Assembly: GCA_038501195.1 (NCBI GenBank)
Contig: JBBPUQ010000004.1
Location: forward strand, 1,922,001-1,986,000
Direction: 5' to 3'
Source: Nemania diffusa
Taxonomy: Eukaryota; Ascomycota; Sordariomycetes; Xylariales; Xylariaceae
DNA: 64,000 nucleotides
Shown here piece after piece: positions 1 through 64,000 of the stretch; the first letter of the stretch is position 1; every line of letters starts with the position of its first letter. The translations under genes and the position numbers were made by a program. Under the pieces are notes generated by a model. That model made no database searches. It was not told the DNA's origin and saw nothing but the letters and a program-made list of their open reading frames with translations.

Positions 1-1150
1 TTATAATACTTCTCCAGAGTATAGAACACGATAGCTTTGTTTTTATATTGTTCGTCTCGGCAAACAAGTCGGGCTTTTGGGAGAGCCTCATGAAGCGCAA
101 GTTCAAGCGTCTCCACGGTCGTTCTGTTCCATGCCACTTTCATAGTCCTAGTACCCCGGTTCCACACTTGATGCGGCGCAAGAGGAGGCACTAATATGAA
201 GTCGCCAACCTTCTGTTCGACGATATAGACGGGAAAGTTGGCCTTTTTCCAAGCATTGATTTGGGCGAAATGTTTTTCAATCTCGATGTCGTGACCAAGC
301 ATCGAGAGGAAATATTCACGCACGACTTCTCGGTCCTTCGTCTCTGTCATAAACCAGATAGAGCTTCCTGGCTTTTCCCCATTCTCGTCCCCCGATGCAT
401 CAACCATTATGTTCTGACCTAAGCTTGCGCACATCTCCCGATGGGCTGGCGTGTATGTTCCTTCATGGCCAACATAACACATGAGGTTTTGCGCTCGCAT
501 GTCTGGGTCAAGGCAACTCATTAGGTCGCCTGCAATTGCGGATGTCTTCTCGGGCGCACCGAAGATGTCGTCACCGCGAGACCCCTGACTCGGATTCTCG
601 CCGACGTTTTCATTCATGTAGAAAACATTAGGCGGTATGATCTTCTTGAGGTGGTTTAACCACTCGTCTGGGCAATCGATATCTTTGAGGTACAGGCGCT
701 GCCGACGTTCGTCGCGGAAGTTTGTAGGAGTCCACTGATTTGTAAGCTGCCTCATCGATCGGAGGTAGTGGCCAGCAGTCATAGGGATATCCGCCTGCGC
801 GGTAATGTCGCGAACATTCTCCTCTATCTACGAGGTCAGTAGTTGCCAGTCACGTCGACGGGTAAAGGCGTTAACCCACGTTTCTTGTCACATGTTTTCT
901 CTAGCCAAGTGGCGCTGAAAAGGTCCCTAGGCAGGACCCTATCCCATCCCTCAATGACCAACGGCCGACCACCTTCTATCACGTGAAGTTGAACGAGTTT
1001 CTCGAATCCGGCCTGGCCGAGTCGTCGGATCTGGGCGATAGAGATACGCGTTACCCAGTCGAAGTTGGGAGTTTGATCGACGAGGCCATGGAGATCGAGA
1101 TCCGGTGGTATTGGATCGAACTTTGCTTGTGGATGTAGCGCGCTCGGCAT
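1..1150 (-). CDS. JmjC-domain protein, 3' part cut off by the window edge
   Basis: Exons 880-1150 and <1-823, read leftwards; intron 824-879 has donor GTGGGT, branch-like CTACTGAC and acceptor ATAG, and restores the frame. About 364 residues are visible and the C-terminus lies outside. The JmjC fold is seen in G-T-Y-T-P-A-H-R-E (H218, E220 as Fe(II) ligands) and in the distal V-P-P-L-A-P-H-Q-V-W-N (H308), giving the HxE...H triad of 2-oxoglutarate dioxygenases. Family members demethylate histone lysines or hydroxylate proteins. I see no PHD, Tudor or JmjN domain in the visible part, so the substrate is open. An in-frame TTG upstream of the ATG at 1150 extends the frame, but the ATG is the sensible start. 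It is divergent from the COQ2 gene. Confidence 0.8.
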
Positions 1151-1942
1151 TTTGACTTGGATGGGCCTAACTGAAGGCAATCAGGTCGGCGCAACAACGC
1201 TTTCTGCGAAACGTGAGGAACGAGTTGTTATGTATGTGAGACCAAGTCACGATAACCTCGAGCGCGTCAAAGCGACGATGAATCGAGCGATCGCATTAGA
1301 TGAAGTGACGAGTTCCAAACCTCGGGGGTACAGAGTAAGAACTTTGTGTTTATTCGAGACTGGATGTGATGAAATTTGGGGGTTGGCGGTTCTGTACAGG
1401 TAAATAGGTACCTATCGCAAGCTTTCGGAAACTGCTTCGCGACAGCAGGCGGGACTTGAAGCTAACTGACGGTAAATTTAGTGGGGCATAATCCACTCTC
1501 TTCCAATCGATAATCGGCTTTAACAATTCACTTAGGTACCTAGGTACTTACCCTTGCACGGTACGTACCGACTGTAGTCTAATACGGTATCTTAGGAAAG
1601 CTTATACAGGACAAAACTCAGGCCATTTTCGACGAATGATATATACAATATTTCCCCTTCTCCTCTTTCTAGAAGGCATCGGGAGTTGCGGCCGATAGAT
1701 GTTAGAGTTGAGGCGTCGATATTTTCTTTTTGACCGTACCTAAAATCCCAAAAGTGAGGTAAGACCGTGTCCCATCATGCCAAAATACTCGTGGGAGGAG
1801 TGAAAAGTATAACCAAGAGAGTCATATTACTGAGGCTTGATACCAACTCTTGTAACATTTCACGGCATTGATATCTCATATTATCCGTTTGTAAGCATGA
1901 TTCGTTAACATCTAATGCAGATATAAAATCATTGGGGAAACA
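1151..1942. other. divergent intergenic region between the JmjC gene and COQ2
   Basis: About 0.8 kb serving as promoter region for both neighbours. The only long frame (1152-1403, plus) has no recognisable content. One copy of the palindrome TACCTAGGTA lies at 1537-1546. No RNA gene or repeat was recognised. Confidence 0.6.
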
Positions 1943-3163
1943 ATGTATTCCACGAGCATTTGTGCCAGGATAAGTCCGCTTTGCCGAAATGTATTTATAT
2001 CTAAAGCGTCACCTCTGAGTCGGCATATATCTGCAATACCCAGGCTGAGATATCCCTCAGTACGGGAGACAACCGTGGGCCTTATAAAACCAACACAATT
2101 AATAGCACTGACATCTCAACGCCTGGCTCATACTCTTGAATCACCCTCCTCGCCAGCAATAGCAGAACTACAGCCCTATTTACCACCAGCAACTGGGCTC
2201 CTCTCTCGCCTCCCTTCGTCGTGGGTCCCGTATGCGGAGCTTATGCGCATTGACAAGCCGGCAGGGACGATATATCTCTTCTTTCCATGTCTCTTTTCCA
2301 CGCTCCTCGCGGCGCCCCTTGCGACCCCGATGTCATCCCCTCTCTCCGTCATCGGGACCGCCGCACTTTTTTTCTCAGGTGCGCTCATCATGCGCGGCGC
2401 CGGCTGCAGCATCAACGACCTCTGGGACCGCAATCTCGACCCGCAGGTGACTCGGACGCGTCTACGGCCCATTGCCCGTGGTGCCCTGACACCATTCCAG
2501 GCTTTCACGTGGACGGGCGTTCAGCTACTAGCAGGCTTAGGGGTATTGCTACAGTTCCCTCCCGTATGTTTATACTATGGGATCCCAAGCCTTCTATTCG
2601 TAGCGACATATCCGCTTGCCAAGCGCGTCACCTACTATCCGCAGTTCGTGCTTGGTCTGACCTTCTCCTGGGGCGCTATGATGGGATTTCCCGCCCTTGG
2701 CGTGGACTTGCTCGCCGCAGATACTGGCGCTATAAGGGCCGCCGCTGCCTTGTTATACGCGAGTAACGTCGCCTGGACAGTGTTGTATGATATGATCTAC
2801 GCGCACATGGACATCCGGGACGATGCCAAGGCTGGCATAAAAAGCATTGCTCTGAAGCATGACACCGAGACGAAGAAGGTTCTTACCGGCTTGGCAGTCG
2901 TTCAAATAGGGCTGCTTGCCGGCGCTGGAATTGCGACAGGCGCTGGCCCGGCGTTCTTTATTGGAAGCTGCGGAGGAGCAGCCTTGACGCTCGGCTATAT
3001 GATTAAGAAAGTCAACTTGAAGAGTGTTAAGGACTGCTGGTGGTGGTTCGTCAATGGCTGTTGGATTACCGGTGGTGTTATTAGTTTTGGCCTTGGGGCT
3101 GATTACTTGATCCAGTACCTTGCGGAAGACAACAAACCAAGTGCTGAGGAGGTAGACGTATAG
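1943..3163 (+). CDS. COQ2: 4-hydroxybenzoate polyprenyltransferase, mitochondrial (COQ2)
   Basis: Intronless, 406 residues, UbiA superfamily. It attaches the polyprenyl tail to 4-hydroxybenzoate in ubiquinone synthesis at the inner mitochondrial membrane. Both Mg-diphosphate binding sites are intact: N-D-L-W-D-R-N-L-D (N158-D166, followed by RTRxRPIARG) and Y-D-M-I-Y-A-H-M-D-I-R-D-D (Y282-D294). Several hydrophobic segments run from about 105 to 395. The N-terminal 60 residues are rich in Arg and Ser and poor in acidic residues, as expected for a mitochondrial presequence. The sequence R-I-D-K-P-A-G-T before the first helix is typical of COQ2 and argues against a meroterpenoid-cluster UbiA, as does the absence of PKS or oxidase genes nearby. 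It converges on RPS23. Confidence 0.93.
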   Translation: MYSTSICARISPLCRNVFISKASPLSRHISAIPRLRYPSVRETTVGLIKPTQLIALTSQRLAHTLESPSSPAIAELQPYLPPATGLLSRLPSSWVPYAELMRIDKPAGTIYLFFPCLFSTLLAAPLATPMSSPLSVIGTAALFFSGALIMRGAGCSINDLWDRNLDPQVTRTRLRPIARGALTPFQAFTWTGVQLLAGLGVLLQFPPVCLYYGIPSLLFVATYPLAKRVTYYPQFVLGLTFSWGAMMGFPALGVDLLAADTGAIRAAAALLYASNVAWTVLYDMIYAHMDIRDDAKAGIKSIALKHDTETKKVLTGLAVVQIGLLAGAGIATGAGPAFFIGSCGGAALTLGYMIKKVNLKSVKDCWWWFVNGCWITGGVISFGLGADYLIQYLAEDNKPSAEEVDV

Positions 3164-3879
3164 ACCTGCAAAAAGAGGCTGGAAAGGCCTATAGATGTGT
3201 AACAAGATGGTTTAGGAATAGTGGCGGCATCAATGGATAAAGGCGACCCCGGGATTTGTACATTTATGTATCCTATATGTAGCATACTAAATAAATTTGT
3301 AAAATTTTGAACTCAAAATCTTCGACTATACACTCAGACCTAGTTGAGAATAGGTCAGGAATGACCTAATTATAATCGTACTGGGCATGGTATTATGCCT
3401 GCTGGTAGGCATTCGTGGGTGGAGAAATGAAGAATATTTATATTCACAATGCATTGTCAATGATAGTGGTAGGCATTACGTCGTAGGCGTGATCTCAATG
3501 GATGCACAATTTGAGTCTATACACCCAATTCGATAATCGTATCTCTACCCTTCCTGTACTAATCGAGATATAATGATTTATGGGAAGCAGCGCAGACAAT
3601 TTACGGCTCGACCTAGGATATCTTCAAAGATGCGAATTTTGCAGCACATGCACTTTAAGGAAAGGAAAGGATTGATGTAGTGTAGTGGATGATACTGAGA
3701 TCTCTATTTTGGATCCGATCAACCTAGGAAGATTGTGTGTATGAAGGCCCGAACCTACGATGCTAGTAGAAAATCAAGCAAGCCGTGTTGACTCCGCATT
3801 CCCAATGGTGAACCTTTAATTCGTCACACAAATTTTCGTCCTCGTCTCTCATGACTCCCCGGCCCGGCGGCGATTCCAT
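3164..3879. other. convergent 3' intergenic region, COQ2 / RPS23
   Basis: About 0.7 kb between two 3' ends. It is AT-rich, with an AATAAA-like stretch at about 3290 (actaaataaattt) that could be the COQ2 polyadenylation signal. No open frame or RNA gene was recognised. Confidence 0.5.
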
Positions 3880-4452
3880 TTATGATCTGGGCTTCTCCTT
3901 CTTCTCCTTCCATAGAGCTAGTAGACCGACACCCGACACCTTGACGACCTTGAAACGGACACCGGGAATATCACCCTTGGCCTTGCCCTTGCGACCGAAA
4001 CCGGCGATCAGGACCTCGTCGTTCTCGTCGACGAAGTTCAAGCAACCGTCATTGGGGACTATGGTGAACCATCTATTAGCTTCATCGATACTATACGATA
4101 TGCAGTTTCCTCCCTTCCCAAAATCGGAATACACCTCTGTCTCTGCTGCTCTACCGATAATGATTGACCACTTAGGAAATTAGGGTTTCGTACCGAAAGC
4201 AGTAACTTTCTTGCCGTTCTTGATGAGCTGGACACGGACACACTTTCGAATGGCCGAGTTGGGCTGTTTGGCTTCGACACCGACCTTCTCGAGGACGATG
4301 CCCTTGGCGTGGGATGAACCACCGAAGGGTGAGGACTTGAAGGCGGTACCGAGAGCACGCTTCTTGTATCCCAGATCGGCCCAGCGCTGATCCTTGCGGT
4401 GGGTGCGGAGCTTTCTGGCCGCGTTGAGACCACGAGGCTTGCCTTTACCCAT
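3880..4452 (-). CDS. RPS23: 40S ribosomal protein S23 (uS12)
   Basis: Exons 4194-4452 and 3880-4058; intron 4059-4193 (135 bp, donor GTACGA, acceptor ATAG). The product has 145 residues, the exact eukaryotic uS12 length. It begins MGKGKPRGL, contains [15 protein letters not shown] and ends in KPRS. The intron sits inside the codon for V of the decoding-centre loop V-P-N-D-G-C-L-N-F. uS12 lies at the A site of the small subunit and controls decoding accuracy. The upstream sequence suggests a 5' UTR intron (separate entry). Confidence 0.97.
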
Positions 4453-4458
4453 GATTGC

Positions 4459-4634
4459 TAGGAAGAGACAATGTTAGCGGGTGGATTCGGTGGTGGTGAT
4501 GCGCGTGCGAGTGCGGATGTTGGGTGGTTCGATGGACAATCGGCCGATAGAGAGCGCAAAAAGATCGAGAAATCGAGGGACTGCGGGATTGCGGGCGATG
4601 GTGATATTTCTTGGATAGTTGGAGAGAGACCTAC
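4459..4634 (-). other. putative 5' UTR intron of RPS23
   Basis: On the minus strand a strong donor (GTAGGT, at about 4633) and a pyrimidine-rich acceptor (CTTCCTAG, ending 8 bases before the ATG) could bracket an intron in the leader. Leader introns are common in fungal ribosomal protein genes. This is inferred from motifs only. Confidence 0.4.
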
Positions 4635-5035
4635 CGATTTATTGGTGATATCGCCGGAAAATGGGTTTGTTGTAGAGACTTGGTTGGAGGTTAGATGGCT
4701 AGCTGGGCGTGGATGGTAAGTTCTCTCGGTTAATTTTTGCACAGAGGGGCGCAGGAGGTAGAAAATTGAAGGGTTTGCCCTAGTGCAAAAGGCTGAGTGG
4801 GCTGGCTTTTGTGGCTAAGTAGATAATCACTCTTATCTATGGTGTGGCGTTTTCAATTTACCCTGTACAGAGTACAGTGGGGCTATTCAGTACATGAAAG
4901 ATACCTAGGTACATAAGTCCGGTATGCAGAAGTGCATGTATGCATAATTTATTCTTATTACGTAGTGCAGCTCTCCTCAACCAACTGCCTACAAAGCTGG
5001 CGAGCATCGCCATTATTACTACGCAAGATGTAGCC

Positions 5036-5935
5036 ATGTCTCAAAACACATTAAAACCGAGCAATTCAAATGCTCGCGACCCTCCCCCAAGTCTCTTCCT
5101 CCACCCGTCACCAAGCGCCTCACATGTCTCTCTCCCGGGAGTCGTTCCAGGTGCCGGGGCGCCATCATCCGCCTTGAAGTTGAGCTCGCAACCATCCAGC
5201 GGAACGCCCACTCAGCAGTCCCAAGCGCCACCGCCGCTTTCTCGCACGGGCTCCCTCCTCAATTCTCTCAACCGACCGATTCCGCGTCTGCAAACTGGAG
5301 ACTCGACTCGAACCGCCGATAGAACCGACGCGTTGTGGGCCGAGATGCAGGCGACGCTGGAAGACGCCGAATTGTCCGCCAACGGTGGCACACACGTATT
5401 TGGTCCTGATCATGATCGCAAGCTTGCGGAACTACGGGTCGCTCAGATTGCATTGGCGCAAGCCTGGGGTCGAAGTGAGGCCGACGACGCTGCTAGTGGA
5501 TCAGTTGCCTCTGAGACGGAGGTGCGAAATTTGAAAGGCGCCCTTGGTGAGGTAGGAGGTATGGCCGCTGCTGTAGCAGCTGGTGCTGCTCATAGTGCCA
5601 TTATTTCATCGGGACCTGCTAAGGGGCCCGCTGACGGTACAGATGCGGGCAAAAGCACCGTAGGGACGGGGAGCGCCCAACCCACCACCAGTGGCCTCGA
5701 CGGTGAAAAGCTCGGCGAGAAACTCGGTGCCAAGCTGGAAGAGGAAACAGAGCGGGATATTCTCCTTGCTAGGAATAGGAGAGAGGCGAATGATCGGTAC
5801 TTCAGCAAAGTAGACCAAGGCGTGAAAGATGTTGTCGCCAAACTCGAAGACGTTGCTATCGCCATGAGAGCTGTCGAGCAAGAGACAAGGAGTGTTTGGG
5901 GTGAAGAAGGAGCTTCAGAAAGCGCTGATGCTTGA
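5036..5935 (+). CDS. conserved fungal hypothetical protein with a C-terminal helical segment
   Basis: A 299-residue frame starting at the ATG at 5036 (context GCCATGTC). The frame can be extended to an ATG at 4940, but the extra 32 residues look like 5' UTR. Residues 1-110 are Pro/Ser-rich and look disordered. A helical stretch around D-R-T-D-A-L-W-A-E-M-Q-A-T-L-E-D-A-E follows, then an Ala/Gly-rich linker. The C-terminal 70 residues are charged and helical (E-R-D-I-L-L-A-R-N-R-R-E-A-N-D-R-Y-F, then V-A-K-L-E-D-V-A-I-A-M-R-A-V-E-Q-E) and look like a small coiled-coil module such as those in multisubunit complexes. I do not recognise the family. Its place beside RPS23 and COQ2 fits a conserved single-copy gene. 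Confidence 0.65.
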   Translation: MSQNTLKPSNSNARDPPPSLFLHPSPSASHVSLPGVVPGAGAPSSALKLSSQPSSGTPTQQSQAPPPLSRTGSLLNSLNRPIPRLQTGDSTRTADRTDALWAEMQATLEDAELSANGGTHVFGPDHDRKLAELRVAQIALAQAWGRSEADDAASGSVASETEVRNLKGALGEVGGMAAAVAAGAAHSAIISSGPAKGPADGTDAGKSTVGTGSAQPTTSGLDGEKLGEKLGAKLEEETERDILLARNRREANDRYFSKVDQGVKDVVAKLEDVAIAMRAVEQETRSVWGEEGASESADA

Positions 5936-7133
5936 TAATAACTAGTCACGGGTGACTTGCATGGAATTGTGAAATCTTTCACATTTCAAATGCCGACTCC
6001 ATTTTGGGCTCGCTATAAGCTAGTATGATTTGGATGGAGTTGGCACGGCTCGGGATATATATTACTTCAACAACTGATTCGTGAATAGATGATACCCTGT
6101 CAAATAACATCTCAACCTTCCTGATTCTATCGATATATCGATCCGACGGTGACATCTGCGAAACGCTCATTATTGCATTCGTGAAGTCTTATTCTCGGGT
6201 TCTAGGAAATGTCATGCTCCAAGACTGATTGATGCGTACCGCAGGATACCCAGACAAGAATCATGCGCCAATGCTGTAGACGGGCACTCTATCTGTTGCA
6301 GCTAGCGCCATTTGGTATCGCCTCCAAGCTAGTGTCGTATTCGGTCGTCGACTTGGGGTTGATGACCCTGTTACTTAATTACGATCATTTTCACTTCTCC
6401 CTTCGGATCAGTGATTATTGTTAGTATTGCAGGAGATAACAGAGGACCCTACTATTACAGGTAATGCAACGTTCGGAACCAACGATTTGATAGTAAATTT
6501 CCTCAACCAGGGTATTGATTGTGGGTTTAAATAACTCGATATTGGATGCGTTCGGGTTGCTAATAGCGTGCTGATCGTTGGCGGATAAATATGAGAATAA
6601 GGGGATTAATAATTGCTGATGATGAGCACCAGCAGACCCAATTGCACAACACCAAAAGCATATTTCCTAGCATAATGTTCTGCCTACAAGATCTTGCAAT
6701 GCCTTGCGATATCCGAGTCGCTTGAATACACTTATCGCATTGTATTTGACGACAATTACATCAGCTCTTGGCACAACGTCCTTGCAGCACTGAAACTGCC
6801 GCTTTCAGACTACCTCGTTGTGGAATCACGTCAGCTTCCCCCACGTTTCCCCCGCGATTACAGACAGAACGGTTAGTTCCCCGAAGCTGCCCGTTCGGCT
6901 CTTGTGTCCCTGAATGGGAAGAAAGAGGGGTGATCACTTACCGACCGACGATGTATATAATGCGCTGTCAGACAGCATTGCAATCAGTAGGTTTTGCTTA
7001 GAGAAATGCTTATCTGTGAACACCTAGCTTACCAAGTAGACCAGATCACGTTGTGTGCTTCTGATAGAATATCTTAGGCTTCACGCTCTTTCTTAAACTC
7101 ATCGGGGTGTAATTGCTGTGTCCATCATCCACT
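5936..7133. other. intergenic, no gene seen
   Basis: About 1.2 kb. The frames present are short and without recognisable content. The end nearest 7134 is presumably the MFS transporter promoter. Confidence 0.5.
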
Positions 7134-9348
7134 ATGAGTCCCAACACTGTTGCTGGAGGGAAGCAGCATCTGGCGCACAGTCATGCGCACGAGGAAGATA
7201 TACCTGGCACGGTGAATCTCAATGCCGCAGGTATGTCGATGCTCTGAAGTTATAAGAACCGATATAAGACGAGGACTAATACGCGACAACGTATGAAGAG
7301 GGAGACGATACTGGATATGGTCAGGCATTGTTTCCTGTGCCCGCGGAGGACCCCAATGACCCCTTACAGGTAAGCCTGTGATGGAATCATTACTTGAAGG
7401 AATCTAACCAGATACCAGTGGTCGAATTTCAAGAAGACAATGATTTTGATCATATGCTCTTTTTATTCCTTCCTTGCAAATGCTGCGCTTATCGGGCCAT
7501 CGCCTTATATCGACCTTTGGGCAGAGGAATTCGATATATCTCCAACCAAAGCCTCCGAGCTCATTTCGTATCCGAACCTTGCCTTTGGCTTCGGTAGGCC
7601 GACTTTTTGGGAAAAAATCATAATCAAAATACTGACATAATATAGGGTCTTTGATCTTCGTGCCGTTGTATTTGAAGATCGGTCGCCGGCCTGTCATGTT
7701 AATATCCCTTATCATAGTCAGTACTCCCCTTGTGACGCGTGGGTGGCAAATTTTAACTCATGATAGTTTTGTGCCGGCATTATCGGCGCATCTCAATGCA
7801 CCACGTACGGTGGCTTGATGGCTGCTCGGGTTATTCATGGCTTCGGATCTTGTGTCTGTGAAGCGCTCCCCGTTCAGTTAGTCAATGATATATTCTTTCT
7901 GCATGAACGGGGTGAGAGGATTGGTTATTATACAGGTATTGGTGATCGAACACCCTTAGGTTACACTGATAGTCATAACTAATACACAACATATAGTGTG
8001 CCTCTGTCTTGGAACATTCGCATCGCTACCCGCAGGGTATATTTTAGCCGGAGGATATGGGTGGCAATTGTTTTTTTACGTTGAGTTTGCATTTGGTGCG
8101 GCTCTACTCGTGCTTGCTTTCCTCTTCGTTGAGGAAACCTCGTATGATCGTAAAGCAGCCATGCTGATGTCGACCCCTGTGACAGAGAGCGAAAAGGCCA
8201 GTGAGGTGATGGGTAGTCAAGTCTTGACAGAGACATCGGATAACCGTATACCATCCCGCAAATCATTTGCAAAGACCCTCAGCCTCTGGGGTCGAGTCGA
8301 CAACGATGTGCCGTTCTTCACCATGATAGCGAGAAGTTTCACCTACTTTCTAGTGCCCCAGGCATTATGGGTCATTGCATCATTTGGCATCAATATCGGC
8401 TTGCTAGCGCTCGCTTATTCTTACACTTTTCCAATACTGATTACATCACCACCCTACAACTGGACAGTAGTAAGTGCCGTGACCACGATACCCATGGGGT
8501 GGCGAGCTAACGTTGCATAGATCAATTCCGGTTTATTCGCGATAGCTGCAATCGTAGGGTACTCTTTGGCCGTGCCGTTCACATCGTCATCTGATAGGCT
8601 TGCGGCCTACTTCACAAAGCGTAACAACGGAATCCGTGAAGCTGAAATGCGTTTAGGCGTCATGTTACCGGCGAGTACGTACCCCATTCCGTAGTTGTCT
8701 ATTTCCCTATTCGGTAATTTTCTTGGCCCCTTCTCCTTTTAGCGCTAGCACGCTTTATACCCTCTATGATGAAGTAATGATTCTAATTGCTGGTTATTAC
8801 AGTGCTAATTGGACCGGCTGGCATCATCTTATACGGGGTTGTAGCCGAGAAGAGTTTGCACTGGGCTCTCTTCTTCGTTGGAGGTGCCATGTCATACTGG
8901 GCCGCTTATTTTTATTTCTCTTTTACGCTGGCGTACGCTGTGGATTCTTATAACTCGAACACTTCTGAGATGTTGATAGCCATGAATCTCGGCAAGCAGT
9001 ACGTATTTCCTAGTATTCTTCTATTTTCCAGCTTGGCCAGATTCTTTGCTCTCATCTTCCCTTCTATTCATAATAATATCAAGGAAAGGCTTTTCCGTAA
9101 GTGGTAGTTTCTGACACTGAAATTCTTACAGGGCTATCTCTTTCGGTTTCGGCTTAAAACTGCTTACATGGGTTATGGAAAGCGGCTATGCTGTGGTGAT
9201 GTCTGGCATCTTTGGGGGCGTGTTGTTAGTAAACAACCTAGTCTTGCTTGTTTTTATGGTTTGGGGGAAGGCAATTCGTCGGTCCATGTCGACTACTTGG
9301 CTGGCAAGGTTACATTCTTCCAGCATCAAGGAAGTTGTCACTCACTGA
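7134..9348 (+). CDS. MFS transporter, DHA1-like drug/polyamine antiporter type
   Basis: Nine exons: 7134-7230, 7299-7369, 7419-7593, 7646-7716, 7767-7935, 7997-8469, 8521-8674, 8803-8998, 9132-9348. The spliced frame is 540 residues with no stop, and most junctions have GTANGN donors and CTAAT/CTGAC branch sites. The intron after 7716 uses an unusual GTCAGT donor. Twelve membrane segments are expected. Visible landmarks are the start of the domain (W-S-N-F-K-K-T), a motif-A region ending in L-K-I-G-R-R-P-V, A-R-V-I-H-G-F-G in helix 4, a hydrophilic central loop, and L-A-Y-A-V-D-S-Y-N-S-N-T-S-E-M near helix 11. These fit fungal proton antiporters that export drugs, polyamines or secondary metabolites. 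No biosynthetic enzyme lies beside it, so the substrate is unknown. Confidence 0.85.
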
Positions 9349-11900
9349 GTTGGAGTACATATATTGGGAAGACAACATAGCCTTCTCCCACCCAGCTTGA
9401 CTATGCAATCAAGCCACCAATCACACTCTACAAACTCACCAAGACGACATATCTCCTTGCCCCTATCTGTTAGTCATTAATTTCGGCAGCATGTTGTCAT
9501 TGCGAGCCCCTATCAATCGACGCACTGGTATTGTGCCTATTTCCCAATCACTTCCAAGCCTTTCTAAGACAGCTCCCGGAGGATTTTGATGCTGACAAGC
9601 ATATGCCATGTTGGCGAGCCTATCACCCTTGCAGCTGAATCATTACATGCGGTGGTGGAGTGGGCGGGGCGGAACTACCGGGTTCCCAGGTCTTTCCTAC
9701 AGTGATCATTTGGCTTGTATTCCCCCAAAGTATCCCATACATATTCTCCTGTAAGATGATGTCTTGCAATAGAATTTTCTACCAGCGTAGCAACCAAGGC
9801 ACCTCCGGATACGGAACCAAGATCCGCGGGCCTCACACAAGTGGTTTTGTGTCTCCTCTAGCTAGCCCGATACGAAACCGTTTTTGTGTTCCTAGTTGAA
9901 CATGGAGCAAAGTTGCCATTTGAGGAGCGCGGTTGGTCCACTCATTGCATAGTCAACGTCACTTCACCAGTTAGGCGTGTATTTGATCCATAGACAACGA
10001 AAATAAGGTACGATCCAGGGGTTCCGAAAAGTGGCATAATTGTTTCCCTCACAGTTATTTCTAGCGTTGCTCTTGGTAACCCACACGAGAATTTCAATAG
10101 AGAGCCCCGCGGTGTATAAGAAACTAGTGCGATCCTACCCCAGACGATGTCGGGAACTTGGCGTGAAGATTGGATGGAATCGCCAAGCCCTTGTCCTTGT
10201 GAGCGGGACCGTTGCAGCACGCTAGACCGGCAAGACGTAGTCGGCAGAAACCGACAGCATCATGCTCCACACTCCAAACAGAGATGGGCGAAGATGGGCC
10301 GTCCCAGACCACTCAGTGGACGCGTTTCTTCGTTAGTGCAGCGGCCAATATTCCGGAGGGTCACTCCTATATCATTCGATTGTGAAGGATAGCTGCATAT
10401 CGACGTACAGTAGACATTCCGAGAGATGCGGGCGGGACAACATGGCCCTACCTATCTGCACGTCTTACCTGTCTCTCCAAATATGTATGAGTTGCAGAAG
10501 CAAGCCACTTGTAACGGTCAGGTTGCATGAAACTTGAACTTTGCGCATTTCAGGGACGCCACACATGCACTGCTTGGCTATCTGGTTCTGTGTATTTAGT
10601 AAGTAACGAGACCTTGGTCTGCGTGAGGCGGGGTGGGATTCTGTTTTCATCGACGGTACAGCGTGCTCGCTCGTTCGTTGTGATCGGATCGATCGATGGA
10701 CGTCTGCTTAACCGCTAATCTTCTGCGAGATATGCGTTGACTCAGGCACAAGATCTGTGAAGGTTCCGATTCCAGAAAGATCTGTCGGTGGAGTTTAGCC
10801 GAAAGCGCAATCCTAGACTATATTTCCCTATATTCTGGGACGATGCGCTATGATCTCTGGACTTGCCATTTTCACTTAATATTACAACGGCAGCCGGCGT
10901 CCCATATCATCCAATTAGATTCCGTGTGACCCAACCCGTTGAGACGAAACGGGTCAAGCTGAATCAATCACGTATCGTGAGGCGACCTAGTTGCGGGACG
11001 ATTTCCCAGGAATACTGCAAGAAATGCCCAGGTCACAGACACATCTATATCTCAGCCCTGGCTCTATATCTAACTAACTACACACTGGGAGTGCTACGGC
11101 AATATCGACACCTAGCACGGAGGATTAGTCGCTAGGGTATTACGAACATTGCATTTAAAAACGCCTTCGACGTCATTGAACACAAGCCTGTTGTTCCTAT
11201 CCTTTACACGAACTGCATAGGCATGAGGTTACTCATCAGTCAGCTAGGGTAGCTAAATTCGACGTCGTTTACGCTTATTGCCAGTAAGAATACGCGCTGC
11301 CGCAGCTCGGATACTGCATAATAACTGCTATCTATAATGAAACTGGTCTCGTAAACAAAGTTTCTGCCGATGATCACTACCTTCTTCGACTCTCAAGGGC
11401 AATCCCCTAGGACAGCACGAGTTGAGATGTTACATTTGTACGGCCTTAACTTAGTTCTAGGCTAGTCGAGAGTTGGCTTCATGACGATCCTTTCCGTATT
11501 TTGAAGTGACAATGCGCAAGAGGTTTAATAGTATGTGATATAGGAGATATCACAGGATCCTTTACGACTACTATTTCTCCTAGAATGAGCATGGTACGTT
11601 GCATCATGGAATGGCAAAGTCGGCTTCTCGAGGATGTTGCCTTGGTTCTATGGTTAGACTTCATTGAATGGCCACACTGGCGCCCTCGAGGTGGCGATGA
11701 CGGAGGGGGATCTTGATGGCCGTCATGGTGAGAGTCAAGATTGCTGCCTTCAAATATAAATATCTGGATTTCCGCCTGCTAGAGTCTTGAGATTCATCAG
11801 CCAGCAAGCACAACCATTCGAGCTACTACCCCTTCACTTCTACACTTCCAACTCACTCACTCAACAAACGAACTTCAAAGTTCCAATCACTACAATCAAC
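9349..11900. other. gene-poor stretch upstream of the hydrophobin
   Basis: About 2.5 kb. Frames up to about 100 codons occur, but none has a signal peptide, domain or codon pattern I can defend. The last 150 bases are the hydrophobin promoter. Confidence 0.5.
11753..11762 (+). promoter_or_regulatory. TATA-like element of the hydrophobin gene
   Basis: AATATAAATA lies about 140 bases before the hydrophobin ATG. It is followed by a CA-rich leader (tcaacaaacgaacttcaaag, then tacaatcaacATG), typical of strongly expressed fungal genes. Confidence 0.5.
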
Positions 11901-12341
11901 ATGCAGTTCTCTACCCTATTCGTCGCTCTCTTCGCCTCTGCCGTTATGGCCAACCCAGTCAAGCGCGGCGGTGACAATGGCACCCCGCCAACTCCATACG
12001 ATGCTTGCCCCGACGGTCTCTACAGCGTCTCCCAATGCTGCGCCACCGATGTCCTCGGTGTTGCTGACCTCGACTGCGGAAGCCGTACGTGATACTTTGA
12101 ACAGACTCATATCATATACAGAGGCATCGCTGACTTAACTGTGTTACAGCCTCTGCTGTTCCCAGCAGCCCCGCCACCTTCAAGTCTATCTGCGCTGCCG
12201 GCGGCCAGCTTGCTCGTTGCTGCGTCGTCCCTGTGGTAAGTGGCAATGATATCAACTAGCGAATGTTATGGGAAACGATGCTAATACGCTGCCTCTCAGC
12301 TTGGCCAGGACGTCCTCTGCGTGACCCCCATCGGCGTCTAA
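11901..12341 (+). CDS. class II hydrophobin, secreted
   Basis: Exons 11901-12084, 12150-12235 and 12300-12341; both introns have good donors (GTACGT, GTAAGT), and the product has 103 residues. A signal peptide (M-Q-F-S-T-L-F-V-A-L-F-A-S-A-V-M-A) is followed by N-P-V-K-R, a possible Kex2 site. The eight cysteines have the spacing C-x9-CC-x11-C-x16-C-x8-CC-x10-C, exactly that of class II hydrophobins. Both intron positions fall within the domain. The protein would self-assemble at hydrophobic-hydrophilic interfaces, coating hyphae or conidia. There is a TATA-like element and a CA-rich leader upstream. Confidence 0.97.
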
Positions 12342-13346
12342 ATCTCGAACGAAACACTACCACCTATAGGGTTTCCCAGAGTTGATTAGGCAGAGCATGA
12401 TGAGAAATAGCGATGCTACTCACTTTATGGGATAAATTGATAAGGGGAGGACCTAGTGTAGTCGATGTTGGTGTAGTGCAACGGCATAGAAGTGTTGGGA
12501 GAATGGCTAGGTAGTCACTCATTGAATGCCAATGTTTTCATAGTATCAATATGAAAGTGAGATTTAAAGTGAATACGATTGCGCTATACTCTCCTTTCCT
12601 TGTATGCATTTGAAACTAAATATAATTTTTTTAACTCGGCCGAATATTTGTTTTCTAGGGCATATTTAGTAGTCCGAACTACCTAGTATACCTGTAAAAT
12701 TATAGTATAGATGTCAGTTAGATAGCACACTAACCTAAGGAGTAGTTTTACACCCATTATCTTAGCTGTGATGAAATCCAAAGTTGGCAAATTAGCAATC
12801 TAGAGGTTTATTTCTATGTAAAACCATCCTCTTTAGAATCGTAGTTATAATTTGCTATTATTGTGCGCGTCAAAAATACTCTCTCAGTCTACTACCTTCT
12901 ATTCAGATACTTCTTAAGGTATTTACATGTCTGAGTTAAGATGCAGATCAAACGGGTAGTTCCGTGGTAGTGGGCTCGCTATAGAAATTAGCTCTAAATA
13001 TAGCTAGAAGCTTCCCTTTATGGTATAGTGTAGGGCTATATAATCTATGTGTATATACTTCCAAGTCACGTGGCTTTAAGCTGACAGCCCGGGTACTGGC
13101 ATACTCGGTACATCGGCACTTAGCCCCGAGACCCTAGTATATGTATACAACTTGGGTCCGATCATGCCGGTAGGCTGCACCTACGTTACGCACATATGTA
13201 TGTATACCTACCTGTAGGCGAGGTGAGGTGAATTTGCTACCCACCTCTCACAATACATCCTCCATGCGTAGTCACTCTGCAGACTATTGAAATGTAAGGC
13301 GGTTTAACGGTTTTTATTGCCATATTCATCTTCTAGACTGATAGAG
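12342..13346. other. AT-rich, stop-dense intergenic region
   Basis: Hydrophobin 3' UTR followed by TpA-rich sequence with no frame of 60 codons between about 12110 and 13300. This may be an old repeat degraded by RIP-like mutation, but no transposon remnant is recognisable. Confidence 0.4.
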
Positions 13347-14381
13347 ATGGCATATGCTGTGCCGCAGCCAGCAATCGCCTTACCCCCCTGTATCACCTTT
13401 GAGTCCATCAGATTAAACACCAAACCGACAGCATGTTTGGAGTGCTCTAGAGTGCAGGGCATCAGCGAGTCGGGGTACCCTGATATCCTTGTCGTATTCC
13501 TCAATGGACTCATTGCACCACAGTCATTCTGGCTGCCAATCATGGCTCTCATGCTGCGCCGTCTGAAAATGGGCGACGCCGATGCCGGCAATGACGTATC
13601 CCGACCTGAGATGCTGGCGTACGATCGCTACGGTCAAGGCAGAACAATAGATCGGGACCCAAGTGACGAGGGGAGGGAAGAGGGCTACGGGCATGACACG
13701 CTGGACGTCGTGCGTGACTTGCATCAACTTATTAGTCAGGCCACGCAACGGCAACACTCGGACAGCGAGCAGAAGCGTATTATGTTCGTCGCTAACTCGA
13801 TCGGATGCGCTATAGCTCGCTTATATGCTGAGCAATATCCCGGGGTCGTGGCTGGTATGTTGCTTCTTGATAGCATAATGGCCAACTCGGACTTTGTCAG
13901 CATATTTCCGGATCCGGAGAGCCCTGACTTTGATCCCGGATCATTGCCGCAAGACGTGACACCCGAAATGCTATGCGAAACGCGTCATAAATTTCGCGAG
14001 GTCTTTCATCCTAGCGTTAAGAATTCCGAAGGTCTAGATCGGCGCAACCTCGCTGCATTGCTACCTGATGCAGACAGCCCTTCTCTTGATCATGGCTTTG
14101 GTGGAAAGGCGCCCTTTGTGTCGGTAGTTGGCCACGACCCTGAGTGGTTTGCCCAGGAAAGCCTCCGAGGATCTATGGAGACACCAATTCCTATATCCAT
14201 GAACTATACGAACCCTACCTGGCACCGTTATAATCAGGGTCTGACGAAACTAACGAGCCCGGAGAAAGCATCGGGGCCACTCATCGCAAAACGTTGTGGC
14301 CACTTCATCCAAAGAGACGACCCAACATTTGTAGCCGAGCTGGCATTAAGAATGTTAGATAGCATTGTGAAAGATCTATAG
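13347..14381 (+). CDS. alpha/beta-hydrolase fold protein
   Basis: A single exon of 344 residues. The frame begins earlier at a TTG (13317), but the first ATG is at 13347. The early strand ends in V-V-F-L-N-G-L-I, which may form the oxyanion region. The nucleophile elbow is V-A-N-S-I-G-C with S151, the acid is probably D175 in M-L-L-L-D-S, and the base is H319 in K-R-C-G-H-F-I-Q-R-D-D-P, so the triad is complete. There is no signal peptide, so it is probably cytosolic. The order of motifs fits the esterase/epoxide hydrolase-like branch with a cap between D175 and H319; the substrate cannot be read from the sequence. Confidence 0.8.
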   Translation: MAYAVPQPAIALPPCITFESIRLNTKPTACLECSRVQGISESGYPDILVVFLNGLIAPQSFWLPIMALMLRRLKMGDADAGNDVSRPEMLAYDRYGQGRTIDRDPSDEGREEGYGHDTLDVVRDLHQLISQATQRQHSDSEQKRIMFVANSIGCAIARLYAEQYPGVVAGMLLLDSIMANSDFVSIFPDPESPDFDPGSLPQDVTPEMLCETRHKFREVFHPSVKNSEGLDRRNLAALLPDADSPSLDHGFGGKAPFVSVVGHDPEWFAQESLRGSMETPIPISMNYTNPTWHRYNQGLTKLTSPEKASGPLIAKRCGHFIQRDDPTFVAELALRMLDSIVKDL

Positions 14382-16292
14382 CCGGCATTGCCTTCTCATT
14401 GTCACCGGGGATATCTGACTCCATATACCTGACATAGGAATTAGATCATCAAACAAGGAGGGAGAGTGTCAGAGAGAATCAAACAAAAATTTAAAGTACT
14501 TCCTTCACATTAGGTTCGTCATATACGTCACATAAGAATCGTAATAAGGCTCAGGACCTCTCAAGAGATGACTTATTTACTTGTTCGTTCATACTATCAA
14601 TACATGCATCAGATGTTGTCCCCGGATCCATGTTTCTCGATTTTATTGATTCAAATAAACGTTAATAATCTAGCTAGCCTAAGCACGACACAGAATCGCC
14701 CTTGTCGTATGCTAGCACGCGGCCAATTAGTGACATCTACCCACCTGTTCTTCCCCTTAATCTAACGGGATTCTTTATCGATAGAATTATCCACCAAGGC
14801 CAAGGATCGATACACTCTACGCCTAGAAGCTCAAATAATATCACCTGCACGTTTGTCTTTCGTACAATTGTAATGAGTAGATTCCAATTCGCCTAGGCAA
14901 GGTTATTACTGTAGGCTTATTCAACACCTACTCTACTAGCTATCGATCGAAGACAGTTGCAGATCCGAGCACTAGGTATGTTGCTAGTACACCGATGAAA
15001 AGAGAAATCTAATTCTAGAACCCCAGGAAACCTAAGATAGATAAGAAAAAAATGATATAGTTTAGAACTTCGGGATCAAGCTGTAGTCGAGGTTAAACTA
15101 GCTTGCTGGTCCTCAAGAGTGATACTCTATATTTGAGCAAGCAAAAGATGAAAGAGGTGTCTAGATGTGAGTAATTCTACCACTCGTCTGTAAGGTAGCT
15201 AAGCTCAATATTTATAACTTGAGTCAATGGGTGGGAAGTATTCTCGACTAGTCAGTTTATCCATGACCTTCATCCTCTTCTAATTTCTTAAGGCTAAGTA
15301 ATGGCGGCTTCTCTATGTGCGTTCATGAGCGTTGCTAGTTATAGAGGAAGCAATGAAAAGGTGTTATGCTAGATAGTAATCCAGAGTTCACATATTCACG
15401 GCTATACTCCCTTTTTCAAGTTTGATATTAAATACATAAGCTAATTCCTCTTATTTTATTAAATTCATTTGGTATTTAATCGACGGTATATTCTGGATTG
15501 ATAAGTATACGTTCACCAACTCTCAAAAACTAATAGGATACAGCACGGGGTCCGTCACTAGTAGTTTGGGATACAATATACTACTACCTGTTAGGGGGTC
15601 CTTTAGTAGGTTGATGATGGCTACCCGAACCTAAAATGTTTTTATAAGATCTCAGAACTCTAGGTCATGCCTAATGAGAGCTGACCCATTCCGTTAAAAT
15701 AAGGGAGTATACGAAGAGCCTACATAGTTTCCAGCTTAACTATAAGTTTAAGCACAAGAGAAGCAGTAGCGGTGGCTAGTATCTTGCATCGCTTCCTAGT
15801 GTCCTATCTAGATAATCTCCTACGCATAATATAAGCACTTAGAGTATGCCTTTCATGGCATTAGGGTTTCTGCTTCAAGCCACGAAGTGCACAATAGCTG
15901 TATTTAAAACTAGTCTGGTTGTGAGCAACGAGTTTAACATAAATATTTATAGAACAATAAGGTCGCACGGCTCCTCGCTAGTTGTTAGATAGTTATACTC
16001 GCGTCTTTTAAAATGACAGTTTCTGCTTTAGGTGGGTCGCATAACCAAGTACCTGGTCCTCGGCCTGATTTGCGAACGTCGTTTCAACTATAGTCACGGA
16101 CTCTATGAAGGTCTTATTAAACTTTCCCACTTAATAGCAAAGTGATTGATTTGTTCCTAGTCTCATACCGCATATATAATCTAGTCTTTTGGGTGAGGGG
16201 GCTAAATGAGGATTGCTTTTATCTACTTAAAATAACATGTGTGAGGTAATTATACAGCTATTTGCAACCCTCCACCGAAACCCCAACTTCAT
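14382..16292. other. AT-rich, stop-dense tract, possible degraded repeat
   Basis: About 1.9 kb between two genes. From about 14900 to 16420 no frame of even 60 codons exists on either strand. The sequence is rich in TA, CTA and TAG. RIP in ascomycetes turns CpA into TpA and creates this pattern in former transposons, but no transposase or RT fragment can be recognised. Confidence 0.4.
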
Positions 16293-17114
16293 CTAAACAG
16301 AAACCTCTGTGGTTACAATCGTGAAATTTGTGGGACCATCATATGTCTGTGACATCGTAGTACCGCCATTGTAGATATAAAACTGGTCTGCCGTCGCGGT
16401 GTCTAATGAAAATTAAAGGTTAGCATTTGAAAACAGTTATGTCATGTAGTAAAACTGGTAGGAAACGCTCTCGGGGGGATTTCAAGAGTAATATCTTGAT
16501 ACGATCAACGTGCGATACAGTATTGCTTTTTATCTTGCAGCTTCCGAGTAAGTGCTCGCATTCGCATTCTTCTGCATCGGACCCCGAGCCTATACCATCC
16601 CAGCCGGGGAAGTGAAGACTAGATTGAAATGAGACTCGATAATTAAAACTTACGTGAGCCGGTGATGTTGGTGCTTGGATCAAGCGCCGAGGTGACAGTC
16701 ACAGTAAGACCACCGTCGGCGATCGCAATGGAATAGGCGAATGCCGCGTCAAAGCAGGCGGTTAGGGGCAGTGGCGGAAGGATGTCCGGGCCATTGATCA
16801 AATTGCCACAGATTGTCCCGTTGCTACCAGGCGCCGCTGTGGACGGAATCACTCTGAAGCCATATCTATAGGAATAAGAGTTAGCGGAATGTCAGATTTA
16901 GCGGAGCGTGTATATGAATAACTCATATGTGTAATGGTGCATATAAGTTGAACATATATTGTCAAAGATCATTAACTCACCCGCATTGGACACTATGAGG
17001 TACGCAGAATGCCGTGAAGCCAGAGATGTCGTAGAGGACAGCATCTCTAGACTTCACCGCGGCGCCGGAGGCCGCGGCTGCGAAGAGAGCACTGAGCATA
17101 ACGTTGATCTGCAT
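16293..17114 (-). CDS. small secreted four-cysteine protein
   Basis: Exons 16981-17114, 16654-16865 and 16293-16402; donors GTGAGT and GTAAGT, branch GCTAAC in the first intron, acceptors TATAG and TTAG. The product has 151 residues with a signal peptide (MQINVMLSALFAAAASGAA) and then K-S-R. Four cysteines (F-C-V-P, V-Q-C-G, T-I-C-G, T-A-C-F) could form two disulphides. The rest is rich in beta-prone Thr/Val/Ile, with several N-glycosylation sequons. Length, cysteine count and composition resemble the beta-sandwich small secreted proteins of ascomycetes (Alt a 1-like), but I cannot assign it. It is a candidate apoplastic or effector-type protein. Confidence 0.7.
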
Positions 17115-18600
17115 GGTTGCTGATAGAGTGTAATAGCAGATTAATAGATGTCGAGTGCAAAGAAGTCTTAACTGATGAAACTGTGTGAGAGGTAAAATAC
17201 ACTCTGGATACCAGGCGAGTTTGCTTTTTAAGTATGTCGTCTTGCTCTGTCCGTATTGATATCTTAACCAACCTACCTCGTATATTGTTTACAACTTGGC
17301 GGTGTTGATATTGCATGATCTGGTGGTACTATTTGGGCGATAACTCCACTTTGTCACCATGCAACCCCGGAAATGCAGATCACCTCGTATTGCGACTAGG
17401 TCTACTGAACAGTAATAGGTGATGAACGGCACGTTACGAGAAGTCACAAGCGGTGTGTGACCGTGAATAATTAGTTGGGATTGTGAGACGACGCGTCTGA
17501 CTTTTGAATTGACCTTCCTCTCCGGCTTGAAGTTTGAAGACTTTCCCCAAGTCAACCCTGCTAGATAGTGTGCGAGCGGCTACCGGAACAAACTCAGCGC
17601 ATCTTAGTTGTCAGCATGTTGTAGACCAATCATTCATAAGCAAAACGGAGCTCTATATGAGGGCTATCTCAATTTGGCAGGCCAAAGCTTGGAGTATCTA
17701 GTCAGGAATAGGGATAGTTACCTCGTGTTTTCAACTTAGTCAATACTGGCTGTTGTAATTCGTGGGGCCGTCAAAAGCGGTACTTAGAATAATTGTCATA
17801 GCCGAACTTTCGTTTCATTTTGATTAAGCGGTATTCTTGATTCCAAAACTGGGGCAAGCTTATTCTTCGACGACTGTAGCGTGTTACTTAATTGGATCAT
17901 CATGTAACAAATAAAATAAATAATATCGTGTGATGGCCGGTGTACGAATAGGTGCTTGTATGAAAAATTCCCCTGGCAAGAATAGTCTTATACTTACCTA
18001 CTTATGTACGCGCATGCACGGAATATGTAGTACCTACGTATCGTCGCATCGCTTCTCGCTCGCTTAAGAGCTCGCCGATAAGTACTCAGTAGGGGCTAGC
18101 TAATTACAGGGCTTAGGCGAAAGGGTGGAGGGAAGCTATAGTAGAGTTATAGAGTCCCGAAAAGGCTAGTTTATCTAAGGAGGCCTGTTAAGTTTAAAGG
18201 AGCCCTGTGAGCTATGACATAGCCGCTAGCTATACGTATTCCTTTTATAGTAGACCGAGAGCATAAACCGGCAGGTGGAGGGTTGAGTGTTTTACAGTTC
18301 CGTTTTTTCTACAATGGAATTCGGAACTCTGGTGAAGTCAAGGTGCCGATGCGGCTTGGATTAGGTAACAGGCGGACCGCTGCACCGCTACAGTGAGACG
18401 ACAGAGGCCTTCTAGGTTCTAATATCTTTGGCCATTATTAAGCCTTGGCTAATAAATATTCAAAAGCAACTAGAACCTGGATTTTGTGGTGTATGCAACC
18501 TCCTTGACTTTTATTTGTTCACTAATACTATACGGCACGACCTATCTCCCCACAGAATAGAATAAAGTAAAGCCTAATATTCCTCCGAGAATCATTCAAT
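17115..18600. other. intergenic, no gene seen
   Basis: Promoter side of the small secreted protein gene, then AT-rich sequence. No frame of 60 codons lies between about 17560 and 18640. Nothing else was recognised. Confidence 0.4.
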
Positions 18601-19060
18601 CTCAGACTTGGTCATTCCTTATAGTACCTAACCCCCTTATGAACTTGAGGATAGATCTCGCACACTTGATGCTCGTTCCGAGGAAATCGAGCAGTTCAAG
18701 CACGACATCAAAGAAGCCAATCAGCGATATTTTTCAAATATCGCTGAAAATTCTGGCATTGTTACATCAGGAGCGAGACGGTAGCAAAGAAGATCGACGA
18801 CACCCGCGAGCGCGCATGTCAATGACTGACCGTAGCGTAAAGTGACGCTCTTATCAGCTCAAGACGGACAAGGAGGATATACATATGCACACTTGCGGTG
18901 TTAGATACAATGGGGTCCATCAGCTAGTAGAGTGATGGAAAGATCGAACTATAAGGGCTCAAGACACAACTTTCGGAAAAAGCATGAGCTATATTCTGGT
19001 TTACTGGCTGAGGTTAAGATCGAAGGAGTTCTCGAGGAGTCATAACCGACGAATCTAGTT
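18600..19060 (+). pseudogene. possible decayed coiled-coil gene fragment
   Basis: Short stretches that read like charged coiled coil appear one after another in shifting frames: L-D-A-R-S-E-E-I-E-Q-F-K-H-D-I-K-E-A-N-Q (about 18665-18725), K-K-I-D-D-T-R-E-R-A (about 18790), Q-L-K-T-D-K-E-D-I (about 18858) and L-K-T-Q-L-S-E-K-A (about 18960), separated by stops. This looks like a gene broken by frameshifts. I cannot name the parent, and chance remains possible. Confidence 0.25.
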
Positions 19061-19167
19061 AATTCCACTCGCCAAATCTGCCGCCGGCCATTTCCTACCT
19101 TCAACGCCACAGCATGATAATAACTCGCAGTGAAGCGCGGAACAGTACACTGACCAGCTATAAAGCT

Positions 19168-20436
19168 CTACCATATAGATGTCCAGGAATAAAGAGGGAA
19201 AAGACGCGTTTCGTCGCCTTGCCCGTCGCTAAAAGTCTCTCCATCGCGGGCAGCCCACATCCTCCTCACAGCTTTCCAAGTATACATATTCCCGTCCATG
19301 CCCACATCCTCAGCATGGCGCATTACGCTGTCCACCCATTCGCGGCACGCACGTTCGCGGTCCTCCGTCATTCTGTCTGCTACGCGCCGCAGATCAAGGT
19401 ATGCCGCTTCCTCCTGTACCTGCAGCTCGTGCAAAAAACGTATAGCGACAGGGACCGTCACCCTAACCATGTCCACCTGACCGGACCCATCCCCCTGGTC
19501 GCTGTTTAACGGGTCTACGAGGCTTGCGAAAGATACAGGCCTGCTCAAATGCGCGTCGTCCCCAGTGCGTACCATTAACACCCGGCACTCCGGCATCAGA
19601 CGTTCCAGCCATGCCGCTATTTCCTTGAGCGTACTGCCGTCGCGAATCTCCCACTCTGGCTGCACTGGGCACGTCTCAGGAATAACGTTTTCGTCTGCCA
19701 CGAGCAAGACGGCGCGAAAGAGATGACCCATGGTGAAGCCGTGCTCACGCCACGTCTTCGCTATGTCTGCCTGCGGGAAGTTTGTGCTTTCCACTCCTCC
19801 AAGGTAGCGGAAGATAACCTCTTCATTCAACTTGGCCGACATGGAATTGCATAGCCGCCGGTGTATATCGATGACAGCTGCTACGTCGAACGAGTCTAAG
19901 GATTTCGTTACCTGCAATGCCTTAGCGAAGAAGTTGTAACGCTGCAGGTTCGGTCGGCCGTCATGCACGCGGTGCCACTCGCGGTAGATGTAAGCGCCCA
20001 GACGCCGGTCTGTATATCCGTGGTTATGGCCTGAATTGCGCGAGTCACCAATAAAATAAACGGCGGTTTGCTTGTTCCATAGGTCGAGTTCATGTGTTCG
20101 CAAGGAGACTTCCGCGGGCTTTGGCATCAGCAGCGTCCTCGACCAGCCGTGGGAGAATGGGGGCTGGAATCGTAAACATAGAGCTGCAGCCTCGTAAAAC
20201 AAGTCTGAAAGACGTCTACGTACGAGCTCAAGCTCGTCCATTGTAAGACGATTTGAGGCATTCAAAGCCTTGTGGGCATACTTCTGGTTGAACCGTGCTC
20301 GAGACTCTTCTCTTGGTGCGGCGGGGTACGTCGATGAAGGTACAGGGTAGGGCCAGAGCATGTCGGTGCTGAGTTGATCTATGGTTATTTCTTGATATGG
20401 TTCCGGGGACCATTTTTGAGGTTGATTGAAGGCCAT
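19168..20436 (-). CDS. hypothetical protein, 422 residues
   Basis: A single uninterrupted frame. It can be opened 9 codons earlier at a TTG (20463), but the first ATG is at 20436. There is no signal peptide, no clear membrane segment and no motif I recognise. The composition is that of a soluble globular protein with many Arg, Trp and acidic residues. Features include E-L-E-L-V-R-R-R-L-S-D-L-F-Y-E-A-A near residue 70 and a helical region L-R-R-V-A-D-R-M-T-E-D-R-E-R near residue 365. The codons are GC-rich at third positions, unlike the AT-rich flanks, which supports real coding. It stands alone between gene-poor stretches, so it may be a lineage-specific gene. Confidence 0.65.
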   Translation of the reverse strand: MAFNQPQKWSPEPYQEITIDQLSTDMLWPYPVPSSTYPAAPREESRARFNQKYAHKALNASNRLTMDELELVRRRLSDLFYEAAALCLRFQPPFSHGWSRTLLMPKPAEVSLRTHELDLWNKQTAVYFIGDSRNSGHNHGYTDRRLGAYIYREWHRVHDGRPNLQRYNFFAKALQVTKSLDSFDVAAVIDIHRRLCNSMSAKLNEEVIFRYLGGVESTNFPQADIAKTWREHGFTMGHLFRAVLLVADENVIPETCPVQPEWEIRDGSTLKEIAAWLERLMPECRVLMVRTGDDAHLSRPVSFASLVDPLNSDQGDGSGQVDMVRVTVPVAIRFLHELQVQEEAAYLDLRRVADRMTEDRERACREWVDSVMRHAEDVGMDGNMYTWKAVRRMWAARDGETFSDGQGDETRLFPLYSWTSIW

Positions 20437-21481
20437 TTGTGCGGAAATATTGAGAAAGGCCAATAATCAAAGACGGTTATATTAGTAGAAGTTCTAATTC
20501 TTGTATAGATGCGCTAGGAGTGTACGAGCAAGTATAAATGCGTAGGAACGAGCTACTTTGTAGTTTTTTTGTTAGCTTTTTCAACCTGCTTGATGAAATA
20601 GTAAAATAGCACAGCGGATAAAGAACCTAAGCAAGCTTTTATATATCTGGTCAGTAGTAAATTTTGAAAACAAGGTTAAGGTTATTGCATGATACGAGGC
20701 ATGGTGGAATATATAGGAACTCTGATAGAGCTTTTTGCGAGCTCAGCGGCCAGAAAAGACGGTATAATGGGATTTAATCTCCTTTCTTTAATGCCACATA
20801 CGAAGACATTTCCATAAATTGTTCATCCCCCTCACCCATCTACAGGCTTGGGTGAAGTTTTATCAATCCTTGGAAAAATGCGTGTGTTCTTGTCTCTCGT
20901 TGTTTAGCCCCCTTTCATCGGCTCTCCCGAATCGCCTGTGGGTAGGAGAAGTGTTAGTTTAAGTTGGGGTAGCCTTTGGTCTTTAATTCTACATTCTAGA
21001 AGTCTGGTCAGGTTGACGGTTACTGTAGCATTGTTTACATTAGTGATGGTTTCGTTTGAAAGTCGCCGGGGTCGGCTCTTGTTTGTTTGGGAGTAGGGGG
21101 GTAGGTGCGAAGGGTAATAGGAAGGTGTGGGTGTAAGGAGACTACTACAGTATTCGCTGGTTTCTGTACGGCTACAGACCTTCTATTCCAATACAACATC
21201 CTTTTGGCCTCGCAAGCCTAATCTCCTACCACTTTACCTATACCCTACTTACTACCCTACCTACCACTTTACCTACTACTCTACTTACACCTACCTACCT
21301 TGCTTTTTACAATCTGTACGCTTTACGTACATGGCTTGAATTACTTGTCAATTAACTTGATCAATCCAGTCAATAGATTTAGGCAAGTTAGTCAAACAAG
21401 CGTTTTTTGCGACCAATTTAGGTAAAACAAGTCAAGAGGCTATTATTTGACTGACTTTACCTGTGGGTAGCGCTGTTCCTT
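20437..21481. other. intergenic, with CTAC/TTAC low-complexity tract
   Basis: No gene seen. From about 21224 to 21300 there is a degenerate pyrimidine-rich tract built from CTAC, CTTAC and TTACC units. Confidence 0.5.
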
Positions 21482-21901
21482 AGCGTCACAGAGACGGAGC
21501 GCAACGCGCCAAAGTTAGAAGAGGTGTACGTCACTAAATGCAACGAATTCGCGGAAGACCCAAACGAGGATCGAAACATTATTCTCCGAAGTAATAATGT
21601 GGATGTAAACCTACTTGCGTGGCTCGAAGTTTACAGTCGTGGGCGCCAGTTCAGCCGCAATGAGCATACAGCTCAGATACAAGCTGATACGAAGTCCGGA
21701 GCTCTCATAAAACAAGAGCTAAGGCGCGAACACGACTTGACACCTGCCGACCGACGGATGTTTATATCGGATATTTTATGGCAAGCATACCAGCAACTGG
21801 CGACGTTTCAAAAACAGTCAAGCAACAAGTTAAGAATTACCTGGTTCGATACTGTTATGAACGAGCCCACGAAAATCATTGAGAGGGTCAAGAAGACATA
21901 G
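21482..21901 (+). other. open frame of uncertain status, possible gene fragment
   Basis: A frame open from at least 21455 to the stop at 21901 without a convincing ATG. It encodes about 140 hydrophilic residues with coding-like composition, including L-E-E-V-Y-V-T-K-C-N-E-F-A-E-D, L-T-P-A-D-R-R-M-F-I-S-D-I-L-W-Q-A-Y-Q-Q-L and I-T-W-F-D-T-V-M-N-E-P. It may be the last exon of an unrecognised gene or a remnant. No family recognised. Confidence 0.3.
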
Positions 21902-22126
21902 CGGGCGACGGAAGCGCGATAGAACGTTGGTGGTGTGGTTGGCGCACGTGCTTTTGCGGTTGCGGTTGTGTTCCAGCGACTTCCCAGGAAGTCGCATGTT
22001 CCGTACTCGGAACCGTTTAATGATTGTAAAAATGATCCATGATGCCAGCCTGGAGGTGTGTGTTAGCAATTATACAAAATTTTGTTTGTATCGAGCTACG
22101 AAAGAGTGGGTCTTGCTCAGGATAAG

Positions 22127-22286
22127 GCTCAAGCTCAGGCTAAAAGCGGCGTGGCTCAGGTTGGCTTCCCATTCCGATTCGGGATGGTAAAACCTATCTG
22201 TGAGGTTCCCCAAGTTTTACCATTTCCCAAGGATACAACGAATTAGGCTTAGTGCACTTGCCGCTTTTTCTCAGGCTCGGCTCAGC
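22127..22286. repeat. concentric imperfect inverted repeat, MITE-like relic
   Basis: AAAAGCGGC at 22142-22150 pairs with GCCGCTTTT at 22260-22268, and ATGGTAAAAC at 22184-22193 pairs with GTTTTACCAT at 22214-22223. Both pairs share a centre near 22204. The outer flanks (GCTCAGGCT-like and CTCAGGCTCGG-like) are also loosely complementary. A small non-autonomous DNA transposon relic or a long hairpin would explain it. Confidence 0.45.
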
Positions 22287-22873
22287 CAGTTATCAGTCAA
22301 CCTGTGACTGCCGTGTATATTATGCATAGTTTTATACAGAGAGAAATGGACCATAAAACGGTTCCTGTATTACTAAAAATGTACTAAATTAAACGGGAGA
22401 CAAGAGTTGGGTTAAGGGTTTGCTGGCCGTTGACCATTAAAATATATTAATGTGGAAGGTATCCGACTTGATATAATTGAAATAGGTGATTGAAATGGGA
22501 ATTCGTAGTGATGTTTGGCCTCCGCGGTGCTTACGGCAAGTAAGTTTGGCCGCTTGTAGGAAGATACAAAAGACAGTACTATAAGACCCCGCACGGGGAC
22601 TGCCATAAGTATAGATTTCTCCATCTCTTCTACTACCGCTCACCAACATAAGTGGGGCGTAGCACAGGTATTACACAGTAAGTCAAGTCCCTCTATCGTG
22701 ACCCAGCTGAAAACTCGCGAAATAAACAATGCTGCGGTATCGGTTTCCTCCCGGTACAACAGCAACTATTGCCTTAAATATGAAGGCCAAACAATTAGTA
22801 GTACATACTCTTTCCGAAAAAAAAAAAAGAATACATTTGTATCTACTATAACGAGGAGCAAAAGTAATACTAA
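22287..22873. other. intergenic, no gene seen
   Basis: AT-rich sequence with a run of 12 adenines near 22820, downstream (3') of the tRNA-Val. No open frame with recognisable content. Confidence 0.4.
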
Positions 22874-22947
22874 TGATTTCGCCCGGACTTGAACCGGAGA
22901 CCTTCAGTGTGTTAGACTGACGTGATAACCAACTACACCACGAAACC
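22874..22947 (-). tRNA. tRNA-Val (anticodon AAC)
   Basis: 74 bases forming a full cloverleaf on the minus strand. The acceptor stem pairs GGTTTCG with CGAAATC, with discriminator A. The anticodon stem TCAGT/ACTGA closes the loop CTAACAC, giving anticodon AAC. The T-arm carries GGTTCAAGTCC. No intron. Confidence 0.95.
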
Positions 22948-23912
22948 ATGTGATTGGATGAAAAGTTCAGCGTGTAAGTCAGATTGTATCATTCAGTGGT
23001 AGTATGGGTCAAAGGGGTCTATGTTTCTAGTTCATCTACATGTCGACACTGTTATAGTATAGTTTTTGTGTATTACTTGTGAAGCCCCCATTTCGACATG
23101 TTCTTCTACGTGGAGATGCTGTACATGAAATGAGAAGCAAGTAATGTTCGAAGGCTTGTCTACGTCGTATTAATTGACCAATGTATGAAATTCCGCTTCA
23201 ATTTCTGCGTTATGGTAACTCGGAACAACCGGTCTAGTGTATCAGATTTAGACGGGTACATATTACGATTTGTCCACTTTAGAGATGAAAAGCGTCACAA
23301 AACTAGATGTTTTCCCAAATCTCTTGTACTGCACAAACACCTACTCATGCGATAAGTGGTAAACGTCTTTATATTTACCGACGAGATAATCGGAGCTGTA
23401 CTCTGTACCCTTCCCTCGATTGCTATGCTGTGGATATATTTAGGTCCCTTGTGAATCATATCTAGTCCCGATTAGGTTAAAGGGCAACAGGAGATCTTCT
23501 TGATTGGTATGGTAGGTTACAAGCTCGATCGGCATTGTCTTAACGGCTGAGCACGAGCAATTACCAGTTGAGGCGGGAGCATGCCGCTCATTGGTTAGGA
23601 CCCTGCCACCTGTAATTGCACTATGTACACATGAACTCGTCAAGAAGATATATCACACTGAATGTCATGAGTTCCTGTCATACTCGTCGTAAATTCTCAT
23701 GATCAATTTATTTTGTTTATTCATAAGGGATGATTGGGAAATTTCCTAAAATTCATTCTGTTCTGTTCTATTACACCTGCTGCACTTCTCTCTACTACCT
23801 AAACACCTCAGAGCTCAGATAGCAGTGCAACCGTTTACAACAAAAGTGCCGTCACCAACCGATCGAGAATTTAATAATTCGTCAAAGACGGTGCATCGAG
23901 GAAAACTCTAAA
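22948..23912. other. intergenic, no gene seen
   Basis: About 1 kb between the tRNA and a small secreted protein gene. Only one short minus-strand frame (23440-23643) without recognisable content. Confidence 0.45.
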
Positions 23913-24363
23913 ATGAAATTCTCAACTTTTGTCACAGCAGCGCTTTTCAGCGTAGTCTCAGCACTCCCTGGATCCATTCCAACCATTACGGCAGCGCCTG
24001 AGCCGAAAAATGTTTCGGCCGATGCTACTGCTGAGCTTAGTTCAGCATCTTGCACATCAACGAACTGTTGGGCTTCTTATGCCGAGTGTAATGGCTCTTT
24101 AACCTTCGTCTACCTGTACTGCCACTTTCTTCCCTAACTTATGCCGCAGTATAACTAATTATTGAAATAGCTGCTACACTCCCCCTCCATGTGGGACGGT
24201 CACATCTCCAGATCCATATGACTGCCCACCTCCTACACCTTATCCAACAGCTGCTGGGAATTCTACGACGCCCACAACTTTGGCGATATCTACCACTTCT
24301 GGGACACCTACCAATCCTGCGACTGAGACAGTAGCTTCCGCTTCAACTATTTTCCCCTCCTAA
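23913..24363 (+). CDS. small secreted cysteine-containing protein with Thr/Ser/Pro-rich tail
   Basis: Exons 23913-24115 and 24171-24363; donor GTACTG, acceptor AAATAG with CTAAT branch candidates; the product has 131 residues. A signal peptide (MKFSTFVTAALFSVVSA) is clear. Six cysteines lie between C-T-S-T-N-C-W and Y-D-C-P-P-P, followed by about 45 residues of Thr, Ser, Pro and Ala that are probably O-glycosylated. I chose this junction because it keeps the second exon in the frame with the C-x5-C spacing and Pro/Thr tail. A donor GTAATG 24 bases upstream is possible but gives a Leu/His-rich tail. Wall-associated or secreted role inferred only. Confidence 0.5.
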
Positions 24364-25905
24364 AGTTTAGACAGTATTTGGCAGACACTGCAGGAGTTTA
24401 GGAGCGCAAGGCGGATTCTTTTCTAGATACATAATTAATTAAATGCACAAGATTGGGGCTATGGGAGATGCTTCTCTTAGAGAGAGATGCTATGAGAGTA
24501 TGTAGGCATGGATGCCTCATTCGAGCAGACTATGAGTTGATTTGCAGTTTGCATATCATAGTTAGCTGAGTTTTAAATGCATAAGCAGGGCAGAATATAA
24601 TGACTGTTCGAAATTCCTCATATACGACTTAACAGTGGCAAGACGTGAAAATTGGCTGGCCCTCAAAACTCTACGCACCTTCACCTGATCTTACGTAAGT
24701 GGTTATTCCAACTTCCTTGGCTAAAGCAAATTAAACCCCAACATAAGCGTTATCAATGTACTTCTCCCTCGCACCACTCAGAACTGATACGCATCCCTGA
24801 GATAGGGTTTTGCTCTCCAACACCAATTGCTAGGTCGTACTATGAATCCCTTCACTGACTGCCAAAACAACCAGATCAGCATTCATAGTTACGGTAAGTT
24901 ACTGATATCCCTTAGGACTGCGACTATGCATACGACATCGGCGATGTGTTTCAAGGGGTTTAGCCAGAGAGACGTATTGTCTAGCCGATGGAAGACGATG
25001 AAAAATGAGGGTTTCGTTGCCACGCTGCTGATTCATCTAGCGCCACTAATCACAAAATGTGCCTTAAATGATATTATTTCTTGCGATGTCGCTGACGCGC
25101 TGATAATCTCCGTCGTCGTGACACTGAGAGGGGTTCTATAAGGAGCATGGTATATGTGAATCATACAGCATATGCAATCTTATTAAAGTTTAATATTGCG
25201 GGGATCTATGGGAGAAGTTGACAAACCTTTCGTTGAGGGATACCCCTCAATTAACGAATCTACATTTCCCTAGGCTGGAGTTTCGCTTGCTCGAAAAGAA
25301 AGGTGTAGGTAGTGGAAATGATGAGCCGCTCATCTCAGAAGATTGTATGGTTAGTTATATTGCTCACAAGGAAAATCTATAGTGATAATATGTAAGGCAG
25401 CCTAGCAAAAGTCTATTAGGGCACGACGATTACATTTAGTGAAAGGTAAACTTCATGTTAAGGAAGTGCCGTATTATTAAGGCTGGGAGAATTGTGCTGA
25501 TCGGCTGGCGAAGCACTTACACGTCTGTTTTCAGCTGGTAATCAACTGCCTAACCCTTTTCGGCAACTGGATTACCAATTCCCCAGATTGGAAGGACCCC
25601 GGCACCCGACCTGTTAGTCTAGCGTATCTAGTGGTGGGTCGACATGCTGTCATCGAAACATGCCCAGTGTTTCCACTTCCATTTATCTGAGGATCTGGTC
25701 CTCTCGATTTATCAGGCAACTACAAATCAATCGCGTCCGTCCATCGTACACATTTACCCATCACTACCTCTCGATATTCAAACACAAAGCCTTTCAATCG
25801 AATATCTAGCCCGCTACCGTAACTAGTTCTCTTTGCTGCCTCAAGTCGACCAAGTTTATCGACCGAGTAAAGTTATCCGTCACGTTACCGCCTACAACCA
25901 CCAAA
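24364..25905. other. gene-poor intergenic region
   Basis: About 1.5 kb with no supportable gene. The longest frame, 24827-25141 plus, opens at a non-ATG codon and has no recognisable domain. Confidence 0.4.
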
Positions 25906-26379
25906 ATGCGATTCCTAACGGTCGCCGCCACCGCCCTAGCCGTTGCGCACGGCGCTTTCGCTGTCGATATCCAAAAAGCTATTATCATGAGCTTCCCTCA
26001 AGGGACACCCGACGAGATTGTCAATCGGGCAATGGACGAGATACGCAAAGCTGGTGGCACAGTCACCCACGAGTATAAGTTGCTCAAGTACGAGACCTCT
26101 TTCTATTTCCACCGTACACGAAATCCTTACCCACAGCATTATGCTACGAAAGGCGTGCTTGTAGTTCTATTCAATTTTATTTGAGTTGTTCTAATGATCG
26201 CTGCGAGAGATGATGCGCGGAACTTTTGTACAGAGTATGTACTGACAATTTTGAATAGAGGCTTTGCGGCGAAGGCACCACAGAAGATCATCGAATCTGT
26301 TACGACATGGAGTTCCGAGTATCATGCTGTTATCGAAGAGGACCAGATCGTGGAGATCTCCAATCTGAGTTCCAACTAA
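25906..26379 (+). CDS. secreted peptidase inhibitor I9 (subtilisin-propeptide-like) protein
   Basis: Exons 25906-26087 and 26259-26379; donor GTACGA, acceptor GAATAG, intron 171 bp; the product has 100 residues. The signal peptide is M-R-F-L-T-V-A-A-T-A-L-A-V-A-H-G-A-F-A. The mature part is one I9 fold: a K-A-I-I-M-S-F strand, the helix around D-E-I-V-N-R-A-M-D-E-I-R-K-A-G-G, H-E-Y-K-L-L-K-G-F-A-A-K-A-P, and the closing I-E-E-D-Q-I-V-E-I. This fold occurs as the propeptide of subtilases and as free inhibitors such as yeast Pbi2 and Pleurotus POIA1. No protease domain follows, so it is a free inhibitor or chaperone-like protein, here with a secretion signal. Confidence 0.85.
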
Positions 26380-28579
26380 AATGTCGTTGGCTTCGAGAGG
26401 CGACAAGCCAACTTATGATTAAACGATCCCTGGCTCTGCGCTACTCCGATACCCTCCTTATGCGATCGAAATTATTCTGATGAATACAGGAAAGGGATGA
26501 ATAATAGGTGACTTGGTTCTCAGATTAGATGGTGCTTGTTTTCGCTACTTTGGCGTTGGAGGAATGCTACCTGCTCGGCTTTCTGGGGGTTTATCTGTTT
26601 AGAGTATTGATTAAATGCGTTAAAATACCACAAAATCCAATTGCTTATGGTACAGTTCTGATCTTAATTGCTCTGTACCTTGTTGAATATAGTCGTATAT
26701 ACTAGTGTCCTTATTCATACTTTGCTAATTTGTCCTACTATAAGCACTATAAAAGATAGCTACGGTTCAACTAGAGAAGACAAATCGAGGCATATGTAGC
26801 GTTGGTAAGAAGCGTAGCAAGAGTCTGGCTTCTTTCATGGACACTTGGCAAGCTTTTAGTCTTGCTAAGATCGTTCTCCCTCGGCTGATCAATCTCTCCT
26901 GGATACTGCTGTGGTCCTGTTCTTATAGAATATATATAGTAGGCAGGTTAGTCCAGTCTGTTACGAGGGGCTTTTGCGATCATTATACGCGCAATCCTCA
27001 AACCTGGGTTCTTCGGCTCGGTGTGCTCAGGTTCCGATTTTTGTCGTTGCCTACCATTGCCATCGAATTCAAACTAACTGGCTTTCTCTTCATCCTGACA
27101 CCAGTAACTATCGCCTACGCCTCGCACCGCAACATGTAGAAGAGATTACGGCTTTGCTAACTAGGTGCTGTCAATAGCCTATGCTTGGTGCTTCCTTCTT
27201 GTGAGGAGAATTCTAGAGCCACCTGTTACTAGACTTGACAGAGGTTATTCAGAATTTAGTGCTCTAGCAAGTGTATACTCTGTGTTTCCTACCTAAGAAA
27301 GCAGTGCTAGAGCTGCTAACTGTCTTGGGGAATATTTAGGTATGTATACCTCTTCTACTGCATGCACGATGCAACGGGGCGATCACATCTATTTTAGGAA
27401 TACCCGCGTTGCCGGACACAAATAAATATATCTAATATGCAAGGTACAATAGATGATATTTTGCTTGTGTGCTACCTATCATACAGAGTACCTACTGTAG
27501 GTATAGGATTATAAGCTATTACCTTTGAAGCAACCTAAGGACTCGTTTTCACGATTGGTTGAGTTTAAATTTGTACATTATTTTTGCCTACGTAGGTAGA
27601 TGAATATTTTGTCAGGTGTCCTTTGAGTGAGTGATTGGCTTTGTCTACTTACACATTGTGCTTATATCGCTTTGGAAGATGGTACAAAACATACCCATCT
27701 TTATGGTGTCTGTTACAACCATGCGTTAATAAAACAACAGAGTTGAGGTAACAATGCTTAGGGACTATGTACCTAAAGGACAACGGATTACATATGTAGG
27801 TAGACTGCTTGATGCTGTAGATATGTACGCTTACTTAGGTAGGTATCAGCTATTACTCTGCGACTGCAATAAATCTGCCGCGTTAGCGTGGTTTATAAGG
27901 TCAGACCCCTGTTGTTTGATGATTATTCCCCTGGTACTCCCTGCACGCTAGTCTAGTGGGGTCAGCCCGGGCGTGTCAGACTTGAAGGTCTGATAGCAGC
28001 TAGGTAGCTACATACCTATCTCCAACGTCTTACGCATAGTTATGCTTATGCATGCTTGTGATCCCAATTTGGCGACGACGACCCGACGCGAGACATAGAC
28101 CCCTCTAGCACACAGCACAGCACATACACACACCACACGGCAGCCATTGTCTTTGAAGAGTACTGGGCCTAGATTCCTCTTTGGCCAACTTTCGGCTATT
28201 CGGAGACCCACGAGACAATGCGCTTTATGATCGACTGAACAATCCGTATTCTGCCTAACAATGAAACCTTCATGCTCTTTATTACCAATCTCTACTTCTT
28301 GAGCCTCGACTCCTGCAACCCCAGCAACACTCGGCTTTTCCATGACGGTCGTTAATACCATGAGTTCTACAATTCTCTGTATACTACGTTTCTTCACAGC
28401 TGAAATCGCAATCCGTTCATAACAACGTCTTTGAAACCCTTCCATTTTTTTGTCGAACCTCGTTCTGCTTGCGACCCTACTTCGATCTTGGGTCTATATA
28501 TTGCGGTGACGATATCCATAATCACCCAATAGCCTGACGACCGCCTAATCTGTGTAATTCGATCTCATCGTCCGGCGCG
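26380..28579. other. intergenic region upstream of the Hook gene
   Basis: About 2.2 kb, AT-rich. Frames at 26837-27139 (plus) and 28008-28445 (minus, 145 codons, ATG start) have no recognisable domain. The second ends 135 bases before the Hook ATG on the opposite strand and could be a small divergent gene, but I cannot support it. Confidence 0.4.
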
Positions 28580-31500
28580 ATGATATCCTCAATGAATCTC
28601 CAGGCAACCCACGCGGCCCTGCTCGAATGGGTATGTATACTCACTTATGATATGCTTGACCTTCCATTTATTGTTCTTATCCTTTTGCTGTCTATGCTGG
28701 AGATTTTGCTAATTTGATCATTTTCTATAGGCAAATGCGATGGTCATTAAGTTCGCTCCCGACCGCGAATCGATCCTAAAAGCGAAGAAGCTCGAACAGC
28801 TCTTTGACGGCGCCTTCTTCTCTGTACTCCTCGAAATACTAGACCCAGAGTATAATCCCGCTCGGCTCGAGCAAGCCCTCGCCGCTTCTAAGTCTGGCGA
28901 TGACACGAGGAGAAGCATGCACATTATTCACATTAGCCTGGGCAACTTCGCGCGACGATTTTGTCCTAAAATAGAACCTTTGATCAAGACGATCGATTTC
29001 CAGGCCTTGGATAGAGACCCGACAAGAGTCGGGATATCGGAGGTGAATACTCCCTCGTCATCTGAGCCTTCTCCCAACATCGCCCCATCTTCCAACCCGA
29101 ATTCTAAGGAAAATGGATGTGATGCTAAAATGTATTTGCAGGTTCTAGTCATATTTTTATGCGCCGCCTGCTTCCACAAAGATAACTCCCAATACATCAT
29201 TCTCGTCCAGGAATTGGACGCGAAATATCAGTCAGCTATCTTCCAGATCATCACCGAAATTGATGCTAAGCTTGACCAAGACGGGTTTAATATCGATAAT
29301 GACAGTACCACAGCTACTAATAATGCTAGAGTGGATGCCGATCTTGCGCACGAAGCTGCTGTAGCTGATTTGCAGCGCGAAGCTGAGGAAGCTAAGCGGC
29401 AGGCAGGTAGCTTACGGGTACGATTAGACCGCCTTCAAGATAACTATGATGAGCTAGTTAGAAAACACGAAGAGTTACAAGACGAGAACGAGCAACTACA
29501 TAAGCAAATCGAGTCGGAAGCAGGCAACTTTGATCGGCACCGACTACAGCGGCTTCTAAAAGAAAACGAAACGCTCATCGCGAATCTCGAACATGAGAGG
29601 AACTCCCTGATCGACGAGAGAGTACAACTTCTGAAAGATAAGGCCCGCCTTGAGGCTGTAGCGCTCAAGGCCGAGTCGCTTGGTGATGAGAATCAGGAGC
29701 TCAAGGCCAAGAACGAGGAGTTGTCTAAGAAGGCTAATATGGCCGATAATTTAAGAAAGAAGGTTGAGGCATCAAAACATCTCGAGGCCGAACTAACTGC
29801 ATTACGCAACGATAGGATGGATCTTGCCAAGACTTATGACCAACTCACACATGCTAATGCGAAGATTGAGACGCTGAAGCGAGAAAGTGAGGCTTATGCC
29901 TCAAAGATGCAAGGCTACGAGATCGACATCGCTAATATGCGAGATCAGAAGCTAGCGCTAGTGTCGCAAAACCAGGACGTGATAATGCGTCTGGGTGAAT
30001 TAGAGCAGCGAAGCCAGCTTGATGAAGCTGTGGTGAAAGACCTTCAAGAGAAAGTCTTAATGCTAGATCCATCCGCGGTTATGGATGATTCTTTAGCTGC
30101 TCGCCCTACATCCCTCGAAGATGAGCTCAACGATTCGAGCAATGCAATTTCAATGAGAAATCTTGAGGTGCAGAGGCTTCAGGCAGAAAACGCAGTGTTG
30201 AAGAGCACCATTGGCTCAGAGACTGACAAGGGCCAACTAGTTCAAGAAATGGAAGATTTACGTATCTCACGCCAAGCAATCCAGGATAAATATAACGATA
30301 TCTTTGAGAGGTTTACGGTTGGTCAGAAGCAGCTCGACACCCTTATCCAGAACATGGGCGAGAAAGGGTTAGTTGAGACGATACAAGCTTGCTATGATAT
30401 GGCCCCGGACACCAAATGGCTGATGTCAGATTTTTTCAGAGAAGAAGCATATTCAGATCTACGGACCCAAGTCCTCGCCGAACAAAGTCGCTCGAAGCAA
30501 TTCGAAAGGCAGCTCGAGAGCATCAAAGAACAACTTGCCGACAAGGAGCGCGCCTTGTTAGAGGCCCGCGGTGATTGTAAGGCGATATTTATAGAGTACG
30601 TTTTAAATGGCGAAGATGCTGACAATGCGGAAAAAGTGACCGCTGTCGAAAAATCCAGTCTAGATGCTCTCACCGAATTGAAGAACACCGATGGTATGCT
30701 TGCGGCCTCGCTCCGTGCGGAGCTTGAAGTCGAGCGAAAGAAATATAAGTTATTGAAGGACGAGTCAGAGGCCATGCAGAAGCAGCTCCTGACCGCCTTC
30801 ATTGACAAAGATGAGCTTCGCCGCGAAGCTGAACATGCCAACCGGGAGCTTCAAAAGGCAGCCGACGGGCAGACCGTCAGCACGGATTATATCAAACAAT
30901 CCGAAAAGATGGAGAAGCTACGAACTCGCTACAAGCAGCTACAGCAGGTGAGTCACGCTTCGACCTTGTCAGATACCCCAAGCGATGAGGATGATCCGGA
31001 TGTCATTTGTGTGAAGGAGAAGCGCCAGAATGTGTGGGAGAGTTTTAACCCCTGGTTTGTTGGTTCGGCATCTGCTCCCGAGAATGGTTTCTATCCCTAC
31101 GAAATCGGGGAAGATGGTTCATTGACTGTACCTAAACGTCCGGCCTCGACGGGATACCCTTCTGGCAACCATCCCTCTGCGAGTCTCGATATTGCTCCCT
31201 GTGACTCGGGATACACCTCGCCTAATCGTATGAGTATCGAATCCGCAAAATCGGCCCCTACACAAGAGAGCGCTTCAAACCAGGGAAAGGAGAGACCGAA
31301 AAGTTGGATTCCTTGGCTCGGACTTGGATCTCGAGACTCGGGCTGCATTTAAACCACCCCCTAGACATCTGCGTGTAGCTTAGAGCGCGTAACTGACAGT
31401 TGGTGCTCTGAAATAGCAATACGAACAATCTGACGTCAAGAATCGCGAACTCGAGCGGACACTCAAGTCTGTCCGCGCCGGCGCTGAAGCTAGCGCACAG

Positions 31501-31989
31501 AAGGTGAGTAATAACTTTCATAATAATTTTTGGTATAATATAGGTTGGATATTGGATTTATATATGTGTATTGCTATGATTTCTCGAAATCCGGGTCTCA
31601 AATATTTTGCCCTCGTCAACCTTATTTCATCTAAAGACGTAGAATTGCTTGTGTGATTGTAAGTTGAGATAAGATTCTAAACCGGAAACGCAGGCCCAGA
31701 CCGACCAGTTCATCAAAAACCTCGAACGCGAGAACGCGACGATCGCCTCCGCATGGTATGACTTGTCAAGCAGGTTACAGAGTAATCATTTTGTACTACA
31801 GCGGCGGAACGAGGCGCCCAAAAGCTGGTTGAACAAACAGAGGCACTTGATTAATGGTGAGTGATCTTCTCTCCGCGAGTGTGCTGCTAGGTGCTTCTAA
31901 TTGCGGCTCGCACGATGCCAAAGAGAAAAATGAATGTTGTGTTGCGAGTCTAGAGTGCTAATAACTCTATAGCTACGCCGCGGAGATAG
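28580..31989 (+). CDS. hookA: Hook family protein (dynein-dynactin/early endosome adaptor)
   Basis: Exons 28580-28630, 28731-30947, 31417-31503, 31694-31856 and 31973-31989 give 844 residues. Donors are GTATGT and GTGAGT, acceptors TATAG, AATAG, GCAG and TATAG. The N-terminal Hook domain (about 1-170, starting L-Q-A-T-H-A-A-L-L-E-W) binds dynein light intermediate chain in the family. Coiled coil follows from about 205 to 800. The conserved C-terminus (S-A-W-Y-D-L-S-S-R-L-Q-S-N, then L-Q-R-R-N-E-A-P-K-S-W-L) contacts the FTS/FHIP cargo complex. The last exon adds only A-T-P-R-R and a stop. If the intron after 30947 is retained, the frame continues to a stop at 31350-31352, giving 890 residues with another tail (see findings). 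The symbol follows Aspergillus usage. Confidence 0.88.
30948..31416 (+). other. Hook intron that stays open and encodes an alternative tail
   Basis: This intron has a GTGAGT donor, a TAACTGAC branch region near 31391 and an AATAG acceptor. Its first 135 codons are in frame with the upstream exon and free of stops until TAA at 31350. The translated tail is acidic and Ser/Pro-rich and contains W-E-S-F-N-P-W-F and W-I-P-W-L-G-L-G. Confidence 0.6.
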
Positions 31990-33001
31990 GAGCTTTCGCT
32001 GGCATAATGCGCAACTAACCCCCCCTATGTGTTTGCTACCTGGTGCTTGCTCACAAGCCCTTAAGCTTCCGAGGACGCTGTGTTCCCCTCCTAAAGGAAT
32101 ATAGTCTATTTGGCTTTAAAAGGGCGCTAAGAGCCGTATGCTGCTTCTTAAACCCCTACGAAGTTGCAGGATACTAGTACTCTGCTACACTACATCTACC
32201 ATGGCACACGACTAGCATGTGTGAAACCTAGCCACCGGTATACTCTCTTTCCATAGTTTCTTTTCTTATGTTAACCCTAGGGTAGTTAGAGCATCTGTAT
32301 AGGGAGAGCATCGTGTATAAAGGGATCAGGACATATATGGACGGACCTTTGCTGTTGTAATTGACACGTGTGTATATATACACCGTCAAATTAGATTATA
32401 CCCCTTTTGTCGAGAATATACTAGGACATGCCCAGGCTTGCACATTCGTGTTATTCAGATTTCGCAAATATGTTAACTTTTGTTTCTCACGCATAAGACC
32501 AGGCGTTGTTCTTAATTGTATGTGCCTCAACCTACGAGGGCTAGTAATATGCGTATTTCTACTCTTTCGTTTTCCGAGTGGTTCATAGCTGTGGGCCACG
32601 AAAATCCTCATAATTTAGCACGTCTATGCCCAACAACACGGTCTAATCTAGAAGCAACGAGGTTACAGAATTTATCAATTTTTGATTAGTCACATTTTAC
32701 ATACACAACGAGCCCGGGGCGAAGGAAGTGGTAGGTATGGTACAAATCATCATGGTTTCCCACGCCCCCCTCCTTTATTCACGTACGCGTTTCCCTAGGT
32801 TTTCTCCAAATGCCGGGGCTGGGTATTGCCAGCCAAGCGTACATCCTCTATTGTTGATTTCCGGGGTAATGTCTCATAAACAAGCATGGGCCCATGGCAC
32901 CTCGTTGTCTCATCTCTAGTGACGAAAAAAATGAGGTTCTCGTGAGTCACGTTAGTTGCTAGGAAGCGACCTTGATTATTGCGTTAAATCGTTCGACACG
33001 T
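31990..33001. other. intergenic between convergent Hook and ADK1
   Basis: About 1 kb between two 3' ends. Short frames only, no RNA gene recognised. Confidence 0.5.
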
Positions 33002-34088
<1,087 letters not shown>

Positions 34089-35595
34089 GGCGAATTATCG
34101 TGCGCAAGAAAGAGATAGGCCGGACCGAGGCAGAAGAATAGAGAGAATAGAAAGGCGAGAGACAGCTATACAAAGCCGGTATAGTAAAAGGGTTGAGTGG
34201 AGAGGGTGTGAGGCGGGAAAGGAGAAGAAAGAAAAGGAAAAGGACGAGTAGAGAAGCTCCGAAAGTGAGGATTGCGAGGTCGGGCTTGACGACGAAATGG
34301 ACAGCTGGGACCTAGGCACAGTAGATGAACGAACAGGTCGCGACAAAAATGTTGCGTAGACTATTACAGTAACAGCCGCTCTACAGGGACCACTGTACAG
34401 GGAACAGCGTTCCCAGGTAGCGGGCCCAATTGGGGGGTTTGACTGGCTGCGGGCGCCAAATGCGGTGGAGGCTTACCTGTGGGTGCGCCGTGGGTGGACC
34501 TGTAGGTGGTCTTTAGTGGCTTGTTTGCCCGCTGCTACAGTACGCCGACGAGAGCGTACTATACCCCTTGCAGGTAGGTGTAGGTAGGTACGGGTACAGA
34601 ATAGAAGGTGCTTGCCGTTACATACACGTAGGTCGTCTCTCGCAAGTTCCATCCACCCGTAGTTCTGGCCGTAGCATCTCGGCCCGGGTATAATCATCAA
34701 GCTTTCTCTCCTTAGGATAGGTAAGTAAGCACCTAAGGTAGACTATAAGCCGAGCTTGATGTGAGCCAGAGAATAGGCGGAGGATGAGTAAGTGGTATAT
34801 GGTTTTGTCTATCTACAGAATACCCGGTAGACCGACACTATTTCCCGCAAGTCTCAATCTACAACACTTTCTTTTTCCCATAAGCAATATTCTGTAGTAG
34901 AGCTTCGACATCCATAGTATATACTGTACTTGTAAGTACTAATAATAAAACATGAGAGTGATAATTTGATACACTGCTACTTACCACTTATTTCAACCAA
35001 TAAGCTAGAGGGTTGGAGAGCTATCTTAGTAAAATCACAAGCTTAGGTTTACTCAGCTCCGAGGTCTTCACGAGCTTTGCAGGTACTCAAAACCCGTTCT
35101 CTAGAAACACATATTCGTCCAAGCAACGAGTCCTCTCTTAGCTATTTTTAATATCCACCAGTCAGCATGAGAATGATGTCCTTTCCCGTATGGAACTCGG
35201 ATTCCAAATACTACTGTGGTATAGGTAGATACCTAGTGCTAGGTCTCACAGGTTGCCTCTTATGTACTCTGATATCTCTTATCGAATCTTGGCGGCTTCC
35301 AGTAGATGAGACACGCGCCACACCAGCCACAGGAATACTCATCAGCCACATCGATGGAGCTAGCCCACCTGGCGGGGCAGCCTGTTGTGCGCTAGCCTAG
35401 AAAGGGGATTAAGCTTGCCTAGCATTTCGTAACAAGGCAGCCTCACATTACGACAGACAGTTACAGCCTTCTACAATCACAACTCGCCGCCAATTCTCGC
35501 ATTATAGCAAATCATCAGCCTTCTGCCTCCCACGATCCTCACGCACACCTCCCCTGTATCCCAGAATCATCGATACAAGGGCCCTCGTTTTTACG
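34089..35595. other. divergent intergenic region, ADK1 / RPN8
   Basis: About 1.5 kb between two start codons. It carries the pyrimidine-rich ADK1 leader and, further on, scattered taggtagg/cttacct-type short repeats (about 34490-34730). No gene supported. Confidence 0.5.
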
Positions 35596-36769
35596 ATGCC
35601 TGCCACTACTGCTGAGACGCTCTCCTTCGTCAGCAGAAATGTCACCGTCGCACCCCTCGTTCTATTATCTGTTGTAGACCATTTCAACCGGGCAACTAAA
35701 GGCTCGCGTAAGAGAGTCGTCGGTGTGCTGCTTGGGCAGAATGATGGGAAGAATGTCCGGGTGTCAAACAGTTTCGCAGGTTAGCTATTGCGCCGTACAC
35801 TCTTTGCTTTCTTTTGCCCATTTAACTGACACCGTCCCTCGACTTGCAGTGCCTTTCGAAGAAGAGAGCGACGACCCTTCAGTTTGGTTTCTTGACCATA
35901 ACTATGTGGAGAATATGAATGACATGTTCAAGAAGGTCAACGCACGAGAAAAGTTAATAGGCTGGTATCATTCGGGACCCAAGCTCCGAGCTTCGGACCT
36001 TGAGATCAACGAGCTCTTCAAACGATATACACCAAACCCCCTACTCGTTATCATCGATGTTCAACCTAAGGAGTCCGGCGTGCCGACAGACGCATATTTC
36101 GCAGTAGAGGAAATCAAAGATGTAGGTACTTTCTTGATCCGAATCTAGACAAGTTAGGCTGACAGTGCATACCCGCAGGATGGCACAACCACATCAAAAA
36201 CATTCGTACACACACCCTCCACGATCGAAGCTGAAGAAGCCGAAGAGATTGGTGTCGAGCACCTTCTTAGAGACATCCGCGATGTTGCCATTGGCACACT
36301 ATCAACTCGCATCACAAATCAGTTGCAATCACTACAAGGACTGCACTTACGCTTGCGCGAAATCCAGACATACCTCCAGAAAGTGCAAGACAAGCAATTA
36401 CCAGTGAATCATGCCGTCCTCGGCAATCTGCAGGACATATTTAACCTTCTGCCTAATCTATCTACGCCAAAGCCTGGCGGGGAGGCCAAGGGCTCCAATG
36501 TTGGTGAGCTAGGTTACGCCATGAGTGTGAAGACAAATGACCAGCTATTGGCAATCTACCTCAGCAGTTTAATCCGAGCCATAACTGCCTTCCATGACCT
36601 CATCGAGAATAAAATCCAAAACAGGCAACAGCAAGAAGAGAAGGAAGCGAAGAAAGAGGAGGCTGCGGCGGAGAAGGAGAAGAGCGAAAAGGAGAAGAAG
36701 GAAGCCGGTGCAAATGGATCTAGTTCTGACTCAGGGGAGAAGAGCTCCGAGAAAGAGAAGAAGAAGTAG
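35596..36769 (+). CDS. RPN8: 26S proteasome regulatory lid subunit Rpn8 (MPN domain)
   Basis: Exons 35596-35779, 35850-36121 and 36179-36769 give 348 residues. The MPN domain covers about 10-145: [20 protein letters not shown], then G-W-Y-H-S-G-P-K-L. The zinc-binding JAMM signature is incomplete: it has H-S-G rather than the full HxHx7Sx2D. This is expected for Rpn8, which is catalytically inactive and forms a heterodimer with the deubiquitinase Rpn11. A helical C-terminal region ([11 protein letters not shown] and following) contributes to the lid helical bundle. The last 60 residues are a Lys/Glu-rich, probably disordered tail. Confidence 0.95.
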
Positions 36770-37265
36770 AGAGCGCAAGAATGTACGTGAAAGCTGAGAG
36801 GCCGCAGGACGCCACGAATGAAGCAGCAATCGTGTGGCTTCGTCTAAGACAACATAAACATTGTATAATATCCTAGCCTCGATTAAAGGGGGTAGGGAGA
36901 CCGCCTAAGCTGGAACAAGCAGCTTCTAGGCTGATAGACGATAACCAAAGCATATGTGATGAGTTACAGGCCAACTTTGTTACTAGAACTCCAACGTCTT
37001 GGCTCTGCACCAGAGCTAAAACCTAAGAAGGCTTCCACGTCTATGTATATGATCTTATGAGACCACCATGAGAGTTGGTTTGCAGCGGCGGTAGTGCTAA
37101 ATGTTTTATGAATGCCATGCTCTCCCATTACCATCATCGCTAGTGTAAAGACTTAAACAAACTCCTCGTAACGCCAATAACATTTCACCGTCTCTTAAAT
37201 TCATCTCATAAGCATCGCCCAAACCAGCGGAATCCTCGACAATGAATAGTGCAACCTTATAACCT
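36770..37265. other. convergent 3' intergenic region, RPN8 / SWIM protein
   Basis: About 0.5 kb of 3' flanking sequence shared by two converging genes. No further feature seen. Confidence 0.5.
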
Positions 37266-38090
37266 TTATAGATCTCCAACCAAACCAGCACCCTCTTCTC
37301 TACTCACCGAACGCTGCTCTATATACCTGCCCAGCACCGCGCTCCACTTCTCAGCCAACACGCAGGCGAGAAGGTGCTTGCAGCAGGGGACGCCTCCCGC
37401 GCCATCTCTCCCGTCAGCGCTCAGGCCGCCGAACTCCCACGGCCATTCTGCATCTCCACGCCGGTCCCGCACGTCCTCCCCGGATGTAGCTGCGGGGAAG
37501 ATATGATACCTGCTCGCCGCGGGCTCGGGCGCAGACGAGAAAGTGGGGGAGGGGAGGGGCGGGAAGGCGGAGAAGGCGAAGGCTGCGCAGGTGCAGTTCC
37601 AGCTTTCAAGATGTACTATGTAGACCCGGCCACTTGAAGATGTTGGTTGGTGGCGCCTGTGGGAGCGTGGTTGGGCTGAGGAGACGAGGTGGCAGAGAGG
37701 TCGCTCGCTGCTACTGTCTTGCTTCTCTGGGGTGTTTGGGTCTTCTTGATCTGGGTTTATAGTGAGACCTGGGTCTGTTTGGAGAGTGGTAGAGCGCTGC
37801 GCATCATCTTGCTTGAGGATCACGCGGGTTACGAGCCGTCTGTCTAGGAGATCCAGGGCAGGGAGTAGTGTAGATGGATATAGCACGTGTAACGTGGTGA
37901 GAAGGGGACGATAAGACGGTGGTATAAGTCTAAATGGATTGGTCGATGGCGTTGTGCCGATATGTTGGTTTGAGGACCTATGAGATGAAATGACGTTTGT
38001 GGTGGTGGTGGTAGTGTTACTTATAGGGATGGATGGGAGGCTTGAGATGAGAGATGTTAGGAGATCCCTCGGGGTTGGGAGTGTCGTCAT
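37266..38090 (-). CDS. SWIM zinc-finger protein, Shu2/Sws1-like
   Basis: Single exon, 274 residues. A SWIM signature is visible as C166-T-C168, a 68-residue insert, then C237-K-H239 (W-N-C-T-C-A-A-F-A-F, later P-C-C-K-H-L-L-A-C-V-L). The short N-terminal helical part (L-L-T-T-L-H-V-L-Y-P-S-T-L-L-P-A-L-D-L-L-D) before the finger, the small size and the single C-terminal finger match the Sws1/Shu2 family, which works with Rad51 paralogues in homologous recombination. The middle (about 95-155) is low-complexity and polar. The insert between the two halves of the finger is longer than usual. The assignment is by architecture, so a generic SWIM protein is possible. Confidence 0.7.
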   Translation of the reverse strand: MTTLPTPRDLLTSLISSLPSIPISNTTTTTTNVISSHRSSNQHIGTTPSTNPFRLIPPSYRPLLTTLHVLYPSTLLPALDLLDRRLVTRVILKQDDAQRSTTLQTDPGLTINPDQEDPNTPEKQDSSSERPLCHLVSSAQPRSHRRHQPTSSSGRVYIVHLESWNCTCAAFAFSAFPPLPSPTFSSAPEPAASRYHIFPAATSGEDVRDRRGDAEWPWEFGGLSADGRDGAGGVPCCKHLLACVLAEKWSAVLGRYIEQRSVSREEGAGLVGDL

Positions 38091-38296
38091 ATTTCATTCA
38101 TTTTGTATAAGAGATTATTATATGTATTGATCAAATATTTATTCGCATTCATCTGTCTTAAAAGTATGGTTGTAATGAGATAGGATGTGATGCAATCTTG
38201 TGTTGATTGAATCTATGTACTTACATAGTGTGAATACAGTGTCTATATCGTATAGACATACTGTATGCAATTAGGGGAATTAATTACACACGCCTC

Positions 38297-41154
38297 TTAC
38301 AATACCATAGTCCACTGCACAGCTTTACGTCTCATCATCGCCAGCAAGCCGAGCGGTAGATACTTCTCGTCGACAAGCCTAAAGCCGCCCCAGCCCTCTT
38401 TGAGTTCGTCTTGGTACAATTGCAGCACCCATTTGATCTGGAGCACTTTTGGATCATCCACATTCTTGAAGCCAGCACGAGACAGCGCCTTTGTTACAAA
38501 CCGATCTAGATCTGCACCCTTCTGAGTAGGCACCTCTAGAAGTTTACTGTAGGCCACCTCGAGAAGAGGGCTTGTGGATTCGCGATAGCGCGTGTACTCC
38601 TCGAAGGTCCACAGATCATCGCCGGCACCCGGAGTCAGCGCCTTGTCCAGGACTATCCGTGCAAATTCGGACCAGAAGCTGTCGACATAGACCGTACGGA
38701 GGTGGTGAAGGCGCTCTTCTGCGGTGCTGAGCTTCACAATTTTCTTATGAGCTTTGTCGAACTCTGCCTTTTCGTCGGCCACTACAACGAGAGGGTCAGC
38801 CAGTGCTAATATCATCTTTGATGCAGCTAGTGGGTAACTCATGGGATATAGGACCACAGCAGGGGAGACTTACGGTATTTACGCATGATGTCATCAGGCG
38901 ACGACTGCCTCTTTTTATCGAGGAATTTATTCCGGAAAGCCAGATATGGAATGAATGGATTCTTAACGCCCAAGCCACCCATTTTCTCGGGCAGGAAGAT
39001 GAAGGCGTCCGGGAGGTCTGAAACTCCAAACCGTTCCTTGATCTTAGATTTAAGGTAGTCAACAACATTGCCTTCGATGGCGGATTGGTTCTCCTCGTCC
39101 TGGGCAGATCCCGAATTTTGTTTGAAAAGAACGCCCTGGATTCGCTGGTATGTCTGTAGCACACTGTCTACATGCTTCAGACCAAAACAGTATGCAGGCT
39201 CTCCAAGAGTGTGGCTGAAGAATCGGCCGATGCAACTATTCCACGTCTTGACCCAGTCGAGAATATTGTTGCAGGCTGCAAGCTGCTTCTGCAACTGAAC
39301 TACATGCTCGTCGATTTGACCTTGATCTAGAACCCACTCTCCGCTGTCCTCGTCTAGAAGAAGGTGACCGATCCGGACTAAACCTTCAGGGAGTGTGGCC
39401 TCGATTTCAGCATCCCGACTCTTCTCCGGGTTGGTCAGATAAACTGAACCAGTTTTGCTCTTATTGAACTGGACACCCATAATATCTGCGAACTTTTCCA
39501 TCTCTTTCCATGCCCGAGCGCAGCGTGAAGGCTCTCCACACAAGAATAGATCGTCATGAAGGCGGTAGAGCAGCATCCCTGTTGTTTTATTGACAGCAAG
39601 GTCCATGATAAACAGAATCATCTCCCCAATAAGTTTCTCCGGTGCGTGAGCCATTGGTACGCCCCGCTGCCGAATTCTTGGCTCGCCTGTTGACGATGTC
39701 GCTGGTGTCCAGGTCATGTTGAGGGGTGCCTGCAGGACCTTTCGATAGAAAGACACCATTTTCTCAGAATATCCCAGAAAGCGCATGACTGTGAATATAG
39801 TTGAGTGCGGGAGCCCAGTAGCGTACCATTGCAGGTCTGACTGAACAACCGCTGTCTCACCGTGTAGTGTACGATTCACTATGGCCTCGGCAGCTAAAGT
39901 CCGGAGGAGCCCTTGTTTAACGTTGGCGTTTTCATTTACTTTTTCATTTATCTTCTTCCCTCTTTCGTCCTCATCTGCGTCGTCCTCTTGGACAGCGCCG
40001 TCGTTGACATATGCTCGATTCTTGCCGATTGTTGTAACAGAAGCCGGGAGCTGTGACAAGAAGAAGGAACTTCGAAATAAGCTTGAGCGAGTGTTGTTCA
40101 CCGACTCAGTACCCAATCTCGTCCCACTGAAGTATTCATATCTCACACGATCGATGCTCGGTATACCTTTGCCTGCCGTCCAATCCCAACCCCCATCACG
40201 ATCATCCAAGAAATTGGTTAGGGCCTTCTTTAGTTCGACACAGTTCTTAATGCCGACGTAGTGGATGAAGATGGCTTGTAATACATCTTCATCCATCCAG
40301 ATTCGATATTTTCCATTCAATTGTTGCCGTGGCAGAACTGGTATGCCCTGCTCACCAGCTTCCCAAGACCAATTATCAAAGTCGGCAATCCGCAGATTTA
40401 GAACATCAGCAATTTCATCGAGAACCACTGGGCTTTCGAGGAATTCTCGTAGGATATCCTGCTTCTCGTCGCTGAGGAGATCCTCAGCAAGTAGTCCATT
40501 CACACACCAACGCAGGGTATCCCTGTCAAACGGTTCGTCTGAATCCAGTTCATGGGTTTCAATGTAAGATCTAAGACTCTCTAGCGCTTTTGCGGATTCG
40601 TCACTATCGAAGAGACCCTTTAAGTACTCTTCGATTCTAGCCTCATCCGTCTCGAGCGGCGTGAAAACAACTTTTTCGAACTTGTCGCAGAGCTCCTGGA
40701 GATGTTTTTCGTGGCGGTTGACATCGCTCGACTCGTCGGCAGAGTCAGGCGCTTCGCTCATTGGCGTTGACGAGTTCATCCATTCGGTCACAAGACGAGA
40801 CCATAAATAGCCTATGCTGAGTTTCCGACTCTGCACTTCTAGTTTTGAGCGGAGCAGTTCCTCGTATGACTGAAGCATCTTAAACGGAACAGAGGGGTCA
40901 TAGCTAGATTGCTGAAGCCATAGATCAATGTTCGAAATTCGGGAATCCTTGACTAGGTCTGCCTCGCAGAGATTCTTCACGCCGCGAAGAAGCTGGGTGA
41001 TCCGCTCATGGATATTGTTTGGGTGCTCTGCAGCCGCAGATAGCACCTCGTTTTTCCGAGACTCATATCTGCCTCGTTGCTTCTCAATCTCGCGAATCTT
41101 CGTCAGCGAGATCGACTGCATAGTCTGAGAGAGGGCCGACGATGATTGCGCCAT
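38297..41154 (-). CDS. rvt: rvt: domesticated single-copy reverse transcriptase-like protein
   Basis: Exons 38874-41154 and 38297-38781; donor GTAAGT, CTGAC branch region and acceptor TTGTAG; 921 residues counted from the ATG at 41154 (context ACAATGGC). An in-frame ATG at 41178 adds 8 residues. The N-terminal third is helical with no known enzyme motif. The RT core contains R-Q-R-G-V-P-M-A-H-A-P (about 495-505), the catalytic box L-Y-R-L-H-D-D-L-F-L-C-G (D534, D535) and then F-N-K-S-K-T-G-S-V. The L-H-D-D box, the position of the intron-poor gene among housekeeping genes, and the lack of endonuclease, RNase H, gag or repeats fit the fungal rvt family rather than a retrotransposon. Known members polymerise nucleotides in vitro and respond to starvation or translation stress; the role is unknown. 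Confidence 0.88.
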
Positions 41155-42430
41155 TGTTGCCGCGTGAGGAGATATCATATACAAAGAGGATGTTAGGAGG
41201 CGATACTAGGTAAAGTGTGATCGTGTATCTCTCTAGTAAACAAAACAAGCTTTCGGCTCTCATATATACGCAGATAGTATGTCTACCCCTTGCTTGTCGC
41301 TTCGTTGCCTGTCGCTCAGCTGAACGCCATTACCAGGGTTGGATGGTCCGCAGTTCACACTAGTAGGTAGCCACCTACACTACGCAGTAAACATCTCGAT
41401 CTCTACCAACCATCTCTCCAGGGACGAAAATGGTGAATGTTTCCTCTCTTGACATTTATTGAGAGAGTTAGGAGACTATGCAATTTTTCATGTGATTGGT
41501 GGAGCTAACCAATTATAGTCTCAGCACAATCGTTTAACGCGCAAGACTTATAACTACGTACATATCGTGTATACTTGGTAAGCTATCTGGTAGGCATGTC
41601 ATTCGAGTCTTTACGCATAGAAGCCCGGGGCGACGCTGCTTATTAGGCAGCATAGCCAGAGCAAAATCTATACAGATTTATCAAGTGCATATCTACCTCC
41701 CACCTAGAATTAGCTGACGCACACAGCTCGTAGGCAACTTTCCCCCGATACGACTATCACCCGCAGCAGCTGAAACTACCAACCCTGTCACTGGTCAAGT
41801 TCCTGTGATTGATAACAAAAGGACTCCTATTACGCTACCTATAAGCAGCGAGGTATTGGCCCGTGCGATGCCCTATGGCGGTGTGGAGCCCAAGTTTCCC
41901 GGGGTCCTGTGTCGTGAACAGCCCAGGAATTGAAGACTATCTTACGATCGTACTTCGTAGTTATTCTATCTACTACAACGCTTACTTCAAGAGCCGGATA
42001 CTTCTCGTAAACTTCGATCACACCCTCGAGACTTAAGCGAAGTACTATTTATAAAATCATTGAAACTAGGCAATAGTCAGTTTTCAGCTTAGCTCCAAGA
42101 TCTAATAGCGTGTCTATGCCATGTATGGTCCAACAAGGATCGGTAGTGCTAAAAGTGATCAACCATGTTGTATTGCGTCGCGATCTCTTCTACCTTAATT
42201 ATGATACAGGTTTATTAATGCGTTGAAATGAAGATTTTTCATTATATAGTACTAGTGTAGTCCCAGCAAATTCATTGATTCTTTTTAAAACGCGATAATT
42301 ATCTTCACAAACCTGATCTTGCGAAGGTAGCGAGGTGAGGTGAGGCTATCCCCGCATTGTGACTAGAAAGCCTAAAGCCGCTATAAGATATAGTGTCAAA
42401 TAGTCCTGCTAGCCATTAGTTACTTAGTAA
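41155..42430. other. intergenic, rvt promoter side to tRNA-Gly
   Basis: About 1.3 kb, no gene supported; only one short minus-strand frame at 41839-42021. Confidence 0.5.
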
Positions 42431-42501
42431 GCATCAGTGGTTTAGTGGTAAAATCCATCGTTGCCATCGATGGGCCCCGTGTTCGATTCACGGCTGATGC
42501 A
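42431..42501 (+). tRNA. tRNA-Gly (anticodon GCC)
   Basis: 71 bases with full cloverleaf. The acceptor stem pairs GCATCAG with CTGATGC. The anticodon stem CATCG/CGATG closes loop TTGCCAT (anticodon GCC). The T-arm contains GTGTTCGATTCAC. No intron. Confidence 0.95.
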
Positions 42502-42743
42502 TTTTTTCTTCATTTTTGCTCTTCATACAAGGAGCAAGACCTACCTTCTATTCTCAAATCTTATCTTCAGATCTTTTTACATAATAGAGCTGAAGATATA
42601 TTTGGAATGCTGCAAATTAGATATCTAAGTTAACGCAATATTCAAGCGTAGATATACATGTGTTTAAGCTTTAGAAGAACGATATGCATAATTCTTATCT
42701 TCTATAATCGTCATCTTCTATTAGATTGCTGTATGTCTACTCT

Positions 42744-45018
42744 CTAGATCAATGTGACTATTTGGGGAGCATCACTGGGGCCAAAGGCTTCATTCAGTAT
42801 TGGCGTTTCCAACCGGTCTAAGAAAAGGGTTGCGATACCTATTCTCTTCCAAGCGTGAGGGTCTTGGACCTGGTCGTAAGTTTGCGCCCGCAAAATGAGG
42901 CCAGTAGCCCGCGCATCGCTATTAACGTGCAGATATAAAAACATCCCTGGCACGGTCGGAAATACATCAAGATCCATAGAATCTTCAATATCTAGTCTTC
43001 CGAAAGCGAATGTTTTCCTACTGTCGCTAGCTCCATGTCCATTCCGAGTAGCTTCGAGGATCAAGTCATAGGAGAAGAAGTCCCTACCCCTTCCCGAACC
43101 ACCATGCTTCTGGATTCTGTCAAATCGCTTCACTAGGCTTTTGACTTTGAGAAAACCGGGGTCGATTGAGCGCGGATTGGGGCGCTCTTGATCTATGTCA
43201 AGCACTTCAAAAGGTTGCTTGGCAAGATAGCTTAGCAGAGTATCCGGGCGGGACTGCTGCGAGTTCCTAAAATCTCTCTGCCAGAGATATATCTGTCCCT
43301 CAACTGCAGCCCAGGACCAACTAGGGGCACGCCACACGTCGAGACGCTCGGCTTTACCGAACGACACACACCAGAGCAATTCGTCCCGAAGATTCGATTT
43401 CCACATGCCAGCAAACCGGATGTATTCATAGCCTGTCACTGCGGCCATCTCCTCCGCTACACTCTGAATAGCTGGGAGCTTGTCCGTGCCAATCGTCAGG
43501 TTGCGTGAGCTATACTCGCAGACGAAAAGCTGCCAGTGCTGATGGAGTTCTTCGAAGGAAACTGATTCACCGCGCGGCCACAAGGTACTATTAATCATGT
43601 CGGATTCTTGCGTGGGCTCGTTTTCTTCGGATCGCAAACAGCCCCGACATTCAAAGAATATCTTGTTCCGGCAGAAGTGCACCATTCTCGTCGACAAGCT
43701 ACGCTCCTGCATTGTCCACGCCCTTGTGTTCCACTTAGATCCATTCACGGCGAACATGCGGTAGCTATCCTGCGAGTTATCATAGTCATAGACAATCATA
43801 TAGTCGTCGCCAGAAGCGGACCGTTCCCCTGTAACTGGAAGAGAATAAGCAACTTTTACTGCTGGGATGGAATCGATATTTCTTTCCAGGAACCCATTAT
43901 GGCAGGATATAGCTGAGGTGGCGACGATAGTAACGAGGGCATAGCGGTAAACGAGATGCATGAGGATAGCTTCTTCTCTCCAGTCACCCAACGAGTCCTG
44001 TATTATACACAGCGAGTCGATCCATAAGTACCTCAGCCCGAGGCGCACACATACGTGCGCTGCGTCGACGAAGTTCTTCGGGAGCTCGGCCTCCTTAATG
44101 CCATCCTTGAATCGGTAGAGGTTCGATAACAAGAGGCAAAGAGGAGGCGATGGAGTCTGATTGCCCCAAACGTGGCTCAAAGCAGCGAATTTAGCTCCGG
44201 CTGGAATATCACGATCTAGGGATTCAACGAGACGTATCTCGAGGCCGTGGTCTCTATAGTCGATCTCTAGAAGCCGGCTAGGGATCCAATTTGAAGCTGT
44301 CTCAGCGTTGAAACACTGAGGGTGGGTATTCAAGCAATTGTCAATCCAATACTTGATCTTCATGACATTTTCGTCTGAGAGTGTCGTTGGGCTGGGCAGC
44401 TGCCGCCTCCATTCTAGTCGAGGGGAATTTAGATCTTGTGTTGTGTAAGCACGAGTACTAGGGCTCATCGATCCAATCCACCAGCATACCTATGGAATCG
44501 AAGACAGGAAACTCGAACTCTTCTGTACCCCAGGGGCTACCGTCTACGAAACGCAACGTTCCGGTAACCGGCCGACAGGTCACCCACAGAGATGTGACTG
44601 CACCACCACGTTGATGTCCATCCTGAGGAGGGAAAGTCTCTTCGTCCTGGACGGAACCACTAGGCGAATACGGGAAGAAATTAAAGAAGGCTTGTAACTT
44701 TACTTTTTGGTCCCATGGTTCGCTAAGTTGCTTCTTTTGTCGTTCCGACGATACCCATACGAGTCTACCATTGCTTTGCTCAATAGATGAAATGTCTTCC
44801 CGGGGGATTGAAGTAAGCCTTCGCCATATTAGAGAGCACAATTTACAGCCGGCTTGGGCAGACGATGCAAGGCTTGGGTATGTGGGATACAAGTCTTCCC
44901 TGTTGAAAGGTGTCCCGAGAGTTGAGGTTTGAATTTCTGTAAGTTGACCCCGATCAGGTACGATCGCCGCGCAGGTAGCGCAAGGTAGATGCGCTGGCCC
45001 ATCTGCTATAGATGTCAT
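42744..45018 (-). CDS. HET-domain protein (heterokaryon incompatibility type)
   Basis: Exons 44490-45018 and 42744-44413 give 732 residues. Two overlapping frames are joined by a 76-bp intron (donor GTATGC, acceptor ACTAG) that restores phase. Residues 1-175 are the usual cysteine-containing front part (C-A-T-C, then A-G-C-K-L-C-S-L-I-W). The HET domain runs from about 253 to 410: F-A-A-L-S-H-V-W-G, then L-G-L-R-Y-L-W-I-D-S-L-C-I-I-Q-D, then A-L-V-T-I-V-A-T-S-A. The C-terminal half includes W-N-T-R-A-W-T-M-Q-E-R and A-P-S-W-S-W-A, also typical. HET domains trigger cell death in non-self recognition; HET has a TIR-like fold. The 76-bp intron lacks a canonical branch site, so a frameshift is a less likely alternative. 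Confidence 0.88.
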
Positions 45019-45456
45019 GTTGTGTGAACCGTGATAGAGGGCTTTCTACAACACTGCTGATTTAAGCATAATGAATCTAAGGCGTGGCCTGTAGGCGCAG
45101 CTCAATACCCTGTTGTGATTCAGCAGGGATCCTTCACCTCCGGCATACTCTCAAGGGTGGTGCAAGGTTAACTGGAAACTCCTCCAACCATTACCCCGCC
45201 TTATCTAGCATCTCCTCGCAGTAATTGCGTGCCCCTTTGAGTATTTCACACAGAATATCAAAGTGGATTACTTAATGAATATATATATAGAGGCTTGATG
45301 GTGGATATAAAAGTGTCAAACAGAAAACTAGCATATATCGCTAAAATGTGCGTGAAAACGGGTATGTCAACGTAATCCCTTAAACCCCCTATTGAACGCC
45401 TATTGACCTTTTGTCGATCAATCCACATGTATAACTTCCTGATTTGAAGACCAACT
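45019..45456. other. intergenic between the HET gene and alpha-amylase
   Basis: Promoter of the HET gene and 3' flank of the amylase gene, both on the minus strand. No further feature. Confidence 0.5.
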
Positions 45457-46964
45457 TCAAACTGCAAGTAACACGACAGGCAGGCCATTCGTAGTAGTGA
45501 TACACACATTGCCACTAGCATCTGCCGTGTATGATCCGGAGTTAAAGACGTCATTCCACTGCCCGTTCGGCACCTGGGTGTTGAAACAGTGAGTCGCAGC
45601 CGATCCAAGTCCACTATTAGTCGTTAGAACGACGAGGTCACCATCTGCCCTGCTCCAAGCGTACGCAGTGTCCGCAACGTATAAGTGGGCTTGGTCATCG
45701 GCGGCAAGCCCCCCAGCGGATTTTCTGGCTGCAGATAACTTAGAGATGGCCTGGTAGAGCTCGGCATCCGTGTTGAAACCGCTCCGCCAGAGGTCCTCGC
45801 GATTGGCGGGGTCGGCGCCCCCAGAGTAGCCCTGCTCCGTACCATAGTACACGATCGGGATACCTCGGGACAGTATAACATATGCCAATGCGTTCTTGAG
45901 AAGAGACAAGTCGTTCTTTGTGTTCAACCATCGGGCATTGTCGTGATTGTCCAAGAAAGTGCCTAGCGCGGTAGGGTCGGGGAAGGCGGAGCTGATCTGG
46001 TTGTGCATGTCAACCATGGCTTGGCTGCTCCCCGTCTGTTGGTAGAAAGCGTTCATCGGATAATAGAGGGGGTAGTTCAACAATCCCGACATTAGATCGG
46101 CATATCCCGCAACGTATGTGACATCGCCGTCGAAGACCTCGCCGATTGTGTAGACTCCGGCGGCGGATGAGAAGCCAGGCCAGAACGCTTTGTCGACGTG
46201 CTTCACTGTATCGATGCGAACACCATCGAATGAATAATCGGTCACCAGGGAGCTGATCCAGTTTTGGTATAAGGTTTGGACCTCAGCGCTCTCGGTATTT
46301 ACGTCAGGGAGACCTGCGATGCGGCAGAATTCTATACTGGTCTGGTTGGAATAGTCGATGTCGCAGGCTGCATGGTATGAGCTGTCTTGATTCATTGGTG
46401 CTGGACTGTCGTCTGCGATGGCGGCCATGCCCATGTGATTCGCGACCACATCAACCATGATATATATGCCCTAGTTTAAGTAGTCAGTGAATGGAAAGGT
46501 TGGGATGCAGAAAAAAAAAAGGTTTATCTCTTACCATGTCATGAGCAGCACTGACTAGGCTCTTAAGATCGTCTGCTGTGCCGTAGTTCGAGTTGATGCT
46601 ATCTAGATCTTGTGCCCAGTATCCATGGTATCCACCGTCGCTGTCTAAGTTTGGTACATCGATTAGTACTCAAGCAACACTTCCTTGTAGAGGTGGACTT
46701 ACTTGTCACAACGGGCGTTATCCATATAGCATCGAAGCCCATGCCAGCAATATAGCCAAGCTTGGATTCGAGGCCTTGGAAAGTACCGCCACAGTAGTTG
46801 CTAAGATTACCACATGCGTCGCCTCCCGTATCATCGCTGCTGCGGGCTATACGGTCGGTCAGCGCGAAGTAGATATTCCGAGACTTCCATGCTGCTGTGT
46901 CCGCCGCGAGCGCGGGCAGGACTAGCTGAAAAAAGACAACGATTGAAGAGCCCGAGACACGCAT
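45457..46964 (-). CDS. secreted alpha-amylase, GH13
   Basis: Exons 46703-46964, 46535-46644 and 45457-46470 give 461 residues. The signal peptide [20 protein letters not shown] is followed by [13 protein letters not shown], the usual fungal start. Conserved regions are complete: D-V-V-A-N-H (region I), G-V-R-I-D-T-V-K-H with nucleophile D211 (II), G-E-V-F with acid/base E235 (III) and F-L-D-N-H-D with D301 (IV). It hydrolyses internal alpha-1,4 bonds of starch outside the cell. It is slightly shorter than Taka-amylase and has no starch-binding domain. Upstream lie a TATATAAA box and a CGG-N8-CGG site (separate entries). Confidence 0.95.
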
Positions 46965-47063
46965 GGTTGCGATCGGTAATGGCGGCGCTTATGAGACTGA
47001 GCGAATGGGATCTGACGATACACGAGACAGGAATTTACAATTCCGAGAATGTGTATCACTATG

Positions 47064-47071
47064 TTTATATA
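47064..47071 (-). promoter_or_regulatory. TATA box of the alpha-amylase gene
   Basis: TATATAAA on the minus strand, 100-107 bases before the amylase ATG. Confidence 0.55.
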
Positions 47072-47169
47072 CTTATGAGATGATGCCTCCGATGACAATT
47101 ATCGCGGTCCGAAATTGTGGCCGGTCGCTCGGCCGATGGAGCCTCCCTAGGGTCGCCAGGGGATGCGGA

Positions 47170-47183
47170 CGGCGCCATGTCGG
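47170..47183. promoter_or_regulatory. AmyR-type CGG-N8-CGG site upstream of alpha-amylase
   Basis: CGG, eight bases, CGG, about 206 bases before the ATG. In aspergilli the Zn2Cys6 activator AmyR binds CGG-N8-(C/A)GG in starch-degradation promoters. A single match in a GC-rich stretch could be chance. Confidence 0.4.
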
Positions 47184-47199
47184 CTGGATTAATTGGTCG

Positions 47200-50100
47200 G
47201 CAAAGGGCCGACTTTTCAACAACAAACGACCGATATTGGAGAGTGATGCAGCTGGTAGAGCGGCCGATGTGTGCCTCCGCTCTATCTACTCCTCCTGCTA
47301 CAACGCCACGCCGTCATCACCTGCGCGACGCAGCAGCCCGTTCATCGACTCCGGACTGCTAGACTCGCTGTGGCTAGATGCATGCTAGATGCATATAGAC
47401 CCCATGGGGGATCGGCCAAGATGCTCCCCATAACGGGACATCGACCGAGCGGGCCGATTTACAGCGCCGGACAGCGTTCGACAGCGTTGTCCATGAGATG
47501 GTGTTTGTGTGTTTATCGAGATAAGATCGACGGCAAGATCGACGGATAAGACTAACGGTTGTTTCAGCTAGGATCCGCACAGGCCCACGTCCTTGAGGGG
47601 CCGGTACTGGAATTTGGCAAGTTTGGTGACAGATGCAAGGGGAACTTCTTAACACGCTCTAGCTTCAACTCTTGACAGCCGCCTGACAGGTCCTCGGATC
47701 GCCATGAGCATGGGAGGAGGCCCGAGAAGATGCATTCCAGTCCCTCCTCCACGTGAGAGATGACATCAACTGTTTGTTGCATTGAATAGGTCGCTTGCAA
47801 ATCCTATCTGATAGGGCTTTGTTAAGCGGTTGAGTTGAGAAGCAGGTGTACTAATTGAACTCAAATGCAATAAATGTACTAGTCCTCTTGCGGCGCATTG
47901 TAGTCCTCGTCGAATGTCTACCGAATGGCATCTGGCCTGGGATATTGCAGTATATTCTCCATTATAGGAAGTTATTCAGATCTCTTTGCAATAAGCGTTA
48001 CCATGGTATTTGAGGAGACACATTTTGTCTTGAATTGATAGTATCCGAAGCGACTTGTAGGCCACGGAAGAAGAAACACCTGAATGAGTGCCAAGACCAT
48101 ACACTACCTATCGTCACATCCTAGCACTGCGGAGATGACCTGCTTGGTTAACATCGGCTCGCTTGGTCCTAAGAGTTGCTCAGTTAATTCCGACGTGCGA
48201 CCAGAAGCATCGTTCTTAGACGGGCATCTCATGAAATGACGTGTTTTAACAGGAGATTCGAGATTCGCGACAGCCGAGGGAGCAAACAGTAAGTATGCAC
48301 TTACACGAGGGCTTGGCTAAGAGGATCCCTCCTACCAATCAGAGTGCTTCAATGCAGGTCACTAGAAATTAGCAAAACCGGTATTTCGAGGAGCTGTTCA
48401 TACCAAGATCATTTCCCTATTCCCCCTTGATAGCTTCATCGCCCCTATGTGCTACACCCTTTTTCATGCGCTTTGCATGCGCATCGCGTTCCATCCTCTT
48501 GAGATAAATATTGCCATGAGACTTCCGTACTCATAACTGGTGTCATTGCATCCAGTTCAGAGACCAGCGGTTCCCATTTTGATCGGGCGGATCAATGCGA
48601 CCTTGGCATATTGGTCGAAGAGACTATATGCGTTTTTAGCAGACCATGTTGCGGCTTATACACCGTTCTTGATGGTAGTAGGTTGTAGCAGCAAATTTGC
48701 CTTTGCCATCGTGAACGAGAGCTGAGCGACGACCGCTGTCCATTTCTTTTCCCGAGTCCTGTGCATATGAAGTGGACAGGGCCGACGAGAAGTGAAGAGT
48801 GCCGAGCCTTAGGGCATCTAGCATACGGAAGCCCATGTTGATATCCTCCCCCTCTATACCCCTCTATGTCTTCTGCAGTGAAGCATACTCCTTTAACGGC
48901 TTCGAGCATCGCCCACACACAAACATTCCAATCGCACGAGAGAAGCGCGACGAACGCCTTTTTACTCGTCTGCAGATCCCTTTTCCGTTATCGTCAATGG
49001 CTACTTTGATCTCCCTAAGTTCTTTATCGGGGATAAGCGGGATAAGCACAAGTTTTGCTAGCTTGGGACGTCTGATTGATGAACAGTATTGCTTCCTTTC
49101 TCCAAGCGTGATCTTCGGGTATGCAAAGTGTATCAATCCAGTACGAGTCGTAACCATGTCCTTTCCTATCCTCGAAAACCGATCGTGGAGACACTGATTC
49201 ATCCCAGTTGGTCGACTACGTTCGTGACTCCGCACATGGCTAATAGCGAGGGCCGTCTGTGAAGCTTCAATGCACTCAGCTGGAAATCCGAACCTTCTAT
49301 GTATCCAGCCCTTGGTCGATCATATAAAGCATTATAGCTTGATTCGTCTTGGGCAGCTGAAGCGCCTAATCACACATGGATGACGCGGTTGAGATATCGG
49401 ACCTTTCGGAATAGGCCTTTGCCATGTAAGCGATAATATTGTCAATTATCTTGCGGTAAAGCATTTTCATACCTTTCTCGATTGTTAGACTTCAATGAAT
49501 CTTCCAATTGTGGTAGTGCATTAGTTATCCTACATAGTGCGCGCGACAACCACGAGGATATACGCCTCGTTTTGCAATCGCCGCAATCGCTAAGCAGGAT
49601 AAAAAGGATTCGTCTCGACATAGGTTTTCTTTCGCTATCCAGGCTATGTGGTAATTTATCCAGGTTCTCTCAAGGTCTGGACTCGCGTAAACAACGCAAG
49701 TCCGATGTCGGGGAGTCCTATTATCACAAAGTCTTGCGCTGGGTCAACGGGGAGGCTGTGCCGCCAGCTCAGGTCAGCCTTACATCTCACCTAAGCTATA
49801 AATATACACAAACACGAGCTGAATACATGGGGCATGACTAACGATGATGCTGACATGACGTATCCCATATCTTCGGGTGTATGTTGCTACTAGCATTTTC
49901 TCGACTCAACGAGCTAGGGATGTTGATATTAGGACAGTGCTGGATACCCCAGCCCTAGGAGATAACGATCGCTTCGTCAGCTGTATAGAGACAGGGGCTA
50001 TGTTTGATTGCGCCTAATCAGGGACGAAGTAGATATTGTGACTAGCACTGAGATAAAAGCCGTGCTATTGCGTATAAGAGTGATGGCTTCTCTATACAGT

Positions 50101-50678
50101 TCTAGAGAAGTAAAACACACGTTTCTACCTATACAATAGAGAAATAGAACAAGACACGATAAAATTCTCCGAAGGATAGGAACTTTGACTAAATATAAGA
50201 TAAGTAGCAGAGGACGTACGAGCGAAGGTGGCGAAAGTAGGCGTGTAAGCTGAGTGTCGTTGTTTTCGGTTTATTCTCGCTATAAGTGGCGGTATGCGAT
50301 ACTTCATCTATTGATTGGCCCGACTTACAAGCCTCCATCCATGTCGCTCACTCCACCTCACTATCTCGTATTTGATGAGTATTTATTGTATTCGGTGGCT
50401 TTCTATGGAACTATAGCTGAGAAATACGGGAGTTCCGCTCGAATATGGGTGAGTCCTACTGAGCGAACACATGATCCTAAAAACGTGGTATTAGCAGACC
50501 AGCGGGTTCGTCATCCCCATAAAAGGCGGAATAGAAGTATAAAGAGCTATCGTAAGTTGGGTCCTATTCTTTCTTATATCTATTCTATTGTGCTTCAGCT
50601 CTGAGTCTATAAGCGAGCCTCTAACCCATAATACTCTATAATTATATAAATACTTATTCTTATAAACCTTCGGCAACA
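47200..50678. other. long gene-poor stretch
   Basis: About 3.5 kb without a supportable gene. 47100-47550 is GC-rich and lies upstream of the amylase. 48590-49235 may hold a decayed minus-strand gene (separate entry). Frames at 49482-49841 and 50254-50604 have no recognisable content. Confidence 0.4.
48590..49235 (-). pseudogene. possible decayed gene, minus strand
   Basis: Three overlapping minus-strand frames read in turn like continuous protein: 49235 down to about 48930 (I-R-R-P-K-L-A-K-L-V-L-I-P-L-I-P-D-K-E-L-R-E-I-K), then M-L-E-A-V-K-G-V-C-F-T-A-E-D-I-E-G-Y, then M-G-F-R-M-L-D-A-L-R-L-G-T-L-H-F. The frame changes near a G-rich repeat (TAGAGGGG, TATAGAGGGGG on the coding strand, about 48855-48875), a likely slippage site. 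Parent family unknown. Confidence 0.25.
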
Positions 50679-51342
50679 ATGCATGCCTCATCGACCATGC
50701 GCTCAGTCATCCCTGTTGCCTTAACCCTCCCTCTTGCCTTCGCATATCCTCTGGAGTCTCGAGATACTCCTGGGTTCATCATCACGGATTTGGGTGCTAC
50801 ATTCCCGTACCCTAATTCTCCGTACGGAGACCCCTCCGTCAACTCTAACCTAGTCATCTCGGTGACTTACCCGGATTCTTCATCGACCACTGGGGCCACC
50901 CTCAACACAACCTGTAGTCTGAACTGGCCCGAGGGCACCGATCCAGCTCCGACGGAATGGACCCCCTGCGCCGACCCGCTATTGCAACTTCGTCTGCCAG
51001 CAGATGGGTGGACTAGCACGACGAATTTCACTGTCGAACTATGGGAGACGTTGACGGCTGCTGGGTAAGTGGCACAGATGCGACCTGCTGAACCTCTCTT
51101 ATCTATTTCTTTAACTGCGTGGATTTGGGCTAATAATCGAGATTACGTCGCACAGAACGGGTCTAGATGCGTCGCAACTTATCACGTCAGACCCTGGTAA
51201 CCCGAGCGACCCAAACGCATACATGTTCTGTCTGCAGAAGGGAAAGTTCAACCCGCTGACCTGCACACTGACCGGTCCGTATGGGCAGACACAAAGGACA
51301 ATTGTCATCCCTGCAGCTGAGGAGGGCTCTAGGCCGTTGTAA
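50679..51342 (+). CDS. small secreted four-cysteine protein
   Basis: Exons 50679-51064 and 51156-51342; donor GTAAGT, acceptor CACAG; the product has 190 residues from the first ATG. A second in-frame ATG at 50697 gives 184 residues and a more usual signal peptide (M-R-S-V-I-P-V-A-L-T-L-P-L-A-F-A). The mature part has four cysteines (T-T-C-S, T-P-C-A, M-F-C-L, L-T-C-T), many Thr/Ser/Asp/Pro and several N-glycosylation sequons. Cysteine count and beta-rich composition resemble the secreted protein at 16293-17114, but the sequences are not alignable by eye. Family not recognised; extracellular or effector-type role inferred. Confidence 0.65.
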
Positions 51343-52027
51343 GATGTTGAGTTCGTAATGCGATCCTAAATGATCTGAGCGGCGGTTAGAAAAGAGATAT
51401 AGCGGGTGTTTTAGCAAATGCGGTACATAATTCATAGTATATAGGGTAACTTGAGCAGTAATTAGTAAAAACATCTAATTCAAGTGTATAAAGTCTGGTA
51501 ATAGATGGTCGTTCAACATCCTCGTTTTGATGATGGATGTACACATAACTAGAGGGAATTAAAAGAACATTATCTAATTTATAGAAGGCACATGTGATGA
51601 AGCTACTATGCTAGACACTGACAATATAATGAGTTGATATTCAAAATTAGCTTCCGAGGGTGGCGGAGAGGCTGATGGCTGTGAGAAATCTCAACGAGAG
51701 AGAGGTGCGAAAGGTTAATATATTCTTAGTAAAAAGCAACGAAACTATCAAATTTTGACACATTATCGACGGCGTGAGGATTATAGTGTTATGAAGGATT
51801 AATATATTTGATTGACGATGCCACGACTAGACTTGGTGTCCTCAGTCAACCAGTTGGTCACCGCCTCTAGGCTATGCTACTGACTAGTCACCATTACTTA
51901 AACTGAGGTAGGCGGCTAGTAGTACTTCTACTGTTACTAAACATGATGGGGTCCGAATACAGAAGTCATTCATATTAGGTCAGAGTGCTAGGCTACACTA
52001 TCTACAACTTAGAGCAAATAACCATCT
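51343..52027. other. convergent 3' intergenic region
   Basis: AT-rich sequence between the secreted protein gene and the PNP_UDP gene. No feature recognised. Confidence 0.5.
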
Positions 52028-53092
52028 CTACTTAGTAATCCTGAAATCTCTACCAACGCTGATACTTCCCGTGTTTAGCATACCCTGACCAGCAAAAACA
52101 TTACTCGCTGATGCCTTAGGTTCTGATGCTGAAGCTGGCTCAAGTGCTGCGACCTCGGGGTCGATATAGGACAACAGCTCCTTCGCACAGGCTGCAGCTG
52201 TAGCGGCCGCATAATGCTGCCAAGTGCTGTTCTTGTGCGAGTCCGCATAGTCGGAAATGCCGCGGATCACGATGGATGGGTACTCAGTCAGCAACCCGGC
52301 TGCCTCCATCTCGAAGCAGAGAACATCGCCTGCGAACCTACGGGCAAGCTCATCCCTTGTTGTTGCGTTCTTAATCACGCTATCGCCCGAGGCGATCAGC
52401 CCGTAGTGAATCACAGGTCCTTTGAATTGACGCGCAGGTCGTGCGACGGCACGAGACGGATCGCAGTTGCTCGTACAGACTCGTGTGTCGGGAGGATGAG
52501 GGAAGTCTGCTTCGAAGAGGACGTCAGGTTCTACCGGTTCCTTGTATGAAATCATGCGTGGCCATTTCTTGAACATGGCTTCCATGTACTCTTCGATCTT
52601 GCTGTCTCGACCTAGGTGGTCAGATCGCATGTCCTGAGAAGCATTCCTGAGAAGAGTAGGCAGTGGCCACAAAAACCCCTTCAATTCAATCCCCGAAGTT
52701 GTCTCCCTCCTCAAATCATACTGGACAACACCTGGGTGCTCGCCTTCAGGCATGCTAATGACTACATCGCCTAGGCGAATATCGTGCTTTTCACTGGGGA
52801 CCCCGCCGCCAATTCCTACGAATAATCGCCACTTGATCGAAGGGAATGAGCGCGACATGTTCGTGGCAACAGTCGCGGCAGCACCCTTCCCCTGCTGACT
52901 TGGTAGACACGCCAGGACCACATCGTGGCCATTGAGCTTACCAAGTATGTAACTGTTCGAGTCGCCGGGTTGACTTGGCAGGCGGTGGTGCTCCTCGTCG
53001 AGCACGTAGCGGACTGCGTTCCTTTCTAGGTCCATAGCGCAGAGTATAGCGACAGTATAAGCGTCTCGAGTCTTCTGGGTTTGGGATGCCAT
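52028..53092 (-). CDS. PNP_UDP-domain (nucleosidase) effector with C-terminal amyloid-type motif
   Basis: Single exon, 354 residues. Residues 12-310 form a phosphorylase/nucleosidase domain of the PNP_UDP_1 (MTA/SAH nucleosidase-like) type: V-G-I-G-G-G-V-P (92-99), I-R-L-G-D-V-V-I-S, H-Y-G-L-I-A-S-G-D-S-V-I, F-E-M-E-A-A-G with E263, and I-S-D-Y-A-D with D281, matching the nucleoside-binding Glu and catalytic Asp of the family. A flexible Ala/Ser/Pro/Glu linker (311-330) leads to the tail F333-I352, FAGQGMLNTGSISVGRDFRI. The neighbouring NLR starts with the same motif. PNP_UDP is a common effector domain in fungal NLR systems, and a related bacterial PNP effector (Detocs) destroys ATP. I infer an NLR-controlled nucleosidase; substrate untested. 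Confidence 0.85.
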   Translation of the reverse strand: MASQTQKTRDAYTVAILCAMDLERNAVRYVLDEEHHRLPSQPGDSNSYILGKLNGHDVVLACLPSQQGKGAAATVATNMSRSFPSIKWRLFVGIGGGVPSEKHDIRLGDVVISMPEGEHPGVVQYDLRRETTSGIELKGFLWPLPTLLRNASQDMRSDHLGRDSKIEEYMEAMFKKWPRMISYKEPVEPDVLFEADFPHPPDTRVCTSNCDPSRAVARPARQFKGPVIHYGLIASGDSVIKNATTRDELARRFAGDVLCFEMEAAGLLTEYPSIVIRGISDYADSHKNSTWQHYAAATAAACAKELLSYIDPEVAALEPASASEPKASASNVFAGQGMLNTGSISVGRDFRITK

Positions 53093-54808
53093 AGCTGCTT
53101 ATCGTGTAGTGCTTCTCACAGTATACAAAAGTCAAATCCGATTATTTTCAACGAAGTTGCTCGGCTATATAGGCAAAGTGAGCTCCTTCATGTGGGAGAT
53201 AGAATTGCACTTATATGCTGAACATAGTTGCCGCTGTGCTCTACGTTGATGAGTTTCCTGTATAGCCGACGAGAGTAGAGGTTGGTGAAAACGCCTTATT
53301 TTCAGGTTCCCTATGTTTAGAATCAAATTGTAATCTGGCTAAGGCAACCGGCCTGGAGTCGGGTGTGATGGGGCCGAGCCTCATTGCAGAGTATCGAATC
53401 GCATGCATATTCTCCAATGAATGCCTTTGATCCATGCAATGCTAGGTGCCAATTTCACATATTATATGCGTGTCAGCAACTGGGCGCGGCCATTTCGCAA
53501 TGGCGAAAGATAAGGCTAGTATTGAAATAGGCCGTGTGCCTACTCTTAGACGCCTGACCACTGCCATCTTAGTCTAGGGTAGAGAGGCGGAACCTCGCTT
53601 GAAAAGAGCGAATAAAAAAAGAGCAATTCGTACTAAGGATTGTAGGTGAAAGCTATGGAACAGGAAGTAGGAGAAGCTCTAGCTACGTAATTTATAGGCT
53701 GGCACAAGCCACAGTGCGTGTGGCTTGGGTGGTTACGGTGGCCCTCAGCTGTTACTAGGCCATAACCATGTAGGTATGCACTTAACACCTTAAACCTATC
53801 TCGCCCCACTATATTGACCTAATCTAGCTTAGACTAACGTGACTTAGCCACACGGGGCTTAGTGCTTAGCCTATAGCTTAGATTATATAGAAGAGCTATG
53901 CTTTTATAGATACATTATTGCGTTTAAGTACATATATTATATATAGCTTATAGTATGCTTATATGAAAGCAGAATCTAATTCTTAATCGATTAATATAAA
54001 ACTAAGTTTGTTATATGCGCAATTAAAAGAGCTTTTTTATTCTATTTTATTTAAATTTTTCAGCCTCAGGGTTGCTGAATAACTTGCGTTCAAAGCTTAA
54101 AAGTTGATCAGATCAAAGGATATAGAGTTAAGTGTATAGGTTTTGACCCAGTAAGGCTGTGGGCCACCGTAGGTGGTGGCCTAACCATTACAATATAATA
54201 GGTGACAGCCGTGATAAGTACCTAGGTAGGCGGTAAGTAATGGATGCCTACGGTGGGGATTTTAATGTCACCTTCAGAAATAAATTTGAGGTAGGGTTTC
54301 ACGCAAAATCCAGCGAATTTTCACCGGCCAATGAATGCTCTCGGATGCGATGCGAGTTGGGCCGTCACGTTGCGTGTCTGATGGCGTTCATTGAAGATCC
54401 CCCCTCCAGGGCTGGGAGAAGAGCAATTCGTTTCTACCGCCAAATACCTTGCCTTTGAACGGATAACACCTCTATAATAACGGAGCCATCAATGTTGATA
54501 CCCGGCGAAATCTAATCTTGCGCCTTTGCGCGTTTTAAATTATGTTTAGCGTTGTTCTTCGTCGTGTCTTCGTAACAAGTAGACGACGGGGTGATTTAGA
54601 TTCAGGCGAATAAAGCATTTAGTCTGGCATTCCGGCTCAAACACTACGCAGCGTCTCCGGCGGTTAGACTAATAACTTCAGGAGAGATACATGCAAGTCA
54701 CTTTACGCGATTACAAACTTCCCTGCGATTCGAGCCTGTTGCATCGATCCTCTGCCCCCTTTACATCCAAGCACAACACGCACGCTTGTGTCTGTCGGGT
54801 ACTGGAAG
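53093..54808. other. divergent region between the PNP effector and the NLR
   Basis: About 1.7 kb between the two start codons, containing a MITE-like inverted repeat (separate entry), a very AT-rich core (about 53880-54060) and one TACCTAGGTA palindrome (54219-54228). It must hold the promoters of both partners. Confidence 0.5.
53705..54171. repeat. MITE-like inverted-repeat relic
   Basis: TACGGTGGCCC (53734-53744) and GGGCCACCGTA (54161-54171) are exact reverse complements. The match continues with gaps (53734-53755 against 54151-54171). Just outside the left arm is a 9-bp perfect hairpin, CAAGCCACA-GTGCG-TGTGGCTTG (53705-53727). The AT-rich interior has no coding capacity. This fits a small non-autonomous DNA element. 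Confidence 0.45.
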
Positions 54809-57800
54809 ATGGCCGAGTTCCATGGTCAAGGTGTTTTGAACAGGGGTCAATTAACTGCCGGCCGTGACCTGAACATTGGTTTGTCGTCATCGAGTTTTCC
54901 CTCATTCGAGTGCTAAAATCTCCGAAGGTGTAGCATCTCGAAATAGCGACCCTCTCCTAAAGGTTCGATCAACCGATCCTCGTGATGATAAGGCGCGCAT
55001 TGAGCAACAGAAAGGCGGGCTGCTCCGAGACTCGTATAAATGGATTCTCAGTCACGAGGAGTTCTTGAAATGGCGCGACAGCGAGGGCTACCAACTTCTC
55101 TGGGTCAGAGGTGACCCTGGAAAAGGAAAGACAATGTTACTTTGCGGCATCATCGACGAGCTCAACAGAAGGCGCAAGCACAACTGGAATATTGCCTACT
55201 TTTTCTGTCAAGGAACCAATTACAAACTCCGGAAAGCATCTTTCGTTTTACAAGGTCTCATATTTTCATTGTTATCTCAACAAGATGAGCTGCTAGATTG
55301 CGTTCGAGAGGACATTGAACAAGCAAGCGGGGAGATGTTCCGAGACTTAAATGGGTGGATTGCACTCTGCAGAATATTTGGCCGCCTGGTCGAGGAAATG
55401 GAAAGGCGCCAGCAAATTACTTACCTTATTGTGGATGGACTAGACGAATGCTCGGAAGACCGACGGCATCTTCTAAAATGGATCGCGGCTCTGTCGGCAC
55501 CAAGCATCAAATTGCTTATCTCAAGTCGCAATTGGCCACTCATTGAGGATGGACTTAGCGGTGCCACACAGAAACTACTGTTACCCCTAGAGTTGAACGA
55601 CCAATCAATCTCGGCCGCCGTGGATCACTACATTGACCATAAAGTTATAGAGCTGGAAATATCGAAAGGCTTAAGATCAGAACCTCGCGAGGCGATCAGA
55701 CGACACCTCAAGTCCTTCTCCAATAACACGTTCTTATGGGTTGCTTTAGTGTGCGAGGAACTCGGCCGTGAAGATACGTATCCATGGGAAGTTCTTGACA
55801 TGGTCCATGAATTCCCGCCCGGGCTTGATGAGCTTTACGAACGAATGGCTGCTCATTTTCTTGCCTCGAAAGACGCAAAGATCTGCTGCCAAGTTCTTTT
55901 CGTTCAAACACTTGCTTACCGGCCGCTCACATTGGCCGAGCTCTTGTCTATTGCCAAGTTACCAAAGAAGTTCGTTGAAAGCTGGCTACAGAAAATCGTC
56001 GAACTGTGCGGTTCATTCTTGACAGTCAAGAATAACACCGTCTATTTTGTTCATCAGTCAGCGAAAGACTACTTGATTAAGAGCATGCCGACCTCTCTCT
56101 TTCCATTAGGCCGTCTCGCTGCTGGGCATCACGCCATGGCTATACAAGCGATACAAGCCTTGGCGGAGACGCTGCGAGAAAACATGTACGAGCTCCCGTC
56201 GCTAGGATCTCGCGTTGATGACTTCAACGCTCCTGATCCCGATCCGTTGGGCGGAATACGCTATGCTTGCATGTACTGGGTCGATCATATGATTGATGCT
56301 GGGTTATTAGAAAAGGAAAACGTTGAAGATGGCGATCTGGTGTACCGCTTTCTTGAAAAGCACCTATTACACTGGTTCGAAGCTCTCAGCCTCTTGAAAA
56401 GCTTAGGAGTAGGCATCAAGGCCTTGACGAGGACATTATTCCAATTACAAACAGGCACTAGAGCACCCGGCTCCGAGGAACATAGCCGGGCTCCAGGGGC
56501 CCATTCCAAGCGCCGCGAAGTGAGACCGTCTATGGGTAGAAGCCTCGGCAGTGGCAGCATGCAAGCTTTACAGGACTTAATATACGATGCATGGAGGGTT
56601 TTACGACTCCACAAGGTCGGGATTGAAACTGCACCGCTCCAGGTGTACACCTCGGCACTGATCTTCAGCCCTACACAAAGCCTTGTTCGACAAATATTCT
56701 TGAAGAAGCCAGAATGGCTGTTGATGACTCCTACGGCGGAGAGTTATTGGGACAGCACATGGCTCCAAACCCTAGAAGGCCATGGGGAAATTAAGTGTGT
56801 GTCATTTGCGCCTGATGCAAGGCATGCTGCGTCTGGCTCCAATGACGGCGTGGCTCGAATATGGGATGTAACGACGGGCGAATGCTTGAACATCCTCAAA
56901 GGTCATAAAGGCGAAATTGATTCAATTGCATTCTCAATCGATGGCTTGCGCTTGGCTTCAAGCTCGGCAGATTGCACAACTCGAATTTGGGACACTCAAT
57001 CGGGCGCGTGTCTGCAGACGCTCAAATATGGCACCAGTGACCCGGACGAGTCTCGCAGCAAGTTGGTTGCCTTTTTCGACGCCAGCAACATCATATCAGC
57101 TGATGTTTATGCGACGATCTGTAGATGGAATTTCACGACGGGAGAGTGTCGCACTACCTGGCAAAGGGATGCGGAAGTTAGAGCGCTCGACTTGTCACAC
57201 AGTGGCACACGTGCGGCGTGGGCGGTAGATAACATAAGGTATACGGGAAGGATAGTGGCAGTAGATACTGTGGCTGGCCAGTACCATAAAACGCCATGGT
57301 ATCAGGAGGTATATATGAACCCAAAACGCGCAGTATCGATAGCCATGTCGCCCGATGGAGAATATGTAGCTATGACCCAAGATCGGCTAGCTCGTGTTTG
57401 GAGACTGGCTACGAATGAGTACAAATACCTACACATCCCGTTGCTATACCCTTGCCTAAACAGTTTGGCGACCGCGATGTCGCCTGACAACAGGTACCTT
57501 GCAGTAGCCATTCATTACCACCTATGGGAGTGTAATATTGCCACCGGTCAGTTTGTCGAATTGGCAGGGGGTAGGTACCATAGACACTCGTCCATTCTGG
57601 CTTTAGCGTACTCACCTGACAGCAGCCTGTTGCTCGTTGGTGAGAAGGATGGCGCTGTGCAAATCTTGGAAACGACAGCAGTCCGGCTGCAACAGGAAAT
57701 GCCAAAATTGCGAAACGGCGATACTCCGTTCGAGTTGACACTGTCTCCCGACGGCGCCTTCCTTGCAATGGGCCATGTTCAGTTCCAGGTATGGGATTTG

Positions 57801-58769
57801 GTGAAAAAGCGAATGAACAAGATTATACTGCCTACCAATGGTGTTTCGGCGACATTCTCACCTGGAAACAAATATTTGGCTTGCACCGGGATTGAATGGC
57901 GAGATTCAGTTTTCGAGAGAGTCTCAGAGCTGATTGAATGGCGAGATTCAGCTTTCGAGAGAGTCTCAGAGCTGTTTGATACGGCTACTGGCCGCTGCCT
58001 GTGGAAGACGACCAAAAGGAATGAGCCTAAAAACCACACCTCTATTGCACGATGGTCGTTTTTGGCCGACGGGATCCGCGTCGCACTACTATCTCCACTC
58101 CTAGAATCCAGCCTTAAAATACAGATATTGGACGCAGCTACAGGTAACACCCTCAGCACCCACACTCTCTCAATTGGCGGGTATCGAAGTGTCACCGCGA
58201 TCTCACATGACGGGAAACATCTAGCACAAGGTTTGCGAGATAGCACTGACCATATATATATCTGGGATGTAGCAGCAGGGACTCGTATATGCTCGGTAAA
58301 CCTGCCTACTTACTACGTTGCGCATGACGCCCATCTCAAGTTCTCACTGGACGACAGATATGTAATACTTTATGCACGCAACACTGATCTTACCTGCCTC
58401 GCGGATGTCGCTAAAGGAACCCTGCTAAAAACCGTGAAGGGGCTTCACCCTTTCAAGCCGGGGTTTGCTGACCTCCAAACGCAGCGTGGCAATTTAGACA
58501 TAAACCAAGTCTTGCTACACGACTATGAGGATCCAATATCATATGGAGACGACAGCGCATATCTCAAGAAACCTTTACCTGGAATAGGTATCACCCCAGC
58601 GAGAGACTGGATTCTGAAAAACGGCGAGCCCTACCTTTGGCTACCCCCGCAGCATCGAGTATCGTCATTAGGTCAAATCCAAATAGCTGGAAACACGATT
58701 GTGCTGTTTAATGGTCCGGACGAGGTGTATTGTTTTCGGTTTGATTCTCCTTCTAGAGCACAATGTTAG
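54809..58769 (+). CDS. NACHT-WD40 NLR with N-terminal amyloid-type motif
   Basis: Exons 54809-54878 and 54934-58769; intron 54879-54933 has donor GTTTGT, branch TGCTAAAA and acceptor GTGTAG, and phases agree; 1301 residues. Exon 1 encodes MAEFHGQGVLNRGQLTAGRD and then L-N-I; F4-I23 matches the tail of the PNP effector. The lead-in S-T-D-P-R-D-D-K-A-R-I-E-Q-Q-K-G-G-L-L is typical of fungal NLRs. NACHT: Walker A G-D-P-G-K-G-K-T (83-90), Walker B Y-L-I-V-D-G-L-D-E-C (187-196). A helical region follows to about 630, then a degenerate WD40 array (first blades G-H-G-E-I...I-W-D, G-H-K-G-E-I...I-W-D). The WD40 half should sense ligand and NACHT oligomerise. A 42-bp tandem duplication sits at 57891-57974. 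Known fungal relatives are HET-E, HET-D and NWD2. Confidence 0.9.
57891..57974 (+). repeat. 42-bp tandem duplication inside the NLR coding region
   Basis: Two adjacent 42-base copies (57891-57932 and 57933-57974) differ at one base. Each encodes I-E-W-R-D-S-[V/A]-F-E-R-V-S-E-L, keeping the frame. Near-identity shows that it is recent. Confidence 0.95.
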
Positions 58770-59523
58770 ACCTAGCCCCTTGTGTATTAGAGGCGGGGAG
58801 TAATTAGTCAATAGTCTGCTCACCACGCCTCTCGTATTAAATGGCACTCTGAACCCTTTTTGGATGGGATGTTTAAGGATATTTGTACATAACGAATGTT
58901 AGATCCTCTATAAATCCAGTGGAATAATAATAATTAATATTCAATCGTTATAAATTGTCACACGGCCAAGACTGCCTTAGACCTACAGGAAGCTATTGAC
59001 TGGTTATATGCATACGCGCCCAACAGTCTGAGACCTAACCCACCTGTATGAAGGCTATTGGATAGGGCAGGTCACCTGGACCTGCAACCATATGCAAGGA
59101 GAACCAACAGCCCTAGAAGTACCAGATTGTATAGACTGTAGCCTAGGAGCCTTTGGGTACAAAAGGGACTGATTCCTCCTGACTGAAAGGAAGAAGGGAA
59201 TCATGGACCTTGCGAGACCAAAGTGATTTATTAGCTGAATAGACCTTGTTCCAAGCCCTATAAAATAAGCCCTTGTCACATAAATACATATTTTTGCAGC
59301 AGAAGGAATTTCCATTTTCAATAGCATGTCTTGCTAAATTGTCTATTAATACATAATTATTAATCAATCAAAAATTCTCAGAGCCTTGGTCCTTGTCGTC
59401 TCATCCCCATAACCTCGATATCATGGCTCCTCCATTATCTCATGCGTCTTAAGAGGATACATGTAGTTTACAAACGACGACTCCATGAATAGGTTCTTCA
59501 GCTTCTCCAGTATTCGATGAGTC
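58770..59523. other. convergent 3' intergenic region
   Basis: 3' flanks of the NLR and the secreted hydrolase. AT-rich; minus-strand frames at 59055-59367 are not convincing. Confidence 0.5.
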
Positions 59524-60810
59524 TCAAACCCCATGTCTGCCTAAAAAATCAAACATCATCTGAAAAGCTTGCGGAGCGACCTGGTGAAGATTTAGATTGT
59601 GGCTAAACCCTAAGTTAGCATAGGACTATATATCACGGAAATGGGGCTTGAGAATCACATACCCCGCGGGAAGATCATCGACCGTCTCGACAGCTGAGGC
59701 CCCAGTGAACAACGCCCCAGCACTTTCAAGCAACCCCACGCAATCTCCACCACAAGCAGAGACATCGTATTTTCCTTGCAGTAACAGCACTGATCCCTTG
59801 ATGGCACTGTAGTCAATCGTGGTGCCAAGCAGTGTTGGTAGTTCCGCCAAGGCAAACGGCTCGCTGCCCACGTTATACGACCATTCGGTGACTCGGTGCT
59901 CGAAGTACGGCGCAGTGTAGTAAACGTATGTCTCCGCGTACAGATCAGAGGACGTCAGGTATTCGGAGTCTAATGCGCCCCAGCGCAGAGGGTCTTGGAT
60001 CTGGGCCACCCGGAATCCGGCACCTGCAATAAATGGCCCGAAATAGCTGAAGTTGCCGCTGAAGCCGGTCAGGATGATCGCGTCGACTTTGCTCTGGCTC
60101 GCCGATCCGGCTGTGATGTAGGAGCCGTAACTGTGGCCTATGAGTCCGATCTTGGTTGCATTCATCGAGTCATAGGCATAGTCGATAATGGCATTTAGAA
60201 CAGCTGTCTGTACTTGGTACTGGGCATCAGTGAGCGCATTGACCCTTATATTTATGTTAGTCATGTTGAAAATATACTGTCTACTAGGAGCCTGGGAATA
60301 TGTCTTTTTGCTTACTTGGATGACGAGCCAACACCGATACGGTCATAGCTGATGACTGAATAACCCGCACTAACAGCAGCGTCGACGAAATTGTACTGTT
60401 CAGAGTCATCAAAAGTAGGGCGCCAGTATCTAGTCAGAATTGTTAACGATGATATTCACCGACTGCTTCTTTGGGGTGACTTACAGCTTAGACTCGATGA
60501 TTCCGTGGGTTAGAATCAGTGTTGGGCCTCCGCTACCACACACGGTAGCCCCGATTGTGTACGTGCTGTTGATAGCGTTAGGCGTGACACCGGAGATGGG
60601 CAATGGATCAGCTGGCATTGCGAAATCCCTATTCGTCAAGTTGAGGGAAAGGGATGCAGCATCCCAGTTGTCCTTTACTGTCGCGGTGACAATGAAGCGC
60701 GGCACCGATACACTGATAGGTAACTGTAGCTCACGACACGCGGACAGGTTGGAGTATGGCAGGGCGAAGGCCCCAGTCAGGAATATTCCGGTTATTAGTT
60801 GTGCGTACAT
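59524..60810 (-). CDS. secreted alpha/beta-hydrolase
   Basis: Exons 60485-60810, 60316-60429, 59663-60244 and 59524-59602 give 366 residues. The signal peptide is M-Y-A-Q-L-I-T-G-I-F-L-T-G-A-F-A. The oxyanion-hole region is T-L-I-L-T-H-G-I, the nucleophile elbow L-I-G-H-S-Y-G-S with S185, and the base H342 in A-G-H-N-L-N-L-H. The last intron is needed: without it the frame stops at 59626 and lacks the catalytic His. Its acceptor is the second AG (GGGTTTAG), since the first AG, 7 bases upstream, would give an immediate stop. Extracellular esterase or lipase-like activity is inferred; substrate unknown. Confidence 0.82.
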
Positions 60811-63800
60811 GTTGGGCTACTCTTGGGTGGAAGTGCACGATTCTGTTGCTTGGATAAAGAGAAGTAGGATTTTGTGAGAACTGCCATCGTTGCTCTTTAA
60901 GTATTGACATTGTCTCTACGAAGACAGGGTCTAGTCTCACGATCAATAATACAAGAGAAAATACTGTAAGCACTTATCTGGCATTCATTAGCCTTGTTCT
61001 CCCGAAAGAGAACGATTATCAATTACCAAATTCTCCTTCCTGACAGTAGATTGACGTAGCTGTTGATGATAACCATGGTCCTCGCCCATTACACATTATG
61101 CGGACTAGACTAAGCCAACCTTAGTTGCTGCTGACATGCTCGACAAGGGCACTCACTAAACCCCTTGGTGTCTAGCCGCCTTAGAGCCCAGGGTGACCAT
61201 TTTCCGAATCGGGAAGCTTCCCATTGCGGTTCAATTATGTCCCAGTACTACAGTTAAATACAGGATGCACCTAGGTAGCTAGTGTAGTCCATGGTCGGCT
61301 TTGGGAAATACCAATGATATAAGCATCTACGAGATATGTAGTTACGGTCGAGGTGTTCAAGTCCTTGCTTAATAATAAATGTGTTACGTAAGGAAGTCAT
61401 GATAATTCCACGATAGATATACGTGCTATATCGGTACATAGGCAGATTTTGCTAAGTACCTAGGTACCTAAGGAACCACATGAGGTTAGGAGACTGGAGC
61501 AGCTTCAAGAAAACAGCTCTGACCAGAAAGGGAAAACGATATGACTAACCCATAGACCACCTTTATAAAGATGAACCCGCTTACTTTTGCAAATGCATCT
61601 ATGAGGTAAGGTAGCTAGCTATTAGACCTATTTATAATATGAATAGAGATGCTGGGGACAGGAAAATATTTTACCCTCTTCTTACATGGGCCCCTAAAAT
61701 TTGTAGATGCTAAGCCTAATTAGGTAGACATGCTCAGTCATACTAAATGTCACAGGGGGTCGATAGCTTGTAGTATGAAGCTAGTCAGTAGTAAAGACTA
61801 ATTAGTAATTAGGTAGATATGATTCCCTTGAATTCGAAGAAATTGTATTTTGCTACATAGGGAGCTAGTAGTTCCCTTGTCAGGCTACGTGCGCCCAATA
61901 ATGAGTACGAGAAAGATAACTAGCTTTTACAAAGAATCGTGCTTCTGCCAGCGTCAGCCTGGCACAATGGTAATTAGGTATGTAGTAACATACGATAACT
62001 GTTGTCTACCCTTATCAAGGAATGTATTTTGAAACCTTCATGCACTTCTAGCATATAAAAAACTTGACAATAGTAGGTTAGAAGTTAAGACCAAGACCCA
62101 GCACTATCTAGTATTCTATGCACATAATATCCATAGGATTATTGGTAAGAGGATCTCCTACTTCGTCAGAATTATAAATATAATGATAGGCATACCATTA
62201 TTAGAATGCGCAACAAGAAGAAATATTTCTAGGTTCCGATGACAGGGTTTTCAATGTTACATGTATTTTCCCTTTTAAATCTAAAAACATAGCGCAAGTG
62301 CTTCTTCTTCCCTTCAAATTAATTAGCCCTAACCGGTTAAATAATTCAACTATCACCCTAGGTAACTACAAATGCGAGCTCTGAGACCTACCAGAATATC
62401 TAACTGATAGAAATAGCAATACTGACAAGGTGGTAAAATGAAGTTGAAGTTAAAGTAGCCCCTATACCTAGCCCTTTCAGCTCAAGTCAGGACTACTTAG
62501 TTATAAAAACGTAGGAGTAACTTTCCCACAACATTATTATCTTTTCCTATAACATGTAACTACTAGCTATAAGACTCAAAAACAGCGTAAAGAGGGCAGG
62601 AAAATATTTGCATCCATCACCTTGGAGTCTCATGTCCTTTCCCTATGAAGAATCTGCAAGTACCCTCAATCACAAACAACATGGAAACGGCACATAATTG
62701 TTCAATGTGCAAACTGGGTTGGTTCAACATGTTTATTATAGTTCTTCAACAAGTGAATATACATATATAAAAGAAAGGAAATGCCACGTAAAGGCTACAG
62801 AGAGCTACTATGTGAAGCATTAATAAACAAGCCAAATTAATATCTCTAATCTGGTTTCGACAATTCCAGTGGTTTTCATATAAGCTTCTTTGAAACCCTG
62901 GGGTTATTTTAAATCTTTCAACAATCGAGAAGCTGTTGTTAAGACCCGCAGACTATCTGTAGCAGCAACTTTTGTGATGCTAGGATGATATGCAGATCAA
63001 CAGGTGTGGTTGTCCATGTATTGTTTGGCGTTGTTACTTACCTCAAGTTTAGAGTGTTGCTATCATATGTCAGTCAGCGTGCTTATGAGCTATAAAGGAG
63101 AACTGTAGAAGAACTAGCGACATGACGCATGCCACTACGTCTTGTCAGTAAACCCATATGATTGCTTACGGGATACTATGCATCTTGCCTGAATGTTTGT
63201 TGAGTCTAGATCCATGGTAAAAAAGAAACTGGGCATGAGTTGTCCCGAATATGCAACGTTACCATGTACCTATACATTGGAACCTAGGTAACTCAGAAAA
63301 TGTAGATATGTACTCCAAATTGTTGAGTCTACTTGGTATTCGGAATGAGTGTTGCAATCCTATCGCTACCCGCCTGAAGTTAAGCCATAACGCATCGTTC
63401 TACTTACTTACGCATGCTGTTTCTCATGGTCGTTAAATTGTTGGGGTAACTATGGTAGTTAAATATGTTTATATACTTACAACAACCAACACAAACAAAC
63501 AGATATACTTTGTTACCTATCCTAAGTACTTTGTGACGCAATCAGTATACTTGCTCAGGACAGTGTCGAGTGAGAAGGATATTACGTATTCGCCTGAATC
63601 AGATCGAGCACAATATCAACAAACCAGTTGGTACGTACCGAATACTTTGGGACAGCAACTAGACACTGGCAGTGCGAATTGTCCCATGTCCACGTGGTGC
63701 CTTATCACTACCTCCCCAAAGTCTATATTAAGAACCTCTTCCTCCCAAAAATATCTCTTCTTCCTTTCCCATCATCAAACACTGAGCAAAGATTCACTTT

Positions 63801-63880
63801 AACTCAACCATCCCAATTCCTACCAAAGCAACTCACTCCATACTGATTCTCGCTGGAGTTGTTCTATATCTTGCCTGTCT
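60811..63880. other. gene-poor AT-rich region
   Basis: About 3.1 kb. The first 150 bases are the hydrolase promoter. The rest is AT-rich with few frames of 60 codons (none between about 62030 and 63250) and one TACCTAGGTA palindrome (61457-61466). No transposon or RNA gene recognised. Confidence 0.45.
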
Positions 63881-64000
63881 ATGGTCAAGGTGCAACTAGT
63901 ATGTCATACTCAACTACTCCTTCTCTTTGTTTTTTGAACCAACATGCAGCAGAGCTTTGCTAACATTGTTCGAAGTCAAGCAGACAGATTTCGACACTTC
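63881..64000 (+). CDS. possible 5' end of a gene leaving the window
   Basis: An ATG at 63881 opens a 6-codon exon (M-V-K-V-Q-L) with a good donor (GTATGT at 63899), and the acceptor CATGCAG at 63949 restores a frame open to the edge (Q-S-F-A-N-I-V-R-S-Q-A-D-R-F-R-H-F). The upstream CA-rich leader (63790-63840) looks like a fungal 5' UTR. Too short to assign. Confidence 0.3.

What the first reader, a model, noticed from the sequence alone, without database searches (positions are those of the whole stretch)
52028..58769. Linked PNP nucleosidase effector and NACHT-WD40 NLR share a 20-residue prion-like signalling motif
Seen: effector residues 333-352 (FAGQGMLNTGSISVGRDFRI) and NLR residues 4-23 (FHGQGVLNRGQLTAGRDLNI) align without gaps. 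11 of 20 residues are identical (F, G, Q, G, L, N, G, G, R, D, I) and five more are conservative. The motif is at the extreme C-terminus of the effector, after a flexible linker, and at the extreme N-terminus of the NLR. The genes are divergent neighbours. Of the 11 shared residues, 7 use different codons, so this is not a recent copy but similarity kept at protein level. Known: in HET-S/NWD2-type systems, NLR oligomerisation makes an N-terminal motif adopt an amyloid fold that templates the same motif in the effector. Inferred: the nucleosidase is activated this way and kills or arrests the cell by destroying a nucleotide.
Basis: partly seen in the sequence, partly recalled or inferred. Interest (0 to 1): 0.97.

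Follow-up and report, generated by a model that had tools for sequence, protein, structure and literature searches.

The report
Fungal amyloid-switched nucleosidase pair
Two neighbouring genes of a fungus, an immune-type receptor and a predicted nucleotide-cleaving enzyme, carry the same 20-residue motif of a published prion-like family, through which the receptor likely switches on the enzyme to kill or arrest the cell; it is a new member of a known kind of system, with an unusual change that both partners share.

Summary
A PNP_UDP protein (residues 333-352, C-terminal) and a divergently transcribed NACHT-WD40 receptor (residues 4-23) share an ungapped 20-residue motif: 11 identities, 7 of them with different codons, 0 of 5000 shuffles as good. 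[quoted passage not shown] Profiles of PUASM-type motifs, also without the closest Xylariales orthologues, recognise both copies. The HET-S/NWD2 analogy is right as mechanism, but the pair is not a HET-s member. New here: (1) over 20 pairs, partners' motifs match each other on average better than non-partners' (0 of 50000 permutations), residue 8 being equal in 19 of 20, which independent evolution on the gene trees never gave; (2) the signature glutamine is leucine in both window partners, by different codons; (3) the same genome holds a second, diverged PUASM-like pair whose receptor ends in ankyrin repeats. Catalytic acids are kept; substrate (ATP by analogy), seeding and cell death are untested.

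The parts
52028..53092 (-). effector gene, PNP_UDP_1 nucleosidase-fold protein, 354 aa plus stop, no intron
   Evidence: Pfam PF01048 E 1.1e-14, residues 13-296
52205..53056 (-). PNP_UDP_1 domain (residues 13-296); acids E23, E263, D281
   Evidence: E23 and D281 in 67 of 67, E263 in 66 of 67 aligned sequences; aligned with the same residues of MTA/SAH nucleosidase 3eei (the stretch with E23 scores only 3.8 bits)
52037..52096 (-). effector-side motif, residues 333-352, FAGQGMLNTGSISVGRDFRI
54809..54878 (+). receptor exon 1, almost entirely the motif
   Evidence: splice inferred from reading frame and a homologue's annotated protein
54818..54877 (+). receptor-side motif, residues 4-23, FHGQGVLNRGQLTAGRDLNI
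54879..54927 (+). inferred 49-nt intron directly after the motif
   Evidence: no RNA evidence
54928..58769 (+). receptor exon 2: NACHT (NPHP3_N) and WD40 repeats
   Evidence: NPHP3_N E 5.6e-33, NACHT E 1.3e-14, WD40 E 6.9e-30
53093..54808 (.). 1.7-kb interval between the two divergent genes, presumably holding both promoters
   Evidence: coordinates; function inferred

Best explanation
This is a PUASM receptor-effector pair, in which the NACHT-WD40 receptor is predicted to assemble on sensing non-self and its N-terminal motif would then fold as an amyloid that templates the same motif at the effector's C-terminus and so likely activates a predicted purine-nucleosidase enzyme. Shown by sequence: both genes, the shared motif at opposite protein ends, the linked divergent arrangement, recognition by PUASM-type profiles, retained catalytic acids, and partner-matched evolution. 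Shown elsewhere, for a Colletotrichum PUASM pair: both peptides form fibrils, and the effector-side motif behaves as a prion in Podospora. Inferred: that this leucine variant does the same, that receptor seeds effector, that clustering turns the enzyme on, that it cleaves ATP or another adenine nucleotide as bacterial PNP immune effectors do, and that the cell dies or stops growing.
For: Motif identity beyond chance. Profiles built from homologues' motifs, without the window's, hit both window copies (effector, receptor): all 125 sequences E 1.2e-8, 1e-7; the 90 left after taking out the closest orthologues 5.3e-6, 6.1e-7; the effector-only profile finds the receptor copy (3.6e-7), the receptor-only profile the effector copy (1.9e-5); among 6558 ORFs of the window and 39 loci of its genome the only other place at E 1 or less (0.17 with the 125) belongs to the second PUASM-like pair. 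Published PUASM: effector C-terminus, NACHT or NACHT-WD40 N-terminus, neighbouring genes, fibrils, prion. Partner matching: 20 pairs, mean alignment score 63.4 for partners and 51.1 for non-partners, 0 of 50000 permutations; Xylariales only 18 of 50000; 7 other pairs 1415 of 50000. Position 8 equal in 19 of 20 pairs, non-partners 44%; 0 of 7615 (PNP tree) and 0 of 7904 (NACHT tree) simulations of independent change gave 19 or more. Enzyme: MTA/SAH and futalosine nucleosidases are the best fold matches in the PDB (E about 1e-12, TM-score to target about 0.7-0.8) and the best sequence matches; PADLOC's PN-superfamily effector model matches residues 231-304 (E 4.9e-12); E23 and D281 invariant, E263 in 66 of 67. 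Reviews say PNP_UDP modules act on ATP in immune cell death (PMC12881547, passage; PMC10197012, passage; Detocs PNP in PMC11249213, passage).
Against: The literal published pattern is not met: Q is L in both partners and the core is two residues shorter than the long form (but only 37 of 99 motif-bearing effector homologues match it literally). 21 of 120 effector homologues lack the core in their last 45 residues, some close ones (P0018, P0021) with a decayed version. One same-contig pair (Nemania FL0031) shows the motif in neither predicted protein. Partner matching holds on average, not one to one: in the first, 15-pair run the own receptor scored best for 2 of 15 effectors and the own effector for 3 of 15 receptors. 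In Fusarium falciforme position 8 differs between partners (H/N). In Xylaria arbuscula the effector (one assembly) has L but the receptor (another) Q, so L/L is not obligatory. Receptor-to-effector seeding was not shown even for the published pair (co-aggregation left for a separate study). The substrate is not identified: NCBIfam matches to MTA/SAH nucleosidase stay far under cut-off (82 versus 169 bits), and no ATP-nucleosidase structure is named among the 50 best fold matches. Nothing was expressed or measured here.
Confidence: 0.75

Rival explanations
1. The motif is a homotypic assembly tag that only co-localises receptor and enzyme (a scaffold), without amyloid templating; the enzyme is switched on by proximity or direct contact.
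For: Partner matching would follow from any homotypic contact; amyloid was shown for a related Colletotrichum motif that has the Q lost here, and seeding between the two sides was not reported.
Against: Both PUASM peptides formed fibrils and a GFP fusion was infectious as a prion.
Confidence: 0.15
2. The shared motif is a recent copy (gene conversion or terminal duplication) between neighbours and says nothing about function.
For: Partners are on average more alike than non-partners in 20 pairs, which conversion would also give.
Against: 7 of 11 shared residues, among them L at position 7 (CTA and TTG), use different codons; the motif is kept on both sides in pairs from Xylaria, Nemania, Trichoderma, Ilyonectria, Fusarium and Colletotrichum. 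Codons of the other pairs could not be read.
Confidence: 0.05
3. The enzyme acts on methylthioadenosine, S-adenosylhomocysteine or another nucleoside and does not destroy ATP; the output is a metabolic signal, not cell death.
For: Best sequence and fold matches are MTA/SAH and futalosine nucleosidases.
Against: Fold cannot tell substrate; reviews report ATP as the target of PNP immune effectors; matches stay below the MTA/SAH family cut-off.
Confidence: 0.3

Closest known systems
PUASM pair of Colletotrichum gloeosporioides Cg-14 (EQB50682.1 / EQB50683.1), Wojciechowski et al. 2022, PMC9815663 (passages; sections 24, 33, 39, 45)
   Same: PNP_UDP effector with C-terminal motif, NLR with N-terminal motif, neighbouring proteins, FxGxG core and a xxD-type end
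   Different: window motif has L for the signature Q in both partners and is two residues shorter; no experiment on it
HET-S / NWD2 of Podospora anserina and other HRAM pairs (PMC4518210, abstract and passages)
   Same: same logic: NLR motif, effector C-terminal motif, neighbouring genes, concerted evolution of partner motifs
   Different: HRAM effectors there carry HeLo or HeLo-like domains and two repeats of a 21-residue motif; here an enzyme with one motif of another family
Detocs and other bacterial PNP immune effectors (PMC11249213, passage; primary paper not read)
   Same: PNP-fold effector in an immune architecture
   Different: bacterial two-component system; ATP cleavage untested here
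PNP and NACHT stretches lying close together on the same strand in this genome (e.g. C6:608383-609285 and C6:609474-610550)
   Same: same enzyme family next to an NLR core
   Different: possibly one fused protein, so that no signalling motif would be needed; gene structure not checked

Membership tests
PUASM amyloid signalling pair | motif recognised by a profile of PUASM sequences | tested here: met
   E 5.3e-6 and 6.1e-7 with 90 homologues' motifs, closest orthologues left out. The profile is mine; the authors' own was not available
PUASM amyloid signalling pair | printed consensus FxGxGxQxxGxGxF | tested here: inconclusive
   FxGxG and the next G present; Q is L in both and the GxF part is shorter, so the string itself is not matched. 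It reads as a consensus rather than a criterion: 37 of 99 motif-bearing effector homologues match it literally
PUASM amyloid signalling pair | C-terminal on a PNP_UDP protein | tested here: met
PUASM amyloid signalling pair | N-terminal on a NACHT or NACHT-WD40 NLR | tested here: met
PUASM amyloid signalling pair | partners encoded by neighbouring genes | tested here: met
   divergent, 1.7 kb apart
PUASM amyloid signalling pair | amyloid fibrils and prion propagation | not testable with these tools
   published for one Colletotrichum pair
HET-S/NWD2 (HRAM) | HeLo or HeLo-like effector domain | tested here: not met
   only PF01048 listed for the effector at E 5 or less
HET-S/NWD2 (HRAM) | two 21-residue HET-s-type repeats in the effector | tested here: not met
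   one 20-residue motif at the C-terminus; no HET-s Pfam model listed for effector or receptor residues 1-123
sigma or PP motif | match to the NACHT_sigma or PP Pfam models | tested here: not met
   neither listed at E 5 or less for receptor residues 1-123 or the effector; HMMER filters drop many weak matches
ATP nucleosidase immune effector | cleaves ATP to adenine | not testable with these tools
   catalytic acids kept; substrate unknown

The most novel reading that the evidence does not exclude
PUASM motifs carry a residue-level address: position 8 (and here position 7) must be the same in receptor and effector for prion-like seeding, and the window pair is a re-addressed channel in which the signature glutamine became leucine in both partners by separate mutations, running beside a second, diverged PUASM-like channel in the same genome. 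That would make cross-talk between parallel amyloid immune signals predictable from one or two letters.
Probability: 0.3. Interest if true: 0.68.

Novelty: new member of a known kind. Interest (0 to 1): 0.42.

Why it matters
It shows that PUASM pairs recur across Xylariales and that receptor and effector motifs tend to change together, residue by residue, as reported for HET-s-type pairs. That gives a concrete, cheap test of what decides whether one amyloid signal seeds another, and adds a Q-less variant and a likely ankyrin-type receptor to a family described by a Q-containing pattern and by NACHT or NACHT-WD40 receptors.

Tried and rejected
New motif family: rejected, because profiles of homologues' PUASM-type motifs find both copies and the published example has the same layout. 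HET-s/HRAM, sigma and PP membership: no Pfam hit. Chance similarity: rejected. Recent duplication: unlikely from codons. Insulation between the two PUASM-like pairs of the genome is only weakly suggested: identities of effector 1 with receptors 1/2 are 11/10 and of effector 2 with receptors 1/2 are 9/10; BLOSUM62 sums 61/45 and 40/46. The bacterial promoter scan says nothing for a fungus. The PF01048 genome search missed the second effector, so its 9 matches are a lower bound; the search with the effector protein gave 16 matching pieces. Statements in my notebook entry 1 that are wrong: the effector has 354, not 353, residues, and not all listed pairs show the motif (Nemania FL0031 does not).

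Rows dropped. Profiles: 3 of 128 extracted motif stretches (P0091, P0098, P0190: misaligned, truncated, false match). Structure alignment A1: 67 sequences, the window's and 66 of the 120 effector homologues, picked by me mostly for an intact tail. Pair test: Nemania FL0031 (no motif in either prediction) and same-species hits on different contigs (X. arbuscula, T. virens Gv29-8, C. navitas, M. ibericus and others). Pairing rests on consecutive gene numbers for 7 pairs, on equal organism and contig length for 12 (distance unknown; Ilyonectria has several receptors on that contig and I took the one with the motif), and on the window itself. Split so, partners still match better: 8 pairs, 204 of 40320 permutations; 12 pairs, 0 of 50000. 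In the 8-pair subset position 8 is equal in 7 of 8 but hardly varies; the informative S/S and Q/Q cases are in the other subset. The T. virens effector motif is cut short in its prediction. Position 8 was singled out of ten positions after seeing the data. Permutations treat pairs as exchangeable; the tree simulations are the control for relatedness, run at six rates, with only 115 and 404 usable simulations at the lowest. A first run with 15 pairs gave 0 of 20000, and 0.00025 for the 13 Xylariales.
Full report
Where and what. The window is C4:1922001-1986000 of a 55.6-Mb, 16-contig fungal assembly. The effector's best hit is 98% identical, in a record labelled Hypoxylon argillaceum, followed by an unnamed ENA protein and several Xylaria species; the receptor's named best hits are Xylaria and Nemania. 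The species itself is not named to me.

Observation. The effector is 354 aa without an intron, with a PNP_UDP_1 domain over residues 13-296 (E 1.1e-14). The receptor is read as a 70-base first exon that is almost only the motif, a 49-base intron and a long second exon with NACHT and WD40 domains. Residues 333-352 of the effector and 4-23 of the receptor align without gap: 11 identities, 3 further positive BLOSUM62 pairs, 7 of 11 shared residues with different codons, and no shuffle as good. The splice is inferred: an annotated X. arbuscula relative starts with the motif and continues at the same junction (P0122); an ENA-sourced prediction (P0123) that seems to read through the intron position lacks the motif.

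Identity of the motif. Wojciechowski et al. 2022 (PMC9815663; passages, sections 24, 33, 39 and 45) describe PUASM: pattern FxGxGxQxxGxGxF, found uniquely with PNP_UDP effectors in both of their searches, at the N-terminus of NACHT or NACHT-WD40 NLRs encoded nearby, with fibrils from both peptides of one Colletotrichum pair and prion behaviour of the effector-side motif in Podospora. Homologues of both window genes show this layout. Of the 120 best effector homologues (of 7947 found), 99 have an FxGxG-type core in their last 45 residues, with Q at position 7 in 89, L in 4, others in 6; 37 match the printed pattern letter for letter. Of the 209 proteins in the two capped receptor lists, many of them other NLR types, 50 match a loose core pattern in their first 130 residues and 9 the printed pattern. 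Profiles built without the window's motifs find both copies, and each one-sided profile finds the copy on the other side. So this is a PUASM pair. It is not a HET-s, sigma or PP pair by Pfam.

What is unusual. Position 7, the Q of the published pattern, is L in both window partners (CTA and TTG codons). Among homologues L occurs in 4 of 99 effectors and in none of the receptor motifs counted (of 52 matches one, with V, is a false match in another protein type). A degenerate DNA pattern for FxGQGxLNxG matches the 55.6 Mb in just two places, the two window motifs; its reversed control matched nowhere. In X. arbuscula the effector has L while a receptor from another assembly has Q, so perhaps the effector changed first. 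The core is the two-residue-shorter form seen in most of the closest Xylariales effectors.

Do partners change together? I paired effectors and receptors from the same genome: 7 by consecutive gene numbers, 12 by equal organism and contig length, plus the window. Partners score 63.4 and non-partners 51.1; 0 of 50000 permutations; within Xylariales (13) 18 of 50000, without the window (12) 82 of 50000, the 7 others 1415 of 50000. Both kinds of pairing show it separately. It is an average effect: with 15 pairs the own receptor was the best match for 2 of 15 effectors and the own effector for 3 of 15 receptors. Single positions, ten tested: 8 is equal in 19 of 20 pairs against 44% for non-partners (N/N, H/H, S/S, Q/Q; the exception is Fusarium falciforme H/N); position 4 is 55% against 33%; position 7 is 95% against 85%; position 2 shows nothing. 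Shared ancestry alone should not make an effector resemble its own receptor more than a cousin's, and simulations of independent change along either gene tree, conditioned on at least the observed number of changes on both sides, gave 19 or more equal partners in 0 of 7615 and 0 of 7904 runs. Concerted evolution of this sort was reported in 2015 for HRAM pairs (PMC4518210, abstract and passages). In the main text of the 2022 paper a search for coevol, co-evol, concerted, covari, cross-seed and orthogonal found no such statement for PUASM, though its Fig. 5a (legend seen) shows paired alignments and its text notes a hydrophobic pattern conserved between pairs.

A second pair in the same genome. 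A DNA pattern for FxGxGxQ(N/H)xG matched twice in the 55.6 Mb; the reversed control pattern matched once. One match is the C-terminus of another PNP protein (L044; C4:3518706-3519773 aligns to the window effector at 52%); beside it, divergent, lies a NACHT receptor with ankyrin repeats (Ank_2 E 4.2e-17) that carries FSGDGIGNAGSIVAHRDIYI from residue 38 after the frame's first ATG, against FIGNGFQNAGNIQAGRDVVN in the effector. Profile scores are weak (E 0.00054 and 0.058); the claim rests on both ends of one divergent PNP-NACHT pair. The published PUASM receptors were annotated NACHT or NACHT-WD40, so an ankyrin receptor would extend the family. The other match (L040) lies in a frame that I did not identify. 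In several other places PNP and NACHT stretches lie close together on one strand (C3, C6 and C2), possibly fused genes; the one on C3 has a stop inside the PNP match. None was studied further.

The enzyme. The AlphaFold2 model (mean pLDDT 77, 67 sequences) matches MTA/SAH and futalosine nucleosidases best. E23 and D281 are invariant in the 67 aligned sequences and E263 in 66; they align with the same residues of 3eei, the E23 stretch only weakly, and I recall them as the catalytic acids of this enzyme family. The enzyme is therefore likely active. Reviews attribute ATP cleavage to PNP immune effectors (passages); the primary paper (Rousset et al. 2023) I saw only as a reference. No tool here can name the substrate.

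Verdict. Observation confirmed; interpretation right in kind and largely known. New member of a known kind, with a Q-less core in both partners and a partner-matching signal that deserves an experiment.

Noticed in passing
L044 (G000:C4:3514500-3522500), 1027-3576 minus and 4189-5295 plus: Second, diverged PUASM-like pair in the same genome: divergent NACHT-ankyrin receptor and PNP effector.
   Followed up: partly
window 42744-44489, minus: HET-domain (heterokaryon incompatibility) gene, PF06985 E 1.4e-26, about 7.5 kb from the effector gene: another cell-death type gene nearby.
   Followed up: partly
window 57891-57974: Two adjacent near-identical 42-base units inside the receptor's C-terminal part (IEWRDSVFERVSEL / IEWRDSAFERVSEL), a tandem duplication in the putative sensor region.
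   Followed up: no
window 53801-54200: AT-rich stretch (GC 0.32-0.35 against 0.47 for the window) between the divergent genes.
   Followed up: no
window 38839-41205, minus: 788-aa open frame without any Pfam match at E 0.001; part of it looked reverse-transcriptase-like to my eye, not tested.
   Followed up: no
P0018, P0021 (homologues): Close effector homologues with a decayed or truncated motif at the C-terminus: possible pseudogenes or gene-model errors.
   Followed up: no
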